The position numbers were made by a program, and so were the translations under genes. Of a stretch of 64,000 nt of DNA, positions 1 through 64,000 are shown piece by piece. Every line of letters begins with the position of its first letter. Position 1 is the first letter of the stretch. The notes beneath the pieces are model-generated. The model did not search any database, was not told the DNA's origin, and saw only the letters and a list, made by a program, of their open reading frames with translations. This DNA is from Thioclava atlantica (GTDB lineage: Bacteria > Pseudomonadota > Alphaproteobacteria > Rhodobacterales > Rhodobacteraceae). Location: positions 62,001 through 126,000 of the forward strand of contig NZ_AQRC01000007.1 of assembly GCF_000737065.1 (NCBI RefSeq), given 5' to 3'.

Positions 1-14
1 ATTGATCCGCACCC

Positions 15-707
15 ATGTCCGCCGACGCCCAGAACGCCCTCGCCCAGTTGCGCCACCTGATCACCTCGAGCGATCTCGGCGAGGGAGGACAATTGCCGAC
101 CGAGCGGGCTCTGGCCGAGGAGCTCGGGGTGTCGCGCCGCGCGCTGAGAGCCGCGCTCGAGGTGCTCGAGGAGGAAGGGCTCGTCTGGCGCCGCCAGGGC
201 AAGGGCACCTTCATCGGCCAGCCGCCCGATCCGCACGGAAAGATCGCGGCCGATATCGTGCAGGTGGTCGATGCGCAGGCGATCATGGAGGCGCGGCTTT
301 GCGTCGAGCCGGCGCTGGCCGAGCTTGCGGCCGCCCGCGCGACGCCGGCGGATGTCGAGCAGATGCGCCGGCTCGTCGATCATATCGGCCTGTCGCCCGC
401 GACCGAGACGGCGGAGTTGTGGGACGGCGCGCTGCACCGGATGATCGCGCGGGTCGCGGGCAATCCGATCCTGTTGACCGCCTTCCAGCTGATCGACGAG
501 CTCCGTATCCGCGAGGACTGGCAGGCGCTGCGCGAACGTGCGCGCTCGGCCGCCTCGATGGCGAAATCCGATCACGAACACCGCACGATGATCGACGCGA
601 TCGAGGCCGGGGACGGCGCGAAGGCCCGACGCTGCATGGAGACCCACCTGACCCGTCTCGCAGGCACGCTCGTCACCTCGAACACCAAAGCGGAGGCCGC
701 GTCATGA
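15..707 (+). CDS. GntR family regulator (FadR/FCD type)
   Basis: A 230-residue transcription factor with an N-terminal winged helix-turn-helix (about residues 10-75, with the GntR-typical [15 protein letters not shown] stretch) and a C-terminal FCD ligand-binding domain (about 85-215). FCD domains usually bind small carboxylates through a metal. The visible histidines (HRM near 139, DHEH near 188, THL near 212) fit FCD metal ligands. The stop overlaps the ATG of the next gene by four bases (ATGA), so it is translationally coupled to the ABC importer and is probably its local regulator. The first 14 bases of the window are all that is visible upstream, so its promoter and operator cannot be judged. 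The ligand is unknown. Confidence 0.9.
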
Positions 708-1687
708 GCGACACCGCCCTTCTGACCGTGCGCGACCTCGCGATCCGCATCCGGGGCGCGCAGCGCAACCTCGTCGAGGAGGTCTCCTTCTCGGTCGCCC
801 CCGGCGAGACGCTCTGCCTCGTGGGCGAGTCGGGCTGCGGCAAGAGCCTGACCGCGCTCGCGCTGATGGGCCTGCTCGCCAGCCCTCCGCTCGAGATCGC
901 CGAGGGCGCGGCGGAATTCGAGGGACAGGATCTGCTGACCCTGCCCCGCACCGAGCGCGCGAAGCTCAGCGGCAACCGGATGGCGATGATCTTCCAGGAG
1001 CCGATGAGCGCGCTCAACCCGGCGATCCGCATCGGCGAGCAGATCGCGGAATCGGTGCGCCGCCATCAGGGGCTCGGGCATCGCGAGGCCGAGGCGCGCG
1101 CGCTCGAGATGCTGCGCCGGGTGCGGATCCCCGCGCCGGAAAAACGCCTGCGCGAATTCCCGCACCAGCTCTCGGGCGGGATGCGCCAGCGCGCGATGAT
1201 CGCGATGGCGCTCGCCAACGACCCGGCCCTGATCATCGCGGACGAACCCACGACCGCGCTCGACGTGACGATCCAGGCCCAGATCCTCGACCTGATGCGG
1301 GCGCTGCGCGACGAGGCGGGCACGGCGCTCATCATGATCACCCACGATCTGGGCGTGGTCGCCGAGATGGCCGACAAGGTGGCGGTGATGTATGCGGGCC
1401 GGGTGGTCGAGGCGGGCCCGATGGCCGAGATCTTCGCAAATCCGCAGCACCCCTACACGATCGGTCTGATGAGCTCGATGCCCTCTTTCGGGGCACGCAC
1501 CGAGCGGCTGGTCACGATCCCCGGCATGGTCCCTCCGATCGCGACGATGGCGCCCGGATGCCGATTTGCGAGCCGCTGCCCCTTCCGCGCGGCGCAATGC
1601 GCGCAGGTGCCGCCGCTCACCGCGCTGGACGGCCATTCCGTCGCCTGCTGGCGCGCCCCGCTCGAACGTCTGGAGGAGCCCGCATGA
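704..1687 (+). CDS. Dipeptide/oligopeptide ABC transporter ATPase (DppD/OppD-like)
   Basis: A 327-residue cytoplasmic ATP-binding subunit of a peptide/nickel-type importer. Visible motifs are Walker A GESGCGKS (about residue 43), the ABC signature LSGGMRQR, Walker [13 protein letters not shown] and the H-loop ITHDLG. The C-terminal oligopeptide/dipeptide extension contains the cysteine pattern [10 protein letters not shown], which in this family often binds an Fe-S cluster. The start at 704 overlaps the regulator stop, and the stop overlaps the next ATPase start, so all three are one transcription unit. It would pair with the following DppF-like subunit and the permeases at 4370 and 5311. The substrate is inferred only from the downstream gamma-glutamyltransferase and amidase. 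Confidence 0.93.
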
Positions 1688-2760
1688 ACAGGGTCATCCT
1701 CGAAGCGATCGCTCTCGAGCGCCGCTTCACCACCGACAACCCGATGTTCGGCACCCCGACCGTGGTGCATGCGGTCAACGGGGTGAACCTGAAGGTGCGC
1801 CAGGGCGAGACCTTCGCGATCGTGGGCGAATCCGGCTGTGGCAAATCCACCCTCGCGCGCGTGCTGACCCGGCTGATCCCGGCCTCGGGCGGCGCGGTGC
1901 ATTTCGCCGGGCGCGATCTGTCCCTGCTCAAGCCCGCCGAGGTGCGCGCGCTGCGCCGCGAGATCCAGTTCATCTTCCAGGACCCGTTCTCCTCGCTCAA
2001 TCCGCGCATGACCGTGGGCGCGCTGATCGAGGAACCGATGCGGGTGCACAAGATCGGCACCCGGGCCGAGCGCCGCGCGCGCGTCGGCCAGCTTCTCGAA
2101 CGCGTGGGCCTGCCCGCGCAGGCCGCGAGCCGCTTCCCGCATGAATTCTCGGGCGGCCAGCGCCAGCGTATCGGGATCGCGCGGGCGCTCGCTTCCGAGC
2201 CGACGGTGGTGATCGGCGACGAGCCGGTCTCGGCGCTCGATGTCTCGATCCAGGCGCAGGTGGTGAACCTACTCGCGGATCTGAAGGAGGAATTCGGACT
2301 GACGCTGGTGGTGATCGCGCATGATCTGGCGGTGATCCGGCACATGGCCGACCGGGTGGCGGTGATGTATCTGGGCGAGATCGTCGAGCTTGCCCCGGCC
2401 GAGGCGCTCTTCGAGACCCCGCGCCATCCCTATACCGAGGCGCTCGTCGCCGCGATCCCCCTGCCCGACCCTGCGATGCGCCGGGCCGAGGCGCGTGTCG
2501 CGGGCGAATTGCCCAACCCGATCGCGCCGCCTCCGGGCTGCAAGTTCCACCCGCGCTGCCCCTATGCGGTCGAGCGCTGCGCCCGCGAGCGTCCCGCATT
2601 GTCGCCCGCCGATGCGCAGGGCCGCCAGGTCGCCTGCCACCGCGCCGCCGACCTGTCGCTCTCCGGTCTCGCCGAGACCGAGACCGTGCGCAGCCCCGCC
2701 GCGCAGCGCCGCTTCGATCTTTACGCCAAGGCCCGCGCGGCCGAGGCGACCACCGAATAA
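1684..2760 (+). CDS. Dipeptide/oligopeptide ABC transporter ATPase (DppF/OppF-like)
   Basis: The second ATPase of the importer, 358 residues. It has Walker A GESGCGKS (about residue 50), signature FSGGQRQR, Walker [13 protein letters not shown], and the C-terminal cysteine-containing [10 protein letters not shown] segment of the Opp/Dpp family. The insertion NPMFGTP before the Walker A segment is typical of DppF-type subunits. I chose the ATG at 1684 because it overlaps the preceding stop (ATGA) and starts with a normal ABC N-terminus. An upstream in-frame extension lies entirely inside the preceding gene. It forms a heterodimer with the preceding ATPase. Confidence 0.93.
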
Positions 2761-2803
2761 CCGCCCACAGAAGGCGGCAAGCCCCAGCAAGGAGACAAGG
2801 AAG

Positions 2804-4315
2804 ATGAAGAACCCAGGAAAGACACTGGCCCTCGCCGCCGCGATGGCGATGATGGCGCATTTCGCCCATGCGACAGATCTGCGCATCGGGCTTCAGGAAG
2901 ATCCCGATGTGCTCGACCCCGATCAGTCGCGCACCTTCGTCGGGCGGATCGTCTACGCCTCGATGTGCGACAAGCTCGTCGACATCACCCCCGATCTGAA
3001 GATCGTGCCGATGCTCGCGACCGGGTGGAAATGGTCCGATGACGGCAAGGCGCTGACGATGACCCTGCGCGACGGCGTCACCTTCCAGGACGGCACGCCC
3101 TTCGACGCCGAGGCGGTGAAGTACAATATCGAGCGGTCGAAGACTTTCGAGCTCTCGCGCCGCAAATCCGAGGTGAAGTCGATCGAGTCGGTGGACGTGG
3201 TCGATCCCCACACCGTCACCTTCAACCTCGCGGCGCCCGACGCCACCCTTCTTGCGCAATTCGCCGACCGCTCGGGGATGATGCTTTCGCCCACCGCGGC
3301 CGAGAAGGAAGGCGCCGATTTCGGCCTGCACCCGGTCTGCGCGGGGCCGTTCAAATTCGCCGAGCGCGTCCAGCAGGACAAGATCGTGCTGGAGAAATAT
3401 GACGGCTATTACGATGCCGACAAGATCCACTTCGACAAGGTGATCTTCCGTCCGATCCCCGACACGACCGTACGCCTGGCGAACCTGCGCGCGGGCGATC
3501 TCGACATGATCGAGCGCCTCGCCCCGACCGACCTGGCCTCGGTCAAGGCCGATGACAAGCTCGCGACCGCCTCGGCCGTCTCGATCGGCTATCAGGGGAT
3601 TACGATCAACACCGCCAATACCGACCGCGCCAAGAACCCGCTGGGCGAAAGCAAGCTGGTGCGCCAGGCGCTCTCGCTCGCGATCGACCGCGACGCGCTC
3701 AACCAGGTGGTGTTCAACGGCGCCTTCGCGCCGGGCAACCAGCCCTTCCCGCCGACCTCGCCCTGGTATGACAAGGACTTCCCGCTCCAGCCGCGCGACG
3801 TCGAGAAGGCCAAGGCGCTTCTGAAGGAAGCCGGCTATGACAAGGTGAGCGTCGAGATGCAGACCTCGCCTTCGCCGCAGACCCAGCAGGTCGCGCAGGT
3901 GATCCAGGCGATGGCCGCCGAGGCCGGGATCGACATCAAGATCGTGACCAAGGAATTCGCCACCATGCTCAAGGATCAGACCGCGGGCGATTTCCAGTCC
4001 ACCCAGGTCGGCTGGTCGGGCCGCGTCGATCCCGATGGCAACATCTACGGCTTCGTCGTCACCGGCGCGGGCCTCAATGACGGCCATTACTCGAACCCCG
4101 AGGTGGACAAGGCGCTCTCGGATGCGCGGCTCTCGACCGATCCCGAGACGCGCAAGAAATCCTATGACGCGGCGCAGGCGATCCTGATGGACGAGCTGCC
4201 GATCATCTACCTCTACCACCCCGTCTGGCTCTGGGCCTACAGCGCGAAGCTGAAGGGCTACACCCCCTATGCCGACGGCATGATCAGGCTCCAGAACGTT
4301 TCGCTGGAGAACTGA
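2804..4315 (+). CDS. ABC transporter substrate-binding protein, family 5 (DppA/OppA-like)
   Basis: A 503-residue periplasmic binding protein (SBP_bac_5). The N-terminus MKNPGKTLALAAAMAMMAHFA, ending in AHA-TDL, is a Sec signal peptide. The mature part opens with the family's RIGLQEDPDVLDPDQS strand. The block KALTMTLRDGVTFQDGTPFDAEAVKYNIER is not written out here in full, but its LRDGVTFQDGTPFDA core is diagnostic. The start at 2804 has an AAGGAGAC ribosome site about nine bases upstream; a longer frame upstream is an artefact of overlap with the ATPase gene. A strong hairpin follows the stop, as often seen after binding-protein genes so that this protein is made in excess of the permeases. 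Ligand specificity cannot be read from sequence. Confidence 0.93.
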   Translation: MKNPGKTLALAAAMAMMAHFAHATDLRIGLQEDPDVLDPDQSRTFVGRIVYASMCDKLVDITPDLKIVPMLATGWKWSDDGKALTMTLRDGVTFQDGTPFDAEAVKYNIERSKTFELSRRKSEVKSIESVDVVDPHTVTFNLAAPDATLLAQFADRSGMMLSPTAAEKEGADFGLHPVCAGPFKFAERVQQDKIVLEKYDGYYDADKIHFDKVIFRPIPDTTVRLANLRAGDLDMIERLAPTDLASVKADDKLATASAVSIGYQGITINTANTDRAKNPLGESKLVRQALSLAIDRDALNQVVFNGAFAPGNQPFPPTSPWYDKDFPLQPRDVEKAKALLKEAGYDKVSVEMQTSPSPQTQQVAQVIQAMAAEAGIDIKIVTKEFATMLKDQTAGDFQSTQVGWSGRVDPDGNIYGFVVTGAGLNDGHYSNPEVDKALSDARLSTDPETRKKSYDAAQAILMDELPIIYLYHPVWLWAYSAKLKGYTPYADGMIRLQNVSLEN

Positions 4316-4322
4316 TCCCTGC

Positions 4323-4351
4323 GGCCCGGCGCCTCCCCTCGGCGCCGGGCC
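4323..4351 (+). terminator. Hairpin after binding-protein gene (attenuator or mRNA-stabilising stem)
   Basis: Perfect 11-bp inverted repeat: GGCCCGGCGCC at 4323-4333 and GGCGCCGGGCC at 4341-4351, with a 7-base loop. It is followed by AATTT rather than a long T run. It lies between the binding-protein stop and the first permease. I read it as a partial terminator or 3' stabiliser that lowers permease expression relative to the binding protein. Confidence 0.7.
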
Positions 4352-4369
4352 AATTTGGAAAGCTGAGCC

Positions 4370-5314
4370 ATGTTCGAATTCATCCTCCGCCGCCTGCTGA
4401 TCGCGATCCCGACGATCCTGCTGATCTCGATGTTCGTCTTCGGGATGCAGAAGCTCCTGCCCGGCGATCCGGTGCTCGCGATGGCGGGCGAGGAGCGCGA
4501 TCCCGCGACGATCGAGATGCTGCGCGAGAAATACCATCTCAACGACCCGATCCCGCAGCAGTACCTTTACTGGATCACCTCGGCCGCGCGCGGAGATCTC
4601 GGGATCTCGCTGCGCACCCAGGAACCGGTGACCGATCTGATCGGACAGAAGCTGCCGGTGACGATCCAGCTCGCGGTGATGGCGCTGATCGTGGCGCTGG
4701 TGATCGGGATCCCGGCGGGCGTGCTCTCGGCCTACAAGAAGAACACCTGGATCGACTGGTTGTCGAACATCGTCGCGCTGTCGGGCCTCTCGATCCCCAA
4801 TTTCTGGCTCGGGATCATGCTGATCCTGCTGGTCTCGGTCCGGCTCGGCTGGCTGCCGGCCTCGGGCTATGTCTCACCGTGGGAAGACCCCCTGCGCTCG
4901 TTCCAGACCATGCTGATGCCCGCCGTCGTGCTGGGCACCGGACTGGCCGCGGCGCTGATGCGCCATACCCGCTCGGCGATGCTCGGCGTGCTGAAATCCG
5001 ATTACGTCCGTACCGCGCGGGCCAAGGGCCTGTCGGAACGCGTGGTGCTGATCAAGCATGCGCTGCGCAATGCGCTGGTGCCCGTCGTGACCGTCGCCAC
5101 GCTGATCTTCGGCGAGCTTCTGGGCGGCGCGGTCCTGACCGAACAGATCTTCACCATCCCCGGCTTCGGCAAGCTCGTCGTCGATGCGGTCTTCAGCCGC
5201 GATTACGCCGTGGTGCAGGGGATCGTCCTGTGCACCGCGATCGCCTTCATCGCGATGAACCTTCTCGCCGACATCGCCTATCGCCTGCTCAATCCGCGCA
5301 TGAGGAACCAATGA
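4370..5314 (+). CDS. ABC transporter permease (DppB-like)
   Basis: A 314-residue inner-membrane permease. The N-terminus FILRRLLIAIPTILLISMFVF is typical of DppB-type proteins, followed by the conserved LPGDPV segment. The C-terminal half carries the EAA-like loop (residues around YVRTARAKGLSERVV) that contacts the ATPases. About six membrane helices are visible. The ATG at 4370 starts 55 bases after the binding-protein stop, behind the hairpin. The stop overlaps the next permease start by four bases. Confidence 0.93.
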   Translation: MFEFILRRLLIAIPTILLISMFVFGMQKLLPGDPVLAMAGEERDPATIEMLREKYHLNDPIPQQYLYWITSAARGDLGISLRTQEPVTDLIGQKLPVTIQLAVMALIVALVIGIPAGVLSAYKKNTWIDWLSNIVALSGLSIPNFWLGIMLILLVSVRLGWLPASGYVSPWEDPLRSFQTMLMPAVVLGTGLAAALMRHTRSAMLGVLKSDYVRTARAKGLSERVVLIKHALRNALVPVVTVATLIFGELLGGAVLTEQIFTIPGFGKLVVDAVFSRDYAVVQGIVLCTAIAFIAMNLLADIAYRLLNPRMRNQ

Positions 5315-6180
5315 CCGCAGCCGCCGATCCCGTTCTCCTGCCGCCCCGCAGCCGGTCGCGCGCCTGGGCCAAGCTCCGGGCCAACCCGGCGGCGCTTCTG
5401 GGCGCGGTGCTGGTGCTGTTCTTCGTGCTGGTCGCGCTCGCCGCCCCGATCCTGCCGATCGACGACCCGACCAAGACCAGCTGGACCGCCGTGCGCAAGG
5501 CGCCCTCGGCGGCGCATTGGCTGGGCACCGACGAGATCGGGCGCGACCTGCTGAGCCGGATGATCTGGGGCGCGCGCGCCTCGCTGATGGCCGGCGTGGT
5601 CTCGGTCGCGATCGCGGTCGCGATCGGCGTGCCGCTGGGTGTGCTCGCGGGCTATCTGCGCGGCTGGACCGATGCGGCGATCAGCCGGATGACCGAGGCG
5701 CTGCTGGCCGCGCCCTTCCTGATCCTCGCGATCGCGCTCGCGGCCTTTCTCGGCCCGTCGCTCAGCAATGCGATGATCGCGATCGGCCTCTCGGCAATGC
5801 CGGTCTTCATCCGCCTCTCGCGCGCCCAGACGATGGACGTCCTGACCGAGGATTACGTCGAGAGCGCCCATGCGATCGGGGTGCCGCCGCTGGCGCTCCT
5901 GTGGCGCTACGTGCTGCCCAACATCTTCCCGCCGATCCTCGTGCAGGCGACGCTGACCGTCGCCACCGCGATCATCGCCGAGGCCTCGCTGAGCTTTCTC
6001 GGCCTCGGCCAGCAGCCGCCCGCGCCCTCCTGGGGCTCGATGCTGAACACCGCGAAGAACTTCCTCGAACAAGCCCCGTGGATGGCGATGTGGCCCGGCC
6101 TCGCGATCTTCCTCGTGGTGCTCGGCTTCAACCTCGTCGGCGACGGGTTGCGCGACGCGCTCGACCCGCGCGACATATGA
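5311..6180 (+). CDS. ABC transporter permease (DppC-like)
   Basis: The second permease, 289 residues, starting at the ATG that overlaps the DppB stop (ATGA). An N-terminal cytoplasmic segment precedes the first helix (LRANPAALLGAVLVLFF). The typical DppC phrase HWLGTDEIGRDLLSRMIWGARASL is present in its core (GTDEIGRDLLSR), and the EAA loop is around DYVESAHAIGVPP. It forms a heterodimer with the preceding permease. The gamma-glutamyltransferase-like gene begins 25 bases downstream on the same strand, so the enzyme and transporter are probably co-transcribed. Confidence 0.93.
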   Translation: MTAAADPVLLPPRSRSRAWAKLRANPAALLGAVLVLFFVLVALAAPILPIDDPTKTSWTAVRKAPSAAHWLGTDEIGRDLLSRMIWGARASLMAGVVSVAIAVAIGVPLGVLAGYLRGWTDAAISRMTEALLAAPFLILAIALAAFLGPSLSNAMIAIGLSAMPVFIRLSRAQTMDVLTEDYVESAHAIGVPPLALLWRYVLPNIFPPILVQATLTVATAIIAEASLSFLGLGQQPPAPSWGSMLNTAKNFLEQAPWMAMWPGLAIFLVVLGFNLVGDGLRDALDPRDI

Positions 6181-6205
6181 CTTTCCCAGTGATCAGGACC
6201 CTTCC

Positions 6206-8008
6206 ATGAGTTTCACAACCCGCCCCGAAATCCTCGGCACCTTCGGCGTCGCCGCCTCGACCCACTGGATCGCGACCTCGGTCGGCATGGCGATCCTCGA
6301 AAAGGGCGGCAACGCCTTCGACGCCGGCGCCGCGATGGGCTTCGTGCTGCAGGTCGTCGAGCCCCATCTCAACGGCCCGATGGGCGATCTGCCCGCGCTG
6401 ATCTGGCCTGCGGGCGAGGAGCGCCCGACCGTGATCTGCGCCCAGGGCGTCGCCCCCGCGGGCGCCACGATCGAACATTACAAGGCCGAGGGCCTGTCGA
6501 TGATCCCGGGCTCGGGGCTGCTGGCGACCGTGGTGCCCGGCGCTTTCGACGGCTGGATGCTGATGCTGCGCGATCACGGCTCGCTGCCGCTGCGCGACGT
6601 TCTCGAACCCGCGATCCATTACGCCCGTGCGGGCCATCCGACGCTGGCGCGGGTCTCCAACACGATTGCGGGGCTTGCCGAGTTCTTCCGCGACGAATGG
6701 CCGACCTCCTACACGACATGGCTGCCCGGCGGCGAGGCTCCCGCGCCGGAGAGCCTCTTTGCCAATCCCGATCTCGCCGACACATGGGAGCGGATCCTGC
6801 GCGAGGCCGAGAGCGCCTCGGGCCGCGTCGCGCAGATCGACGCCGCCCGCGCCGCGTTTTCCAAGGGCTTCGTCGCCGAGGCGGTCGACAAGTGGATCGC
6901 CGAGGCCTGCGTGATGGATGCGGCCGGCGCGCGGCGCAAGGGCGTGCTGACCGGCGAGGACATGGCGAGTTGGGAGGCGAGCTACGAGGCCCCGGTCTCG
7001 GTCGATTACAACGGCGCGGAAGTGTTCAAATGCGGGCCGTGGTCGCAGGGACCGAGCTTCCTGCAATCGCTGCGCACCCTCGAGGCCGCGGGCCTGGACG
7101 GGATGGACCTCTCGAGCGCCGAATTCGTCCATACCGTGACCGAGGCGATGAAACTCAGCTTCGCCGATCGCGAGGCCTATTACGGTGATCCCGATTTCTC
7201 CGATATCCCGCTCGAGACGCTGCTCTCGCGCGACTATGCCGCGACCCGTGCCGCACAGATCTCCGGTTCGGCCTCGCTCGACCAGCGCCCCGGCCAGATC
7301 GCGGGCTACGAGGCCTGGGCCAAGGCCGCGATCGAGCGTGCGGGCCGCGAGACCGAGGCGGCCGGCGTGGGCGCGGGCGAACCGACGATGGCGCATCTGG
7401 TCAAGAAGCACCCGACCGAGAAACGCGGCGACACCGTCCATATCGACGTGATCGACCGCTGGGGCAACATGGTCTCGGCCACGCCTTCGGGCGGCTGGCT
7501 GCAAAGCTCTCCGGTGGTGCCGGGTCTCGGGATGCCGCTCAATTCGCGCGCCCAGATGTTCTGGCTCGAGGAAGGCGTCGCCACCTCGCTGATGCCCGGC
7601 GCGCGGCCGCGCACGACGCTCACCCCCTCGATGGCGGTGCGCCCGGACGGCGCGAAGATGGCCTTCGGCACGCCCGGCGGCGACCAGCAGGACCAGTGGC
7701 AGCTGATCTTCTTCCTGCGGCTGATGCATTCGGGCGCGAACCTGCAAGAGGCGATCGACGCGCCGCTCTTCCACACTGCGCATTTCCAGGCCTCGTTCTA
7801 CCCGCGTGGCGTGCGGCCCGGTCACCTGATGGTCGAGCCCTCGCTGGGCGAGGCGGCGATCGCCGATCTGCGCGCGCGCGGCCACCGGCTGGAGGTAGCC
7901 GAGCCCTGGACCGTGGGGCGGCTGACGGCGGCGCAGCGCGACCCCTCGGGGCTGATGCGCGCCGCCGCCACCCCGCGCCTCATGCAGGCCTATGCGGTGG
8001 GGCGCTGA
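6206..8008 (+). CDS. Gamma-glutamyltransferase family protein, apparently cytoplasmic
   Basis: A 600-residue N-terminal-nucleophile hydrolase of the gamma-glutamyltranspeptidase family, which cleaves gamma-glutamyl amide bonds such as those of glutathione or gamma-glutamyl amines. Family members self-cleave before a threonine; here the matching site is Thr410 in GDTVHIDVIDRWGNMVS. The later PGGDQQDQWQ and LTPSMAV segments are also family-like. The N-terminus (MSFTTRPEILGTFGVAAS) has no signal peptide, unlike the periplasmic E. coli enzyme, so it probably works inside the cell on imported substrate. No strong ribosome site is visible before 6206. The stop is one base before the amidase ATG. 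The exact substrate is unknown. Confidence 0.88.
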   Translation: MSFTTRPEILGTFGVAASTHWIATSVGMAILEKGGNAFDAGAAMGFVLQVVEPHLNGPMGDLPALIWPAGEERPTVICAQGVAPAGATIEHYKAEGLSMIPGSGLLATVVPGAFDGWMLMLRDHGSLPLRDVLEPAIHYARAGHPTLARVSNTIAGLAEFFRDEWPTSYTTWLPGGEAPAPESLFANPDLADTWERILREAESASGRVAQIDAARAAFSKGFVAEAVDKWIAEACVMDAAGARRKGVLTGEDMASWEASYEAPVSVDYNGAEVFKCGPWSQGPSFLQSLRTLEAAGLDGMDLSSAEFVHTVTEAMKLSFADREAYYGDPDFSDIPLETLLSRDYAATRAAQISGSASLDQRPGQIAGYEAWAKAAIERAGRETEAAGVGAGEPTMAHLVKKHPTEKRGDTVHIDVIDRWGNMVSATPSGGWLQSSPVVPGLGMPLNSRAQMFWLEEGVATSLMPGARPRTTLTPSMAVRPDGAKMAFGTPGGDQQDQWQLIFFLRLMHSGANLQEAIDAPLFHTAHFQASFYPRGVRPGHLMVEPSLGEAAIADLRARGHRLEVAEPWTVGRLTAAQRDPSGLMRAAATPRLMQAYAVGR

Positions 8009-8009
8009 G

Positions 8010-9650
8010 ATGGCGGACAAGCTCACCACCGGGGATATCGCGGCCGCGGAACCCCTGTTCGGGATCAGCTACACCGAGACCGAGCGCGCCCAGATCTGCG
8101 AGGGGATCGAGCACCAGATCCTCTCGGCCGTCGCGCGGCGCGAGCTGGTCTTCGCCAATCACGAACCGCCCGCGTTGCGCTTCGATCCGCGCCTCGCCGG
8201 GTTCGAGATGCCCGCCGAGACCGGGCTGCGTTTCTCCGCCGACGATCCCGGCCCCCTGCCCGAGACATCTGAGGATATCGCCTACGCGCCCCTGCCCGCG
8301 CTCGCCCACTGGATCGCCACGCGCCAGATCACCGGCCGTGCGCTGACCGAGATCTATCTCGCGCGGATCGAGGCGCTGAACCCGCGCCTCTATTGCTTTG
8401 CGACGCTCTGCCCCGAACGCGCGCGGGCCGAGGCCGACCGGACCGACAAGCTTCTGGCCGAGGGCACGCATCTCGGGCCGCTGCACGGCATCCCCTACGC
8501 GCTCAAGGATATCTGCGACACCAAGGATATCGCGACCGCCTGGGGGGCCGAACCCTATCGCGACCGGATCCCCACGCGCGATGCGGCTGTGGCCGAGCGG
8601 CTTTCGGCGGCGGGCGCGGTGCTGCTGGGCAAATCCGCCGTGGGCGCGCTCGCGCTCGGCGATGTCTGGTATGGCGGCACGACCCGCAACCCGTGGAACC
8701 TCAACGAAGGCTCGGGCGGTTCCTCGGCGGGCTCGGCCTCGGCCACGGCGGCGGGCCTGTGCGGTTTCGCGATCGGCACCGAGACGCTGGGCTCGATCAC
8801 CAACCCCTCGCAGCGCTGCGGCACGACCGGGCTGCGCCCGACCCACGGCCGGGTCTCGCGGCGCGGCTGCATGGCGCTCTGCCCCTCGCTCGACAAGATC
8901 GGGCCGATCTGCCGGGGCGTCGAGGATACGGCGATGGTTCTCGCGGCACTCAACGGCGCCGATCCCGGCGATCGCGGCTCGATCGAGGCCCCGTTCTCCT
9001 TCGATGCGGGCGCGGGGATCGCGGGGCTGCGCGTGGGCTACCTGCCCGAGGCCTTCGGCGAGGGCGCGACCGAGGTCGATCATGCGGCCCTGCAGGCGGT
9101 GCGCGATCTCGGGCTCGCACCGGTCGAGGTGGCCCTGCCCGACCTGCCCTATACCGCGCTCTACGATCTCCTGCATGCCGAGGCCGCCGCGCAATTCGAG
9201 GATCTGACGCTTTCGGACGAGGACGACCGGCTCACCCGGCAGGACCCGGCGGCCTGGCCCAACCGGTTCCGGATGGCGCGCTTCCTCTCGGCGGTGGATC
9301 ACGTCCAGCTCGACCGGCTGCGCTACCGGGTGATGACCGCGCTCGATGCGCTGTTCTCCGAGATCGACGTGCTGATCGGACCGTTCAATACCGGCCCGAT
9401 GCTGGTCGCGTCGAATTTCACCGGCCATCCCTGCCTGCATCTGCGCGCGGGGTTCGTGCAGTCGGGCACAAGGCCGCGCGGGGTGCTGGGATCGCAGGCG
9501 CAGATGATCGCGCCGGGGCCGCGCTTCCGGGTGCCGCACGGGATCTCGCTCTGGGGGCGGCTCTTCGACGAGGGCACGATCCTGCGGCTCGGGCTCGCGC
9601 TCGAACAGGTCTTCGGCGTGGCGGGCGAGCGTCCGACCTTCGCCGAGTGA
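8010..9650 (+). CDS. Amidase signature family protein
   Basis: A 546-residue amidase of the GatA/AtzF/fatty-amide-hydrolase family, which hydrolyses a carboxamide to acid and ammonia. The Ser-cisSer-Lys triad is visible: Lys166 in PYALKDICDTKD, Ser238 in the glycine/serine-rich GSGGSSAGSAS signature, and Ser262 in ETLGSITNPSQRCG. The N-terminal 90 residues precede the amidase fold and are a less common extension. I chose the ATG at 8010, just after the GGT stop, because GGTGGGG lies about eight bases upstream; another in-frame start at 7992 lies inside the previous gene. It probably acts after the GGT-like enzyme on a released amide or gamma-glutamyl product. It is not part of a GatCAB set here. 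Confidence 0.88.
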   Translation: MADKLTTGDIAAAEPLFGISYTETERAQICEGIEHQILSAVARRELVFANHEPPALRFDPRLAGFEMPAETGLRFSADDPGPLPETSEDIAYAPLPALAHWIATRQITGRALTEIYLARIEALNPRLYCFATLCPERARAEADRTDKLLAEGTHLGPLHGIPYALKDICDTKDIATAWGAEPYRDRIPTRDAAVAERLSAAGAVLLGKSAVGALALGDVWYGGTTRNPWNLNEGSGGSSAGSASATAAGLCGFAIGTETLGSITNPSQRCGTTGLRPTHGRVSRRGCMALCPSLDKIGPICRGVEDTAMVLAALNGADPGDRGSIEAPFSFDAGAGIAGLRVGYLPEAFGEGATEVDHAALQAVRDLGLAPVEVALPDLPYTALYDLLHAEAAAQFEDLTLSDEDDRLTRQDPAAWPNRFRMARFLSAVDHVQLDRLRYRVMTALDALFSEIDVLIGPFNTGPMLVASNFTGHPCLHLRAGFVQSGTRPRGVLGSQAQMIAPGPRFRVPHGISLWGRLFDEGTILRLGLALEQVFGVAGERPTFAE

Positions 9651-9660
9651 GCGCCGCAGA

Positions 9661-10875
9661 TCAGCCCTGATAGGCGCGCAGGAATTCCGTCAGCGCGTCT
9701 ACCGCCTGCCCCATGTCTTCCGCGCTCGCATATTCGGCGGGGTTGTGGCTGATCCCGCCGCGGCAGCGCACGAAGAGCATCGCGACCGGGCAGAGATCGA
9801 CCATCGCCGAGGCGTCATGCGTCGCCCCCGAGGGCAACACCACCGGCGCGCGTCCCGAAACCGCCTCGACCGCGCGCGCGAGCCCCGCGCGCAGCGCCTC
9901 GTCGCAGGCTTGCGCAGCCTGGGCATAGGTCTTCTCACGCGTGATTTCGGTGCCGGTACGCGCGGCGATCGCCTCGTAGATCGGACCGAGCGCGGCGGCC
10001 GCCTTGGCGCGCGCGGTATCCTCGGCCGCGCGGATCTCGATGGTCAGATCGACCCGCGCGGGGATCGCGTTGACCACATTGGGGCTGACATCGAGCGCGC
10101 CCACCGTCGCGCGGATATCATGCTCGCAGGCCAGATCATGCACCGCGCGCACCAGATCGGCCGCGCCCAGCAGAGCGTCATGGCGCAGCCCCATCGGCAC
10201 GGTGCCGGCATGGCCCGCCTCGCCTATCACCGCGACCTTGTGGCGTTCGATCCCCGAGATCGCGCTCACCACCCCGAGCGCGGCCTCCTCCGCCTCGAGC
10301 ACGGGGCCCTGTTCGATATGCAGCTCCAGATAGCCCGCCACCTGCGCCGGATCGCGCGCAAGGCCCATCGCACCCGCCGCATCGCCACCGATCCCGGCCA
10401 GCGCATCCGCGAGCCGCACCCCCGCCCCGTCCCGCATCTCGAAGACGGCCGGGTCGAGCGTGCCCGCCAGCGCGCGCGGCCCGATCAGCGCGGTGGGAAA
10501 ACGCACCCCCTCTTCGTCCGCGAAGGCGAGGATCTCGACCGCGACCGGCAGTGCCGCATCGCCCAGAGCCTCGAGCGCAAGGCAGCCGAGCGCCACCCCC
10601 ATGATCCCGTCGAAGGCCCCGCCATGGCGCACGCTGTCCTGATGCGAGCCGATCAGCAGCGTGGGGGCGCCGGGAGGCCCCTCGCGCCGCCCGATCAGCG
10701 TGCCGGCCGCGTCGAGATGCGTCGCGCAGCCCGCCGCGTGCATCCAGCCCTCGATGATCCCGAGCGCTTCGCGGTGCTGGGAGGTGAAGGGCAGACGCGT
10801 GACGCCCGGCCCTTCCTCGGATGCCTGCGCGATACGCTCCAGCCGGGCGCGCGCGATTTCTCCCCAATCGGACAT
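9661..10875 (-). CDS. M20 family Zn-dependent hydrolase (N-carbamoyl-L-amino-acid hydrolase / allantoate amidohydrolase type)
   Basis: A 404-residue dinuclear zinc amidohydrolase. The metal-site motifs of the AmaB/HyuC/AllC group are visible: GSHQDSVRHGGAFDGIMG (His and bridging Asp), AFADEEGVRF (Glu-Glu) and LHIEQGPVLEA (His). Such enzymes release ammonia and CO2 from N-carbamoyl amino acids, ureidoglycine or allantoate. I start at 10875 because AAAGAGGG lies five bases upstream of that ATG; an upstream in-frame start at 10896 sits inside the operator. The gene is divergent from the GntR gene at 10970 with a shared 18-bp operator, and convergent with the amidase. Confidence 0.88.
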   Translation of the reverse strand: MSDWGEIARARLERIAQASEEGPGVTRLPFTSQHREALGIIEGWMHAAGCATHLDAAGTLIGRREGPPGAPTLLIGSHQDSVRHGGAFDGIMGVALGCLALEALGDAALPVAVEILAFADEEGVRFPTALIGPRALAGTLDPAVFEMRDGAGVRLADALAGIGGDAAGAMGLARDPAQVAGYLELHIEQGPVLEAEEAALGVVSAISGIERHKVAVIGEAGHAGTVPMGLRHDALLGAADLVRAVHDLACEHDIRATVGALDVSPNVVNAIPARVDLTIEIRAAEDTARAKAAAALGPIYEAIAARTGTEITREKTYAQAAQACDEALRAGLARAVEAVSGRAPVVLPSGATHDASAMVDLCPVAMLFVRCRGGISHNPAEYASAEDMGQAVDALTEFLRAYQG

Positions 10876-10887
10876 CGGACCCTCTTT

Positions 10888-10905
10888 ATTTATCATGATA
10901 ATTTG
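10888..10905. promoter_or_regulatory. Operator 1 of the second GntR regulon (TTATCATGATAA palindrome)
   Basis: The sequence ATTTATCATGATAATTTG contains the perfect 12-bp palindrome TTATCATGATAA (10890-10901). The full 18 bases recur unchanged at 13297-13314. It lies in the 94-base gap between the divergent M20 hydrolase and gntR, in position to control both. The size and symmetry fit a GntR-family dimer site. Binding by the regulator at 10970 is inferred from position. Confidence 0.75.
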
Positions 10906-10969
10906 TCTCTACTCTTTCGCACCGCTATGGTCTAGGACGAAAACACCGCCCCCCTTCGACGACAGGACG

Positions 10970-11725
10970 ATGACGCGCAGAGCCAGCTCCGAACCCAAAC
11001 GCCGCCGCCCCGCACTGGTCGCCGACCAGATCAAGGACTGGGTCGTGGCGCAGCGCCTGAAGAAAGGCGACCGTCTGCCCGGCGAGGCCGAGCTGATCGA
11101 GCGGTTCGGGATGTCCAAGGGCACGATCCGCGAGGCGATGCGGCTTCTCGAGGCGCAGGGCCTCGTCGCGACGCGCACCGGACCGGGAGGCGGCTCCTTC
11201 GTCGGCGAGGTGAGCGAAGAGCGCGCCCGCGCGCTTCTGGGCAACTACTTCTATTTCAAGGATCTCACGGTCGCCGATATCTACCAGATCCGACGCGCGC
11301 TGGAGCCGGAAGTGGCGGCGAGCCTGGCCGGAAAGCTCTCCGAGGCCGATCTGGCCGAGCTCGAGGAACTGATCTCGCATTACGCCGCCCCCGCCGCCGA
11401 CCCCGAGGAAGAGCGCGAACAGCATGTGGAATCGCTCAAGTTCCATGCCGTGCTTGCGCGTCACTCGGGCAATCCGCTGCTGTCCTTCCTGATCCGCTTC
11501 ATGGCGCAGATCCTGTCGGACCTCACGGTCTACCGGAAACTCTACGCGCCGCCGAACCGCGAGCTGTGGGAGACCGGGCGCAACCACCAGATCGCGCTGA
11601 TCGCGGCCCTGCGCGAGGGCCGCGCCGGTGACGCCCGCGCGATCATGGCCGATCACATGGAAACCGCCCAACGCCTGATGGAGGCGCAGGAGGCGCAGGT
11701 GATGAAACGCTTCATGGCCGAGTGA
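10970..11725 (+). CDS. GntR family regulator (FadR/FCD type)
   Basis: A 251-residue regulator with a winged helix-turn-helix at about residues 14-85 (RLPGEAELIERFGMSKGTIREAM core) and a C-terminal FCD effector domain (about 105-240, with histidines in SLKFHAVLARHSGN and MADHMETAQ as likely metal ligands). The start at ATG 10970 fits the normal length. It is divergent from the M20 hydrolase with the palindrome at 10888 between them, so autoregulation is likely. Because the same operator precedes the DUF1028 gene and the ABC transporter at 13378, this protein is the best candidate regulator of the whole 9.7-18.8 kb block. Confidence 0.92.
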   Translation: MTRRASSEPKRRRPALVADQIKDWVVAQRLKKGDRLPGEAELIERFGMSKGTIREAMRLLEAQGLVATRTGPGGGSFVGEVSEERARALLGNYFYFKDLTVADIYQIRRALEPEVAASLAGKLSEADLAELEELISHYAAPAADPEEEREQHVESLKFHAVLARHSGNPLLSFLIRFMAQILSDLTVYRKLYAPPNRELWETGRNHQIALIAALREGRAGDARAIMADHMETAQRLMEAQEAQVMKRFMAE

Positions 11726-11817
11726 GCGAGAGCGCAGGAGCCCTCAGCGGAGGTCCTGCCGAATGGTTCTGCAGGCTGCCCGCGCCGCTCGGGTCGAACC
11801 GATGGGAAACCTGCCCC

Positions 11818-12437
11818 TCAATTCAGCCTCAAGACCCGGCACCGCTTCAGGTTCCAGAACTTCGCGGTGCCGTTCTCGCGCATCGCGGCGACGACCTCCC
11901 CGTTCAGGAATGTCGCGTCGGAAAGTGCTGGATCCCGCCACAAAGCCGGACTCTCCAGGGCGTTCGGCGCGACGACAATATCGTCATCCTCGATTGCTCT
12001 TGTGAGCGGCAATAACCATGTCTGCGGAGACCATTTGTCGGCGCGAAGGTGACGACAGGCCTCTGGCGCCAGGGCTTCAAAGGCCTCTCTTCGAAGAATG
12101 ATGCGGTATCCCAGCTCAGAAAAATCTCCGTCTTTCGATCATGTTTGAAAATCCGCAACGGCAAAACCAATGTGCGCCCGAGATCGAATTTCAGAAGGGG
12201 TGCGGCAAGTTCACCAGAAATGACAATGCCACCTGCACCAATAAACAGTGAAGGCAAGCGTTTGATTGGGCCGTCTTCGTATTTTTCAAATGCAACAATC
12301 GGAAGGTCTTCGGAACGCGGCTCACCCCCGGACAAAATCGCCTTTCGCGCGGGTTCGTCGCGATCAAAATCAAGATCAGTTACGACATTGGTTCCATCAC
12401 GGTGCAGATCGGCGATCCAGACGCTTTCGGTTTTCAT
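11818..12437 (-). pseudogene. Frameshifted Imm11/DUF1629-like protein (possible orphan immunity protein)
   Basis: Two frames together encode one plausible protein of about 206 residues. The N-terminal part (from ATG 12437, with CAGGA about eight bases upstream) carries AILSGGEPRSEDLPIVAFE and LFIGAGGIVISGELA. The C-terminal part, in another frame, runs through SELGYRIILRREAFEALAP, DDDIVVAPNALESPALWRDP and TFLNGEVVAAMRENG to the stop at 11818. The frames join at a run of five A on the plus strand (12120-12124); one extra base there would restore a single frame. The layout resembles the Imm11/DUF1629 immunity-protein family, but I am only moderately sure of that. Base composition is clearly less GC-rich than its neighbours, suggesting transfer. 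No toxin gene is adjacent. Confidence 0.5.
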
Positions 12438-12560
12438 CCGCAATCCTGAGACTGAAATAACTTCTGTCGAAAAGGGCGGTCCGGCGCGCTGATGGCGCGC
12501 CGGGGCGATAGTCGGCAATCAAACCTGTGAAGTCAAAGCCCCGTTGCGACGGGCGCTCTC

Positions 12561-13268
12561 TTACTCCGTCCCGGTCTCGGGCAGCGGCAGCGCCTCGGGT
12601 TCGACCAGATCGGGGGCGCGATGGGGATCGTCCAGCGTCGGCACGACGCGGGTCCAGCCGTAATAGGGTTCGGCCCGGGCGGCCGCGAGCAGATCGGCGA
12701 GATCCTCGAGCGGTTTGGCGGAGCGGTCGATGCGCAGGGTCAGCGGCGCGGCACTGCGCGAGACCACGAGAAGCGCCGCCGAGAGCAAGCCCCGGCTGTC
12801 GCCCCCGGCTTGCGCGCCCGCCACAAGCGCCGCCATCAGCCGGTCGTGCAGCGCGCCCGCGCCGGCGAGATAGGTATCGCGCACCGCCCGGATCACCGCC
12901 CAATCGGCGAGCATATTGCCCGAGACCACGACGCCCGGCCCTTCCAGCGCGCCACAGACCGGCACGCTTTCCGCGCCGGTGAAATGGCCGCTGCGCCCCG
13001 CCGGATCGAGCGCGGCGAGCTGACGATGGGCTCGGCCGGTATCGGGCGCGGTCACTTCGGCCACCGCCTCCGCCGCGGGCTCGCCCGCCTTCATCCGCGC
13101 CAGCACCTCCTCGCCCCAGAGCGTCGAGGGCGCGGTGCCCTGCGAGGCGGACAATCCCGATTCGGCCGTCCCCCGCAGCACCCAGCCGCCCACGCAGAGG
13201 CTGCCGGTCATGGCCGCGCCGCCCAGGCTGCCTGTTTTTTCGTCATATGCGAGGATCGATACCGTCAC
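12561..13268 (-). CDS. DUF1028 domain protein
   Basis: A 235-residue protein with the DUF1028 hallmarks: N-terminal TVSILAYDEKTGSLGGAAMTGS, then ASQGTAPSTLWGEEVLARM, and VVVSGNMLADWAV in the middle. The family has an Ntn-hydrolase-like fold and often sits beside amidohydrolases and peptide importers; its activity is not established. I choose the GTG at 13268 because CGGAGA lies eight bases upstream and the protein then begins like other members (TVSI). An ATG at 13298 would put the start inside the operator with no ribosome site. It is divergent from the binding protein at 13378. Confidence 0.85.
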   Translation of the reverse strand: MTVSILAYDEKTGSLGGAAMTGSLCVGGWVLRGTAESGLSASQGTAPSTLWGEEVLARMKAGEPAAEAVAEVTAPDTGRAHRQLAALDPAGRSGHFTGAESVPVCGALEGPGVVVSGNMLADWAVIRAVRDTYLAGAGALHDRLMAALVAGAQAGGDSRGLLSAALLVVSRSAAPLTLRIDRSAKPLEDLADLLAAARAEPYYGWTRVVPTLDDPHRAPDLVEPEALPLPETGTE

Positions 13269-13296
13269 GGCGCGTCTCCGTTCAGCTGCCTCTTGC

Positions 13297-13314
13297 ATTT
13301 ATCATGATAATTTG
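13297..13314. promoter_or_regulatory. Operator 2 of the second GntR regulon (TTATCATGATAA palindrome)
   Basis: Exact 18-base copy (ATTTATCATGATAATTTG) of the site at 10888-10905, with the palindrome at 13299-13310. It lies between the divergent DUF1028 gene and the ABC transporter genes. A partial copy, ATTATCATAA, follows at 13325-13334, giving two sites in tandem on the transporter side. Confidence 0.75.
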
Positions 13315-13324
13315 CCCTCATGCA

Positions 13325-13334
13325 ATTATCATAA
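13325..13334. promoter_or_regulatory. Degenerate second operator copy
   Basis: ATTATCATAA matches one and a half arms of the TTATCATGATAA operator and lies 15 bases downstream of the full site, toward the binding-protein gene. It may be a weaker second site for the same regulator, allowing cooperative binding, or an AT-rich promoter element. Confidence 0.4.
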
Positions 13335-13377
13335 AAAATATCAGCCAAGCTGAACAAAGCTGAACAGGAGAGGTACT

Positions 13378-14964
13378 ATGGCGAAATTTTCTCTCACGCG
13401 GCGCGCGCTTCTGATCTCGGGCGTGGCGACGGGCGTGCTGGCGGGCACGGGCCTGCCCTCGATGGCAGCGACACCGCCGGGCGTTCTGGTCGTGGGCCAG
13501 ATCGCGGAACCCAAGGCGCTCGACCCGGCCGCGGTCACCGCGGTCAACGACTTCCGCATCCTGATGAACATCTATGACGGGCTGGTGCGCTACAAGTCCG
13601 GCACGCTCGAGGTCGAACCCGCCCTGGCCGAGAGCTGGACGATCTCGGAGGACGGCAAGACCTACGTGTTCAAGCTGCGCCCGGGCGTGAAATTCCATGA
13701 CGGAACCCCGCTCGACGCGGAGGCGGTGAAGTTCAACTTCGACCGGATGCTCGACGAGAACCACCCCTATCACCATACCGGCCCCTTCCCGCTCGCCTTC
13801 TTCTTCTCGAGCGTGGACACGGTCGAGGCGTCCGACGCCTCAACCGTCACCTTCACCCTCAAGGAGCCCTACGCGCCCTTCCTGTCGAACCTCGCCTATC
13901 CGACGGGGCTGATCGTGTCGCCCGAGGCGGTGAAGACATCCGACAAGGATTTCGGGCGCAACCCGGTCGGCACCGGCCCCTTCACCTTCAAGGAATGGCG
14001 TCCGAACGAGGCCGTGGTCGTCGAGGGCAATCCCGATTACTGGGACGGCGCGACGAGCCTCAAGGCGGTGATCTTCCGCCCGATCACCGACGCCAATACC
14101 CGCGTGGCCGAGATGCTTTCGGGCGGGATCGACCTGATGGTCGAGGTGCCGCCCGTCGCGCTCAAGGAATTCCAGAACGACAAGTATCACCTCGTCGAGC
14201 AGGCGGGCCCGCATCTGTGGTTCCTGATCCTCGATTGCGCCAAGGGGCCGTTCAAGGACAAGCGCGTCCGTCAGGCCGCCAATTACGCGATCAACAAGGA
14301 GGCGATCGTCAACGACGTGCTCGAGGGCACCGCGACCGTGGCCAATGGTCCGACGCCCGCCGCCTTCGCCTGGGCGCATGACGATCAGCTAAAGCCCTAC
14401 CCCTACGATCCCGAAAAGGCCAAGGCGCTGATCAAGGAAGCCGGTGTCGAGGGGCAGGAGGTCACCTTCTACGTCACCGATGGCGGCTCGGGCATGCTCG
14501 ACCCGGTGCCGATGGCCACCGCGATCCAGGCCGATCTGAAGGCCGTGGGGCTCAACGCCAAGATCGAGACCTTCGAGTGGAACACCTTCCTGGGCAAGGT
14601 GAACCCGGGCCTCGACGCGAAGGGCCAGCATGTCGACATGGCCGAGATGGCCTGGATGACGAACGATCCCGACACCCTGCCCTATCTCGCGCTGCGCACC
14701 GATGCCTGGCCCGACAAGGGCGGCTTCAACTCGGGCTATTACTCGAACCCCGAGGTCGACAAGCTGCTGGAGGAGGCCCGCACCGCGACCGACCAGTCCA
14801 AGCGCGCCGAGCTTTACAAGAAGATGCAGCAGATCGTGCATGACGACGCGCCCTGGGTCTTCGTGGCGAACTGGAAGCAGAATGCGGTCACCAATGACAA
14901 GGTCTCCGATTTCACGCTGCAGCCGTCGTTCTTCCTGCTCCTCAAGGACGTGAAGAAGGCCTGA
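13378..14964 (+). CDS. ABC transporter substrate-binding protein, family 5
   Basis: A 528-residue periplasmic binding protein of the peptide/opine/nickel class. The N-terminus MAKFSLTRRALLISGVATGV has twin arginines before a mild hydrophobic stretch ending in SMA-ATP, so it may use Tat rather than Sec. The mature domain shows VVGQIAEPKALDPAAVT and KLRPGVKFHDGTPLDAEA. The ribosome site AGGAGAGG lies close upstream of ATG 13378. It is the first gene of the second importer and lies just downstream of the GntR operator pair, and it is followed by a strong hairpin. The neighbouring amidohydrolase, DUF1028 and lactonase genes suggest a nitrogen-rich ligand such as a carbamoyl or amide compound, but that is inference. 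Confidence 0.92.
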   Translation: MAKFSLTRRALLISGVATGVLAGTGLPSMAATPPGVLVVGQIAEPKALDPAAVTAVNDFRILMNIYDGLVRYKSGTLEVEPALAESWTISEDGKTYVFKLRPGVKFHDGTPLDAEAVKFNFDRMLDENHPYHHTGPFPLAFFFSSVDTVEASDASTVTFTLKEPYAPFLSNLAYPTGLIVSPEAVKTSDKDFGRNPVGTGPFTFKEWRPNEAVVVEGNPDYWDGATSLKAVIFRPITDANTRVAEMLSGGIDLMVEVPPVALKEFQNDKYHLVEQAGPHLWFLILDCAKGPFKDKRVRQAANYAINKEAIVNDVLEGTATVANGPTPAAFAWAHDDQLKPYPYDPEKAKALIKEAGVEGQEVTFYVTDGGSGMLDPVPMATAIQADLKAVGLNAKIETFEWNTFLGKVNPGLDAKGQHVDMAEMAWMTNDPDTLPYLALRTDAWPDKGGFNSGYYSNPEVDKLLEEARTATDQSKRAELYKKMQQIVHDDAPWVFVANWKQNAVTNDKVSDFTLQPSFFLLLKDVKKA

Positions 14965-14975
14965 TCCTTCAAGGA

Positions 14976-15010
14976 AAGGGGCGAGCCCGGTGACAGGCTC
15001 GCCCCTTTTT
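14976..15010 (+). terminator. Rho-independent terminator/attenuator after the binding-protein gene
   Basis: A perfect 12-bp stem, AAGGGGCGAGCC (14976-14987) with GGCTCGCCCCTT (14996-15007), 8-base loop, ending in five T. It separates the binding-protein gene from its permeases. Because the rest of the importer follows on the same strand only 42 bases later, partial read-through is likely, giving more binding protein than permease. Confidence 0.85.
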
Positions 15011-15051
15011 CCTGTGCTATTGTCGAGACCACGCGAACCTTCGGAGCTTCG

Positions 15052-15999
15052 ATGGGCGGATACATCCTCAAACGCCTCGCCTTGGCGGTGCCGGTGATCC
15101 TCGGGATCACGGTGATCGTCTTCCTGATCATGGCGATGATCCCGGGCGATCCGGCGACCGCGATCCTCGGCTCCTACGCGACGCCCGAGAACGTGGCCAA
15201 GCTCAACCGCGATCTCGGCCTCGATCAGCCGCTGGTCGCGCGCTATTTCATCTGGCTGTGGAACATGTTGCACGGCGATTTCGGGCAGAGCTTCTCGCTG
15301 AACCGCCCGGTGATCGACGAGGTGCTCGAGCGGTTCAACAACACGCTGATCCTCGCCGGCAGCTCCTTCGTGCTGTGCTCGGTCCTCGGCATCCTCGCCG
15401 GTGTCGTCTCGGCGGCGCGCCAATACGGGTTCGCCGACAAGGCGATCACCTTCGCGGTGCTGCTGGGGATCTCGATCCCGTCGTTCTTCCTCGGGATGAT
15501 GATGATCCTGATCTTCGCGGTGGACCTGCAATGGCTGCCGGTTTCGGGGATGTATGCGATCTATGGCGGCGGCGATCTGCCCGACCTGATCCATCACCTC
15601 ACGATGCCCGCGCTCGCGCTCGCGGTGGTGGCGACGGGGGTGATCGCGCGGCTGTCGCGTTCGGCCATGCTCGAGGTGCTGCGGCAGGATTTCATCCGCA
15701 CCGCGCGGGCCAAGGGGGTGCATGAGCGGCGCGTGATCTGTGGCCATGCCCTGCGCGCGGCGATGGTCTCGATCATCCCGGTGCTCGGTATCCAGGCGGG
15801 CTTCGTACTCTCGGGCGCGGTCTATATCGAGATCGTCTTCCAGTGGCCCGGCATCGGTCGGATGCTGGTCGATGCGATCTTGCAGCGCGACATCCTTCTC
15901 GTGCAGGGCGGCGTCGTCTTCGTCGCGGCCTGCTACGTCATCTTCAACATCATCGTCGATGTGGCGCAGAGCCTGCTCGATCCGAGGATCAAGACATGA
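15052..15999 (+). CDS. ABC transporter permease (DppB-like)
   Basis: A 315-residue membrane permease. The N-terminus GGYILKRLALAVPVILGITV is followed by MIPGDPATAIL. About six helices are visible, with the EAA loop around DFIRTARAKGVHERRV and the C-terminal FQWPGIGRMLVDAI phrase of this family. The stop overlaps the start of the fused permease-ATPase by four bases. It is the partner permease of the next gene's N-terminal half. Confidence 0.93.
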   Translation: MGGYILKRLALAVPVILGITVIVFLIMAMIPGDPATAILGSYATPENVAKLNRDLGLDQPLVARYFIWLWNMLHGDFGQSFSLNRPVIDEVLERFNNTLILAGSSFVLCSVLGILAGVVSAARQYGFADKAITFAVLLGISIPSFFLGMMMILIFAVDLQWLPVSGMYAIYGGGDLPDLIHHLTMPALALAVVATGVIARLSRSAMLEVLRQDFIRTARAKGVHERRVICGHALRAAMVSIIPVLGIQAGFVLSGAVYIEIVFQWPGIGRMLVDAILQRDILLVQGGVVFVAACYVIFNIIVDVAQSLLDPRIKT

Positions 16000-17878
16000 G
16001 CGCCTTTCTCAAGCTTCTCGCCCGCAACCGGCTCGCGCTTGGCGGTCTGATCGTGATGGGGCTCGTGGTGGCGCTGGCCCTGATCACGCCGCTCCTGCCG
16101 CTGGCCGATCCGGACGTGACCAACACCGCCGATCGCTACCTGCGCCCGCTCTCCGACGGCCATCTCCTGGGCACCGACCAGCTCGGGCGCGACCTGCTCT
16201 CGCGGCTCCTGTGGGGGACGCGGCTTTCGCTGGGCGTGGGGGCGGCGGCGGCCATCTTCGCAGCCGTCTCGGGTGCCGCGGTGGGTATCGTCGCGGGCTA
16301 TTTCGGCGGGCGCACCGACAACCTGCTGATGCGCGGCGTCGACATGCTGATGGCCTTTCCCTACATCCTGCTCGCGCTCGCGATCGTGGCCGCGCTCGGG
16401 CCCGGCCTCGTGAACGCGCTGATCGCGGTGGCGGTCGTGAACATCCCCTTCTTCGCGCGCAATATCCGCGGCATCACGGTGGGGCTCGCGCATAAGGAAT
16501 TCGTCGATGCCGCCAAGCTCGCGGGGATGTCGCATGCGCGCATCATCCTCTCCGAGATCCTGCCCAACGTGGTCCCGGTGATCGTGATCGCGATGTCCAC
16601 CACGATCGGCTGGATGATCCTCGAGACGGCAGGGCTGAGCTTCCTCGGCCTCGGGAGCCAGCCGCCGCAGGCGGATCTGGGGTCGATGCTGGGCGAGGCC
16701 CGCTCGGCGCTGATCACCAACCCCCATGTCTCGGTCATTCCCGGGTTCATGATCCTGGTGATCGTGATGAGCATCAACCTGCTGGGCGACGGGGTGCGCG
16801 ACGCGCTCGATCCGCGGCTGAAATCGGGCGCGCTGAGCCGTCCGATGGCGGCGACCCGCGTCGACCGGCGCACGCGGCCCGACCGCGAGATCCCGACCGA
16901 GGGGCTCCTCAGCCTCGAAGATCTCCACACCCAGTTCCACGTCAAGAACCGCGTCTACAAGGCCGTCTCGGGCGTCTCGCTCTCGGTGAAGCCCGGCGAA
17001 TGCCTCGGCGTGATCGGCGAGAGCGGCTCGGGAAAGTCGGTCACCGCGCTATCCATCATGGGGCTCGTCGCCTCGCCTCCGGGCGTGATCACCGGCGGCG
17101 CCGCGCGGCTCGAGGGGCGCGACATGATCGGCGCGCCCTATCCCGAGCTGCGATCGCTCAGGGGTCGGCGCGTGGCCTATATCTTTCAGGACCCGCTCGC
17201 GACCCTGCATCCGCTCTACAAGGTCGGTGACCAGCTGATCGAGGCGATCTCGTGCCACCGGCCGATCTCGAAGGCGGAGGGCCGCGCCAAGGCGATCGAG
17301 CTTCTCAAATCGGTGCGGATCCCGAATGCGGAAAGCCGGATCGACAGTTACCCGCACGAGATGTCGGGCGGCATGCGCCAGCGGGTCGGCATCGCGATGG
17401 CGCTCGCCAACGATCCCGACGTCATCATCGCCGACGAACCCACCACCGCGCTCGACGTGACCGTGCAGGCGCAGATCCTGTCGCTGCTCGACGATCTGCG
17501 GCGCGAACGCGGCCTCGCGATCGTCTTCATCACCCATGATTTCGGCGTCGTGGGACAGCTCTGCGACCGGGTCGCGGTGATGTATGCGGGCCGGATCGTC
17601 GAGCAGGGCCCGACCCGCCCGGTACTCGACGCGCCCGCCCATCCCTATACCGCGCGGCTGATCGCCTGCGTGCCCGAACTGGGCGAAGGCAAGCGCAAGC
17701 TCGAGGCGATCCCCGGCCTGCCGCCCTCGGTGGATGACCTTCCCAAGGGCTGCGCCTTCGCTGATCGCTGCGTGAAGGTCCAGGCCGGCTGCATGGTCAA
17801 CGACATACCGCTTGAGCGGGCGGGCGCGCGCGCCGTGCGCTGCCTGCATCCCGAGACCGAGATCGCGGAGGAAACCGC

Positions 17879-17882
<4 letters not shown>
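15996..17882 (+). CDS. Fused ABC permease-ATPase (DppC + DppD in one chain)
   Basis: A 628-residue fusion with no internal stop. Residues 1-275 are a DppC-type permease ([23 protein letters not shown] loop near [14 protein letters not shown]). A linker around residues 275-305 ([20 protein letters not shown]) is rich in arginine. Residues 305-628 are a complete DppD-type ATPase: Walker A GESGSGKS, signature MSGGMRQR, Walker [14 protein letters not shown]-loop FITHDFG, and a C-terminal domain with [15 protein letters not shown]. In the first importer of this window the same two parts are separate genes. Such fusions occur in some alphaproteobacterial peptide importers. The start at 15996 overlaps the DppB stop, and the stop overlaps the next ATPase start. 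Confidence 0.93.
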
Positions 17883-18841
<959 letters not shown>

Positions 18842-18846
18842 GCCGC

Positions 18847-19692
18847 TCAGACCAGCCGCACTCGCGCCTCCGAAAGGCCCGCCACGCCGGCCTCGACGCG
18901 GAAGGTGCAGCCCTGGGCCGGGTCGCTCTCGCCCTCTTGCGCGGAGGTCACGAAAAGGCTCTCGAGATCGGGTCCGCCGAAGGCCGGACAGGTGCTGAAC
19001 CGCCCCGGCACCGCGATCGCGCGATCGAACCGGCCCTCGCGGTCATAGCGCGCGACACGCCCCGCGCTCCATTGCGCATTCCACAATCCCCCCTCGATAT
19101 CGAGCACCGCGCCATCGGGCTTGAGCCCCTCTTCCTTCAGGTCCACGAAGATCTCCGGAGCCTCCGCAGGCCAGCCCTGGGCATCGAGGGCGACCGTCAG
19201 GATCCGGCTCGTCGGCGTGTCGGCGAAATAGGCGCGCCGCCCGTCCGGGGTGAAGCAGATCGCGTTAGGCACGGTGATATCGCGAAAGAGCGGCTCCACC
19301 ACGCCCTCAAAATAGCGGTAGATCGACCCGGCCCCGCGTTCGAGCGCCTTGCCCATCGTCGAGACCCAGAACCCGCCCATCGGATCGGCCCGCCCGTCAT
19401 TCGAGCGGGTCACCGTGTTGCGGTCCTCGATCCGCACCAGCGGCTCATGCGCGCCCGTCGCGATGTCGAACCGGCGCAGCCCGGTCTCGGTCGAGATCAC
19501 GAGCGTCTGCGCATCGACCCAGCCCGCGGCCGAGGCCATCTCCCCGATTTCCCAGACGCGCGGGCCTTCGCCGTCACGGCTGAGCATCTTCGCGCCGAGG
19601 ATGTCGAACCAGAAGAGCTGGCCGCGTTCGGGATGCCAGAGCGGTCCCTCGCCCAGAAGACAGCGGCGGTCGTCAAAGATCTCGGCACTCAT
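18847..19692 (-). CDS. SMP-30/gluconolactonase/LRE family protein
   Basis: A 281-residue six-bladed beta-propeller lactonase-type protein. Metal-site features are visible: Glu in LLGEGPLWHPERG, Asn-Asp in TRSNDGRADPMGGFWVSTM, and Asn in PNAICFTPDGRRAYFADT. Such enzymes hydrolyse sugar lactones or related cyclic esters in the cytoplasm; no signal peptide is present. The ATG at 19692 is preceded by GAGGAG at good distance. It lies tail to tail with the second ABC importer. It may process an imported compound, but that is only positional inference. The 217-base gap upstream (to 19909) holds the ttr terminator and no gene I can support. Confidence 0.88.
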   Translation of the reverse strand: MSAEIFDDRRCLLGEGPLWHPERGQLFWFDILGAKMLSRDGEGPRVWEIGEMASAAGWVDAQTLVISTETGLRRFDIATGAHEPLVRIEDRNTVTRSNDGRADPMGGFWVSTMGKALERGAGSIYRYFEGVVEPLFRDITVPNAICFTPDGRRAYFADTPTSRILTVALDAQGWPAEAPEIFVDLKEEGLKPDGAVLDIEGGLWNAQWSAGRVARYDREGRFDRAIAVPGRFSTCPAFGGPDLESLFVTSAQEGESDPAQGCTFRVEAGVAGLSEARVRLV

Positions 19693-19784
19693 CGCCTTCG
19701 CTCCTCCTCGTGGCGCGCATTCGCGGGCCAGATTAGCCTGCTTGCGCGCAGAGACCAGAGGCGGCGGGCATATCTTGCCCGCCG

Positions 19785-19817
19785 AAAAGCAAAGAAGGCG
19801 GCCCGAGCCGCCTTCTT
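19785..19817 (-). terminator. Terminator of the ttr operon
   Basis: Stem AAGAAGGCGGC (19792-19802) with GCCGCCTTCTT (19807-19817) and a 4-base loop. Read on the minus strand it is followed by TTTGCTTTT. It lies about 90 bases beyond the ttrA stop and ends the ttrBCA transcript before the SMP-30 promoter. Confidence 0.8.
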
Positions 19818-19909
19818 CTTTCGTCCCCGCGCCCCGCATGTCGCGAGGTCCCACCGCGGGAACCGCAGGACGCAGGTCACCCGATGGCGCCCTGCTCTTC
19901 GCCTTGCCC

Positions 19910-22900
19910 TCAGGCGACCCGTTCGAGCCGCGCCGGCAGGCCCTGGCGCACCGCCGTGCCCGAGACCGGATCGACCCAGACACCGGGCTTGGCGCGCGTC
20001 GGGTCGATGATGCCCAGATCGTTGAGCAACACACCCGCAGCGAGCCGCGGATCGGCGGGCCAGGTCTCGTCGTCGATGACGATATCCTCGGCCCCGAAGG
20101 CGCGGTGGCCGAAGCCATGCTCGATCGCCACCGTGTCGGGCGCGATCCCTTCGCGCACCACCGCGACGCTTTCGAGCGCACCGCCCGGGGTCGTCAGCCG
20201 CACCCGGTCGCCGGTCTTGATGCCGTGCGCCCGGGCCAGCTCTCCGCCGATCTGCACCGGGTTCGAGGCGACGATGCGCAGCAATGCCTTCGCCCCCACC
20301 GAGTAGGAGTTCTGCAGCGGCGACTTGTAGCTGACCACATGCACCGGCCAGTCGGCCTTGGGATAGTGCTCCGCGACCTTGCTGCCATCGGCGAATTCCG
20401 CCTCGCGCCAGGCCGGCGTTCCGGGCAGGCAGGTGCCGGTCGTGGCGCGGCGGAAGGTGCCGAGCCCCTCGTTATAGACCAGCATCGGCTTGCCGAAGGC
20501 ATGGGTCGCCTTGTCGCCCTTGTAGCTGTGCTCGATATTCTCGTAGCGCCCGCCCTTGGCGAAGATCGTCGCCGCGCGGCGCCACTCCCCGGGTTTGAGC
20601 GTCGCTTCGAGATCGGCGCGGATGCGCGAGACCCCCGAGACCTCGAGATCGTCGTCGCTCGCTTCCGGCACCGGCTTTCCGATCGTCGCGACATTGGCCG
20701 CGCCGCGCAGATACCAGTCCTCGGCCCGGTTGAGCGGGTGCAGATTGCCATCCGCATCCGGGATCGCCTTGTCGCCGAAGCCCGGCAGCCCCATCCGTTT
20801 CGCCGTGGCGATCAGGAAGGTTTCGAGCCCGATGCGCTCGCCCTCGGCATTCTTCTCCATCTTCGGATCGATCACCGGCCAGCGCGCGGTGGTCGTCTTG
20901 GTGGCGACGCCGCCCCAGGGTTTGGTGAAGCCCCAGGTCTCGTACATCACCGAGTCCGGGATCACGTAATCGGAGATCGCCGTGCTCTCGTTGATGAAGG
21001 GATCGACCGAGATGATCAGCGGGATCACCTTCGGATCCTTCATCTTCTCGACCAGATGCGAGATGCCGGGGATGCCGTAGACCGGGTTGGTGTTGCGGAA
21101 GATCAGCGCCTCGACCGGATAGGGATAGCCGTTGACCATCGAGGAGATCCACTCGGTCGCGAGTCCGGGTGCGTTCGGATACCAAGGCGCGTCGGCCGGA
21201 TAGGGCTTGCCCGCGGCCTTCTTCGCCTTGAATTCCGAGGTCTTCTCATAGGGCACGTTGCGCCCGATCGGCAGGCCCTTGGGCTTCACCGCGCCGGGGA
21301 ATTTCGCGAGATCGTAGGCCGGCCCGTTATTGTCGGGGAACCAGCCGCCGGCGATCATCGTGCCGCCCTTCCAGTTCAGGTTGCCGATCAGCGTGTTGAG
21401 CATCATCAGCGCATAGGCGTTGTAGAAGCCCGACCCGTTCATCATCCCGCCATGGCTGTTCACCGCGGCCTTGCGGCCATGGCTGGTGAACTCGCGTGCG
21501 AGCGAGACCAGCGTGTCTGCCGGAATGCCGCAATCGGCCGAGTACTCCTCGAGCGTCTTGGCCATCGCCTCCTCGCGCAGGAGCGTGAGCGAGGTTTTGA
21601 CCGCCACCGGGCCGCCCGAGGTCTCCGCCACGCCGTCGAAGAAGAGCGGCGCGGCGGAGGGTCCGGCAGGGACGGCACCGGATTGGGATGCGACCATGTG
21701 AGGGTCGGCGTCGGAATAGCGGTCGCCCGCGATCTCGAGACCGAGATCGGAGCCGCGCAGGAAATGGCCCAAGCGCGGATGGTCGGGATCGACGATCACC
21801 AGATGGGTCGCGTTGGTCCAGTTCGCCTCGCCCGCGGCCTCGGCCGCGGCCTTGGAGGGCTGGGCGAGATAATCGGAGTTGATGCGGTCGTTCTCGAACA
21901 TCCAGCGGATCATCGCCATCGCCATCGCACCATCGGTGCCCGGACGGATCGGGACCCAGCGAGAGCGATCGCCCGAGGGGCCGTTCTGCGAATTGTTGAG
22001 CACCGGATCGACGACGACATATTTCAGGTTGCCGTCCGAGCGCGCCTTCGCGATGAGCGTGCCGATCCGCTTGAACGGGTTGCCCGCATTGCCGGGCGCG
22101 GTGCCCGCGAAGATGATGAACTCGGCGTTCAGGAAATCGGGTTTGGCATGCGGCATCTTCTTGAAATCGCCGAACAGCGCGCCCGAGCCCGAGCGGTAGG
22201 CCCCGCCGCAATAGGAGCCGTGGCGGGTGAAGTTGGTCGAGCCGAAGCTCTGCTTGAGCCAGCGCAGCACGAGGTTGTCGCGCCCGTCATCGACGCAGTT
22301 CATCAGCACCAGGCCGTTCGCGCGCGGTCCGAATTCCGGGGCGCCCTTCACGATCGGGGTCTCGAGATCGCGGATCTCGCTCAGGCCCGCCACCTTGCCC
22401 TCGCCGAAGAGATCGCCGCCCTCGACGACTTCCTTGACGAGCTGCTCGAAGCTGATCGTCTCCCATTTGCCCGAACCGCGCGGGCCGACCCGCTTGAGCG
22501 GCTTGAGGACGCGGCGCGGGTTGTCCACCTGCTGGAGCACCGCATTGCCGCGGCCGCAGGCGGTGGAACGGTTCGCGAGACCCTGATCCGGCCCGAGTTG
22601 CGAGAGCGCCTTGAAGCTGTCGCGCACCGGGGTCTCGTAGGCGATGAAGGGATCGGTGCTCATCGGGCTGTAGGGGTTGCCCGCGACGCGCAGGACCTTG
22701 TTATTGGCCTTGTCGACGCGCACCCGGACCCCGCACATCGTGGTGCAGCCGATGCACATCGTGTAGCTCATCGCCTGATCGGGGTTGAGAACGACATCTC
22801 CGGTCTCGGGATCGATGCGGAACTCGGGATCGGGGGCGAAGCCGGTGAGGCGCTTGTCGGGCGCCTCCCCCGACCATTTGCCCTTCGCGAGCTTCTTGAC

Positions 22901-22984
22901 GGTGCCGGCATAGCCCGCTCCGAAGGTGCCGAGCGCACCGGCGGCGGCTGCGCCTTTGAGAATGTTGCGACGCGTGGTCATCAT
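19910..22984 (-). CDS. ttrA: Tetrathionate reductase molybdopterin subunit (TtrA type)
   Basis: A 1024-residue Mo-bis-MGD oxidoreductase, the normal length of TtrA. It begins with a Tat signal (TTRRNILKGAAAAGALG). The [4Fe-4S] site has Cys77, Cys80 and Cys84 in MCIGCTTMCG, and Cys143 in STACGRG. The likely Mo ligand is Cys259 in RHGSYCGGAYRSG. TtrA reduces tetrathionate to thiosulfate in the periplasm with electrons from TtrB and TtrC. Two adjacent ATG codons (22984 and 22981) follow a GGAGA site. The neighbouring ttrB, ttrC, ttrR and ttrS make this call firm at family level; a related polysulfide or arsenate substrate cannot be fully excluded without phylogeny. Confidence 0.85.
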   Translation of the reverse strand: MMTTRRNILKGAAAAGALGTFGAGYAGTVKKLAKGKWSGEAPDKRLTGFAPDPEFRIDPETGDVVLNPDQAMSYTMCIGCTTMCGVRVRVDKANNKVLRVAGNPYSPMSTDPFIAYETPVRDSFKALSQLGPDQGLANRSTACGRGNAVLQQVDNPRRVLKPLKRVGPRGSGKWETISFEQLVKEVVEGGDLFGEGKVAGLSEIRDLETPIVKGAPEFGPRANGLVLMNCVDDGRDNLVLRWLKQSFGSTNFTRHGSYCGGAYRSGSGALFGDFKKMPHAKPDFLNAEFIIFAGTAPGNAGNPFKRIGTLIAKARSDGNLKYVVVDPVLNNSQNGPSGDRSRWVPIRPGTDGAMAMAMIRWMFENDRINSDYLAQPSKAAAEAAGEANWTNATHLVIVDPDHPRLGHFLRGSDLGLEIAGDRYSDADPHMVASQSGAVPAGPSAAPLFFDGVAETSGGPVAVKTSLTLLREEAMAKTLEEYSADCGIPADTLVSLAREFTSHGRKAAVNSHGGMMNGSGFYNAYALMMLNTLIGNLNWKGGTMIAGGWFPDNNGPAYDLAKFPGAVKPKGLPIGRNVPYEKTSEFKAKKAAGKPYPADAPWYPNAPGLATEWISSMVNGYPYPVEALIFRNTNPVYGIPGISHLVEKMKDPKVIPLIISVDPFINESTAISDYVIPDSVMYETWGFTKPWGGVATKTTTARWPVIDPKMEKNAEGERIGLETFLIATAKRMGLPGFGDKAIPDADGNLHPLNRAEDWYLRGAANVATIGKPVPEASDDDLEVSGVSRIRADLEATLKPGEWRRAATIFAKGGRYENIEHSYKGDKATHAFGKPMLVYNEGLGTFRRATTGTCLPGTPAWREAEFADGSKVAEHYPKADWPVHVVSYKSPLQNSYSVGAKALLRIVASNPVQIGGELARAHGIKTGDRVRLTTPGGALESVAVVREGIAPDTVAIEHGFGHRAFGAEDIVIDDETWPADPRLAAGVLLNDLGIIDPTRAKPGVWVDPVSGTAVRQGLPARLERVA

Positions 22985-22993
22985 TATCTCTCC

Positions 22994-24115
22994 TCAGACA
23001 GAGCGTGCAGGACGGGCGGGCGTGTCGGGGGTATCCCCTTCGGGCAACTGCGCCTCGTCCCAAGGCATGAAGGTGGTGTAGGCGATGAACAGGAAGAGCC
23101 AGAGGCCGAAGGTCCCGATCACCCCCATCAGGCCGGTGAGCCCGGTGGGCATCATCGCGTCATAGAGACCCGAGCCCACTTTCGGCACGGCCTGCCCGCC
23201 CATGAACACGGTCCAGCGGAACATCCAGGCGGCGTGGATCGCGATCAGCCCGGTGATCCAGCCCGACCGGCGCGGCGCGAGCAGAGCCAGCGCGAAGGGG
23301 ATCGCGACGGCAAGCCCGGCCCAGTAGACGATCCGGTGCCAGACCGGGAAGCCTGCGACCGAGGCGAGGGCCTGGGTGTGGCGCGGGCTGATCCCCGAGA
23401 TCGCGACGCCATACCAGGCGATACCGAGCGCCCCGACCACCGCGAGAGCGACCGCGAGCAGCCGGTTGAGCCGGGCTTCGAGCGCGACGTTGCGGATCAG
23501 GCTGCGTTCGAGCACGAGCATCACGCCCAGCGCGCCGACGAAGCCGGTGGCGGCGAATTGCAGCGGCAGGAACGGCGTGTTCCAGAGCGGACGCGCCCGC
23601 ACCACCATCACCTCGGTGCCGGTATAGGTCAGGATGCCGATCGCGGCGATCCCCGCGGCAATCCCCAGCGGGCGGGCGAAGGCGTTCGACTCGCCGCCCA
23701 GGCTCAGCCAGCGGAACAGCCGCGCATAGCGCCACTCGCCGCGCCCCAGCGCCGCGAAGCCGGGCCGATGCACCGCCCAGGCGAAAGCGAGGGTCAGTCC
23801 GACATAGGACGGCACGATCCAGGCGCCCCAGGCCATCCAAGAGGTCTTGTGGGTGTAGACGAAGAATTCCCAGAAGCGGAACGGCTGGTGCAGGTCCGCC
23901 AGAAGCGCGATCGGCGCGGTGATCCCGGTGGTGACCGCGGTCATCAGCGCGAGCCGCCCCTGCGCCACCATGTCCTCGCGACCGAAGGCGAAGGCCGGCA
24001 GCGACAGCAGCAGCGCGGTCACGGAGATCGCGACGAGAAAGAAATACTGAACCGCCCAGGGCAGCCAAGCTGCCTCATGCACGGCCCCGACCAATTCGTG
24101 AACCTGGACGCCCAT
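22994..24115 (-). CDS. ttrC: Tetrathionate reductase membrane subunit (TtrC, NrfD family)
   Basis: A 373-residue polytopic membrane protein of the NrfD/PsrC family with about nine hydrophobic segments, for example VQYFFLVAISVTALLLSL at the N-terminus. It oxidises quinol and passes electrons to the ferredoxin-like TtrB. Typical features are the LHQPFRFWEFFVYTHKTSW stretch and MAWGAWIVPSY. The ATG at 24115 directly abuts the TtrB stop at 24116, so the two are coupled. The gap to ttrA is nine bases. Confidence 0.87.
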   Translation of the reverse strand: MGVQVHELVGAVHEAAWLPWAVQYFFLVAISVTALLLSLPAFAFGREDMVAQGRLALMTAVTTGITAPIALLADLHQPFRFWEFFVYTHKTSWMAWGAWIVPSYVGLTLAFAWAVHRPGFAALGRGEWRYARLFRWLSLGGESNAFARPLGIAAGIAAIGILTYTGTEVMVVRARPLWNTPFLPLQFAATGFVGALGVMLVLERSLIRNVALEARLNRLLAVALAVVGALGIAWYGVAISGISPRHTQALASVAGFPVWHRIVYWAGLAVAIPFALALLAPRRSGWITGLIAIHAAWMFRWTVFMGGQAVPKVGSGLYDAMMPTGLTGLMGVIGTFGLWLFLFIAYTTFMPWDEAQLPEGDTPDTPARPARSV

Positions 24116-24862
24116 TCAAAGGCCCTCCCCGTGATGCGTGACCTCGGCGGGCATCTCGGGGTGATAGGCGGCTTCGCCCGCCACACGACCCTGAAGCACG
24201 TCATCGAGACCGATGTAATAAACGTTGGGATTGGTATGCATCTCGGGGCGCAGCACCGAGACTTCGTTCTCGCGCAGAAGCGTCGCGACCTCGCTCCCGG
24301 GATCGTTCAGATCGCCGAAGTTGCGCGCGCCGCCGACGCAGGTTTCGACACAGGCCGGCAACAGCCCCGACTGCGTGCGGTGGAAGCAGAAGGTGCATTT
24401 GTCGGCCGTCTGCGTCTCGTGATTGATGAACCGCGCGTCATAGGGGCAGGCCTGAACGCAATAGGCGCAGCCCACGCATTTGTCGGCATCGACCAGGACC
24501 TCGCCATTCTCCGCCTTGAAGGTCGCCTCGACCGGGCAGACCGGGATGCAGGGCGGATCGTCGCAATGGTTGCACAGGCGCGGCAGCATGACCATCGCGG
24601 GGTCGTGGCCGTCCTTGACGAGTTCATAAACCGAAACATGGGTGCGGAAGGCGTCTTCCGGAACATGGTTCTCCATGATGCAGGCAACCGTGCAGGCTTG
24701 GCAGCCGATGCATTTTCTCAGATCGACCACCATGCCCCAATGCGGGACATGGCCGTCCTCCGAGGCGGCTTCGGCCGCGCTGGTCGCACCCGCGACGGTC
24801 GCCGCAGCACCGATGGTCACCTGTCCGATGGCTCCGAAAAACCCGCGGCGAGTCGTGTCCAT
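24116..24862 (-). CDS. ttrB: Tetrathionate reductase Fe-S subunit (TtrB)
   Basis: A 248-residue electron-transfer subunit. A Tat signal (TTRRGFFGAIGQVTIGAAATV) precedes four [4Fe-4S] cysteine clusters: KCIGCQACTVAC, LCNHCDDPPCIPVCP, KCVGCAYCVQACPYDAR and KCTFCFHR with CVETCVGGA. It links TtrC quinol oxidation to TtrA. The ATG at 24862 has AAAGGAT about nine bases upstream. It is the first gene after the 18-bp palindrome at 24943 and probably starts the regulated ttrBCA transcript. Confidence 0.88.
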   Translation of the reverse strand: MDTTRRGFFGAIGQVTIGAAATVAGATSAAEAASEDGHVPHWGMVVDLRKCIGCQACTVACIMENHVPEDAFRTHVSVYELVKDGHDPAMVMLPRLCNHCDDPPCIPVCPVEATFKAENGEVLVDADKCVGCAYCVQACPYDARFINHETQTADKCTFCFHRTQSGLLPACVETCVGGARNFGDLNDPGSEVATLLRENEVSVLRPEMHTNPNVYYIGLDDVLQGRVAGEAAYHPEMPAEVTHHGEGL

Positions 24863-24942
24863 TTGGCTGATCCTTTCTATGTGGGTCAGCCGGAGACTAG
24901 GACTTTGAGATCAGGGCCGGAATCCGAGGAAACCCGAATCCG

Positions 24943-24960
24943 CTAGGGGTTAACCCCTAG
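24943..24960. promoter_or_regulatory. 18-bp perfect palindrome upstream of ttrB (candidate TtrR site)
   Basis: CTAGGGGTTAACCCCTAG is fully self-complementary. Its centre is about 90 bases upstream of the ttrB start, and its left part overlaps the ttrR stop codon. It has no loop, so it is more likely a dimer-binding operator than a terminator. The best candidate binder is the FixJ-type regulator TtrR. I see no second copy in front of ttrS. Confidence 0.65.
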
Positions 24961-25574
24961 GTTTCGGACCAGCCCCCCGCGACAAGCAGCCGCACCAGTT
25001 CGGCCGCGGAGCCCGCGCCCATCTTTTCCATCACGTGATGGCGGTGGATTTCCACCGTCTTCAGGCTGATCCCGAGATCGGCCGCGATCTGCTTGTTCTG
25101 CCGCCCGGCGAGAACGGCGCGGGCCACCTCGGCCTCGCGCGCGGTGAGGCTGTCGATCCGGCGCCGCAGCTGGACGGCCCCCTGCTCCGCCTCGGCGCGG
25201 GTATGGCTCTCGGCGAGGGCCTCGCGGAGCCGCTCGATCAGCGCCATGCCGTTCACCGGTTTCTCGAAGAAGTCGATCGCGCCCGAGCGCATCGCGCGCA
25301 CCGCCATCGGGACATCCCCGTGACCGGTGACCATGATCACCGGCAGCGGGCACTCGATCCGGGCCAGTTCGTCGAGCAGGTCGAGCCCGGTTATGCCCGG
25401 CATCCGCACATCGGCGATGATGCATCCCTCGCGTTGTGTCCCCAGTTTCGCCAGCAGGGCGGTGGCGCTGGAGTGCAGTTCGATCTCGAGACCCAGCGAG
25501 GACAGCAGGAACCCCAGCCCCTCGCGCGCCGCACGGTCGTCATCGACGATATGGATGATGCCCTCTGCGCTCAT
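24957..25574 (-). CDS. ttrR: Response regulator TtrR (FixJ/NarL type)
   Basis: A 205-residue two-component regulator. The receiver domain (about residues 5-120) has the acidic pair in IVDDDRA, phospho-acceptor Asp55 in IIADVRMPG, and Lys in FFEKPVN. The C-terminal LuxR-type helix-turn-helix (about 140-195) reads LTAREAEVARAVLAGRQNKQ, then LGISLKTVEIHR. The ATG at 25574 overlaps the ttrS stop (ATGA), which fixes the start. It is expected to activate ttrBCA when phosphorylated by TtrS. Its stop TAG lies inside the palindrome. Confidence 0.87.
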   Translation of the reverse strand: MSAEGIIHIVDDDRAAREGLGFLLSSLGLEIELHSSATALLAKLGTQREGCIIADVRMPGITGLDLLDELARIECPLPVIMVTGHGDVPMAVRAMRSGAIDFFEKPVNGMALIERLREALAESHTRAEAEQGAVQLRRRIDSLTAREAEVARAVLAGRQNKQIAADLGISLKTVEIHRHHVMEKMGAGSAAELVRLLVAGGWSET

Positions 25575-27406
25575 GCGCTCTCCCCTTCCGGCAGCCAGAC
25601 GATGACCCTCAGCCCCACGCCGTCCTCGGGACGCTCCGCGCGCATCCATCCGCCATGCGCCTCGACGATCGAACGGCTCAGGGCAAGGCCGAGGCCGATC
25701 CCTTCGGACTTGGTCGTATAGAAGGCCTCCGCGAAATGGTCCATCGCGGCATCGCTCATCCCGTATCCGCGATCGCGCACCGAGATCCGCACCCCCTTGC
25801 CGCGCATCAGGTCGGCATGGGGCACCACCCTCAGCTTGAGCCAGCGGTTCTCGGGCGGCTCCTCGCCCATCGCGTCGATGGCGTTCTGTACGAGGTTCAG
25901 GATGACCTGCTGCAACTGCACCCCGTCGGCGATGATCTCGGGCAGCACGGGCGCGATATCGGTGACCACCTCGACCCCGGCGCGGCGGGCCGAACCGGAA
26001 TAGATCGCGCTGCAATCCTCGATCAGGGCGGGAAGCGCCACCCGGTCGAGACGGCGCTCGCGCTTGCCGACGAAGGCGCGGATGCGCTTGATCACGGTCG
26101 CGGCCCGTTCGGCCTGATCGGCCATCTCCTGCGTTGCGCGCTGCATGTCGGCCTCGGTGAACCGGCCCACCCGCATCCGCAACAGGCAGCCCTGCGCATA
26201 GTTCGAGATCGCGCTCAGGGGCTGGTTGAGCTCATGGGCGATCGAGGTCGCCATCTCGCCCAGAATCGACAGGCGCGCGACATGTTCGAGTTCGCGGCGA
26301 TGGCGGCGATCGGCCTCTTCCGCGCGCTTGCGCTCGGCGATTTCGCGGGTCAGCGCCGCATTCGCCTCGTCGAGGGACCGCGTCCGGCGGCGCACCAGCG
26401 TCTCGATGCGCACCGAGTAGATCCCCCAGAACATCAGCGCGATCCCGAAGGCGATGATCCAGTCGCGGTAATCGGAGACGAAGGCGCGCAGCGAAACCGG
26501 GCCGGTGCGGGCATAGGGCCCGATCTGGAGCGTGCGCATCAATGCGTGGACCGGCTGGTAATCGAGCGGCACGGTCCAGAAATTCCCCTCCTGCATCTGC
26601 ATCAGGGCGATCGCGACACGCTTGGCGAGAACCGGCGAGGTGCCGCGCGCCTTGGCGAAGGGCCAGCCGGGGTAGATCGGCGTCGACAACGCGCATCCCG
26701 CCTCGGCGCTGGCCTGTTCGTTCTCGGCGAAAGCGTGCAGCCTGCCATAGCGCGCGGGCGCATCGCGCCGGAGTTGCTCGAGCATGCAGCCACGCAACAC
26801 CGCCGCATCGGCGCTGCCGTCGAGAACCGCTTCGGCCGCCTTCTGCATCGGGTAGCCGGTGACCTCGAGCTTGACCCGCCGCGGCAGCCCCGCATCGGCG
26901 GATGCCATTTCCAGCCAGACCGTCTGGAACCCGCCGAAAGCCTCGGGCGAAACGATCGCGAGGCGCTTTCCCGCCAGATCCTTCAGGGTGGCAATGTCGC
27001 TCGTCGTCACCAGGGTCGAGGCCACCGGTGCATCGTCCTCGGCGGTCGCGATCCGGCTTACATGGTAGCGCTGCTCGATCTCGGCGTAATTGCCCGGATT
27101 GGTGATCACGAAGTCGATCTGGTTTTCGCGCAGCGCGGTCTCGAGCTGCGACAGGTCGAGCGCGACGATCTCGAAGCGGTGATCGGGCAGCGCCGCTGCA
27201 AGCGCGGCCCGGGTCGGCTCCCAGTGATCGCGCGAATGCTCGGCCCCCGCATAATCGAGAACGCCGATCTTCAGCAGATCCCTCGCTTGCGCCGCGCCAG
27301 GCATGAAGGCGAGCGAGAGCGCAAACCATAGAAGGAGAGCGCCGGAACCGCGGCTCTGCCTCGCCGGAGGGTCGCCTGCCGACCTGCGCGCCCGGAACCA
27401 CCTCAC
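25571..27406 (-). CDS. ttrS: Tetrathionate-type sensor histidine kinase TtrS with PhnD-like periplasmic domain
   Basis: About 611 residues from a GTG at 27406 with AAGGATGAGAG upstream; a TTG at 27469 would add 21 residues. A hydrophobic leader (ALLLWFALSLAFMPGAAQA) precedes a phosphonate-binding-protein-like sensor domain (about residues 45-305: KIGVLDYAG, IDFVITNPGNYAEIE). One transmembrane helix follows (about 316-334), then a coiled coil. The HisKA motif is IAHELNQPLSAISNYA with His391, and the HATPase domain has NLVQNAIDA, DRGYGM and GIGLGLALSRSIVEAHGG. This is the domain plan of TtrS. Two periplasmic cysteines (near 207 and 238) could be relevant to sensing a thiol-reactive ligand, which is speculation. 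Confidence 0.85.
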   Translation of the reverse strand: MRWFRARRSAGDPPARQSRGSGALLLWFALSLAFMPGAAQARDLLKIGVLDYAGAEHSRDHWEPTRAALAAALPDHRFEIVALDLSQLETALRENQIDFVITNPGNYAEIEQRYHVSRIATAEDDAPVASTLVTTSDIATLKDLAGKRLAIVSPEAFGGFQTVWLEMASADAGLPRRVKLEVTGYPMQKAAEAVLDGSADAAVLRGCMLEQLRRDAPARYGRLHAFAENEQASAEAGCALSTPIYPGWPFAKARGTSPVLAKRVAIALMQMQEGNFWTVPLDYQPVHALMRTLQIGPYARTGPVSLRAFVSDYRDWIIAFGIALMFWGIYSVRIETLVRRRTRSLDEANAALTREIAERKRAEEADRRHRRELEHVARLSILGEMATSIAHELNQPLSAISNYAQGCLLRMRVGRFTEADMQRATQEMADQAERAATVIKRIRAFVGKRERRLDRVALPALIEDCSAIYSGSARRAGVEVVTDIAPVLPEIIADGVQLQQVILNLVQNAIDAMGEEPPENRWLKLRVVPHADLMRGKGVRISVRDRGYGMSDAAMDHFAEAFYTTKSEGIGLGLALSRSIVEAHGGWMRAERPEDGVGLRVIVWLPEGESA

Positions 27407-27547
27407 GTCGCTCTCATCCTTCCGCTCGTCTCGCGCCGCCCAGGATGGCGCGTGGGTTCGAATTCGCAAGTTCCGCCGCCCGCGTCAAACGATCTGTCGG
27501 AGCGCAACGGAAAAGACCGGCCGCGCAACCGTGCTGATCCGCGTCGC

Positions 27548-27581
27548 TCCCCCCTTTCCGGCACGCGCGGGAAAGGAGGGG
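27548..27581. repeat. Inverted repeat in the ttrS/acetyltransferase divergent region
   Basis: CCTTTCC (27553-27559) pairs with GGAAAGG (27570-27576) around a 10-base loop, and the stem extends past one mismatch through a run of C (27549-27551) and G (27578-27580). It lies in the 277-base region between the divergent ttrS and GNAT genes. It could be an operator or a 5' leader structure for ttrS. I see no T run, so it is not a simple terminator. Confidence 0.4.
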
Positions 27582-27683
27582 CACGCAATGCTGCCTCTGC
27601 AAGGACGGGCGCAGAAGTTTCGGCTTGCATGCTTTCGGGTTTCATCCTTTGTTCCGAGGTATTCCGGATATCGAGGGATAGAA

Positions 27684-28274
27684 ATGAGCAGTTGGCCCGC
27701 GCCGTTTTCAGCCACAGGGAAATTCGTCTCTCTGGTTCCGCTCTCGCAGGCTCACCGCGACGATCTGGCTGAAGCGACGGCCGACGGCGCGTTGCATGAA
27801 TTGTGGTACACGACGATCCCGGACGCCGAGGGCATGGCAGACGAAATCGACCGCAGGCTCGCGCTTTCGGCGATGCTGCCCTTCGCCGTTATCGACAATT
27901 CGACGGGCCAAGCCGTTGGAATGACGAGCTACATGAACATTGATCCGGCGAATAAACGGCTCGAAATCGGCTCGACCTGGTATCGGAAATCCGTTCAGAG
28001 AACCCCCTTGAACACGGAGTGCAAGCTGCTGTTGCTGCGCCATGCCTTCGAGGAACTGAACTGCATCTGTGTCGAGTTCAGGACGCATGTCCTGAATATG
28101 CAAAGCCGCCGCGCAATAGAGCGTCTGGGGGCAAAACTCGACGGTGTGTTGCGGTCCCAGATGATCATGAAAAACGGCACGATCCGCGACACGACCGCCT
28201 ATTCCATCATTGCCAGCGAGTGGCCGATGGTGAAGGCCAATCTCTCTTGGAAACTGGCGAGCCGGCCGGGCTGA
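27684..28274 (+). CDS. GNAT family N-acetyltransferase (RimJ/RimL-like)
   Basis: A 196-residue acetyl-CoA-dependent acetyltransferase of the GNAT_3 type, which modifies amino groups of proteins or small molecules. Visible elements are VSLVPLSQAHRDDLAEA at the N-terminus, FAVIDNSTGQAVGMTSYMN, the CoA-site region LEIGSTWYRKSVQRTPLN with LLLLRHAFEELN, and the C-terminal VLNMQSRRAIERLGAKLDG typical of RimJ-like enzymes. The ATG at 27684 has GAGGGA nine bases upstream. Its base composition is less GC-rich than that of its neighbours. The target is not known. Confidence 0.88.
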   Translation: MSSWPAPFSATGKFVSLVPLSQAHRDDLAEATADGALHELWYTTIPDAEGMADEIDRRLALSAMLPFAVIDNSTGQAVGMTSYMNIDPANKRLEIGSTWYRKSVQRTPLNTECKLLLLRHAFEELNCICVEFRTHVLNMQSRRAIERLGAKLDGVLRSQMIMKNGTIRDTTAYSIIASEWPMVKANLSWKLASRPG

Positions 28275-28324
28275 GAATGGCCGCTTGGCCGCGTTACGGG
28301 CCAATCCGAGCGACGCCCCCACGG

Positions 28325-28351
28325 AAAAAGGGCGGCCAAACGACCGCCCTT
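28325..28351 (-). terminator. Terminator of the dsbD-ldt-dsbA operon
   Basis: Stem AAGGGCGG (28328-28335) with CCGCCCTT (28344-28351), 8-base loop. On the minus strand it ends in a run of T (the A run at 28325-28329). It lies 22 bases past the dsbA-like stop. In the other direction it may also slow transcription leaving the acetyltransferase gene. Confidence 0.75.
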
Positions 28352-28373
28352 CCCGTCCTGCTCCTGCCTGCGA

Positions 28374-28973
28374 TCACGCGCCCCGCGCGAGCGCGATGGC
28401 GTCTTTCAGGGTCTGCTCGTCGACCGCGCCGGGATAGATGTCGCGGCCGATGATATAGGCCGGGGTGCCCTGCAGCCCGATGCCGACCGCCTGACCGTAA
28501 TTGCGCGACAAAAGCGCGTCGATCTTCTTCTGGTCGGCCTTGTAGCCTGCCTGGGCCTTCTTGGGATCGACGCCGCCGGCGCTCAGCGTGTCGTCGATCA
28601 GCTCGTTGCTGAGCTTGCCCTTGGTGGCCATCAGCGCCTCGAGACCCTTCTCGTACCCGCCGAAGGATTGCGCGCCGAGCACGAGTTGCGAGGCGTAGAC
28701 CGAGGGCGGCCCGAAGATCGGCCAGTCCTTCATCACGACGCGCAGATTGCCGTCCTCCTTCATCACCTTCTCGACGACGGGGTGATTGCTTTTGCAGAAG
28801 GGGCACTGGTAGTCGAAATACTCGACCAGCGTCACGTCGCCATCGGGATTGCCGAGCGCGGGCGCATCGGGATCATGGAAGACCGCCTGCGGGCTGATGT
28901 CCTCTGCCCGCGCGAAGCTGGGAAGGACGAGGGCGCTGCCCGCGGCCACGAGCAGGGTTCTGCGGTTCATCAT
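28374..28973 (-). CDS. DsbA-family thiol:disulfide oxidoreductase (exported)
   Basis: A 199-residue thioredoxin-fold protein with a signal peptide (NRRTLLVAAGSALVLPSFARA). The active site is CPFC in YFDYQCPFCKSNHP, and the cis-proline loop is GTPAYIIGRDIYPG. This is the DsbA/Com1/ScsC-like group rather than classical E. coli DsbA (CPHC). It could oxidise, or be kept reduced by the DsbD encoded upstream in the same operon and isomerise, periplasmic disulfides. A GGAGA ribosome site precedes two adjacent ATG codons (28973 and 28970). The start is one base after the L,D-transpeptidase stop. Confidence 0.9.
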   Translation of the reverse strand: MMNRRTLLVAAGSALVLPSFARAEDISPQAVFHDPDAPALGNPDGDVTLVEYFDYQCPFCKSNHPVVEKVMKEDGNLRVVMKDWPIFGPPSVYASQLVLGAQSFGGYEKGLEALMATKGKLSNELIDDTLSAGGVDPKKAQAGYKADQKKIDALLSRNYGQAVGIGLQGTPAYIIGRDIYPGAVDEQTLKDAIALARGA

Positions 28974-28974
28974 G

Positions 28975-29757
28975 TCATGTCTCCTGTGTTGTTGGATTGG
29001 CCGGAAAGTCTTCCGGGCGATAGTCCACCGGCGGCAGGGGCTGGCCCGGAGGCACCGTGCCCTTGCCGCTCTGCGCGCGGGTGAGCACGACGACATGCGT
29101 GCCCGAACGCACCCGCTCCGCGAGGTCGATGATGTCCTGGTTGAAGAGGCGGATGCAGCCCGCCGAGGTCGCCTTGCCGATGCTGGAATCGTCCATCGTG
29201 CCGTGAATGCGATAGAGCGTATCCTTGCCGCCCCGGTGCAGATAGAGCGCGCGCGCGCCCAGCGGGTTCTCGAGCCCGCCCTCCAGCCCGTCCTTGACCG
29301 GGCCGTAAAGCTCGGGATCTTCCGCGATCATGTTCTGTGTGGGCGTCCAGCTCGGCCACTCGCGCTGATAGGGAATATGCGCCTCGCCCGAGAAACCGCG
29401 CCCGTCCTCGCCCACCGCGACGGTGTAGCGGAGCGCGCGGTTGTTCTCCTTCACGAGGTAGAGCCGGCGCGCCCAGGGGTCGACGACGATGGTGCCGGGT
29501 TTCTCGTCGGTCCAGTAATCGACCTCCTGCCGGGCTTTCGCGTCGGAGAGAAACTTCGGATCGACCGCGGGGATCACCCGGCCGTCATCCTCTTCCGCGC
29601 CATACATCGCGAGCACCTCGGGGCTCGGCATCGGGGTAGCGGCGGTCTCCGGCGCGGTCCCCTCGGCGGGGGGCGTCGCGGCATCGGGCCGGGGCGCGCA
29701 GGCCGCCAGCAGCAGAAGCAGCGCGGTCGCGGCGGGTTTGGTGAACGACATCTGCAT
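28975..29757 (-). CDS. L,D-transpeptidase lipoprotein (YkuD/ErfK family)
   Basis: A 260-residue envelope protein. A lipoprotein signal with lipobox LAAC is visible at about residue 20. The YkuD catalytic region (about 85-215) has RIHGTMDDSSIG and the catalytic SAGCIRL motif. Such enzymes make 3-3 peptidoglycan crosslinks or attach proteins to peptidoglycan, using an active-site cysteine. The ATG overlaps the dsbD stop by one base (TGATG) and the stop is almost touching the dsbA-like start. Because its cysteine must be reduced to work, sitting between dsbD and a DsbA-family gene is functionally suggestive. The C-terminal 40 residues are proline-rich. Confidence 0.9.
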   Translation of the reverse strand: MQMSFTKPAATALLLLLAACAPRPDAATPPAEGTAPETAATPMPSPEVLAMYGAEEDDGRVIPAVDPKFLSDAKARQEVDYWTDEKPGTIVVDPWARRLYLVKENNRALRYTVAVGEDGRGFSGEAHIPYQREWPSWTPTQNMIAEDPELYGPVKDGLEGGLENPLGARALYLHRGGKDTLYRIHGTMDDSSIGKATSAGCIRLFNQDIIDLAERVRSGTHVVVLTRAQSGKGTVPPGQPLPPVDYRPEDFPANPTTQET

Positions 29758-31663
29758 CAGTTCTCGACCTCCTTGAGTGCGGCGGCAAGTTCACTGGCGC
29801 TCACCTCGCCCACGAGACGCGAGCCGGACCGCTCACCATGATCGGCACCGAGGAAGATCATCGTGGGCGGGCCGACAACGCCGAGATCCTTGAGGAGTTC
29901 CTGTTGCGGCGCCCCGGTCTTGGTCACGTCGACCGCGATCGGGGTCACGCCGGCCAGCGCCGCCTGCACCGCCGGGTCGGGAAGCACCTCGTGTTCGAGG
30001 GTCTTGCACGAGGTGCACCATTCCGCCGTCACCAGCAGCATCGCCGGTCGCCCCGAAGCGTTGGCGAGCGCCGATTTCAGTTCGGCGGGGGTCTCGACAT
30101 GGACGAAAGCCGCTTCGGCCGGGCGCGGCGCGGCGCCCGACCCCTCGCGGGCCACCAGCGGGCCCAGAGGGTTGAGCGGATCGCGCGCGCCGGTCGCGGC
30201 GCCGACGCCCTGAAGGATGCCGGCGAGAAGCGCGACGATCCCGAGCGCCGCCAGAAGCCGCTTCGAATTGGGGGCATCGGCGGGGATCTGGTCGCGCGCA
30301 CCGAGCCAGACGCCCGCGCCGATCAGCAGAAGCGCCCAGAGCCCCAGCACCACCGGCCCCGGCACGACCCGGCCCAGAAGCCAGATCGCCACGCCGAGGA
30401 AGACGACGCCGAAGGCACGGTTGATGCCGACCATCCAGCCGCCCATGCGCGGCAGCACCGCCGAGCCGAAAAGACCCACTGCCAGAAGCGGCACACCCTG
30501 CCCCAGCCCGAGCGCGAAGAGCGCGGAGGCGCCGAGCCCCGCATCGCCCGTCTGCGCGATATAGAGGAACGCCCCGGCCAGCGGCGCGGTGACGCAAGGC
30601 CCCACGATCAGCGCCGAGGTGAAGCCCAGAAGCGCCGCCCCGGCCAGGGTCCCGCGCGGGCCGCGCACCGCGCCGACCCGCGAGGTCACCGCCTCGGGCA
30701 GGCGCAGCTCGAACAGGCCGAAGGAGGACAGCGCAAGCACCACGAACAGTGCCGCGAGCGCGGCGATGGTGGCGGGCGCCTGAAGCACGAATTGCAGGTT
30801 CTGCCCCGACCAAGCGGCGACGATCCCGAGCGCCCCGAAAGCGGCCGCCATCGCGACGACATAGGCGCCGGTGAGGCTCAGCCCGCGCAAGGCGGTCAGT
30901 TTCTCGCCCTGCGCCCCGAGCATCCCCGCGACGATCGGCACCATCGGCAGAACGCAGGGGTGAAGGCCAGCAGCAGGCCGAAGCCGAAGAAGGCCAGCAC
31001 CACGAGCGCGGCCCCGCCCTTTTCCGCAAGCCCCGCGACCAGCCCGGAATTCGTGTCGAGCGTGAGGCCGGTCCCGGTCGCGCCGCCCGGGGCCGCAGCG
31101 GGCTGATCTGCCGACTGCATGCTCTCTGGCGCAGAGGTCTCGGGCGCGGTCTCGGGGGACGGGGCCGCGCCTTGAAGCGTCTCGGCACGCGCCGACGCCG
31201 TGACCCAGCCGTCGGGCGGCACCAGCTCGCGGCTTTGCGGCGGGTAGCACAGCCCCTTTTCCTCGCAGCCCTGCCAGGTCAGCGTGAAGGGGCCGGTGAT
31301 CTGGCTCACCTCGGCCGTCGTGTGATCGTGCCAGACCTCGATGCGCCCGAAATTCGGGTCGTCCTTCATCACCCCGGGGGCGGAGGAGACCTTCGGCGGC
31401 GCGCCATCGGCGGCGGAGGCCGTGAGCCGTTCGCGATAGAGGTAATAGCCCGGCGCGATGTCGATCGAGACATCCAGCTTGCCATCGTCGCCCCATTCGG
31501 TGTGGACCTGAAAGGCCTCATCGGGGCTGAGCGGCTTTTGCCCGCCGGGCTTGAGCAGTTCGAATCCCTGCGCCGCGGTCAGACCGGGCGCGAGAGAAAG
31601 CAGAACAAACCCAGCCATGGCCAGGGCGCGAAGAAGACGGGGGAGGAGAGCTTTTCCGATCAT
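29757..31663 (-). pseudogene. dsbD: Thiol:disulfide interchange protein DsbD, frameshifted
   Basis: Two frames together encode a full DsbD of about 635 residues. From ATG 31663: a signal peptide (LLRALAMAGFVLLSLAPGLTAAQG), then the periplasmic alpha domain with GCEEKGLCYPP. Next comes the membrane beta domain starting at FGFGLLLAFTP. Here the frame changes at a run of four G on the plus strand (30957-30960). One added base restores FTPCVLPMVPIVAGML, the conserved first beta-domain cysteine; the second is in VGPCVTAPL. The C-terminal gamma thioredoxin domain has AEWCTSCKTLE. DsbD moves electrons from cytoplasmic thioredoxin to periplasmic partners. Either the gene is broken by one base or the base is a sequencing error; the otherwise intact frames favour the second. 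Confidence 0.85.
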
Positions 31664-31685
31664 GGCGGCTGGATCACCGCCGAAT

Positions 31686-31702
31686 CTTAAGTCAGTCTTA
31701 AG
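31686..31702. promoter_or_regulatory. PmrA/QseB-type response-regulator box
   Basis: CTTAAGTCAGTCTTAAG contains two direct CTTAA repeats six bases apart (31686-31690 and 31697-31701), the spacing known for PmrA/QseB/TctD-like OmpR-family regulators. It lies in the 73-base gap between dsbD (minus) and the OmpR-family gene (plus), so it can act on both. Autoregulation by the gene at 31737 is inferred. Confidence 0.7.
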
Positions 31703-31736
31703 CTTCGCGGCCGACACTGCGGCAAAAGGAGAGAAC

Positions 31737-32432
31737 ATGCGGCTGTTGGTCGTCGAAGATGATGAAGTGCTTGCGGACGGGTTGCAGGTGGGCCTCCGGA
31801 TGGCGGGGTTCACCCCTGACACGGTGGGCACGCTCGAGGATGCGCGCGCAGCCCTTGCGGGCACCGAATACGGCGCGATCGTGCTCGACCTGATGCTGCC
31901 CGACGGCTCCGGGCTCGACCTGCTGGCCGAGCTGCGCCGCGAGGGGCGGCGCGAGCCGATCTTGCTTCTGACCGCCCGCGACGGGGTGAGCGACCGGATC
32001 GCGGGGCTCGATGCGGGGGCGGACGACTATCTCGGCAAACCCTTCGATCTCGACGAACTGGCCGCGCGCCTGCGCGCATTGGCGCGGCGCGCCGAGGGCC
32101 GGGCCGAGGCGGTGATCACCGTCAACGGGCTCAGCGTCGATCCCGGCGCGCGCAGGGCGACGTTCGACGGCCGCGACCTGAACCTGTCGCGGCGCGAATT
32201 CTCGGTCCTTCTGGCGCTGGTGGAGCGCCCGGGCCGGGTGCTCGCCAAATCCGATATCGAGGAGCGGCTCTACGGCTGGGGCGAGGAAATCGAGAGCAAC
32301 GCGATCGAGGTCCATATCCATCACCTGCGCTCCAAGCTGGGCCGGGACTTCATCGAAACCCTGCGCGGCATCGGCTACCGCATCCGCCCGAAGGAGGCTT
32401 TGCCATCTCGATCCGTCTCCGCCTCTTCCTGA
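31737..32432 (+). CDS. OmpR-family response regulator (QseB/TctD-like)
   Basis: A 231-residue regulator with a receiver (about 1-115, VVEDDEVLAD, phospho-acceptor Asp51 in IVLDLMLPDG, Lys in YLGKPFD) and a C-terminal winged helix (about 125-220, SRREFSVLLALVERPG, and NAIEVHIHHLRSKLG with RGIGYRI). The ATG at 31737 has AAAGGAGAG upstream. The last ten residues (LPSRSVSASS) are unusual. They arise because the frame reads through the expected start of the kinase gene instead of stopping there. It is divergent from the dsbD operon and co-directional with the TRAP genes. Confidence 0.92.
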   Translation: MRLLVVEDDEVLADGLQVGLRMAGFTPDTVGTLEDARAALAGTEYGAIVLDLMLPDGSGLDLLAELRREGRREPILLLTARDGVSDRIAGLDAGADDYLGKPFDLDELAARLRALARRAEGRAEAVITVNGLSVDPGARRATFDGRDLNLSRREFSVLLALVERPGRVLAKSDIEERLYGWGEEIESNAIEVHIHHLRSKLGRDFIETLRGIGYRIRPKEALPSRSVSASS

Positions 32433-32470
32433 TCCTGATCAGCGCCACGCTGGCCGTCTGGCTTTCGGCG

Positions 32471-33739
32471 GTGCTCTGGATCGAGCATTCGACGCGCGCG
32501 CAGGTGACTCGGGTGCTCGACGCCCGGCTGATCGAGGCCGCGCGGATGGTCTCGTCGCTGGTCTCGAAGAACCAGATCTCGCTCAACACGCATGATCCCG
32601 CGCAGATCTCGCTTCCCGCCGATGCGCAATACCAGCATCAGCAATTCTGCCAGATCTGGTCCTTCTCGGGCGAGCTCGTCGGCCGCTCGCAAGGGGCGCC
32701 GGCCGAGCGGCTGCTGCCTGCGGAAGATACCGGGTTTCGCAACATCACCCAGAACGGAGAAAGGCTGCGCGTCTTCGCGATCGTCAACCGCGACCTTGGC
32801 GGGCAGGTCATGGTGGGAGACAGCCTCGCGATGCGCGACAAGCTGGTGCATGACGTTGTCGCGGGGTTCCTCTGGCCCGCGCTGGTGATCCTGCCGGTGA
32901 TGGCCGCGCTGATCTGGTTCGCGACCGCGCGCGGTCTCGCCCCGCTCGATCAGCTCGCGCGCCAGCTCGAGGGCCGCAAGGTGAGCGATCTGGGCGCCCT
33001 GCCCGAAGGCCCATCGCCGCCGCGCGAGATCCGGCCCGTCACCCGCGCCCTCAATGACCTGCTGCACCGCCTCGCCATCGCGCGCAGCCGCGAGCGCGAC
33101 TTCATCAGCTACGCCGCGCATGAGCTCAAGACCCCGCTTGCGGGGCTGAAGATGCAGGCCCATGTGGCGCGCCGCGCCGAGGACGATGCGACGCGCGATC
33201 ATGCGCTTGCGGCGATCGAGCGTTCGGTCACCCGGACCGACCGGATGGTGCGCCAGCTTCTCGATCTCGCCCGGGTGGAGCAGCGCAAGGGCGAGACGGC
33301 GGGCACCGATCCCGGCGCGGTCGCACGCCAGACGCTCGCGGACCTCACCGATCTTGCGGACCGGCGCGGCGTCGCACTCGGTCTCGACCTGCCCGAGGAG
33401 CGGCACGAGATCGCGAGTGACGAGTTCCTGCTGACGCTGGCGCTTCGCAACCTGATCGAGAACGCGATCCAGGCGACGCCGAGCGGCGGCGAGGTGCGCC
33501 TTGCGCTGAGCCTCGACGGGTCGCGCTGCACTTTCGACCTGCGCGACGGCGGCACCGGCCTGCCCGAGGCGATCCGTGCGCGCGCGACGGAGAAATTCGT
33601 CAAGGGCACGCAATTCGACGATTCCGGAAGCGGGCTCGGGCTGGCGATCGCCACGGATGCGCTCGAGACGCTCGGCGGCGAGCTGCGCTTCGAGATGCTC
33701 CCCGACGGCCACCATACGCGGATCGCCCTGCCCGTCTGA
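32471..33739 (+). CDS. Sensor histidine kinase (TctE/QseC-like)
   Basis: A membrane kinase with a 2CSK_N-like periplasmic segment (LDARLIEAARMVSSLV), a second membrane helix (WPALVILPVMAALIWF, about 135-150), HAMP-like linker, HisKA with His217 in ISYAAHELKTPLAGL, and HATPase with NLIENAIQATPSGG, LRDGGTGLP and GSGLGLAIATDALETLGG. The first canonical start is GTG 32471, but it cuts off the first membrane helix. The same open frame already encodes SIRLRLFLILISATLAVWLSA upstream, beginning at ATC 32405, seven bases after a perfect AAGGAGG. So the natural start appears to be 32405 with a non-standard or miscalled start codon. It pairs with the preceding regulator. Confidence 0.88.
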   Translation: MLWIEHSTRAQVTRVLDARLIEAARMVSSLVSKNQISLNTHDPAQISLPADAQYQHQQFCQIWSFSGELVGRSQGAPAERLLPAEDTGFRNITQNGERLRVFAIVNRDLGGQVMVGDSLAMRDKLVHDVVAGFLWPALVILPVMAALIWFATARGLAPLDQLARQLEGRKVSDLGALPEGPSPPREIRPVTRALNDLLHRLAIARSRERDFISYAAHELKTPLAGLKMQAHVARRAEDDATRDHALAAIERSVTRTDRMVRQLLDLARVEQRKGETAGTDPGAVARQTLADLTDLADRRGVALGLDLPEERHEIASDEFLLTLALRNLIENAIQATPSGGEVRLALSLDGSRCTFDLRDGGTGLPEAIRARATEKFVKGTQFDDSGSGLGLAIATDALETLGGELRFEMLPDGHHTRIALPV

Positions 33740-33815
33740 GCGCTCGTCGCACTCTGTCGCGAAACCGCCCGATCGCTACGCGCCCGACCTTCGCGCCGCG
33801 GCATTTCTGCGCAAT

Positions 33816-33845
33816 TTTTCAGCACTGGACATTTTCACCGCTGGA
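33816..33845. repeat. Direct repeats upstream of the TRAP operon
   Basis: TTTTCAGCACTGGA (33816-33829) and TTTTCACCGCTGGA (33832-33845) match at 12 of 14 bases and start 16 bases apart. They lie in the AT-rich 185-base gap before the TRAP genes, about 80-110 bases upstream of the GTG start. This is the position expected for an activator or repressor site. The binder is unknown. Confidence 0.5.
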
Positions 33846-33924
33846 AAAATCCTTTCGCCTTTTCGCAGTATTAGAAATTCTTCTTTCATAGCTGCGACGA
33901 CACCAATCCGGGAGATTCGCAGCC

Positions 33925-34458
33925 GTGTCACAAATCGCCTCGAGGGCACGTATCTGGAGCCTGCGGCTCAACCGGGTGGTCGAGATCGCGTGCGTGACGC
34001 TGCTCGCGCTTCTCGTGCTCGATGTCTGGCTGGGCGTGCTCGCGCGCTATGTCATCCCGCTTCCGGTCACCTTCACCGAAGAACTGGCACGTTACCTGAT
34101 GATCTGGATGGCGTTGCTCGCGGTCTCCTCGGGCATCGTCTATCGCGAGCATATCGGGGTCGAGTTCGTCTTCACCCGCCTGCCCGGACCGGTTCGGCGC
34201 TGGCTCGCGGTGAGCTTCGACCTGATCGCCTTCACCTTCTTCCTGCTCTTGTTCCTTTACGGGATCGGCTTCACGCTGCGCGGCTTCTCGCGGCTGACGA
34301 TGATCTACGCGATCCCGAAGGGCTATCCCTTCGCGGGCGTTCCGCTTGCCGCGCTGATGGCCTGCCTGCAACTGGCGCTGATCGGCATTCATGATTTCTT
34401 CAGCGACCGCGATCCCGACCGCACCGGGGCCGCCACCGTCATCGCAGGAGAGGAATGA
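33925..34458 (+). CDS. TRAP transporter small membrane subunit (DctQ type)
   Basis: A 177-residue protein with four membrane helices, the normal plan of the DctQ subunit. Conserved features are VLDVWLGVLARYV, FTEELARYLMIWMALL and the YREHIGVEFVF segment. It starts at GTG 33925 with GGGAG about ten bases upstream. It partners the large subunit whose start overlaps its stop by four bases. TRAP systems take up carboxylates or related anions using an ion gradient. Confidence 0.92.
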   Translation: MSQIASRARIWSLRLNRVVEIACVTLLALLVLDVWLGVLARYVIPLPVTFTEELARYLMIWMALLAVSSGIVYREHIGVEFVFTRLPGPVRRWLAVSFDLIAFTFFLLLFLYGIGFTLRGFSRLTMIYAIPKGYPFAGVPLAALMACLQLALIGIHDFFSDRDPDRTGAATVIAGEE

Positions 34459-35741
34459 TGGGGATCGTCTTCGTCACCGTCGCCTTCTTCGGCCTGCTCG
34501 CGCTCGGGATGCCGGTGGGCTTCTCGATCGGCGTGGCCGGGATGATCGGGATCTTCGACATGGGGCCGCGCTTTTTGTCGATGGCGCCCGACCGGGTCTT
34601 CGCCGGGCTCGACCTCTTTCCCTTCCTCGCGATGCCCTTCTTCATCCTCGCCGGCGAGATCATGAACCGTTCGGGGATCACGCAGGGGCTGGTGCGGCTC
34701 GCCGATGCGCTGGTGGGCTGGATGCGCGGCGGCATGGCCCATTCCAACATGGTCGCGAGCGTGATGTTCGCGGGCATTACCGGCTCGGCCACCGCCGATG
34801 CGGCGGCCTTCGGCAACACGCTGGTCCCGGCGATGCAGAAAGGCGGCTATACCCGCGCCTATGCCTGCGCGGTCACCGCGGCGGGCTCGATCATCGGGCC
34901 GACGATCCCGCCCTCGACGCTCGCGATCATCTACGGCTCGATCATGGGCGTGTCGATCGCGGGGCTGTTTGCGGCCGGGATCCTGCCGGGCCTGCTGATC
35001 TGCGCGATCTGCATGGGCGTGATCGCGCTGCACGCCAAGCGCAAGAACCTGCCCGAGGGCAAGGGCAGGCTGCAATTGCGCAACGTGACCCAGGCACTGC
35101 GCGAAGGCTTCCTCGCCGCGCTTCTGCCGATCTTCATCCTCGGCTCGATCCTCGGTGGCTGGGCCACGCCCACCGAGGCGGCGGCGGTCGCGGTGGCCTA
35201 TGCGCTCTTCGTCGGCGGCGTGATCTACCGCGCGCTGAGCTGGCGCGATCTCTACGAGGTGGCGCTGCGCACGACGCGGATCACCGGGGTGATCTTCCTG
35301 ATCATCGCCTCGGCCTCGATCCTCGGCTGGTGGATGACCTTCAACCGCATCCCGCAGGCGATCGCGTCGGGGCTGCTGACGGTGTCCGACAACCCCCAGG
35401 TGATCATCGGGCTGATCCTGCTTCTGCTGCTGGTGATCGGGCTGGTGATGGATATCAACGCGACGCTGATCATCCTCGCGCCCGTGCTCGCGCCGCTCAC
35501 GCTGCAGATCGGGATGGAGCCGGGTCACGCCGGGATCATGATCATCCTCGCGCTCAACATCTCGCTGATGACGCCACCGGTCGGCGCCTGCCTCTTCGTG
35601 CTGGCCTCGGTCACCGGCGAGAAGGTCGAGGGGATCACGCGCGAGCTCTGGCCCTTCATCCTCGCCGAGGTCGCGGTGCTGCTGCTCATCGCCTTCTGGC
35701 CCGACCTCACGCTCTTCATACCAAGACTGCTCGGGCTATGA
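34455..35741 (+). CDS. TRAP transporter large permease (DctM type)
   Basis: A 428-residue membrane protein with about 12 helices. It has the DctM family phrases LGMPVGFSIGVAG, LAMPFFILAGEIMNRSGI, VMFAGITGSATADAAAFG, TIPPSTLAIIYG and MTPPVGACLFV. This subunit forms the transport channel. Two adjacent ATGs are possible (34455 overlapping the DctQ stop, or 34458), both after AGGAGAGG. The binding protein follows after 38 bases. Confidence 0.94.
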   Translation: MMGIVFVTVAFFGLLALGMPVGFSIGVAGMIGIFDMGPRFLSMAPDRVFAGLDLFPFLAMPFFILAGEIMNRSGITQGLVRLADALVGWMRGGMAHSNMVASVMFAGITGSATADAAAFGNTLVPAMQKGGYTRAYACAVTAAGSIIGPTIPPSTLAIIYGSIMGVSIAGLFAAGILPGLLICAICMGVIALHAKRKNLPEGKGRLQLRNVTQALREGFLAALLPIFILGSILGGWATPTEAAAVAVAYALFVGGVIYRALSWRDLYEVALRTTRITGVIFLIIASASILGWWMTFNRIPQAIASGLLTVSDNPQVIIGLILLLLLVIGLVMDINATLIILAPVLAPLTLQIGMEPGHAGIMIILALNISLMTPPVGACLFVLASVTGEKVEGITRELWPFILAEVAVLLLIAFWPDLTLFIPRLLGL

Positions 35742-35779
35742 ACCCGGCGGCGCCCCTCCCAACAGAAAAGGACAGTCCC

Positions 35780-36817
35780 ATGAGCTTCATGAAACTTGCG
35801 GCCACGACGCTTGCCGCCGCCTGCCTGGCGCTTCAGGCCCAGGCCGCCGACATCACGATCCGGCTCGCCCATCTCAACCCCGAAGATCCCTTCGCGAGCC
35901 ATTCGGGCGCGATGGGGGCGGTGTTCAAATCTCTCGTGGAGAGCAATTCGAACGGCCGGATCGAGGTGCAGCTCTTCCCCAACGGCCAGCTCGGCAAGGA
36001 TAACGAGGTGATCGACCAGGTCCGCAACGGGCTGGTGGAGAGCGCGATCTCCTCCTCCGGCGGCATGGCCCAGCATTACCCGCTCGTGGGGGTGTTCGAC
36101 ATTCCCTTCGCCTTCCCCAATATCGGCGTGGCCTCGAAGGTGATCACCAAGGACAGCTCCTTCGGCAAGAAGTTCTGCTCCGATCTCGAGGCCAAGACCG
36201 GGCTGAAGGTGCTGGGCCTGCTCGACTCGGGCGGGTTCTTCGAATTCACCAACTCGAAGAAGCCGATCAGGACGATCGACGACATGGCCGGGCTTCGGAT
36301 CCGCACGATGACGGTGCCGACCCAGCAGACGCTGGTGGACAGCCTCGGCGCGAAAGCCACGCCGATGGCCTGGTCGGAGCTCTATACCGCGCTGCAGACC
36401 GGCGTCGTCGATGGCGAGATGAACCCGGTGCCGATCGTGGCCTTCGCGAAATTCGACGAGGTGCAGAAATATCTTTCGCTCACCAACCATCTCATCACCC
36501 CCTATACCTGGACGATGAACGAGGACTTCTTCAAAAGCCTCAGCCCCGGGGACCAGTATCTCGTGAGCTGGGCCGCGGATGTGGCCACCGATGCGGGGCG
36601 CGCGATGAGCCGGGTGATCGAGGCCTCCGACAAGGGGCTGCCGGCGCTGGCGAAGAAGATGGAAGTCAACACCGTCGCCCCCGAGGAACTCAAGAAATTC
36701 GCCGACGCGTCGCAACCCGCGGTGCGCAAACTGATCGAAGAGAAGTTCGGCGATGAGGGCGCGCAGATGCTCGATGCACTGATGACCTCGATCGACGAGG
36801 AAAAGACCGACTTCTGA
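35780..36817 (+). CDS. TRAP transporter substrate-binding protein (DctP type)
   Basis: A 345-residue periplasmic binding protein. The N-terminus (MKLAATTLAAACLALQAQAA) is a signal peptide, and the mature protein starts with DITIRLAHLNPEDPFASH. Family marks include IEVQLFPNGQLGKDNEVIDQV, and the binding-site region LRIRTMTVPTQQ with an arginine expected to hold a substrate carboxylate. WSELYTALQTGVVDGEMNP is also typical (core ELYTALQTGVVDGE). A start at 35780 gives a clean signal peptide. The gene order Q-M-P puts the binding protein last, ahead of a terminator. The substrate cannot be read directly. Confidence 0.93.
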   Translation: MSFMKLAATTLAAACLALQAQAADITIRLAHLNPEDPFASHSGAMGAVFKSLVESNSNGRIEVQLFPNGQLGKDNEVIDQVRNGLVESAISSSGGMAQHYPLVGVFDIPFAFPNIGVASKVITKDSSFGKKFCSDLEAKTGLKVLGLLDSGGFFEFTNSKKPIRTIDDMAGLRIRTMTVPTQQTLVDSLGAKATPMAWSELYTALQTGVVDGEMNPVPIVAFAKFDEVQKYLSLTNHLITPYTWTMNEDFFKSLSPGDQYLVSWAADVATDAGRAMSRVIEASDKGLPALAKKMEVNTVAPEELKKFADASQPAVRKLIEEKFGDEGAQMLDALMTSIDEEKTDF

Positions 36818-36827
36818 GCGTTGACTG

Positions 36828-36864
36828 GTCCGGCCGCCCCGCCCCTCGGGTGGCCGGACGCTTT
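36828..36864 (+). terminator. Terminator after the TRAP operon
   Basis: GTCCGGCC (36828-36835) pairs with GGCCGGAC (36852-36859) across a 16-base loop, followed by GCTTTT. It lies 10 bases past the DctP stop. Confidence 0.6.
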
Positions 36865-37002
36865 TCTCGGGGTCGCCCGGCGGGTTTCCGCTCAACCGGG
36901 GCGTGAATGCCACAGATCCTTCCCCAGGGGCATCCGCGTCCAATTTCTGCCTCAATCTCCCTGCCTTTTTCTGCTAGGGATACGGAAAAACAAGAGGCAG
37001 AC

Positions 37003-37848
37003 ATGATACGGGCACTCCTTGCAGCGGGATTGTTCCTCATGCCTTTCCCTGCCCTCGCGGCACAACCGGGGATCGGTGCATGGGAGAATTCGAACTACAC
37101 GATGCTGAGCTGGATCGAGGAAGGCTCCTCCTTCAGCTGGTATTACAACTGGCGCCCCGACCAGCTTTGGGAAAAACGGCGCCGCTCGCGCACGGTCGAG
37201 TTCGTGCCGATGATCCACAACCCCTCCGACGTGAACAAGAAGATCGTCTCGGACCTGCCGGTGAGCACGCTTCTGGGCTTCAACGAGCCCGATGCCGGCG
37301 CGAGCAAGGGGCGCGGTCTGCCGGTCGAGAAGGCAATCGCGCTCTGGCCCAAGCTCGAGGCGCGCGGGCTCCGGCTCGGCAGTCCCGCCACGATGCAAAG
37401 CGGAACGCTGGGCAAGAATTCCTGGCAGCGCCGCTTCATGGATCAGGTCGAGGCCAAGGGGCTGCGCGTCGATTTCATGGCGGTGCATTACTACTCGACC
37501 AATGGCAGCGTGCGCGATTTCGAGAAATGGCTGCGCAAGGTCCATGCCGAATACAAGCGCCCGATCTGGGTGACCGAATTCGCCTATATCGACTGGTCGC
37601 GCCCGCAATCGGTCTCCTATGCGCAAAACGCCACCTTCGCCCAGGCTGCGATCCAGATGATGGAGCGCCTGCCCTTCGTCGAGCGCCACGCCTGGTTCGC
37701 CGCCAATCCCGATGTCGAGAACGGACGCCACCCGAAGATCAACCTCGTCGATGACAAGCTGCGCCCGACCCCGATCGGCACGGCCTATGAACGGGCGGTC
37801 TCGCGGATCACCGGGCGCCAGGCTTCGCTTCGTTCGGAGCCGCGCTGA
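37003..37848 (+). CDS. Secreted glycoside hydrolase, GH128/Asl1-like
   Basis: A 281-residue exported protein. A signal peptide (IRALLAAGLFLMPFPALAA) precedes a TIM-barrel domain of the Asl1/Glyco_hydro_cc type. Candidate catalytic glutamates are Glu95 in LLGFNEPD and Glu192 in WVTEFAYIDW. MAVHYYSTNGS also matches the family. GH128 enzymes cut beta-1,3-glucans. I start at ATG 37003, behind CAAGAGGCAGAC. The gene stands alone after the TRAP terminator and is convergent with the glycosyltransferase gene three bases away. It may act on an external or self-made glucan; substrate is inference from the family. Confidence 0.85.
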   Translation: MIRALLAAGLFLMPFPALAAQPGIGAWENSNYTMLSWIEEGSSFSWYYNWRPDQLWEKRRRSRTVEFVPMIHNPSDVNKKIVSDLPVSTLLGFNEPDAGASKGRGLPVEKAIALWPKLEARGLRLGSPATMQSGTLGKNSWQRRFMDQVEAKGLRVDFMAVHYYSTNGSVRDFEKWLRKVHAEYKRPIWVTEFAYIDWSRPQSVSYAQNATFAQAAIQMMERLPFVERHAWFAANPDVENGRHPKINLVDDKLRPTPIGTAYERAVSRITGRQASLRSEPR

Positions 37849-37851
37849 GGC

Positions 37852-39471
37852 TCAGCGGAGGCGGTAGATCAGGTAGTTCGAGGTATCCTCGACCTTCTCG
37901 GCATTCTGGTCGAGATAGGCGAGCACGCCCGCGTGATGCTCGACGAAGAGCCGCTTCTTCCAGTCTTTCGCGTTCTTGGTCACCGCGAACCAGCGCGCGC
38001 CCTCGTTTCGCAGCTTCTCGAGCTGGGTGATCGCGGTGGCGTTGTCCTCGACGAAGACCGACCATGTCTTGTCGCCGCCCCCGGGCGGGAAGACCCAGCC
38101 GTGACGCCGCGAATAGTAGATCGCGATCGGATCGCCCACCTCGGGGCTGATCGCGATCACCAGATCGTCCGGCGCGGCGAGCTGATCGAGGCGCTGGCCC
38201 ATCAGCCGCGCCTCCTCGCCCTGCGGGTCCTTCAGGCGCGGCACCAGCGGCACCAGCGACAGCGCGACGACTGCAATCACCATCACCGCCAGCCGCGCGA
38301 TCCCGAGCAAGGACGACAACGCCACGCCGCCGATCTCCGCCAGCGCGATCAGGCCGCGCCCGCAGAAGATCGCGACCGGCACATGGAGCACATGCAGGTT
38401 CCAGGGGTTGTTGCTGATCTCGCGCGCCGCGACGAGATAGACGATGCTCCCCGCGAGCAGCCAGATATAGGGCACGGCGACGAGGGCCGGATCCGCCTCC
38501 GCATCCGCTGCGGCGCCGAATTTGCGCACACCCACCCACAGGCCCACGCCGAACAGCACGATCATCGGGTAGCCGTAGAACCACCACCAGGCCATGTCCC
38601 AGATGTCGTCGAGATAGAAATTCTCGGCCGCGAAGCGCGCGAGCCCGTAATCCCAGATATAGCCGCTGCCGGCGACGTGATAGGGAGGATAGCTCCGCCC
38701 CAGATAGACCGCCCAGGAATAATAACCCGCGATCACCACGAGCCCGAGCGCCGTCGCCAGCAACGTGTGACCCACCACTCGCCAGCGTTCGCGCATGACG
38801 GCGTGCCCCAGAAGCCAGAGAATGACGAGCCCGACCCCGAGGCCGGGGAGCTTGGAGAGCGCTCCGAGCGTGAAGGCCGCGGTCGCGAGGATCGGGTAAC
38901 CCTTGCCGCCCTCGACCCAATAAGCGACGTAGCGCCAGACCCCCAGCGTGATCATCGCCAGCATCACCGGGTCGGGCAGGAAGGAACTGTCGATCACGAT
39001 CGCGCCCGGCATCACCGCGTAGCTCAGCGCCGCCGCATGGGCGTGGCGCTCGTTCCAGACCAGCGCCACGAGCCGGTGCAGCGAGAAGACCGTGACCAAG
39101 CTGAACAGCACCGCGACCAGCCGTCCGAACCAGTCATGCCAGCCGAAGATCGCCTGCAGGATCGCGACGATATAGGCGAACAGCTCGAATTCGCGGCCCT
39201 GATAGCTGGGGCCCGGCCCGGTCCAGCTGACCTCGGGAAAGAAGATGTTCCAGCCGTGCAGCCGGAAATTGTCGGCCATCATCGCGGTGCTGGCCTCGCG
39301 CCAGCTGAACACGTCGACAAGCGGCTGGGTGACATGAACGAAGCGCAGCGCCGCCGCGATCAGGAAGATCGCAGCAAGAAGCATCTGGTCGCCGAACTGA
39401 ACCGGAAGAACGCTTTGCAGGGACCACGACTTCCAGCGCGGTGCGGGCAAGGTTTGCTCAGGCTGGCTCAT
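37852..39471 (-). CDS. Glycosyltransferase family 39 (PMT/ArnT-like) membrane protein
   Basis: A 539-residue polytopic inner-membrane transferase using a polyprenyl-phosphate sugar. The first periplasmic loop has [18 protein letters not shown], where the acidic residues of the D/E motif lie. About 10-12 hydrophobic segments follow, and then a soluble C-terminal domain of about 150 residues ([20 protein letters not shown]). The ATG at 39471 lies inside the 3' end of the GT2 gene (14-base overlap). The preceding GT2 gene would make the lipid-linked sugar donor, so the two probably decorate an envelope glycan or lipid A. The acceptor is not known. Confidence 0.88.
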
Positions 39472-40477
39472 TCAACTCTCCCTCGAGCAGCGGATCGCGC
39501 TGGAAATTCACCAGCCGGCGCACCGCATAGGGCTTGCGCCTGCCCTGGCTGTAATAGACCCGCGCCAGCACCTCGCCGAGAATGCCGAGGCTGAGCATCT
39601 GCACCCCCGCGAGTCCCGCCATCACCGTGAGCAGCAGGAACGGGTTGCCGGTCATGTCGACCCCGCCGAAGAGTTTCATGGTGACGGTCACCAGCCCCGC
39701 GACACCCGCGAGCGCGAAGCCCGCAAGGCCCAGACCGCCGAAGACCAGCATCGGATGGGCGGCGTTGCTGAGCAGAAATTTCACCGTCAGCAGATCGAGC
39801 ACGACGACCAGCGTGCGGCCGATCCCGTATTTCGTCTCGCCCGCGATGCGCGCGCGGTGATTGGTCTCCACCTCGACGCAGCGCGCCCCGCGCTGGAACA
39901 GCAGGATCGGGATGAAGCGGTGCATGTCGCCGTAAAGCTCGATCTCCGAGACCAGCTCGCGCCGCACCGCCTTGAGCGTGCAGCCCAGATCGTGGATCGG
40001 AAAGCCGGTGCTCCACGAGATCAGACGGTTTGCGATCAGAGAGGGCAGCTTGCGGCTGACGAACGCGTCCTTGCGGTGCCGCCGCCAGCCATGGACGAGA
40101 TCGTAGCCCTCCTCGAGCTTGGCCACCATCGCCGCGATATCGGCCGGGTCGTTCTGCAGATCCCCGTCGAGGGTCACCACCACATCCATCGAGGCGTGGT
40201 CGATGCCGGCCTTCAGCGCGGCAGTCTGGCCGTAATTGCGCCGGAACTGCACGCAGCGCAGATGCGGATCGGCGCCCGCCATCTCGCTCGCGGCTTCGCG
40301 GCTGCCATCGGTCGAGCCGTCATCGACGAGGATGATCTCGTAAGGCTTGCCGATCGCCTCCAGCGCGGCGGTCAGTTCCTCATGCAAGCGCGGAAGGTTG
40401 CCGATTTCGTTGAAAACCGGGATGACGACCGACAGTCCTTCGACCGCGTACCGCGGCAGGTTTGGCGCCTTGTTCAT
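39458..40477 (-). CDS. Glycosyltransferase family 2 (DPM1/ArnC-like, with two membrane helices)
   Basis: A 339-residue polyprenyl-phosphate sugar transferase. The GT-A domain has [24 protein letters not shown] and the metal-binding [11 protein letters not shown] motif, with [13 protein letters not shown] between. Two C-terminal membrane helices ([29 protein letters not shown]) match the GtrB/ArnC plan. It probably transfers a sugar from a nucleotide donor to undecaprenyl phosphate for the GT39 partner. The ATG at 40477 is the operon start. The 186-base gap upstream holds the lipA terminator and the promoter of this pair. Confidence 0.9.
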
Positions 40478-40587
40478 GACCCGATGGTGCTCAATTTCCC
40501 GTGATCTGTCGAGAAAATCTTGAGCACACCCCCCTGTTTTCAGGGGCTTGGGTGGAAAAATACCGGGGAATTCACACGCCTGAGGCG

Positions 40588-40621
40588 AAAAGAGCCGCGC
40601 GACCGACTGGCTGCGCGGCTC
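40588..40621 (-). terminator. Terminator of lipA
   Basis: Stem GAGCCGCGC (40592-40600) with GCGCGGCTC (40613-40621), 12-base loop. On the minus strand it is followed by TTTTCGCC. It lies about 43 bases past the lipA stop and separates lipA from the GT2/GT39 pair. Confidence 0.75.
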
Positions 40622-40663
40622 GTCACTTCAGGGACGCTCGCAGTTGTGGCGAAACGCGGTGGC

Positions 40664-41614
40664 TCAGATCCGGCCCAGTTTCTTCAGGCGGTTCTCGCGC
40701 AGCCGCTCGAAATCATCGCCCGCGTGATAGCTCGAACGGGTGAGCGGCGTCGCGGAGACCATCAGGAAGCCCTTGCCATAGGCCGCGCGCTCGTAGTCGC
40801 GGAATTCCTCGGGCGTGACGAAGCGCATCACCGCATGGTGCTTTGACGTCGGCTGGAGATACTGGCCGATGGTGAGGAAATCGACATCGGCCGAGCGCAT
40901 GTCATCCATGATCTGGCGCACTTCCTGCGCCTCCTCGCCCAGCCCCACCATGATGCCCGACTTGGTGAACATCGTGGGATCGAGTTCCTTCACCCGCTGC
41001 AGCAGCCGCAGCGAATGGAAATAGCGCGCGCCGGGACGCACGCTCGGATAGAGGCCCGGCACGGTCTCGAGATTGTGGTTGAACACGTCCGGCCTCGCCT
41101 CGACGACCTTCTCGAGCGCGGCAGGATCGCATTTCAGGAAATCCGGGGTCAGGACCTCGATCGTGGTCTCGGGCGAGCGGTGGCGCACGGCCCGGATGGT
41201 CTGCGCGAAATGCTCGGCGCCGCCATCCTCGAGATCGTCCCGGTCGACGCTGGTGATCACGACATGCTTGAGGCCGAGCGTCTCGACCGCATGGGCGACG
41301 CGCCCCGGTTCGAACACGTCGAGCGCATCGGGCTTGCCCGTCGCGACGTTGCAGAACGAACAGCCGCGGGTGCAGATCTCGCCCATGATCATCATCGTGG
41401 CGTGGCCCTGCGACCAGCATTCCCCGACATTCGGGCACCCCGCCTCTTCGCAGACCGTGACCAGCTTGTTGGTCTTGAGGATGTCGCGCGTCTGCTTGTA
41501 GCCCTCCGAGACCGGCGCCTTGACGCGGATCCAATCGGGTTTCTTGGGCTGGGCGTTATCGGCGCGATGCGCCTTTTCGGGGTGGCGTTCACCGGGGATC
41601 TTGAGATCGCGCAT
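40664..41614 (-). CDS. lipA: Lipoyl synthase
   Basis: A 316-residue radical-SAM enzyme that inserts two sulfur atoms into octanoyl groups on lipoyl domains. Both [4Fe-4S] sites are visible: the auxiliary cluster [12 protein letters not shown] and the radical SAM cluster [36 protein letters not shown] and [14 protein letters not shown] are also diagnostic. The C-terminal RSSYHAGD holds the serine that ligates the auxiliary cluster in this family. The ATG at 41614 has AAAGGAT upstream. It is transcribed toward its own terminator. Confidence 0.96.
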
Positions 41615-41691
41615 CGGATATCCTTTCCGATTGGGGTTGCGCTTCACATAAGCCGAAAGCCGCGCGGATGCAAATTCCGCGTGACGGCGGC

Positions 41692-42585
41692 TCAGAACCG
41701 CCTGCGGGCCTGCGAAACCAGCCCCTCGCCCGCCCGCGACAGCACCTGCGCGATCGGTTCGAACCAGGTATCCGCATCGGAGGCCTCTTGCGCGCGCACC
41801 AGCCGCACCTGCCGGGCGGGCTCCTCGGCAAAGCGGATCAGCCCCAGCGTCGGGAAGGCCCGGCTCTCCTGCACGGCGGCGATCTCGGGCACCAGCGTCA
41901 GCCCCATCCCCTGCGCCGCGAGGGCGCATAGCGTGCTGAGCGAAGAGGCCCCGAGATCGACGCGTTGCGCCGCCCGCGTCAACCCGCACAGCGCCAGCAC
42001 CTGATCGGCCAGGCAATGCCCCTCGTCGAGCAGGAGAAGCTGATCGGGATCGAGTGCCTGGGGGGCGAGGCCGCGATTGAGAGTGAGTTGATCGGGCGTA
42101 CCCGCGAGCAGGAAGCGATCCTCGAAAAGCGGCGCGCTGTGCAGATCGGGCGCGGGCGTGGCGATGATCGCGGCATCGAGCCGGCCCTGTGCGATCTCGG
42201 AGAGCAGATGCTCGGTCGGCGCCTCGCGCAGCCGCAGCGAGCCCTGCGCCCGCAGCCCCGGAAGGGCTGCGGGCAGAAGATAGGGCGCGATCGTGGGAAT
42301 GACCCCGAGATTGATCTGTCCGAGCCCGCGCCGCGCCTCCGCCTCGAGCGCACGCAACTCGCCCGCGATCCGCTCGGCCGCCTCGAGCACCCGCCGCCCG
42401 GCCCGCGTCAGGCGCACGTCGCGCGGGCGGCGCTCGACCAGCGGCTGGCCGATCTGATCCTCGAGCTCGCGGATCTGGACCGAAAGCGCGGGCTGGGAGA
42501 CATGGACGATTTCGGCGGCGCGCGAAAAGGACCGCGTCTGACCGAGCGCGCGCAGGTAGGTGAGCTGGCGAAGCGTGATCTTCAT
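41692..42585 (-). CDS. oxyR: LysR-family peroxide regulator, OxyR
   Basis: A 297-residue LysR-type regulator with an N-terminal helix-turn-helix ([21 protein letters not shown] core) and a C-terminal sensing domain. The two cysteines that define OxyR are present: Cys191 and Cys200 in [15 protein letters not shown], spaced nine residues apart as in E. coli Cys199/Cys208. They form a disulfide on contact with hydrogen peroxide. ATG 42585 is a clean start. No catalase or peroxidase gene adjoins it; neighbours are lipA and the DUF6456 gene on the same strand. Confidence 0.88.
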
Positions 42586-42698
42586 AACCGAAAGCTATTC
42601 CGAAGCAGTGGGGCTACAGTCTTTCCCTATAGCCCGCCGTGGCGCTTGTCTGCCCCAAACTGGCTTTCCCGCGCCGAATTCACGCTCGCCGTGACGGC

Positions 42699-43826
42699 TC
42701 AGCCGATCATCGGGCTCGCCCCGCCATAGGTGTCGTCGTAATGGCGCTTGAGCCGCTGGAGCGCGATGCGCAGCACGATCTTGCCCGAGCGCGCCGACCA
42801 ACCCAACCGCTTCTCCGCCGTCTCGAGCCCCTCGAGAAAACAGCAGCAGCGCAGGACCATGTCGCCCAGGCCCGGCCCGAGATCGCGCAGCGCCAGAGCC
42901 ACCCGTTCGCGGGCGCTTTCCGAGCCCCCGCCCTGGGTCAGTTCGGGACGATACTGGCCGCGCCCTCCGCCGCCGGTGAGGAAACGCTCCCAGTTCTGCC
43001 CGACGCGCGGCCCCATCTGCGCCAGTTCGAAATCCTCGCGCAGACGCTCGCCCGCCGCCACCAGATCGGCGCCGAGAAAAGGCACGCCCGACTTGTCGCG
43101 CCGCCGTGCGAGCACCGCAAGCGGGCTTTCCGAAAGATTGGCGCGCAGGCGGCGGCGTTGGCCGTTCGGCCCCTCCTCCTCGCGCGTCTCGAAACTGCCG
43201 TGCTGCGCGGCGAAGGGATCGACCGCCTCCTCGCCGCGCGCGGCCAGATCCTCCTCGAGAATGCGCTTGAGCGCGGCGCGTCCCGCCTGCGTCACCCGGT
43301 AGCTGGTCACACGGCCCGCATGCGCGACCTCGATCCAGTCCTTGAGCGCGAAAGCCTGCGCGACCGAGCGTTCAAGCACCGCGGTGCGCACGGTGCCGCG
43401 CAGCACCACCGCCTTCTCCATCTCGGTCGAGACGATCAGCAGCGCGCCGGGCTCTGACAGCCGGCGCAGGATCCGGCGCGCTTCGGCAACGAGCCTGGTT
43501 TCATCGGCGGGAATCTCTTTGGTGCGGAAAGGCGCGGTCATGGCATATGTGTCCTTGTAAAACACGGCCGTTCCCGGAGCGCGCAGGACATTGGCGGCCT
43601 CCGGCCCGGTCACTCGACCGAGCCTGTCGAGCGCCTCATCGACCAGCGGATCGTCCCGCCGCGCCTCGATCCGGCGCACGCGGCGCAGGATGGTCGAGGC
43701 GGCACAGCCCTCGGCGCGTGCCAGGGCCCGGATCGGCACCCCCTCTTCCACATGACGCAGATAGAGGCGGGCATGGTCCGGCAGCCAGGCGGGCAGCTCC
43801 GCCGGGACTGGTGCGATCGAATTCAT
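42699..43826 (-). CDS. DUF6456 domain protein with helix-turn-helix segment
   Basis: A 375-residue cytoplasmic protein. The N-terminal part has a helix-turn-helix-like segment (IRALARAEGCAASTILRRVRR, about residues 35-55 in pieces). A middle region (LIVSTEMEKAVVLRG, AHAGRVTSYRVTQAGRAAL) looks like a second winged helix. The C-terminal DUF6456 region includes ANLSESPLAVLARRRD and FLGADLVAAGERLREDFE. Alphaproteobacteria conserve this family; its role is not established to my knowledge. I start at ATG 43826 behind GGGGGA. It is divergent from the DUF6477 gene across a 216-base region, a pairing typical of Rhodobacterales. Confidence 0.78.
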   Translation of the reverse strand: MNSIAPVPAELPAWLPDHARLYLRHVEEGVPIRALARAEGCAASTILRRVRRIEARRDDPLVDEALDRLGRVTGPEAANVLRAPGTAVFYKDTYAMTAPFRTKEIPADETRLVAEARRILRRLSEPGALLIVSTEMEKAVVLRGTVRTAVLERSVAQAFALKDWIEVAHAGRVTSYRVTQAGRAALKRILEEDLAARGEEAVDPFAAQHGSFETREEEGPNGQRRRLRANLSESPLAVLARRRDKSGVPFLGADLVAAGERLREDFELAQMGPRVGQNWERFLTGGGGRGQYRPELTQGGGSESARERVALALRDLGPGLGDMVLRCCCFLEGLETAEKRLGWSARSGKIVLRIALQRLKRHYDDTYGGASPMIG

Positions 43827-44042
43827 AATGTCCCCCAGATGGCGCCGCACGGGGCGGCGAGTCTGTCCGAGTTACAACCGTGGGTTGCTTTGGTTACCCG
43901 TTCGTTAAGAAACGGGACGCAGGCAAGCTTTCCTTAAACTTCCTAAACAAAGCTTTGCAGCGCGTGCGCAGGACCGCGGCGCCGCGCAACACCCTTATCG
44001 GGTGAGGCATCCTTCGGCCGTTCTTTCATGACGGAGGTATTG

Positions 44043-44354
44043 ATGTCCAACCCGCAACCGCTCCCGCCCTGCCCCGATCTCTCCGGACTGACCCGGCCGC
44101 GCCTGCTGGTGCGCGCCGCGCGTTTCGGGCTGCGCGACTACAATCGCCGACGCGACCTGAAGCGGCTGATGCGGCTGGCGGACCCGCCGCATCCCGAGGC
44201 CGCGCTGCGCCAGCTGATGGCCGAAGAAGACGCGCTGGAACAGGCGCGCCGCGCGGGCGAGGCCACCTACAGCTTCGCGCGCCATATCGAGTTGCTGATC
44301 GCGGTGATGGCCGAGGCGCGACTGCTGCCGCGCCCCGCTCTCAGCGAGACTTGA
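44043..44354 (+). CDS. DUF6477 family protein
   Basis: A 103-residue, highly charged, basic protein with LTRPRLLVRAARFGLRDYNRRRDLKRL near the start in pieces and a helical C-terminus (EALEQARR-like ALEQARRAGEATYSFARHIE). No signal peptide or membrane helix. ATG 44043 is chosen because CGGAGG lies six bases upstream; an ATG 15 bases earlier has no ribosome site. Its last 14 bases overlap the convergent YjgR-like gene. Function unknown; it resembles the DUF6477 family seen in Rhodobacterales. Confidence 0.75.
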   Translation: MSNPQPLPPCPDLSGLTRPRLLVRAARFGLRDYNRRRDLKRLMRLADPPHPEAALRQLMAEEDALEQARRAGEATYSFARHIELLIAVMAEARLLPRPALSET

Positions 44355-45924
44355 AGAGCGAGCCCAGAACGCCCCGAACCAGCGCCTGCCCGGTCTTCGT
44401 GCCGAGCTGGCGCGCCAGGCTCTTGCCGAAGGTCTCGACGATCGAATCCGACCGGCTGGAGCGCGAGGAGGTCTTGCGCCGCGTCTTGGCGGCGGGCTCG
44501 TAACGGCGGGCCTTGTTGAACCCGTCGAAGCTGTCCTCGAGCTCCGAACGGCCGCGCGACACTTTCGCGGCCTTCTCGCGCGCCTCGGCCTCCGCTGCTT
44601 CGCGCGCGGCGAGCTCGGCCCGCGCGGCGAGGATTTCCTGTGCCGACTCCCGGTTGACGGACTTGTCGTATTTCCCGCCGAGCCCGGTCTGCGCAATCAC
44701 CGCCGCGCGCTCGGTCACCGTGAGCGGCCCGAGACGCGATTGCGGCGGGCGCACGAGGGTCCGCTCGACCACGCCCGGCACGCCCTTGGCCTGCAGGAAG
44801 GAGGTCACCGCCTCGCCCGTGCCGACCTCCTTGATCGCGATCTCGGTGTCGAAGCGGGGATTGGCGCGATAATTCTCGGCCGCTCGGCGCAGGTCCTTCT
44901 GATCGCGCGCGGTGAAGGCGCGCAGCGCGTGCTGCACGCGGTTGCCGAGCTGGCTGAGAATGCCGTCGGGCACATCGGCCGGGTTCTGCGTGATGAAATA
45001 GACCCCGACCCCCTTCGAACGGATCAGCCGCGCCACCTGCTCGACCTTGTCGACCAGCGCCTTCGGGGCATCGTCGAAGAGAAGATGCGCCTCGTCGAAG
45101 AAGAAGACGAGCTTGGGCTTGTCGGGATTGCCGACCTCGGGCAGTTCATCGAACAACTCGGACAGCAGCCAGAGCAGGAAGGTCGCATAGAGGCGCGGGC
45201 TCGCCATCAGCTTGTCGGCCGCGAGGATGTTGATCTGCCCCATGCCCTCCGCATCGGTGCGGATCAGGTCCGACAGCTCCAGCGCGGGTTCGCCGAAGAA
45301 CTTGTCCCCGCCCTGGTTCTCGAGCACGAGCAGCTGGCGCTGGATCGCCCCGATCGACCGGGTGTCGACATTGCCGTATTCAAGCTCGATCTCGTCGGCC
45401 CGCTCGCCGACATGGCGCAGCATCGCGCGTAGATCGTCGAGGTCGAGGAGCGCGAGTCCCTCCTCGTCGGCCAGATGGAAGGCGATGTTGAGCACGCCCT
45501 CCTGCGCATCCGAAAGCCCCATCAGGCGCGACAGCAAGAGCGGCCCCATTTCCGAAACGGTGGTGCGCACCGGGTGGCCCTGCTCGCCGAACATGTCCCA
45601 GAACACGGTCGGATAGGCGCGGTAGCTCAGATCGAAGCCGATCGTCTCGGAGCGTTCCATGAACGGCTTGTGCAGTTTCGCGGCTTCCGAGCCGGAGGTG
45701 GCGATCCCCGAGAGATCCCCTTTCACATCGGCCATGAAGACCGGCACGCCCGCGGTGCTGAACCCCTCGGCGAGGATCTGCAGCGTGACGGTCTTGCCGG
45801 TGCCGGTCGCGCCTGCGATCAGGCCGTGGCGATTGCCGAACTTGAGCAGCAATTCCTGCGGCGTCCCATATCCCTCGCCGCCGCCGCCGACGAACACGCC
45901 CTCTTCAGTCAGAACTCCCGTCAT
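44341..45924 (-). CDS. HerA/YjgR-like ATPase (DUF853)
   Basis: A 527-residue P-loop ATPase of the DUF853/YjgR group, related to HerA and FtsK. Walker A is GATGTGKT (about residue 40), Walker B is LVFFFDEAHLLF, and FITQNPADVPDGILSQLGNRVQHALRAFT holds the arginine/sensor region (core QNPADVPDGILSQLGNR). The C-terminal 90 residues are charged and partly coiled (ARAELAAREAAEAEAREKA). The physiological role of YjgR is not known. ATG 45924 has GGGAGG close upstream. The 3' end overlaps the convergent DUF6477 gene. Confidence 0.9.
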   Translation of the reverse strand: MTGVLTEEGVFVGGGGEGYGTPQELLLKFGNRHGLIAGATGTGKTVTLQILAEGFSTAGVPVFMADVKGDLSGIATSGSEAAKLHKPFMERSETIGFDLSYRAYPTVFWDMFGEQGHPVRTTVSEMGPLLLSRLMGLSDAQEGVLNIAFHLADEEGLALLDLDDLRAMLRHVGERADEIELEYGNVDTRSIGAIQRQLLVLENQGGDKFFGEPALELSDLIRTDAEGMGQINILAADKLMASPRLYATFLLWLLSELFDELPEVGNPDKPKLVFFFDEAHLLFDDAPKALVDKVEQVARLIRSKGVGVYFITQNPADVPDGILSQLGNRVQHALRAFTARDQKDLRRAAENYRANPRFDTEIAIKEVGTGEAVTSFLQAKGVPGVVERTLVRPPQSRLGPLTVTERAAVIAQTGLGGKYDKSVNRESAQEILAARAELAAREAAEAEAREKAAKVSRGRSELEDSFDGFNKARRYEPAAKTRRKTSSRSSRSDSIVETFGKSLARQLGTKTGQALVRGVLGSLFKSR

Positions 45925-45969
45925 ACCGCCTCCCGCAGAATTGTTCCCCTCAGACAATACTATCTTAAC

Positions 45970-46073
45970 CAGTTCGCGCCAGTCTGAACCTGCCCCGCCA
46001 AGCGCTTCGTCCGCACGGTGGGGCGTTTCCTCCCTGTCAGACTGGCCGCGCCCCGACGGGCGCGGTCTTTTTT
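45970..46073 (+). ncRNA. Candidate small RNA with nested stems and its own terminator
   Basis: No protein gene lies on this strand here, yet the segment ends in a textbook terminator: stem 46044-46053 with 46058-46067 (one G-U pair, loop CGAC), then six T. Upstream, CCAGTCTGA (45979-45987) pairs with TCAGACTGG (46037-46045). Nested inside, GCCCCGCC (45992-45999) pairs with GGTGGGGC (46017-46024) with one G-U. The internal single-stranded stretch TTTCCTCCCTG (46026-46036) contains an anti-Shine-Dalgarno CCUCCC. The 5' end is a guess from where structure begins; TACTAT at 45958-45963 could be a -10 element. I do not recognise a known family. Confidence 0.5.
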
Positions 46074-46123
46074 GTTTCGTCAAAAGGGCTTGGGCTGCTC
46101 TCAAACCTGTTCAATTTTGCCTG

Positions 46124-46152
46124 TTGACCTGTGAAAGAAACCGCAATAGCGT
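46124..46152 (+). promoter_or_regulatory. Candidate promoter of the ialB-like gene
   Basis: TTGACC (46124-46129), 17-base spacer, TAGCGT (46147-46152). The -35 is good and the -10 is weak. It would leave a leader of about 200 bases before the gene at 46364. That leader holds a GTCGG-CCAGT-CCGAC hairpin near 46171 and otherwise nothing I recognise. Confidence 0.4.
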
Positions 46153-46363
46153 GCCCATCAATGATGAAGTCGGCCAGTCCGACAGGGGGAAGTAGGAAGG
46201 GGTTCCTTACGGGGCCCCTTTCGCTTTGAGAACGCCCGCATCCCCTTCACGAAACTGTGGCAGCATGCCGCCGATCCGTGATAAACGCGCCGGTTTTCCC
46301 GACTGACACCGGCCCCGGCGCATGTTAAGCGTTCAGCCGAACTGTTTCAGGAGAAGAGTTATC

Positions 46364-47050
46364 ATGTCTCAGCTGACGAAACCGCTCGCACTCGTTCTGG
46401 CCTTCGGCCTTGCGCAGGGTGCCTGGGCGCAGGACAGCTCCGCCACCGACGCCGCGACGCCGACTCCGGCCGCCGATGCGGCGACGACCGACACGCCCGC
46501 GCCCGCAGCCCCCGCAGCCGATGCCGCGCAAGCGGCTCCCGCGACGGGCGATCAGGCCGCCACTGGCGAGGCTGCGCAACAGCAGCAGACCTACACCAAG
46601 GCCACCTATGGCGATTGGGAGCTTCAGTGCATCAAGTCGCCCGACGGCAAGGACCCGTGCCAGATCTACCAGGTGATCAAGGACAAGAACGGCGGCAACC
46701 TCGCCGATATCTCGCTCTTCGGTCTGCCCAAGGGTTCGAAGGCTGCGGCGGGCGCGACGATCATGGTCCCGCTCGACACGCTGCTGACGCAGAACCTGCT
46801 GGTGGCCGTCGATGGCGGCCAGCCCAAGGTCTACCCCTTCACCTTCTGCCAGCCGATGGGCTGCTTTGCGCGGATCGGCCTGCTGCCGGAAGAGCTCGAC
46901 GCCTTCAAGAAGGGCTCGAAGGCGACCATCACCATCGTTCCGCTCGCGGCCCCGAACCAGAAGGTCTCGGCCGACATTTCGCTCAACGGCTTCACCAAGG
47001 CCTATGAGGAAGTGGTCAAGACGAACGAGGAGAGCGGCGCGGTCAAGTGA
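46364..47050 (+). CDS. Invasion-associated locus B (IalB) family protein
   Basis: A 228-residue exported protein. A signal peptide ends at GAWAQD. It is followed by a long alanine/proline/threonine-rich spacer (about residues 23-75), then the IalB domain: ATYGDWELQCIKSPDGKDPC and FTFCQPMGCFARIGL, whose cysteines probably form disulfides. Function in free-living alphaproteobacteria is unclear; the family is named from Bartonella. ATG 46364 has AGGAGAAG upstream. A strong terminator follows the gene. Confidence 0.9.
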   Translation: MSQLTKPLALVLAFGLAQGAWAQDSSATDAATPTPAADAATTDTPAPAAPAADAAQAAPATGDQAATGEAAQQQQTYTKATYGDWELQCIKSPDGKDPCQIYQVIKDKNGGNLADISLFGLPKGSKAAAGATIMVPLDTLLTQNLLVAVDGGQPKVYPFTFCQPMGCFARIGLLPEELDAFKKGSKATITIVPLAAPNQKVSADISLNGFTKAYEEVVKTNEESGAVK

Positions 47051-47099
47051 TCGCCCGCGCGCCCTGCCCCGCGCGGGCCGGGTGCCGCCGGAATCTCGA

Positions 47100-47129
47100 A
47101 ACGCCGCGCCCGCAAGCGCGGCGTTTTTT
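47100..47129 (+). terminator. Terminator of the ialB-like gene
   Basis: Stem AACGCCGCGC (47100-47109) with GCGCGGCGTT (47116-47125), 6-base loop, T run 47124-47129. Confidence 0.88.
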
Positions 47130-47143
47130 CTTCGACGAGCCCT

Positions 47144-48349
47144 TCAGATAGCGCGGAGCGCCAGAACCGCGTTGAGCCCGCCGAAGGCGAAGGCGTTCGA
47201 CAGCGCGGCGCCGACCTGCGCGCGCCGCGCCGCGTTGGGAACGTAATCGAGATCGCAATCGGGATCGGGCGTCGCGTAATTGATCGTGGGCGCGATCACG
47301 CCTTGCCGCAGCGCCATCAGGCAGGCGACGAGCTCCACCGCCCCCGTGCCGCCGATGCAATGACCATGCATCGCCTTGGTCGCGCTGACCGGCACGTTGT
47401 CGGCCGCAGCGCCGAAGGTCTTGCGGATCGCGGCGGTCTCGATCCGGTCATTGGCCGCCGTGCCGGTCCCGTGGGCGTTGATATAGCCCACCTCCCCGGG
47501 CGCCATGCCCGCATCGTCGAGCGCGCCCGCGATTGCCGCCGCCGCCCCGTCGAGCGAAGGCATCACCACGTCGCTCGCATCGGAATTCATCGCGAAGCCC
47601 GCGATCTCGGCCAGCGGGAGCGCGCCGCGCGCCTGGGCGCTCTCGAGCGTCTCGATCACGAAAACACCCGCGCCCTCGCCCTGCACCATGCCGTTGCGAT
47701 CCGCGCTGAACGGCCGGCAGCCATCGGGCGACATCACGCGCAGACCTTCCCAGGCCTTGAGCCCGCCGAAATTCAGCATCGCCTCAGCACCACCGGCCAG
47801 CATCCCCTCGGCCATGCCCGAGCGCACCATCTGAAAGGCGAGCCCGATCGCATGGTTCGAGCTGGCACAGGCGGTGGCGACGGCGAAACTCGGGCCCTGC
47901 AGACCGAAACGGATCGAGAGATGCGAGGGCGCGGCATTGCCCATCAGCTTCGGGACGGTGAAGGGGTGGACGCGGTTCTTGCCCTCGGCGAAGACCGCGC
48001 GATAGGCGTTGTTTGCGGTCGTGTGCCCGCCGCCCGCCGTCCCGATGATGCAGCCCCAGCGGGCCGGATCTGGCGCGCGCTCGAGCCCCGCCTGCGCCAT
48101 CGCCTCCTCGCCCGCGACCAGCGCATATTGGGTGAAGGGATCGTAGAGCGCGAGCTGCGAAGCGCTGAAGCGCCGGGTCGCGTCGAAATCGTGGATCTGC
48201 GCGCCGATGCGGATGCTCAGCCGTTCCGAGTCCCGGAATGCGAGCGGGCCGATTCCCGTACGGCCCTGCGCCATCGCGGCCTGCGTCGCCTCCACCCCCT
48301 CGGCCAGCGCATTGATCGTGCCCGCCCCGGAGATGACAACCCTTCGCAT
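47144..48349 (-). CDS. Beta-ketoacyl-ACP synthase II-like (KAS)
   Basis: A 401-residue condensing enzyme of the FabF/KAS II fold. The Cys-His-His triad is visible: Cys in VATACASSNHAIG, His in INAHGTGTAANDR and His in ATKAMHGHCIGGTG. It condenses malonyl-ACP with an acyl-ACP. I use the ATG at 48349, which overlaps the ACP stop by one base (TGATG); a GTG three bases earlier is possible. Co-transcription with a dedicated ACP and lpxD suggests a special acyl chain, perhaps for lipid A, rather than housekeeping fatty acid synthesis. Confidence 0.88.
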   Translation of the reverse strand: MRRVVISGAGTINALAEGVEATQAAMAQGRTGIGPLAFRDSERLSIRIGAQIHDFDATRRFSASQLALYDPFTQYALVAGEEAMAQAGLERAPDPARWGCIIGTAGGGHTTANNAYRAVFAEGKNRVHPFTVPKLMGNAAPSHLSIRFGLQGPSFAVATACASSNHAIGLAFQMVRSGMAEGMLAGGAEAMLNFGGLKAWEGLRVMSPDGCRPFSADRNGMVQGEGAGVFVIETLESAQARGALPLAEIAGFAMNSDASDVVMPSLDGAAAAIAGALDDAGMAPGEVGYINAHGTGTAANDRIETAAIRKTFGAAADNVPVSATKAMHGHCIGGTGAVELVACLMALRQGVIAPTINYATPDPDCDLDYVPNAARRAQVGAALSNAFAFGGLNAVLALRAI

Positions 48350-48630
48350 CACGCGACGGCGGCCGAGGGGCTGGCGCCGGTGACCAGGTGCTCCACCGCG
48401 CGCACGATCGCGCCGACAGAGGAGATGTCGAACTGTGCGCTCGAGGGTTCGTTCGCGTTGAAGGGGACCGAGACGTCGAAGGTCTCTTCGATGGCGAAGA
48501 TCACCTCGACGAGACCGAGGCTGTCGAGCCCCAGCTCCTCGAGAGTCATCTCGGGGGTCAGTTCGGACGGATCGCGAAGGGCTTCGCGGGCGATGATCGA
48601 GAAAACCTGTTCCTGCACGTCGGGCCTCAT
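48349..48630 (-). CDS. Acyl carrier protein
   Basis: A 93-residue carrier protein. The phosphopantetheine attachment serine is in ELGLDSLGLVEVIFAIEE, and the acidic four-helix layout is normal. The C-terminal tail (HLVTGASPSAAVA) is longer than in housekeeping AcpP. ATG 48630 is chosen because the sequence then begins at a normal ACP N-terminus (MRPDVQEQVFSII); an upstream start would overlap lpxD. It sits between lpxD and the KAS gene with seven and minus one base spacing. Confidence 0.88.
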   Translation of the reverse strand: MRPDVQEQVFSIIAREALRDPSELTPEMTLEELGLDSLGLVEVIFAIEETFDVSVPFNANEPSSAQFDISSVGAIVRAVEHLVTGASPSAAVA

Positions 48631-48637
48631 TGTGGCG

Positions 48638-49738
48638 TTACTCCGTGCTTCCCTTCTGCTTGAGCTTCGTAACAGTTTCTCGAAGTTCTGCGAATTGTCC
48701 AAACAATCTTGGCAGGCGGCGCAGGGATTTGTTGATCTCGAGCTGTGTTTCCATCTTTACCGCCGGGCTGCCCCAGACCGTCCGGCCCTTGGGCACATTG
48801 GTGTAGATGTCCGTTCCGCCCGCCGCGATCACGTCATCGCCGACGATGATATTGTCCGAAACCCCGCATTGGCCCGCCAGCACCACCCGGTCGCCGATCT
48901 TCGTCGAGCCCGCGACCCCCACCTGCCCGCAGAGCAGGCAATCTTCGCCCACCTGCACGTTGTGACCGATCTGAACCTGGTTATCGAGCTTGCTGCCCGA
49001 GCCGATCGTGGTAGCGCGCACCGTGCCGCGGTCGATACAGGCATTCGCGCCGATCTCGACATCATCGCCGATCTCGACCGTGCCGAGACTGTGGATGCGC
49101 ACCCAGTGCTGTTCGCGGATCTCCTCGCGTTGCCCGAGCGTCGAGCGGATTTCCTCGACGCCGGAGGTCTCGGGCGTGACGAAGGAAAAGCCGTCAGCAC
49201 CGATCACCGCGCCGGGCTGGCAGATGAAGCGATCGCCGATCACCACCCGCGCCCCGATCCGCACGCCGGAATGGATCAGCGCATCCGCCCCGATCCGCGT
49301 CTCTTCCGCGATCGTCACCTGGCTTGCGATCCGCGCGTTCGGGCCGATCCTCACACCGCGTCCGATCACGGTGAAGGGACCGATCGAGGCGCCCGCGCCG
49401 ATCTCGGCGCTCGGATCGACCACGCAGCTTTCATGGATGCCGGAGGCGATCTCGATACCGGGATCGAAGGCCTTCGAGAGCCCCGCCATCGCCAGCCGTG
49501 GCCGGGTGACGAAGATCGCCGCCTCGAGCCCGTAGGCGCGCCAGTCCGCCCCTTCCCACAAAAGCGCCGCGCGCGCGCCGCCCGCCCGGAGCCCTTCGGC
49601 ATATTTCTCGTTCATCGCGAGCGCGATCTGCTCGGGGCCCGCCGCAGCGGGTTCGGCGGCGCCCGTCACCGTGATCGACAGGTCGCCCTCGGCCTGCGCG
49701 TCCAGCGCGCGTGCGATTTGCTCGATGGTCTGGGACAT
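48638..49738 (-). CDS. lpxD: UDP-3-O-acylglucosamine N-acyltransferase
   Basis: A 366-residue left-handed beta-helix acyltransferase of lipid A synthesis. It transfers a 3-hydroxyacyl chain from ACP to the 2-amino group of UDP-3-O-acylglucosamine. The hexapeptide repeats run from about residue 105 to 320. The catalytic histidine is in KLDNQVQIGHNVQVGED. FSFVTPETSGVEEI and the C-terminal helical tail are also LpxD-like. It lies away from the usual bamA-fabZ-lpxA neighbours, together with an ACP and KAS. Confidence 0.93.
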   Translation of the reverse strand: MSQTIEQIARALDAQAEGDLSITVTGAAEPAAAGPEQIALAMNEKYAEGLRAGGARAALLWEGADWRAYGLEAAIFVTRPRLAMAGLSKAFDPGIEIASGIHESCVVDPSAEIGAGASIGPFTVIGRGVRIGPNARIASQVTIAEETRIGADALIHSGVRIGARVVIGDRFICQPGAVIGADGFSFVTPETSGVEEIRSTLGQREEIREQHWVRIHSLGTVEIGDDVEIGANACIDRGTVRATTIGSGSKLDNQVQIGHNVQVGEDCLLCGQVGVAGSTKIGDRVVLAGQCGVSDNIIVGDDVIAAGGTDIYTNVPKGRTVWGSPAVKMETQLEINKSLRRLPRLFGQFAELRETVTKLKQKGSTE

Positions 49739-49788
49739 GTCCGGTTCTCTCGTGGCAGCGGGCCCGCAGGCCCCGTTTCGCCAGAGAT

Positions 49789-51429
49789 TTAGCTGCCCCG
49801 GGCCTCCAATTCCACCCCGGCCTTCGCCAGAGCGTCGAAAAGCGTCGCGTCACGCCCATAGACGTCGCGGCGATATTCGACATGACCATCGGCGCGCGGC
49901 CAGGCGGTGAAATAGACCAGATGCACGGGAACATGTTTCTTGAGCGGCACCGTCGTTTCCCGACCGGAGTTCAGGATGCGCTGGAATTCGCCTTGCGGAT
50001 CGTCGCTCTGCGCGCCGAGCAGCACATAGGCCAGATCGAAGGGCTGGCCGACACGGATGCAGCCATGGCTGAACGCCCGCGACTCCTTCTGGAAGAGTGA
50101 TTTCGACGGCGTGTCGTGCAGATAGATGTTCCACGGGTTCGGGAAGAGGAATTTCACCAGCCCGAGCGCATTGCGCGTCGAGGGCGGCTCCTTCATCGCA
50201 AAGGGGAAGTTCTTCGCGTTATAGGCCGAGAAATCGACCGCCGAACGCGGCACGACCTGCCCGCGCGAGTCGATCAGCTGAAGCTGGCTCGCGGCATTCG
50301 GGTTGCGCTTGAGCTGCGGCAGATATTCCTTGGTCACGATCGAGCGCGGCACATGCCAGGCCGGGTTGATGACCATCATCTCCATCTCGTCGGAGAATTC
50401 GGGCGAGCGCCGGTCGGAGGAATTCTGACCGACCACGGTTTTCGAGCGGAAGGTCGTCTTGCCGTCGTCGATCACACTGACCGAGTAATCGGCGATATTG
50501 ACCCAGACATAGCGGCCCGAGAAATCGGTGCCGTTCATCCAGCGCAGCCGCTCCATCGCGACGAGGATGGATTTCAGGCGTTCGCTCGGAGAGCGGTTGA
50601 GTTCGGCCAGCGTGCCCTGCCCCACGATCCCGTCCGTGGCCAGCCCCTGGTCGGACTGGAAGGCCTGCACGGCCTTCTGGATCTCGGCATCGTAGACCGC
50701 GGTGGCGGAGCGGCCGAGATAGCCCAGTTTCTGGAGCCGGTCGCGCAGCGCGATCACCGCCGGGCCCTGATCGCCGGGCTCGAGCTTCTTCGCCTCGACC
50801 GTCGGGCCGTAGCCGCCTGCCGCGATCTGCGCCTCGAGATCGAGACGCGCCCGGACCAGTTGCGCATATTGCGGCATCGCGGGCGCCAGGCCCCGCAGAA
50901 AGAGCGCGGGATTTCCGCTTGCGGCGAAGGCGCTCAGCCGTGCCTGAGGATCGGCGCGCATCGGCGTGCGCTTGATGTCGGAAATGACCTCGCGCGGTTT
51001 GAGGATGCCGTGCGAGAGATCATGCGCGTAATCGAGAAAGACCTTCGACATCGCCACTTCGAGTTCGCCGCGCTGACGCTCGGATCGCACGGAGGCGAAG
51101 CGCGCGCGCAAACCGTCCGCATCATAGCGGCTCTGCGGCAAGCCCTGCAGCCCCGAGAGGTCCAGCGCGCGGAAGAAGGCGGCGCGACGATCGGCATCGG
51201 CCTCGGCGGTCCAGATCGGGCGATAATCGCGCGCGGAATAGAAAGCCGCGATGCCGGGATCCGACGCGGCCGCCTCGGCGATTGCCTGCGTGAACCCGCT
51301 CAGCTCGACCCCGGTGATCGGCGAAATCGCCCCCTGGGCCGCGATCTGCGCGGTCCCCTGGGCCTGCGCGCCAATCGCGAGACCAGAAATCGACATCGCC
51401 AGCCCAATGGTCCGGAGAATACCCGTCAT
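49789..51429 (-). CDS. L,D-transpeptidase, YcbB/LdtD type
   Basis: A 546-residue exported enzyme that makes 3-3 peptidoglycan crosslinks. It has a signal peptide (LGLAMS-like IGLAMSISGLAIGAQA), an N-terminal scaffold domain, a PG_binding_1 repeat (about 215-275: YLGRSATAVYDAEIQKAVQAF in pieces) and a YkuD catalytic domain (about 300-500). The active site is IYLHDTPSKSLFQ and SHGCIRVG with the nucleophilic cysteine. Length and layout match E. coli LdtD (YcbB). It is divergent from a DUF882/MepK-like gene, as ycbB and ycbK are also neighbours in E. coli. Confidence 0.93.
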   Translation of the reverse strand: MTGILRTIGLAMSISGLAIGAQAQGTAQIAAQGAISPITGVELSGFTQAIAEAAASDPGIAAFYSARDYRPIWTAEADADRRAAFFRALDLSGLQGLPQSRYDADGLRARFASVRSERQRGELEVAMSKVFLDYAHDLSHGILKPREVISDIKRTPMRADPQARLSAFAASGNPALFLRGLAPAMPQYAQLVRARLDLEAQIAAGGYGPTVEAKKLEPGDQGPAVIALRDRLQKLGYLGRSATAVYDAEIQKAVQAFQSDQGLATDGIVGQGTLAELNRSPSERLKSILVAMERLRWMNGTDFSGRYVWVNIADYSVSVIDDGKTTFRSKTVVGQNSSDRRSPEFSDEMEMMVINPAWHVPRSIVTKEYLPQLKRNPNAASQLQLIDSRGQVVPRSAVDFSAYNAKNFPFAMKEPPSTRNALGLVKFLFPNPWNIYLHDTPSKSLFQKESRAFSHGCIRVGQPFDLAYVLLGAQSDDPQGEFQRILNSGRETTVPLKKHVPVHLVYFTAWPRADGHVEYRRDVYGRDATLFDALAKAGVELEARGS

Positions 51430-51769
51430 CGCCTACCTGCTCGCTTTGGATGCTCGTTATCTCAAGCTCTCACAGACTTGCCGCGCCCTGTCCAGAAAAG
51501 CTTGTGGCTTTCGGCAGGATGACGCGCGGCACCCCCCAAAAGATGCACCATCGCAACAGGATTTCAGAGAATGCGCCTCGGCGGATTTCAACATGGAACC
51601 AGCAATTTTTCGCCGATTTCCCGAGTGTCACAAAGATGAGGCAAATCGTTTCTTTATTGGCCTTAAGGTCTATGCCATAAAGCTCGTGACTTTGGGGCAA
51701 CCATTCGATCAGCCGTCCGATGACAGGGCGGAACAAAATCGAGAGACAGGCGAACACAGGATTTTAGCG
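51430..51769. other. Divergent intergenic region, ldt (YcbB type) / mepK-like
   Basis: 340 bases without a supportable gene. It is less GC-rich than its surroundings and must hold both divergent promoters. I see no convincing palindrome, RNA structure or terminator in it. Short TTGG/TATG-like elements around 51655-51680 may belong to the plus-strand promoter. Confidence 0.5.
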
Positions 51770-52324
51770 ATGACGACGATCTCCCGGCGTGGCCTTCTGG
51801 GTGTATTTGCTGCGACCATGGTGACTGCGGCTCCCACGATGAGCAATGCCTTCGGTCTACTGAAAGGTGCAGGCGATATCCGGCGCATCCGGATGTACAA
51901 CGGCCGCACCGGCGAAAGCCTCGACACCGTTTACTGGATCGAGGGCGAATATATCCCCGATGCGCTCAAGGAGATCACCTATTTCGCCCGCGACTGGCGC
52001 ACCAACCAGCTCAAGAACATCGATCCGCGCACGATCGACATCGCGGCGGCCGCCCACAACCTGATGGAAATCCGCGAACCCTACTTGCTGCTCTCGGGCT
52101 ACCGCTCGCCCAAGACGAATGCGATGCTCCGCTCGCGCTCGAAAGGCGTCGCGAAGAACTCTCTGCACATGAAGGGTCAGGCCACCGACCTGCGGCTCAA
52201 GTCGCGTTCGGTCAGCCAGATGTACAAGGCGGCGCTGGCCTGCCATGCGGGCGGCGTCGGCAAGTATTCGCGCTCGAACTTCGTGCATATGGATTGCGGA
52301 CCGGTCCGCACCTGGGGCGCCTGA
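51770..52324 (+). CDS. DUF882/YcbK (MepK-like) peptidoglycan endopeptidase
   Basis: A 184-residue exported protein of the M15A-like group. It begins with a Tat signal (TTISRRGLLGVFAATMVTAA), as E. coli MepK does. Zinc ligands are visible: His and Asp in LHMKGQATDLRL and His in NFVHMDCGPVRTW. GYRSPKTNAMLRSRSKGV also matches. MepK cleaves 3-3 (LD) and some 4-3 crosslinks, so it opposes the transpeptidase encoded divergently. ATG 51770 is the only start that gives this signal peptide. Confidence 0.9.
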   Translation: MTTISRRGLLGVFAATMVTAAPTMSNAFGLLKGAGDIRRIRMYNGRTGESLDTVYWIEGEYIPDALKEITYFARDWRTNQLKNIDPRTIDIAAAAHNLMEIREPYLLLSGYRSPKTNAMLRSRSKGVAKNSLHMKGQATDLRLKSRSVSQMYKAALACHAGGVGKYSRSNFVHMDCGPVRTWGA

Positions 52325-52356
52325 CGCCCCGCCCGATCCCGATGCAATCCCGACCG

Positions 52357-52379
52357 GCGCCGCAATTGCGGCGCTTTTT
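52357..52379 (+). terminator. Terminator of the mepK-like gene
   Basis: Stem GCGCCGC (52357-52363) with GCGGCGC (52368-52374), loop AATT, followed by five T. It lies 32 bases past the stop. Confidence 0.82.
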
Positions 52380-52544
52380 CTTTGCGCGATGCCTGGCGGG
52401 ATCGCCTCCCTGCCCGCGCGGATCACAGCCTCCTGAATGCGCTTGAACGCGCCGCGTGGGAACGCCTCGCCTTGCCGGACGCTGATCTTCCGAGGCCCCC
52501 GCGGCCCGAGATTTCAGACCCCAGTTCCGCAAAAGGAGGTTTTC

Positions 52545-53117
52545 ATGCCCCATCCGATCCGCTTCGCATTGCCCGTGCTCGCCGCCCTCTCGATCGGCAC
52601 CGGCTCGGCCCTCACGGCGAATGCCGGCACCTCGTCCCAGACCGACTGGATCAATCCCGTGATCAAGGATTACGGCAAGATGCATCCCGTCCCGAACGGT
52701 GCGCTCAAGCCCGACCCGAACAAGACCTGGAAGATCGTCTTCGACATCGGCGGCGGCGACACCACCAAGGAGGGCGTCAACAAGGCGCTCTGGCACGTGG
52801 CGCGCGCGGTCAATGTCTATTCCGATGCGGGCGTGGATCAGGAGCACCGCAAGTTCGCGGTCGTCCTGCATGGCGCGGCCACGCCGCTCGCGCTCTCGCC
52901 CGATGCCTACAAGGCGAAATTCGGCAAGGAAGATCCCGACACCAAGCTCAAGGAGGAACTGACGAAGGCGGGCGTGAAGCTCTATGTCTGCGGACAGGCA
53001 CTGGCCGATAACGGCTTCACCCCCGATCAGGTGGGGCCGAATGTCGAGGTCGCGCTCTCGGCGCTGGCCGCGATCCCGGTGCTCGAGAGCCAAGGCTACG
53101 AACTCTTCAAGATGTAA
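52545..53117 (+). CDS. Exported DsrE/DsrF-like protein
   Basis: A 190-residue protein with a Sec signal peptide (IRFALPVLAALSIGTGSALTANA). The DsrE-fold region follows (KIVFDIGGGDTTKEGVNKAL, HVARAVNVYSDAGV, KFAVVLHGAATPLAL). The single conserved cysteine is in VKLYVCGQALADNGF, the position used for sulfur transfer in DsrE-type proteins. ATG 52545 is preceded by AAAAGGAGG, a near-perfect ribosome site. Export means it cannot be the cytoplasmic sulfur carrier itself; a role in periplasmic sulfur or redox handling is inference. It is convergent with the cyo operon, sharing a hairpin. Confidence 0.85.
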   Translation: MPHPIRFALPVLAALSIGTGSALTANAGTSSQTDWINPVIKDYGKMHPVPNGALKPDPNKTWKIVFDIGGGDTTKEGVNKALWHVARAVNVYSDAGVDQEHRKFAVVLHGAATPLALSPDAYKAKFGKEDPDTKLKEELTKAGVKLYVCGQALADNGFTPDQVGPNVEVALSALAAIPVLESQGYELFKM

Positions 53118-53135
53118 GCGTTCGCAGTGCCGAAT

Positions 53136-53166
53136 GAAAAACGCGGGCAGCGATGCTGCCCGCGTT
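53136..53166 (-). terminator. Bidirectional terminator between dsrE-like gene and cyoD
   Basis: AACGCGGGCAGC (53140-53151) pairs with GCTGCCCGCGTT (53155-53166) around a 3-base loop. On the minus strand it runs into TTTTTC, so it ends the cyoABCD transcript. In the plus direction it lacks a T run but may still act for the DsrE-like gene. Confidence 0.82.
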
Positions 53167-53219
53167 CGTGTGTCGCGAAAGGACAGGCGGCGCGACGCGC
53201 CCCCTGCCCCCGCTCGGTC

Positions 53220-53567
53220 TTACATGCCGCCCATGCCCATGCGGGAGGCCAGATCGGCCAGAACCCACACGGTGCCTGCCGCCATCAGGATGATGAGCAG
53301 GAAGGTGAAGAGCACCAGATAGAGATCCGGCCGCGCCTCCTTCGACAGGTCGAGGTGCATGAAGGCCCAGAACTGGATCACGAGCTGAGCGACCGCGAGG
53401 ATGCCCACGATGCTCCAGGCAAGCCCGGTCGAGAAGATGCCACCACCCGCGAGCACGACGCCCAGAAGCGTCAGCACGATCGACAGTGCGAAGCCCCAGA
53501 CATAGCGCGCGAGCGCATGCTTGTACTCGGCCGAATCCATGCCGAGATCGGAGTTGATGTGGCTCAT
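53220..53567 (-). CDS. cyoD: Cytochrome o ubiquinol oxidase subunit IV
   Basis: A 115-residue membrane protein with three helices (YVWGFALSIVLTLLGVVLAG, IVGILAVAQLVIQFWAFMHLDL, YLVLFTFLLIILMAAGTVWV in core). The AVAQLVIQFWAFMHL segment is typical of CyoD, which helps assemble subunit I. ATG 53567 overlaps the cyoC stop (ATGA). The C-terminus is glycine/methionine-rich (MGMGGM). Last gene of the operon, followed by the terminator at 53136. Confidence 0.93.
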   Translation of the reverse strand: MSHINSDLGMDSAEYKHALARYVWGFALSIVLTLLGVVLAGGGIFSTGLAWSIVGILAVAQLVIQFWAFMHLDLSKEARPDLYLVLFTFLLIILMAAGTVWVLADLASRMGMGGM

Positions 53568-54193
53568 GACAGCACCCCCATCAGGTAGACTTTGGTGAAG
53601 AGCGCGATCCAGACGATATCCAGCATGTGCCAGAACAGGCCCAGACGCACGAGACGCGACTTCATCAGGTCGTTCATCCCGAAGGTCTTCATCTGCACCA
53701 TCAGAAGGATGCCCCAGATGATCCCGCTCGTGACGTGCAGACCATGCAGCCCCACCAGCGAGTAATAGGCCGTCAGGAAGCCCGAGACCTGCGGCGTGTT
53801 GCCCTCGGTCCAGAACTCGTGGAACTCGTAGAGTTCGATCCCGAGGAAGATCGCGCCGAGCGCGAGCGTCACCACGAGCCAGAACACGGTGCGCTTCATC
53901 GACGCGCCGTATTTCATGCCCAGGGTGCACAGGCCGAAGGTGAAGGTCGAGATCAGCAGCGCCATGGTCTCGATCGTGGGCAGACCGAGGCTGAACAGCT
54001 CATGCGGGCTCGGCCCGTTCGCGATACCGTGCCATTCGGCATCGGCATAGTTGGCGATCATCAGCGAGAACGCGATCAGATCGGACATCAGGAAGATCCA
54101 GAAGCCGAAGATCACCGTCCCCGTCTTGTCGTGATGGCCGTGATCGTGGGAGGCGGTGTGAACCGCCCCCTCATGGGTCATCGTTGCGCTCAT
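53564..54193 (-). CDS. cyoC: Cytochrome o ubiquinol oxidase subunit III
   Basis: A 209-residue subunit with five membrane helices. The N-terminus is histidine-rich (HTASHDHGHHDK). Family marks are GFWIFLMSDLIAFSLMI, GIELYEFHEF, YYSLVGLHGLHVTSG and LFWHMLDIVWIALF. It stabilises subunit I and its proton uptake. ATG 54193 overlaps the cyoB stop. Confidence 0.94.
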   Translation of the reverse strand: MSATMTHEGAVHTASHDHGHHDKTGTVIFGFWIFLMSDLIAFSLMIANYADAEWHGIANGPSPHELFSLGLPTIETMALLISTFTFGLCTLGMKYGASMKRTVFWLVVTLALGAIFLGIELYEFHEFWTEGNTPQVSGFLTAYYSLVGLHGLHVTSGIIWGILLMVQMKTFGMNDLMKSRLVRLGLFWHMLDIVWIALFTKVYLMGVLS

Positions 54194-56253
54194 ACTACTT
54201 CCTCCAGGATCAGGCCGCGGTTCTTCGAGGTGAACTCGTCTTCGAACGTCGCCTTCGGCGTGGTCTCGACGAGATGCTTGTGGGCCTCATACCCCTTGCG
54301 CAGTTCCTCGGCGGAGATGGTTTCTTCCCAGTCGGTGTCATAGGACCGGATCAGCACCGTGACCCACATCGCCACGAAGAACACCGCCGCGATCAGCCAC
54401 ATCTGGAAGATGAGGGCGAAGGCGCCGATGGTGGCGATCATCGCGGTCACGAAAGGCAGACCGGTGGACTTCGGCAGATGGATGTCGACGAACTCGGTCG
54501 GGTCGATCACGCGCTTGCCCTGAGCCTTCGCATCCACCCACGGCTCGCGCGAGGTGATGTGCGGCACGGTGGTGAAATCATATTCCGGCACCGGGCAGCC
54601 CAGCGACCATTCGAGGCCACGGCCGTCCCACGGATCGCCCGCGGGCACCATCAGGCTCTCGCGGTTCTTCACCGAGACCCAGATCTGGATCACCTGGGCG
54701 GCAAGACCGCCAAGCACCATAAGCGCGCCGAACATCGCGATCACCAGCCACGGCAGGTAGGCCGGGTCGGTGAAGAAGGCCATGCGGCGCGGCGCGCCCA
54801 TCAGGCCGATCGCGTAGAGCGGCATGAAGGCGAGGTAGAAGCCGACCATCCACAGCCAGAACGACCGACGGCCCCAGGTCTCGTCGAGACGGAAACCGAA
54901 GCAGAGCGGGAACCAGTAGTTCACCCCCGCGAACATGCCGAACAGGACGCCCGGAATGATCATGTTGTGGAAGTGCGCCACCAGAAACAGCGAGTTGTGG
55001 GTCGCGAAGTCGATCGTCGGGTTGGCCAGCATCACGCCGGTCACGCCGCCGATCACGAAGGTGAACATGAAACCGGCCGAGAACAGCATCGCGGTCGAGA
55101 AGCGCAGCTTCCCGCGATACATGGTCAGCAGCCAGTTATAGACCTTCACGCCCGTCGGCACGCCGATCGTCATCGTGGCGATGCCGAAGATGGCGTTGAG
55201 GTTCGTGGTCTGACCCATCGTGAAGAAGTGGTGCACCCAGACGGTGAAGGACAGGACCGCGATCGCGATCGTCGCCCAGACGAGCGAGGTGTAGCCATAG
55301 AGCTTCTTGCCCGAGAAGGTCGGGATCACATGCGAGAACACGCCGAACGCCGGCAGGATCAGGATGTAGACTTCCGGGTGGCCGAAGAGCCAGAACATGT
55401 TGGCGAAGTTCATCATGTTCCCGCCCTGGGCGGCGGTGAAGAAGTGGAAGCCCGCCTGACGGTCGAGCGCCAGCATCAGCGAGGCCACGGTGAGCGGCAT
55501 CATCGCGAAGATCATCAGGATCGCGGTGCACAGCGTCGTCCAGGCGAAGATCGGCATCCGCATCAGCGTCATGCCCGGGGCGCGCTGCTTGTAGATCGTG
55601 ACCGCGAAGTTGATCCCCGACAATGTCGAGCCCACCGAGGTCAGCGCCAGCGACCAGATCCAGTAATCCACGCCCTCATTGGGCGAGAGATTGATGCCCG
55701 TATAGGGCGGATAGGCCGTCCAGCCGCCGGTCTCGAAATGGCCGACCACCAGCGAGGCCATCACCAGCGCCGCGCCGCCGACCGACAGCCACAGCGACAC
55801 GGCGTTCATGAAGGGAAACTCCATGTCGCGCGCACCGATCTGGAGCGGCATGACGACGTTGATGAGACCGGTGAGGAACGGCATCGCCACGAAGAAGATC
55901 ATGATCGTGCCGTGGGTCGAGAACAGCTCGGCATGGTGTTCGACCGACAGGAAGCCCGGCGCGGGCGAAACCTGCTGGGCGCGCATCACGACCGCTTCGA
56001 GCACGCCGCGCACCAGCATGATGCCGGAAAGCACGACATACATCACGCCGATCTTCTTGTGATCGAGCGAGGTGATCCACTCGCTCCAGAGCGGCTTCCA
56101 CCAGCCCTTGACCGTCAGCAGGAGCGCAAGCGCGAGCGCGCCGAGGACGACGATGCCCCCCGCACCGGCCGCGATGCCGGTCGAGAGCGTCGGCTCCTTC
56201 AGGAAGGGAACGATGAAGATATCGTTCCAGTCTAGACTACCCAGAATGTTCAT
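54190..56253 (-). CDS. cyoB: Cytochrome o ubiquinol oxidase subunit I
   Basis: A 687-residue heme-copper oxidase subunit with about 15 helices that reduces oxygen to water and pumps protons. Visible ligands are His in LFSTHGTIMIFF (heme), HPEVYI (CuB and cross-linked Tyr; Glu of the D pathway), VWVHHFFTMG (CuB pair) and VAHFHNMIIPG (both hemes). The K-pathway lysine is in TGVKVYNW. These mark a type A oxidase. The soluble C-terminus (about 600-687) is as in CyoB rather than cytochrome c oxidase. ATG 56253 overlaps the cyoA stop. Confidence 0.96.
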   Translation of the reverse strand: MNILGSLDWNDIFIVPFLKEPTLSTGIAAGAGGIVVLGALALALLLTVKGWWKPLWSEWITSLDHKKIGVMYVVLSGIMLVRGVLEAVVMRAQQVSPAPGFLSVEHHAELFSTHGTIMIFFVAMPFLTGLINVVMPLQIGARDMEFPFMNAVSLWLSVGGAALVMASLVVGHFETGGWTAYPPYTGINLSPNEGVDYWIWSLALTSVGSTLSGINFAVTIYKQRAPGMTLMRMPIFAWTTLCTAILMIFAMMPLTVASLMLALDRQAGFHFFTAAQGGNMMNFANMFWLFGHPEVYILILPAFGVFSHVIPTFSGKKLYGYTSLVWATIAIAVLSFTVWVHHFFTMGQTTNLNAIFGIATMTIGVPTGVKVYNWLLTMYRGKLRFSTAMLFSAGFMFTFVIGGVTGVMLANPTIDFATHNSLFLVAHFHNMIIPGVLFGMFAGVNYWFPLCFGFRLDETWGRRSFWLWMVGFYLAFMPLYAIGLMGAPRRMAFFTDPAYLPWLVIAMFGALMVLGGLAAQVIQIWVSVKNRESLMVPAGDPWDGRGLEWSLGCPVPEYDFTTVPHITSREPWVDAKAQGKRVIDPTEFVDIHLPKSTGLPFVTAMIATIGAFALIFQMWLIAAVFFVAMWVTVLIRSYDTDWEETISAEELRKGYEAHKHLVETTPKATFEDEFTSKNRGLILEEVV

Positions 56254-57203
56254 TGCTGCGCGCTCCCGTTAAGTTGCGAGATATGCAGGTCCTTGTTGAT
56301 CGCCTTGTCGATTTCCTTCTGACCGGGCGAATTGTCCGGAAGGATCGCAGCGCCACCATCGGTCGCGATGGAGGGGTTCATCATCACTTTCATCCAATAA
56401 TCCTTTGAGGGCGGCTCGAAGAGCTCAGGCCCGCTCCAGGTCGCAGTCTTCTTGAAGGCCGCCTCGAGTTGCGCCCAGGGGTGCTTGGGCTCCTGCAGGA
56501 AGGCGTCGAACTGGTCCTTGGTCACGACATCCACCTCGAACTTGTCGAGCGGGAAAGCCGCGCCGTTGAACTGGCTGTTGAAGCCGAAGACCTCGGTCGT
56601 GTCGCCCGTGGTCAGGTTCATCTTGGTACCCATGCCCGGCATCGCGTAGATCTGGCCGGCCAGACGCGGGATCCAGAAGCTCTGCATCGCCCCGGTGGCC
56701 GTGATGTCGAACTCGACCGGCGTGTGCTGGGGCAGGACGACCTTGTTCACCGTGGCCATCTTGCCCGGATAGATGAACATCCATTTCCATTCCGAACCGA
56801 TCACCTGAATGTGGACCGGGTCGGCGCCGGTTTGCGCATAGGGATCTTCGCGCTTCACCTGAACCCAGGTGAAGAAGCCGAGGATCAGCACGGTGACCGT
56901 GGCCGAGCCCCAGATCACCGCCTCGGCGAGCGTGGAGTGCTCCCAATGCGGCGTGTAATGGCCCTTCCCGCCGCGGCGGCGGTAGCGGATGGCGATCCAG
57001 GGCAGGCCGATGAGGATCGGCAGCGTGACCGGAAGCATCCACAGGAAAAACACGATGAGATGCGCGCGTTCGCCGGCCGCCACCGGTCCGAGCGGGGACA
57101 TCACCCCGTTCTCGGCGCATCCTGAAAGCCACAAGGCTGCCGCAGCCATCAGGGCCGGGGCAGCGAGGCGGCGGGGCCGCTGATTTATATTCTGCAACAA
57201 CAC
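56250..57203 (-). CDS. cyoA: Cytochrome o ubiquinol oxidase subunit II
   Basis: A 317-residue lipoprotein subunit. The lipobox is LSGC (Cys29). Two membrane helices follow and then a cupredoxin domain with VIGSEWKWMFIYPG. The CuA ligands of cytochrome c oxidase are absent (the region reads EVFGFNSQFNG), which identifies a quinol oxidase. The start is GTG 57203 with GGAAGGG about eight bases upstream. First gene of cyoABCD. The upstream 353-base region holds a GTCA...TGAC dyad. Confidence 0.94.
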   Translation of the reverse strand: MLLQNINQRPRRLAAPALMAAAALWLSGCAENGVMSPLGPVAAGERAHLIVFFLWMLPVTLPILIGLPWIAIRYRRRGGKGHYTPHWEHSTLAEAVIWGSATVTVLILGFFTWVQVKREDPYAQTGADPVHIQVIGSEWKWMFIYPGKMATVNKVVLPQHTPVEFDITATGAMQSFWIPRLAGQIYAMPGMGTKMNLTTGDTTEVFGFNSQFNGAAFPLDKFEVDVVTKDQFDAFLQEPKHPWAQLEAAFKKTATWSGPELFEPPSKDYWMKVMMNPSIATDGGAAILPDNSPGQKEIDKAINKDLHISQLNGSAQQ

Positions 57204-57556
57204 GGAATACCCTTCCTATTCCCTCTTCTTGGCGCGGGGCTTGGTGCCGCGTGGGCTCCCTCCCCGCGCGATGTCAGTGGAGCTAGGGCAGCGACACTAA
57301 CGTCAATCGAAACTGACAAAGTGTCGCACCTCGGCGCGCAACTGTCTGTTATTCATACATAAATCAAATAACTTTACCGCGACCGCCGCGCGAAAACCCC
57401 ATTTTTCAAGGGGTTCTGGGTTGTAATTTCGGGCGCTCAGACAGGTCAAAAGCCCGGATCTCTCGCGCTTGTGATTGCGCGTTGATCGTTCCGTGAACAA
57501 AAAGAGGGCCTTGCGGCCCTTTCAGCGTTGAAAATCGGCTTGGTGGCGGATGCGGT
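57204..57556. promoter_or_regulatory. cyo promoter region with a TGTCA-type dyad
   Basis: 353 bases between cyoA and the first Crp/Fnr gene, both on the minus strand. It contains GTCAATCGAAACTGAC (57302-57317), an imperfect dyad with the arms of the palindrome at 59241. An AT-rich stretch (57345-57375) is a likely promoter area for cyoA. The left part (57496-57520) is the Crp/Fnr gene's terminator. I see no small gene I can support. Confidence 0.5.
57496..57522 (-). terminator. Terminator of the first Crp/Fnr gene
   Basis: AGGGCC (57505-57510) pairs with GGCCCT (57515-57520) around TTGC, with weak pairs extending the stem. On the minus strand it ends in CTTTTTG. It lies about 37 bases past the stop. 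Confidence 0.7.
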
Positions 57557-58228
57557 TCAGAGCGCAGCGGCGCGCCGGAGCCGCGAGATCGAGGCGATCT
57601 CCACCCGGCCCGAGGCGATCCGGAACAGCCCCAGATCGCGCAACCGGCGCATCGTCTTGTTGGTGTGCACCAGCGAGAGCCCCAACACATCCGCGACAAC
57701 CTGCTGGGAAAACGGGAAGGGCGCGCTCGCCCCCTGGATCAGGCCGGCCATCCCGGCGCGCTCCCAGACATGGTGGACGAACCAGGCGATGCCTTCCTGC
57801 GCGTTGCGCTGCCCGACCGAGACCAGCCACTGGCTCAGCCGCGAGGATTCCGTCGCCATGAGCCAGAGCAGGACCTGCCCCGGAAGCTGTTCGGCAGCGC
57901 GGCTCTGACGCACATCCAGGGGATCGAAATGCGACACCGACATCGCGGTGAGCGCCTCGTGGTAGCTGGTGCCCTCGCCGAGCACGCATTCGGGCAGACC
58001 GCACAGGTCCCCCGGATAGATCAGCCCTTCGATCTGCCTGCGTCCGTCTTCGAGCAACGCATAGCGAATCCCGATTCCCCTCTCCACGCGAACGAGGGCG
58101 AATCCGGGATCAGGCAACAGCACAGAGCCCGGCGGAACCAGGCGCTGAAGCGTCACCAACTCGGCCAAGAACCCGAGATCAGGCTGTCTCGATAGGTCTT
58201 CCACGGTGTCGTTTTTTCCGTTCTTCAT
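57557..58228 (-). CDS. Crp/Fnr family transcriptional regulator
   Basis: A 223-residue regulator with an N-terminal cyclic-nucleotide-binding fold (about 20-130, LLEDGRRQIEGLIYPGDLCGLP) and a C-terminal winged helix (about 155-215). The recognition helix reads LGLSLVHTNKTMRRLRDLG. This differs from the ExxSR of classical FNR but is nearly identical to that of the next gene. No N-terminal iron-sulfur cysteine cluster is present. ATG 58228. It lies between cyoA and its paralogue and could regulate the quinol oxidase; that is inference from position. Confidence 0.9.
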   Translation of the reverse strand: MKNGKNDTVEDLSRQPDLGFLAELVTLQRLVPPGSVLLPDPGFALVRVERGIGIRYALLEDGRRQIEGLIYPGDLCGLPECVLGEGTSYHEALTAMSVSHFDPLDVRQSRAAEQLPGQVLLWLMATESSRLSQWLVSVGQRNAQEGIAWFVHHVWERAGMAGLIQGASAPFPFSQQVVADVLGLSLVHTNKTMRRLRDLGLFRIASGRVEIASISRLRRAAAL

Positions 58229-58280
58229 TCGGCGGAAGGAGCTCGCATCGTGCGTTTGCCGGGAAGCTCCGTCTCCCGCT

Positions 58281-58295
58281 ACGTCATAGGTTAAA
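58281..58295. promoter_or_regulatory. Half-copy of the 59241 palindrome upstream of the first Crp/Fnr gene
   Basis: ACGTCATAGGTTAAA resembles the left arm and centre of TGTCATAGTTAAATGACA (one extra G) but lacks the right arm. It lies about 55 bases upstream of the gene start at 58228. It could be a weak site for the same regulator. Confidence 0.35.
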
Positions 58296-58348
58296 CCCCC
58301 GAAAATTTTCTGGGTTTCCGTCGGGTCGCCTGTTCGGCGGGCTTTCGC

Positions 58349-59077
58349 TCAGAGATAGACGCGCGGCAGCGACGGACGGTCCTCGACGAGGCCGATTTCG
58401 GCCAGCGTTTCGATATCGGGCAACGCGAGCCAGCCGCTCGCCCATTGGACGAGGCCTTCGTTGCGCAGCTTCGCCAGGGTCTTGTTGGTGTGCACCAGCG
58501 AGAGGCCGAGCGCGTCGGCCAGATCCTGTTGGCGCACCGGAAACGGCATCCGGCCATCGGTCACGAGTCCGGTCTCGCGGCCCCGCTCGAACAAGGTCAC
58601 GAATGCCCAGGCGAGCGCCTCGCGCGCGCTGCGCTGCCCGACGGTAAGAAGAGCGTCGCCAAGAAAATGCTCCTCGCGTGCCACCTGCCAGGCCAGGGTC
58701 ATCGCGCGTTGCGGCATCTGTGAGAACAGCTCCGGGATGCGCCGGCGTTCGAACGCGCAAAGGCGCGCCGAGGAGAGCGCCTCGGTTGTATGCCCGGTCT
58801 CGCCAAGGAGAATGGCATCGAGCCCGACCATGTCGCCGGGAAAGAGAAAGTTGAGAACCTGCCGCCGCCCGTCCTCGAGAATGCGGTAGCGCATCGCCTG
58901 CCCCTCGAGGAGCGTATAGAAACGTTCGGGCTCCGTTCCCTCCATGACGATCAACTCGCCTGCCTTCAGCCGCAGTTCGTTCACCCGCATCTGCGCGATC
59001 GCGCGATATTCCTGCCCGTCCGGCGCCTTGAAGGCCGGGTTCTTCCCAAAGGGGCACATATCGCAACAACTCGCCAT
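58349..59077 (-). CDS. Crp/Fnr family regulator with N-terminal cysteine cluster
   Basis: A 242-residue paralogue of the preceding regulator. Its N-terminus MASCCDMCPFG has Cys4, Cys5 and Cys8, and a further cysteine, Cys107 (ARLCAFE), lies in the sensor domain. Three N-terminal plus one central cysteine is the pattern FNR uses for an oxygen-labile [4Fe-4S] cluster, though the spacing here is tighter. The cyclic-nucleotide-binding fold (about 35-140) and winged helix (about 170-235, DALGLSLVHTNKTLAKLRNEG) are clear. ATG 59077 has GAGGAAG upstream. Fe-S or redox sensing is possible but unproved. Confidence 0.88.
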   Translation of the reverse strand: MASCCDMCPFGKNPAFKAPDGQEYRAIAQMRVNELRLKAGELIVMEGTEPERFYTLLEGQAMRYRILEDGRRQVLNFLFPGDMVGLDAILLGETGHTTEALSSARLCAFERRRIPELFSQMPQRAMTLAWQVAREEHFLGDALLTVGQRSAREALAWAFVTLFERGRETGLVTDGRMPFPVRQQDLADALGLSLVHTNKTLAKLRNEGLVQWASGWLALPDIETLAEIGLVEDRPSLPRVYL

Positions 59078-59401
59078 GCAACTTCCTCACCTATGTCACC
59101 TGCCAAACGCCGATCGGTTCGTCGGGTTCCGGTAGGTAAAGGCGAAAAGCTGCCGTCCAATTCAGTGCGGGACTGCGGAAAACCACAGGATTCCGCCACT
59201 CTCGGGCGAGTTGGGCAGAAGCGAGTTCCCTTTGGGGACATGTCATAGTTAAATGACAAAAGGCGCTGCAGACTGGATTCTACTGACGCGCAGAAGTTCG
59301 GCGCCTCACGCACATCTAGATGCTTTGGAAGGTAGCAGGATGCTCCAGATTCTTCGGCTCCGGCTGACATCTTCGTTGTGGCTGGCCCGCGCGTGTCGAT
59401 C
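59078..59401. other. Divergent intergenic region, Crp/Fnr gene / receiver gene
   Basis: 324 bases with no supportable gene. The main feature is the palindrome at 59241-59258. The rest is of ordinary composition and contains no hairpin with a T run. Confidence 0.5.
59241..59258. promoter_or_regulatory. TGTCAT-N6-ATGACA palindrome (candidate Crp/Fnr-type operator)
   Basis: TGTCATAGTTAAATGACA has perfect six-base arms around AGTTAA. It lies between the divergent Crp/Fnr gene (start 59077) and the receiver gene (start 59402). An imperfect dyad with the same TGTCA...TGAC arms and eight-base spacing lies upstream of cyoA, and a half-copy lies upstream of the other Crp/Fnr gene. The two adjacent Crp/Fnr proteins share a recognition helix, so they are the obvious candidates to bind. 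Confidence 0.55.
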
Positions 59402-59788
59402 ATGACACTTCCTTCCCTGCCGCGTATCGACGGGATCGCCCTCATTGTCGAGGATGCGATGATCGTGGCGTATGATGTCGCGGCGATGCTGGGTGATTTC
59501 GGGGCGGCAGAGGTGGTCATCTGCGCGACGCTCGATGACGCGATGCGCAAGATCGCCGAAGGCCTGCTGCCGACGCTTGCCCTTCTCGATATCGATCTGG
59601 GCGGGGAAACCTCGCTGGCAGCGGCGCGCGCGCTGGCCGAACGCGCGGTCCCGATCCTGTATTCGACCGGCTACGATCACGAGCCCGAATTGCTCGGCAC
59701 CTTCCCGAGCGGCGCGATGCTCGACAAACCCTATACCGGCGACGACATCGCCCGGGCGCTTGTCGCGATGGGCTTCAAGGCGACCTGA
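59402..59788 (+). CDS. Stand-alone response-regulator receiver protein
   Basis: A 128-residue single-domain receiver with no output domain. Elements are IALIVEDAMIVAYDVAAML, phospho-acceptor Asp in LALLDIDLGGETS (about residue 63), and Lys in AMLDKPYTGDDI. Such proteins pass phosphate between partners or modulate kinases; similar ones occur in alphaproteobacterial stress and cell-cycle relays. ATG 59402 gives a normal receiver N-terminus; a GTG at 59378 is possible, and neither has a strong ribosome site. No kinase is adjacent. Confidence 0.85.
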   Translation: MTLPSLPRIDGIALIVEDAMIVAYDVAAMLGDFGAAEVVICATLDDAMRKIAEGLLPTLALLDIDLGGETSLAAARALAERAVPILYSTGYDHEPELLGTFPSGAMLDKPYTGDDIARALVAMGFKAT

Positions 59789-59811
59789 GCGCCCTCCCCT
59801 TGCCATTCCGA

Positions 59812-59843
59812 TTGTGCACAAAGGTATGCAACGGCAGCATACC
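59812..59843. promoter_or_regulatory. Two dyads upstream of the CoA-transferase gene
   Basis: TTGTGCACAA (59812-59821) is a perfect 10-bp palindrome. Directly after it, GGTATGC (59823-59829) and GCATACC (59837-59843) form an inverted repeat with a seven-base centre. They lie 130-165 bases before the gene at 59975. Either may be a regulator site. No T run follows, so they do not look like a terminator for the receiver gene. Confidence 0.45.
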
Positions 59844-59974
59844 GGCCAAACATGGACAGTTCCCGCAATCTTGGTTTCCTAGCCGCGCGAAATCCGGCCG
59901 GGCGCGGCGGAACGGCGAAAACCGCCCAGCGAGTTCCTGCGCCTTTCGGCCCCCATAAATTGAAGGAGGCGCGC

Positions 59975-61489
59975 GTGAGCAAACACCGCAACCGTCATGC
60001 AGGTCTGGCCGCGAAGGTGATGTCCGCCGAGGAGGCGGCCGCGCTGATCGACAATGGCGCGACGATCGGGATGAGCGGCTTCACCGGGTCGGGCTATCCC
60101 AAGGCCGTGCCGATGGCGCTTGCCGAGCGGATCGAGGCAGAGCACTCCGCGGGGCGTCCCTTCAAGGTGAAGGTCTGGACCGGGGCCTCGACGGGGCCCG
60201 AGCTCGACGGGGCCCTCGCGCGCGCCGACGGGATCGAATTCCGCCTGCCCTACAATTCCGACCCGATCGCCCGCGAGCGGATCAACCGCGGCCAGATGCA
60301 GTATTTCGACCTGCATCTGAGCCAGGTCGCTCCGATGGCCTGGATGGGGTTTCTCGGCAAGCTGGACACGGCCGTGATCGAGATCTCGGGCATCACCGAG
60401 GACGGCAAGCTGATCCCGTCGAGTTCGGTGGGCAACAACAAGACCTGGCTCGAGCAGGCCGACAAGATCATCCTCGAGCTGAACCACTGGCAGTCCGAGG
60501 CGCTCGACGGGATGCATGACATCTATTACGGCACCGCATTGCCGCCGAACCGCGTGCCGATCCCGCTGGTGAAGCCCGACGACCGGATCGGCCAGACCCG
60601 TTTCGATGTCGATCCCGATAAGGTCGTGGCCGTGGTCGAGACCGACACGCCCGACCGCAACGCGCCGTTCTCGCCGCCCGATGCCGTGGCCGAGGCGATC
60701 GCCGGGCATATCCTCGACTTCCTCGGCAACGAGGTGAAACAGGGCCGCCTGCCGCGCGGCTTGCTCCCCCTTCAATCCGGCGTCGGCAACGTGCCCAATG
60801 CGGTGATGGCAGGGCTGATCGACGCGCCGTTCGACCAGATGACCGCCTTCACCGAGGTCATCCAGGACGGGATGCTCGACATGATCGAGGCGGGCAAGCT
60901 GCACATGGCCTCGGCCACCGCCTTCTCGCTCTCCCCCGAGAAGGCGGCCTATTTCAACGACAACGCGCAGTTCTTCCGCGACAAGCTGATCCTGCGCCCG
61001 CAGGAAATCTCGAACCATCCCGAACTGGTGCGCCGTTTGGGTTGCATCGCGATGAACGGGCTGATCGAGGCGGATATCTACGGCAACGTCAATTCGACCC
61101 ATGTGATGGGCTCGCGGATCCAGAACGGGATCGGCGGCTCGGGGGATTTCGCACGCAACGGCTATGTCTCGATCTTCATGACGCCCTCGACGGCGAAGGG
61201 CGGGAAGATCTCGGCGATCGTCCCGATGGCCGCCCATGTCGATCACATCGCGCAGGACGTGCAGGTGATCGTGACCGAGCAGGGCCTCGCGGATCTGCGC
61301 GGGCTCTCCCCGAAACAACGCGCCCGAGCGATCATCGAGACCTGCGCCCATCCCGCCTATCGAGACGGGCTGCGGGCCTATTTCGAGCGCGCGCAGCGCG
61401 ACAGTTACGGCAATCATGCGCCCAACGTCCTCTCCGAGGCGCTGAGCTGGCATCGCCGCTTCGTCGAAACCGGCACGATGAAAGAGTGA
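59975..61489 (+). CDS. Acetyl-CoA hydrolase/transferase family (succinyl-CoA:acetate CoA-transferase-like)
   Basis: A 504-residue class I CoA-transferase. Features include TIGMSGFTGSGYPKAVPMAL at the N-terminus, VWTGASTGPELDGAL, GNNKTWLEQADKIILELN and LQSGVGNVPNAVMAGL. The catalytic glutamate is likely in FTEVIQDGMLD, and the CoA-loop region is GGSGDFARNGYVSIFM. Members move CoA between acetate, succinate or propionate. I start at GTG 59975 because GAAGGAGG lies seven bases upstream; an upstream in-frame start is poor. Hydrolase versus transferase cannot be decided from sequence alone. Confidence 0.9.
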   Translation: MSKHRNRHAGLAAKVMSAEEAAALIDNGATIGMSGFTGSGYPKAVPMALAERIEAEHSAGRPFKVKVWTGASTGPELDGALARADGIEFRLPYNSDPIARERINRGQMQYFDLHLSQVAPMAWMGFLGKLDTAVIEISGITEDGKLIPSSSVGNNKTWLEQADKIILELNHWQSEALDGMHDIYYGTALPPNRVPIPLVKPDDRIGQTRFDVDPDKVVAVVETDTPDRNAPFSPPDAVAEAIAGHILDFLGNEVKQGRLPRGLLPLQSGVGNVPNAVMAGLIDAPFDQMTAFTEVIQDGMLDMIEAGKLHMASATAFSLSPEKAAYFNDNAQFFRDKLILRPQEISNHPELVRRLGCIAMNGLIEADIYGNVNSTHVMGSRIQNGIGGSGDFARNGYVSIFMTPSTAKGGKISAIVPMAAHVDHIAQDVQVIVTEQGLADLRGLSPKQRARAIIETCAHPAYRDGLRAYFERAQRDSYGNHAPNVLSEALSWHRRFVETGTMKE

Positions 61490-61494
61490 GACGG

Positions 61495-61523
61495 AAAAAG
61501 GGGCGCCCCGCGGGACGCCCCTT
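61495..61523 (-). terminator. Terminator of ppaC (and end of the CoA-transferase gene)
   Basis: AAGGGGCG (61498-61505) pairs with CGCCCCTT (61516-61523), 10-base loop. On the minus strand it is followed by a T run (A run at 61495-61499). It lies between the two convergent genes. Confidence 0.78.
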
Positions 61524-61546
61524 CGCATGTCGCCGCTGCGCGGTCT

Positions 61547-62467
61547 TCAGACCTTGAGCGACGGGATGATCTGCTTCTTGCGGCTCATGATGCCCGGCAG
61601 GACGACGGCGTCGCCCGTCACGGTCGCGCCGAAGCTCTTTTCCGCGACGCCCTTCACCAGATCGTTCGGCACCAGCAGCGTCGCCTCTTCCTTGAGGATA
61701 TCGACCACGAAGAGCAGCACCTGGTCGACACCGTCCTCTTTCGCGACCGTCTCCATCGCGCCCATCAGCGAGTCCTTGCGGTCGAGGATCATCTTCGGCG
61801 CGGTGGTCTCGAGGACCGAGACGCGGAACTTGGTGCCATCGACGGCATATTCCTTCGAATCCATCCGCAGCAGTTCCGCGTCCGAGAAGGCCGAGACGTC
61901 GGATTTCGCCTCGAACATCTTCGTCGCCAGCTCGTGCATGTCGACGCCCAGATCCTTGGCCAGCGCCTCGCACACCGCGCGGTCGTGATCGGTGGTGGTG
62001 GGCGAGCGGAATTCCAGCGTGTCCGAGAGGATGCAGCTCAGCATCGCGCCCTTCACCCCGCGCGGAGCCTTGGCCACGTCATCGCCCATCAGGTCGTACA
62101 TGATGGTGGCGGTGCAGGCGAGCGGGCGCATGGTGATGTCGATCGGCGTGGTGGTCTCGATCCCGCCGGTCAGCTTGTGGTGGTCGATGATCTGCACGAT
62201 CTCGGCCGCGTTGATCCCCTCGGGCAGCTCGGCGGGATTGTTGGTGTCGACGATGACGACCTTCTCGCCCTCGGCGATGGTCTCGATGATCTGCGGCTTC
62301 TCGAGGCCCCAATGCTCGATCACGAAGGCGGCTTCGGTATTGGGTTCGCCCAGCAGGCAGGGAACCGCGGGGGTGCCCTTCACCTCGCTCAGATACCAGG
62401 CCCAGGCGATGGGCGATCCGGTCGAGTCGGTATCGGGGGCCTTGTGGCCGAAAACCTTGGTGGTCAT
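61547..62467 (-). CDS. ppaC: Manganese-dependent inorganic pyrophosphatase (family II, DHH)
   Basis: A 306-residue cytoplasmic enzyme that splits pyrophosphate. The family II signature is clear: FGHKAPDTDSTGSPIAWAWY (first metal site), VIVDTNNPAELP, and the DHH motif in QIIDHHKLTGG. The C-terminal DHHA2 domain ends in GIMSRKKQIIPSL with the substrate-binding RKK. ATG 62467. No CBS or DRTGG inserts, so it is the short, unregulated form. Confidence 0.95.
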   Translation of the reverse strand: MTTKVFGHKAPDTDSTGSPIAWAWYLSEVKGTPAVPCLLGEPNTEAAFVIEHWGLEKPQIIETIAEGEKVVIVDTNNPAELPEGINAAEIVQIIDHHKLTGGIETTTPIDITMRPLACTATIMYDLMGDDVAKAPRGVKGAMLSCILSDTLEFRSPTTTDHDRAVCEALAKDLGVDMHELATKMFEAKSDVSAFSDAELLRMDSKEYAVDGTKFRVSVLETTAPKMILDRKDSLMGAMETVAKEDGVDQVLLFVVDILKEEATLLVPNDLVKGVAEKSFGATVTGDAVVLPGIMSRKKQIIPSLKV

Positions 62468-62579
62468 GGGTCTTCCTTCGGATGTTCGTCTGTCGCGCGC
62501 CTTATAGGCGGTGCAGAAACTCTTGTCACGATTCTGCGGAACGGGAACGCGCCCGGCAACGCGACCGGGCGCCGCGCCC

Positions 62580-63581
62580 TCACCCGTCGAGCCGGGTGAT
62601 CGTCCAGCCATCCTCCTGCAGGAGCTTCAAGAGCCCCTGCTCGCCCGAGAGATGCAGCGCGCCCACCGCGACCACGACGGGGCCTTTCACGGCGGCGGCC
62701 TCGATCTTTGGCAGCCAGTTGCGGTTGCGCGCATCCATCATCAGATCCTCGGAAAGCTTCATCTGGCGCTCGACCTCGGCCGGATCCATTCCGCCCGCGA
62801 CCGCCTGCTGACGCGCGAGCTCCCAGATGATCCGCGGCTCGCCCCGGAAATAGAGATCGCCCATGGTCACGCCCATGTCCCCCGCAAGCGGCGCGCCGAT
62901 CACCGCGGCGCGCAGCATCTCGAGCGCCTCGGGCTCGCTGATCGCGTTGAAGAGCGTGAAGACCGTATCCCACGGCTCGAGCGCCTCGATCGCCACGCCC
63001 CGGCCCTGCGCGCTCTCCATCACCAGCTTGTCGAGCCCCTTCCCGCCCTTGGCGATCTCCTCCATCGCGCAGGGCGGAAGCGAGAGCGTCATCGCCACGA
63101 AGGCGGGCCGCATCTTGGCGGCAAGGAAGGCGGGCATCCCATGCGCGGCAAGCGCGGCCTTGGTCAGATCCCAGTCCTTTTCGGAGAGAAGTTCGGGAAG
63201 CGTCTTGCCGGTCGAGAACATCAGGCTCGGATCGGTGGTCATCGCCTTTTGAAGGCGCGCCTCCTCATTCGGCCCGGCCTCGACCAGAAGCACCGAGGCC
63301 TTGGCGAGCGCCTCCTTGACCCGACCGGCCAGGGCGGCATGGCGCGGATCGGGAAGATGGTAGGTGCCGGCCAGCGTGATCTCCTGCCCGTCCTTGCGGG
63401 CCGCGAACAGGAGCCCCTGAGCGAAGGGCGCGGCATGCGCGGCCTGTTCGAGCTTGGCCTGCTCGGCCTTGGGCATCGCATCGAAGAGGTCGCTGCCGAC
63501 ACATTCCGCGCGCGCGGAAGCGACGAGGAAGAGCCAGACCGGAAGGGCGAGCAGAGCACGCAAGAGAACGCTGTTTTTCAT
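62580..63581 (-). CDS. TraB/GumN family exported protein
   Basis: A 333-residue protein. A signal peptide (LLRALLALPVWLFLVASARAE) precedes the TraB/GumN domain. Paired histidine motifs typical of the family are LAGTYHLPDPRH near the start and VAVGALHLSGEQGLL near the end, with VLLVEAGPNEEARL between. The family is related to Tiki-type metalloproteases, but bacterial roles are mostly unknown. I start at ATG 63581 because it places the signal peptide correctly; the ribosome site is weak. It is divergent from groES. Confidence 0.87.
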   Translation of the reverse strand: MKNSVLLRALLALPVWLFLVASARAECVGSDLFDAMPKAEQAKLEQAAHAAPFAQGLLFAARKDGQEITLAGTYHLPDPRHAALAGRVKEALAKASVLLVEAGPNEEARLQKAMTTDPSLMFSTGKTLPELLSEKDWDLTKAALAAHGMPAFLAAKMRPAFVAMTLSLPPCAMEEIAKGGKGLDKLVMESAQGRGVAIEALEPWDTVFTLFNAISEPEALEMLRAAVIGAPLAGDMGVTMGDLYFRGEPRIIWELARQQAVAGGMDPAEVERQMKLSEDLMMDARNRNWLPKIEAAAVKGPVVVAVGALHLSGEQGLLKLLQEDGWTITRLDG

Positions 63582-63697
63582 GCCCGCACAGTGCCACGCG
63601 GCCACGTTCAGGCAAAGCGCGAATATCGCCCCCGTTCCATACGTCATCCGCCCTGCCCGCCGAGCCCCGAAGAAGAAAAATTTTCGCAACGAAGGAG

Positions 63698-63726
63698 TTG
63701 ACGGGCGCATTCTCACCCACTAATTC
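63698..63726 (+). promoter_or_regulatory. Sigma-70-type promoter of groES
   Basis: TTGACG (63698-63703), exactly 17 bases, then TAATTC (63721-63726). Transcription would start near 63733, so the CIRCE element begins at about +2. This is the classical layout for HrcA repression. Confidence 0.78.
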
Positions 63727-63734
63727 CGCTCCTG

Positions 63735-63761
63735 TTAGCACTCCCCTGATGAGAGTGCTAA
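63735..63761 (+). promoter_or_regulatory. CIRCE element (HrcA operator)
   Basis: TTAGCACTC (63735-63743), nine-base spacer, GAGTGCTAA (63753-63761): a perfect match to the CIRCE consensus. HrcA binds it and represses groESL until heat shock. It lies 36 bases before the groES start. Confidence 0.96.
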
Positions 63762-63797
63762 AGCATTTCAGACCTGGAACCTTAGGGAGTGAGCCAG

Positions 63798-64000
63798 ATG
63801 GCATTCAAACCGCTTCATGACCGTGTGCTGGTCAAGCGCGTGGAGAGCGAAGAAAAAACCAAGGGCGGCCTGATCATCCCCGACAGCGCGAAAGAAAAGC
63901 CCGCCGAGGGCGAGATCGTCGCGGTTGGCGAAGGTGCGCGCAAGGATTCGGGTGAACTGATCGCGCCGGCGGTGAAGGCGGGCGACCGCGTTCTCTTCGG
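63798..64000 (+). CDS. groES: Co-chaperonin GroES (cut by the window end)
   Basis: The first 67 codons of the 10-kDa co-chaperonin. Visible parts are [19 protein letters not shown], the mobile loop [14 protein letters not shown], and [16 protein letters not shown]. About 28 residues and presumably groEL lie beyond position 64000. ATG 63798 follows a GGGAGTGAG ribosome site. Confidence 0.97.

Follow-up and report, generated by a model that had tools for sequence, protein, structure and literature searches.

Two putative small-RNA genes lie side by side on the plus strand of the window, the whole 64,000-nucleotide stretch of Thioclava atlantica DNA that was analysed. The first, at 45970-46073, is, judged by its sequence, a divergent relative of the alphaR8 (MmgR/SisA/suhB) small RNAs that falls just below the curators' line. 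The second, a conserved and complementary RNA just downstream of the first, was missed in the preliminary description of this DNA. It is probably a dedicated sponge for the CUCCCUGU group of sRNAs, with a role comparable to that of CrfA in Caulobacter; we infer its transcription, its pairing, the involvement of Hfq and the direction of regulation. The evidence consists of the conserved sequence, promoter and hairpin of the second RNA, of its complementarity to the sRNAs and of its co-distribution with them. On balance we also favour, with less assurance, the broader view that this is a sponge gene, undescribed and nearly family-wide in the Rhodobacteraceae, with the entire CUCCCUGU group (alphaR8-type and SorX/SorY-type RNAs) under its control, that it has a strongly conserved promoter of the housekeeping type and lies beside one of its own clients, and that it represents a second alphaR8-sponge system besides CrfA. 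If this is true, a dedicated sponge in most of one large family would be a missing common control of these RNAs.

The alphaR8-type sRNA upstream

The region 45970-46073 is flanked by a divergent HerA_C gene on the minus strand and an IalB gene on the plus strand:

44341-45924, minus strand: HerA_C-domain ATPase gene, divergent neighbour (PF05872, E 8.5e-219)
45957-45970, plus strand: ATACTATCTTAACC, conserved upstream element, probable promoter/start region of the alphaR8-type sRNA (ATAC-N3..5-TTAA count)
45970-46073, plus strand: alphaR8-type sRNA, about 104 nt, 5' end inferred (fold, RF00519 score, conservation in relatives)
45991-46025, plus strand: inner hairpin, 5' of the seed (mean fold z -2.9 in 148 loci)
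46026-46038, plus strand: seed TTTCCTCCCTGTC, in which 46026-46035 is the alphaR8 10-mer (identical to the 10-mer in PMC12559287)
46044-46073, plus strand: intrinsic terminator of the sRNA (fold, terminator scan, 9-pair consensus stem in 29 sequences)
46364-47050, plus strand: ialB-family gene, downstream (PF06776, E 2e-35)

The preliminary description had proposed an anti-Shine-Dalgarno sRNA gene with nested stems and a terminator of its own. The plus-strand terminator is there with its six T (stem 46044-46067, T run 46068-46073) and, as had been claimed, it ends no annotated gene, the nearest plus-strand gene upstream (DUF6477) stopping at 44354. Conservation supports the gene well: by blastn the sRNA is conserved in 126 of 198 same-family genomes, that of T. 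atlantica included. The claim of nested stems survives in part. Positions 45960-46080 fold at -52.7 kcal/mol, compared with -38.7 +/- 3.5 in 200 dinucleotide shuffles (z -4.0; 0/200 as good), with an outer stem of 10 bp (45978-45987 with 46037-46046), an inner stem of 9 bp (45991-45999 with 46017-46025) and a single-stranded TTTCCTCCCTG, which the earlier account had also described as unpaired. Among 29 aligned sequences, however, the outer stem pairs in 74.2% of cells against 75.0% when shuffled (24-41% in a control in which the partner was slid by 1-3 columns), and a search for covariation found a change on both sides in 0 of its 10 pairs. Because substitutions break the outer stem without compensation, it fails the check that the preliminary description had itself put forward, and with pairing no better than in shuffles it is ruled out as a conserved feature. 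The inner hairpin persists in relatives while its sequence varies: the 46 nt 5' of the seed have a mean fold z of -2.9 against mononucleotide shuffles and fall below -2 in 115 of 148 loci (145 distinct sequences), although a looser yes/no hairpin criterion separates poorly (146/148 loci and 4844/5920 shuffles).

Upstream of the seed, at a distance of 40-110 nt, ATAC-N3..5-TTAA occurs in 125 of the 148 loci with the sRNA; where the second RNA stands without an adjacent CCTCCCTGT seed it occurs in 0 of 13 loci, and this difference points to a promoter belonging to the sRNA rather than to herA. In 140 of the 148 loci the Walker-A frame of HerA is no more than 420 nt away from the seed.

It had been said at first that no family matched this RNA, and here the result is otherwise. 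At Rfam gathering thresholds there was no match anywhere in the 64-kb window, but at a lax threshold the best Rfam match of the sRNA is RF00519 (suhB/MmgR), over the full model, with E 5e-7 and 40.7 bits against a gathering score of 41. The RNA, being 0.3 bit under the cut-off, is not filed as an Rfam member but only as a divergent relative. The core UUUCCUCCCU, common to all alphaR8 RNAs according to an excerpt of PMC12559287, occurs exactly at 46026-46035 and is unpaired in the fold, with a hairpin before it and a Rho-independent terminator directly after it. Corbino et al. 2005 regarded suhB RNAs as probable stand-alone sRNAs with a promoter, a short 5' helix and a terminator (PMC1273637, in excerpt). 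We call the sRNA alphaR8-type because the RF00519 score, the exact UUUCCUCCCU and the published suhB architecture agree. That it is an RNA of no known family, characterised by its nested stems, is now scarcely credible, in spite of the stable nested fold in the window, given the relation to RF00519 and the behaviour of the outer stem. SorX (RF02784; 30.8 bits, gathering score 46.6) and SorY (RF02651; 26.6 bits, gathering score 111) were considered as identities and rejected because of these scores.

The window's sRNA resembles the alphaR8 RNAs (MmgR of S. meliloti, SisA-D of C. crescentus, RF00519 suhB) in having UUUCCUCCCU after a hairpin, then AGACU, with the terminator directly after, and it departs from them in several respects. 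Its hairpin part has 25 bases where the RF00519 model shows 5. Two alphaR8 copies from the same family that lie above the cut-off and were read, L356 and L357, carry CCTCCCTAGACT, whereas the window-type sRNA has GTC inserted within that site (GUC between CCCU and AGACU). The L356 copy adjoins an FGase gene, a linkage that is usual but not universal for alphaR8; the window's sRNA sits instead between herA-like and ialB genes. There are three FGase genes in the T. atlantica genome, and neither strand carries CCTCCC or CTCCCT in the roughly 1.2 kb that follow the domain of the best one. The exact UUUCCUCCCU is present in only 3 of 29 aligned rows, most of which read CUUCCUCCCU; CCTCCCTG is near-invariant, and no more than 3 of the 29 start the 10-mer with U. 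The RF00519 model matched at E <=0.001 in 28 of 61 same-family genomes and above the cut-off in 8. The SorX and SorY RNAs of Rhodobacter sphaeroides (RF02784, RF02651) share with the window's sRNA CCUCCCUGU..GACU followed by a terminator stem, but the window's sRNA has CUCCCUGUCAGAC and not CUCCCUGUUGGAC, and it stands alone whereas SorX comes from a 3' UTR (PMC6238624, in excerpt).

The putative second RNA gene

The second RNA gene with its promoter (46124-46230) lies about 140 nt downstream of the sRNA seed:

46124-46152, plus strand: promoter of the second RNA, TTGACC-N17-TAGCGT (promoter pattern count in 148 loci)
46159-46230, plus strand: candidate sponge, the second small RNA, about 70 nt between inferred ends (R1 model 60.1 bits, E 4e-13, with the copy in the window among the 29 sequences of R1)
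46169-46183, plus strand: hairpin GUCGG-CCAGU-CCGAC of the second RNA (covariation in 29 sequences)
46172-46189, plus strand: stretch complementary to sRNA 46030-46047 (17/18 positions paired, G-U counted; cofold)
46195-46230, plus strand: terminator-like hairpin of the second RNA, weak T run here (predicted fold)

R1 is a covariance model of the second RNA. The RNA is present in 29 of the first 30 loci, the window's own included; the thirtieth, L013, lies at a contig edge and is left out of the alignments, and the 29 sequences, from which R1 was built, match it by construction. A pattern for the second-RNA core matched at least 120 stretches, and 80 were taken as loci, from what are presumably Rhodobacterales-type organisms, bar two MAGs ('Pseudomonadota', 'Alphaproteobacteria') and a Maritalea mobilis record. 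The set of 148 loci omits 14 of the 80 pattern loci, which have no seed, and 7 of the 60 set-3 loci, which have no regular-expression seed (3 of the 7 do match the R2 sRNA model). The pattern, which fixes the second-RNA core, supplied 66 of the 148; counts were repeated in the remaining 82.

In relatives the promoter is of the type TTGAC[CG]-N17-TA[GA]CGT. TTGAC.-N16..19-TA...T was found in 146 of the 148 loci, with N17 in 143 of these, and the promoter is present in 80/80 loci from the pattern scan. The core in most relatives is AGTCGGCC[A/G]GTCCGAC[A/G]GGGAG, followed by a terminator-like hairpin; the T run after it is weak in the window's copy and longer in many relatives, and a terminator scan of the window did not pick up the hairpin at 46195-46230. 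Within the GUCGG/CCGAC hairpin a UA pair has become CG in 2 and UG in 2 of the 29 sequences. The sRNA upstream of it belongs, as a divergent relative, to a known kind; for the second RNA the best match in Rfam 15 has 16.4 bits (cut-off 50, E 0.38) and is not significant.

This RNA appears to be a possession of the window's family. R1 matched at E <=0.01 in 354 of 394 same-family genomes, and at 1e-5 or better in about 325. An order-level search matched 143 of 148 genomes, all 148 of which belong to the window's family, while a class-wide sample gave matches in 4 of 4 same-family genomes (E 9e-9 or better) and weak matches in 19 of 285 genomes of other families (best E 6e-5). One genome, G218, has seven R1 matches at E <=0.01, which may be either true further copies or terminator look-alikes.

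A leader that carries a hairpin and a terminator can be a riboswitch, and ialB follows on the plus strand, so 46124-46230 might be read as a 5' leader or attenuator of ialB and not as a free sRNA. We consider this very improbable, for the terminator-like hairpin is followed by a gap of about 130 nt in which a promoter-like CTGACA..TGTTAAG pair can be seen by eye, and the conserved core of the second RNA can pair with sRNA cores at other places in the genomes. By their order, terminator and then promoter, the two RNA genes look like separate units. The CTGACA..TGTTAAG pair, at 46303-46329 in the window and visible by eye in relatives too, is a candidate for a separate ialB promoter.

The two RNA genes are usually kept together. 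CCTCCCTGT lies within 400 nt upstream of the second RNA in 66 of the 80 pattern loci (1 is cut and 13 lack it), and in 60 loci chosen by the second RNA alone, taken from the lower part of the order-level R1 list, a same-strand alphaR8-type sRNA matching R2 stands just upstream in 56; the other 4 keep the second RNA without an adjacent R2 match. Retention of the second RNA without its neighbour's seed in 13/80 and 4/60 loci indicates that the neighbour is not its only partner. The 13 are L116, L118, L129, L134, L139, L142, L147, L153, L164, L166, L169, L171 and L177; by eye, the upstream sRNA is still visible in L134, L147 and L171 as a variant or decayed copy.

Complementarity and co-distribution with SorX/SorY-type RNAs

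The longest contiguous run of pairing between the neighbours has a mean of 9.7 nt (minimum 8) over the 148 loci, compared with 6.75 when the second RNA is shuffled and 6.6 when it is reversed, and when the pattern-found loci are removed the mean is 9.8 (minimum 8) compared with 6.85 shuffled. In the same 82 loci the variable base x of GAC[x]GGG is either A (55 loci) or G (27), and GT[CT]CG is preceded by A (67), G (13) or C (2); A and G can each pair with the opposite U. The second RNA has AAGU in 16 of 20 loci where the sRNA has ACUUG, compared with 5 of 108 where it has ACUGG (Fisher 9e-13); without the pattern-found loci the counts are 17/19 and 5/60 (5e-11). On a HerA tree of 136 rows (8 of the 148 loci have no readable HerA frame and 4 fragments of <=90 aa were omitted), 128 of them with both traits, these features changed only 10 and 6 times, so few that an independent-pairs sign test has no power, and we regard the seed-loop covariation between the two RNAs as suggestive only.

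Pairing with the SorX/SorY-type RNAs is longer. The second RNA can form 13-14 contiguous pairs with the cores of the SorY-like RNA of T. atlantica and the SorX of L314, compared with 9 nt for the alphaR8-type RNA. None of 500 shuffled second RNAs formed as good a duplex with the SorY-like partner, whereas 39 of 500 matched or beat the full-length duplex with the window's sRNA. The SorY-like sRNA of T. atlantica (G000:C4:257138; L318, about 1457-1544) scores 48.1 bits to RF02651, where the cut-off is 111, and has 14 nt of contiguous complementarity to the second RNA.

The SorX/SorY-type core CTCCCTGTTGGAC is present in 23/23 hand-picked genomes that have the second RNA (13 + 4 without the adjacent neighbour, 5 with it, and that of T. 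atlantica), and 21 of the 24 copies shown precede a stretch of at least five T. In a hand-picked follow-up, which has one genome in common with the 23, it was found in 10/10 genomes with the second RNA and in 9/24 without a match at 1e-5 (p 7e-4). SorX exceeds the Rfam cut-off at L314 and L309. Within several Rhodobacteraceae genomes (L309, L310, L312 and G762, the genome of L164/L316) SorX/SorY-type cores occur in close tandem pairs about 145-320 nt apart.

These data bear on what the second RNA is for. It might be an independent sRNA that targets mRNAs, or serve another partner, the core match being due to a GGGAG that resembles a Shine-Dalgarno sequence, and to chance. The pairing of GGGAG with CUCCC is indeed partly generic SD/anti-SD pairing, the duplex with the window's alphaR8-type RNA is unremarkable beside shuffles, and the second RNA is kept in the 13 pattern loci that have no adjacent seed. 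We nevertheless think this unlikely, as the pairing extends beyond GGGAG, to 13-14 nt with SorX/SorY-type cores and to 17 of 18 positions with the window's sRNA, and in the genomes checked the second RNA occurs only where a SorX/SorY-type core occurs. Several points speak against the sponge proposal: such a core is also present in 9 of the 24 genomes that lack a strong second-RNA match, the full-length duplex with the window's sRNA does not clearly beat shuffles, the second RNA is kept in some loci that lack the neighbour's seed, and the T run after the hairpin of the window's copy is weak.

A second possibility, to which we give more weight though still well below the sponge for both kinds of client, is that only SorX/SorY-type sRNAs are sponged and that the position beside an alphaR8-type sRNA is inherited and without function. 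The longer contiguous pairing (13-14 against 9 nt), the fact that only the SorY-like duplex beats shuffles and the survival of the second RNA where the adjacent seed is missing all agree with it. Adjacency in 56/60 and 66/80 loci argues the other way, as does the association of AAGU with the neighbour's ACUUG, although SorY-type GGACUU could explain that association equally well. The above-cut-off alphaR8 RNAs, of which the two copies read lack the GUC insertion, also argue against it, since they go with no strong second-RNA match: a match at 1e-5 is absent in 8/8 of the genomes that have them and in 8/53 of the others (p 4e-6). One of the eight, G057, has a borderline match at 1.5e-5.

Known systems and a proposed mechanism

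CrfA, a sponge of alphaR8 RNAs in Caulobacter crescentus, acts on SisA-D (PMC12559287, in excerpt). As described there, it is like the second RNA in being G/A-rich, in its complementarity to the alphaR8 seed and in addressing several sibling sRNAs at once. CrfA is induced by carbon starvation, whereas the second RNA has a housekeeping-type promoter, is seen, among the genomes searched, only in the window's family, stands beside an alphaR8-type gene and has a CCAGU hairpin with GACAGGG after it. StsR (RSs0827) of R. sphaeroides, a 72-nt 'sRNA targeting sRNA' (PMC8307010, in excerpt), is of similar length and likewise acts on another sRNA; it depends on RpoHI/RpoHII and binds UpsM, while the second RNA has a TTGAC-N17-TA...T promoter. 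Identity with StsR, judged from its published description, is unlikely. Since StsR, UpsM and Intergenic 134/60 were compared by their published descriptions, a transcript that has already been sequenced and gone unrecognised is possible; the second RNA may already stand unnamed in RNA-seq lists of Rhodobacteraceae, for example as Intergenic 60 or 134 of Paracoccus (PMC5107571, in excerpt). Among the titles and abstracts listed in literature searches, none dealt with a sponge that acts on SorX, on SorY or on an alphaR8 RNA of the Rhodobacteraceae. Excerpts of the literature tie alphaR8 RNAs to carbon use in Caulobacter (PMC12559287) and to storage in Sinorhizobium (PMC7143759), and give R. sphaeroides background for this sRNA group (PMC6238624, PMC8307010, PMC9438474).

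The following mechanism would accommodate these observations. The sRNA at 45970-46073 would act in trans, as a member of the alphaR8 kind, exposing UUUCCUCCCUGUC and pairing with the Shine-Dalgarno regions of mRNAs to block or destabilise them, probably with Hfq; SorX/SorY-type RNAs would likewise repress mRNAs through exposed anti-SD seeds. The adjacent gene (about 46159-46230) would make a short RNA from its housekeeping-type promoter. In the alphaR8-type sRNA, ACUGG and CUCCCUGUC could be the partners of this RNA's CCAGU loop and of the GACAGGG that follows; the same region could pair with CUCCCUGUUGGAC of the SorX/SorY-type sRNAs over a longer unbroken run. By capturing CUCCCUGUC-A-GACUGG or CUCCCUGUUGGAC it would hide the seed and possibly invite decay, in the manner of CrfA with SisA-D. 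Masking of the seeds would set a threshold for the whole sRNA group, and the conserved -35 and -10 elements with their 17-nt spacing suggest steady transcription, such that the clients would act only when they exceed the level of the sponge.

A genome-wide search with CAGGGAGG-N3..12-ATG gave 31 matches (30 places, two of which overlap), compared with 2 in a reversed control, and duplex energies were computed for 30 of the 31. The excess looks like a general Shine-Dalgarno signal, and no target is named for that reason; in principle the seed could pair at many start sites.
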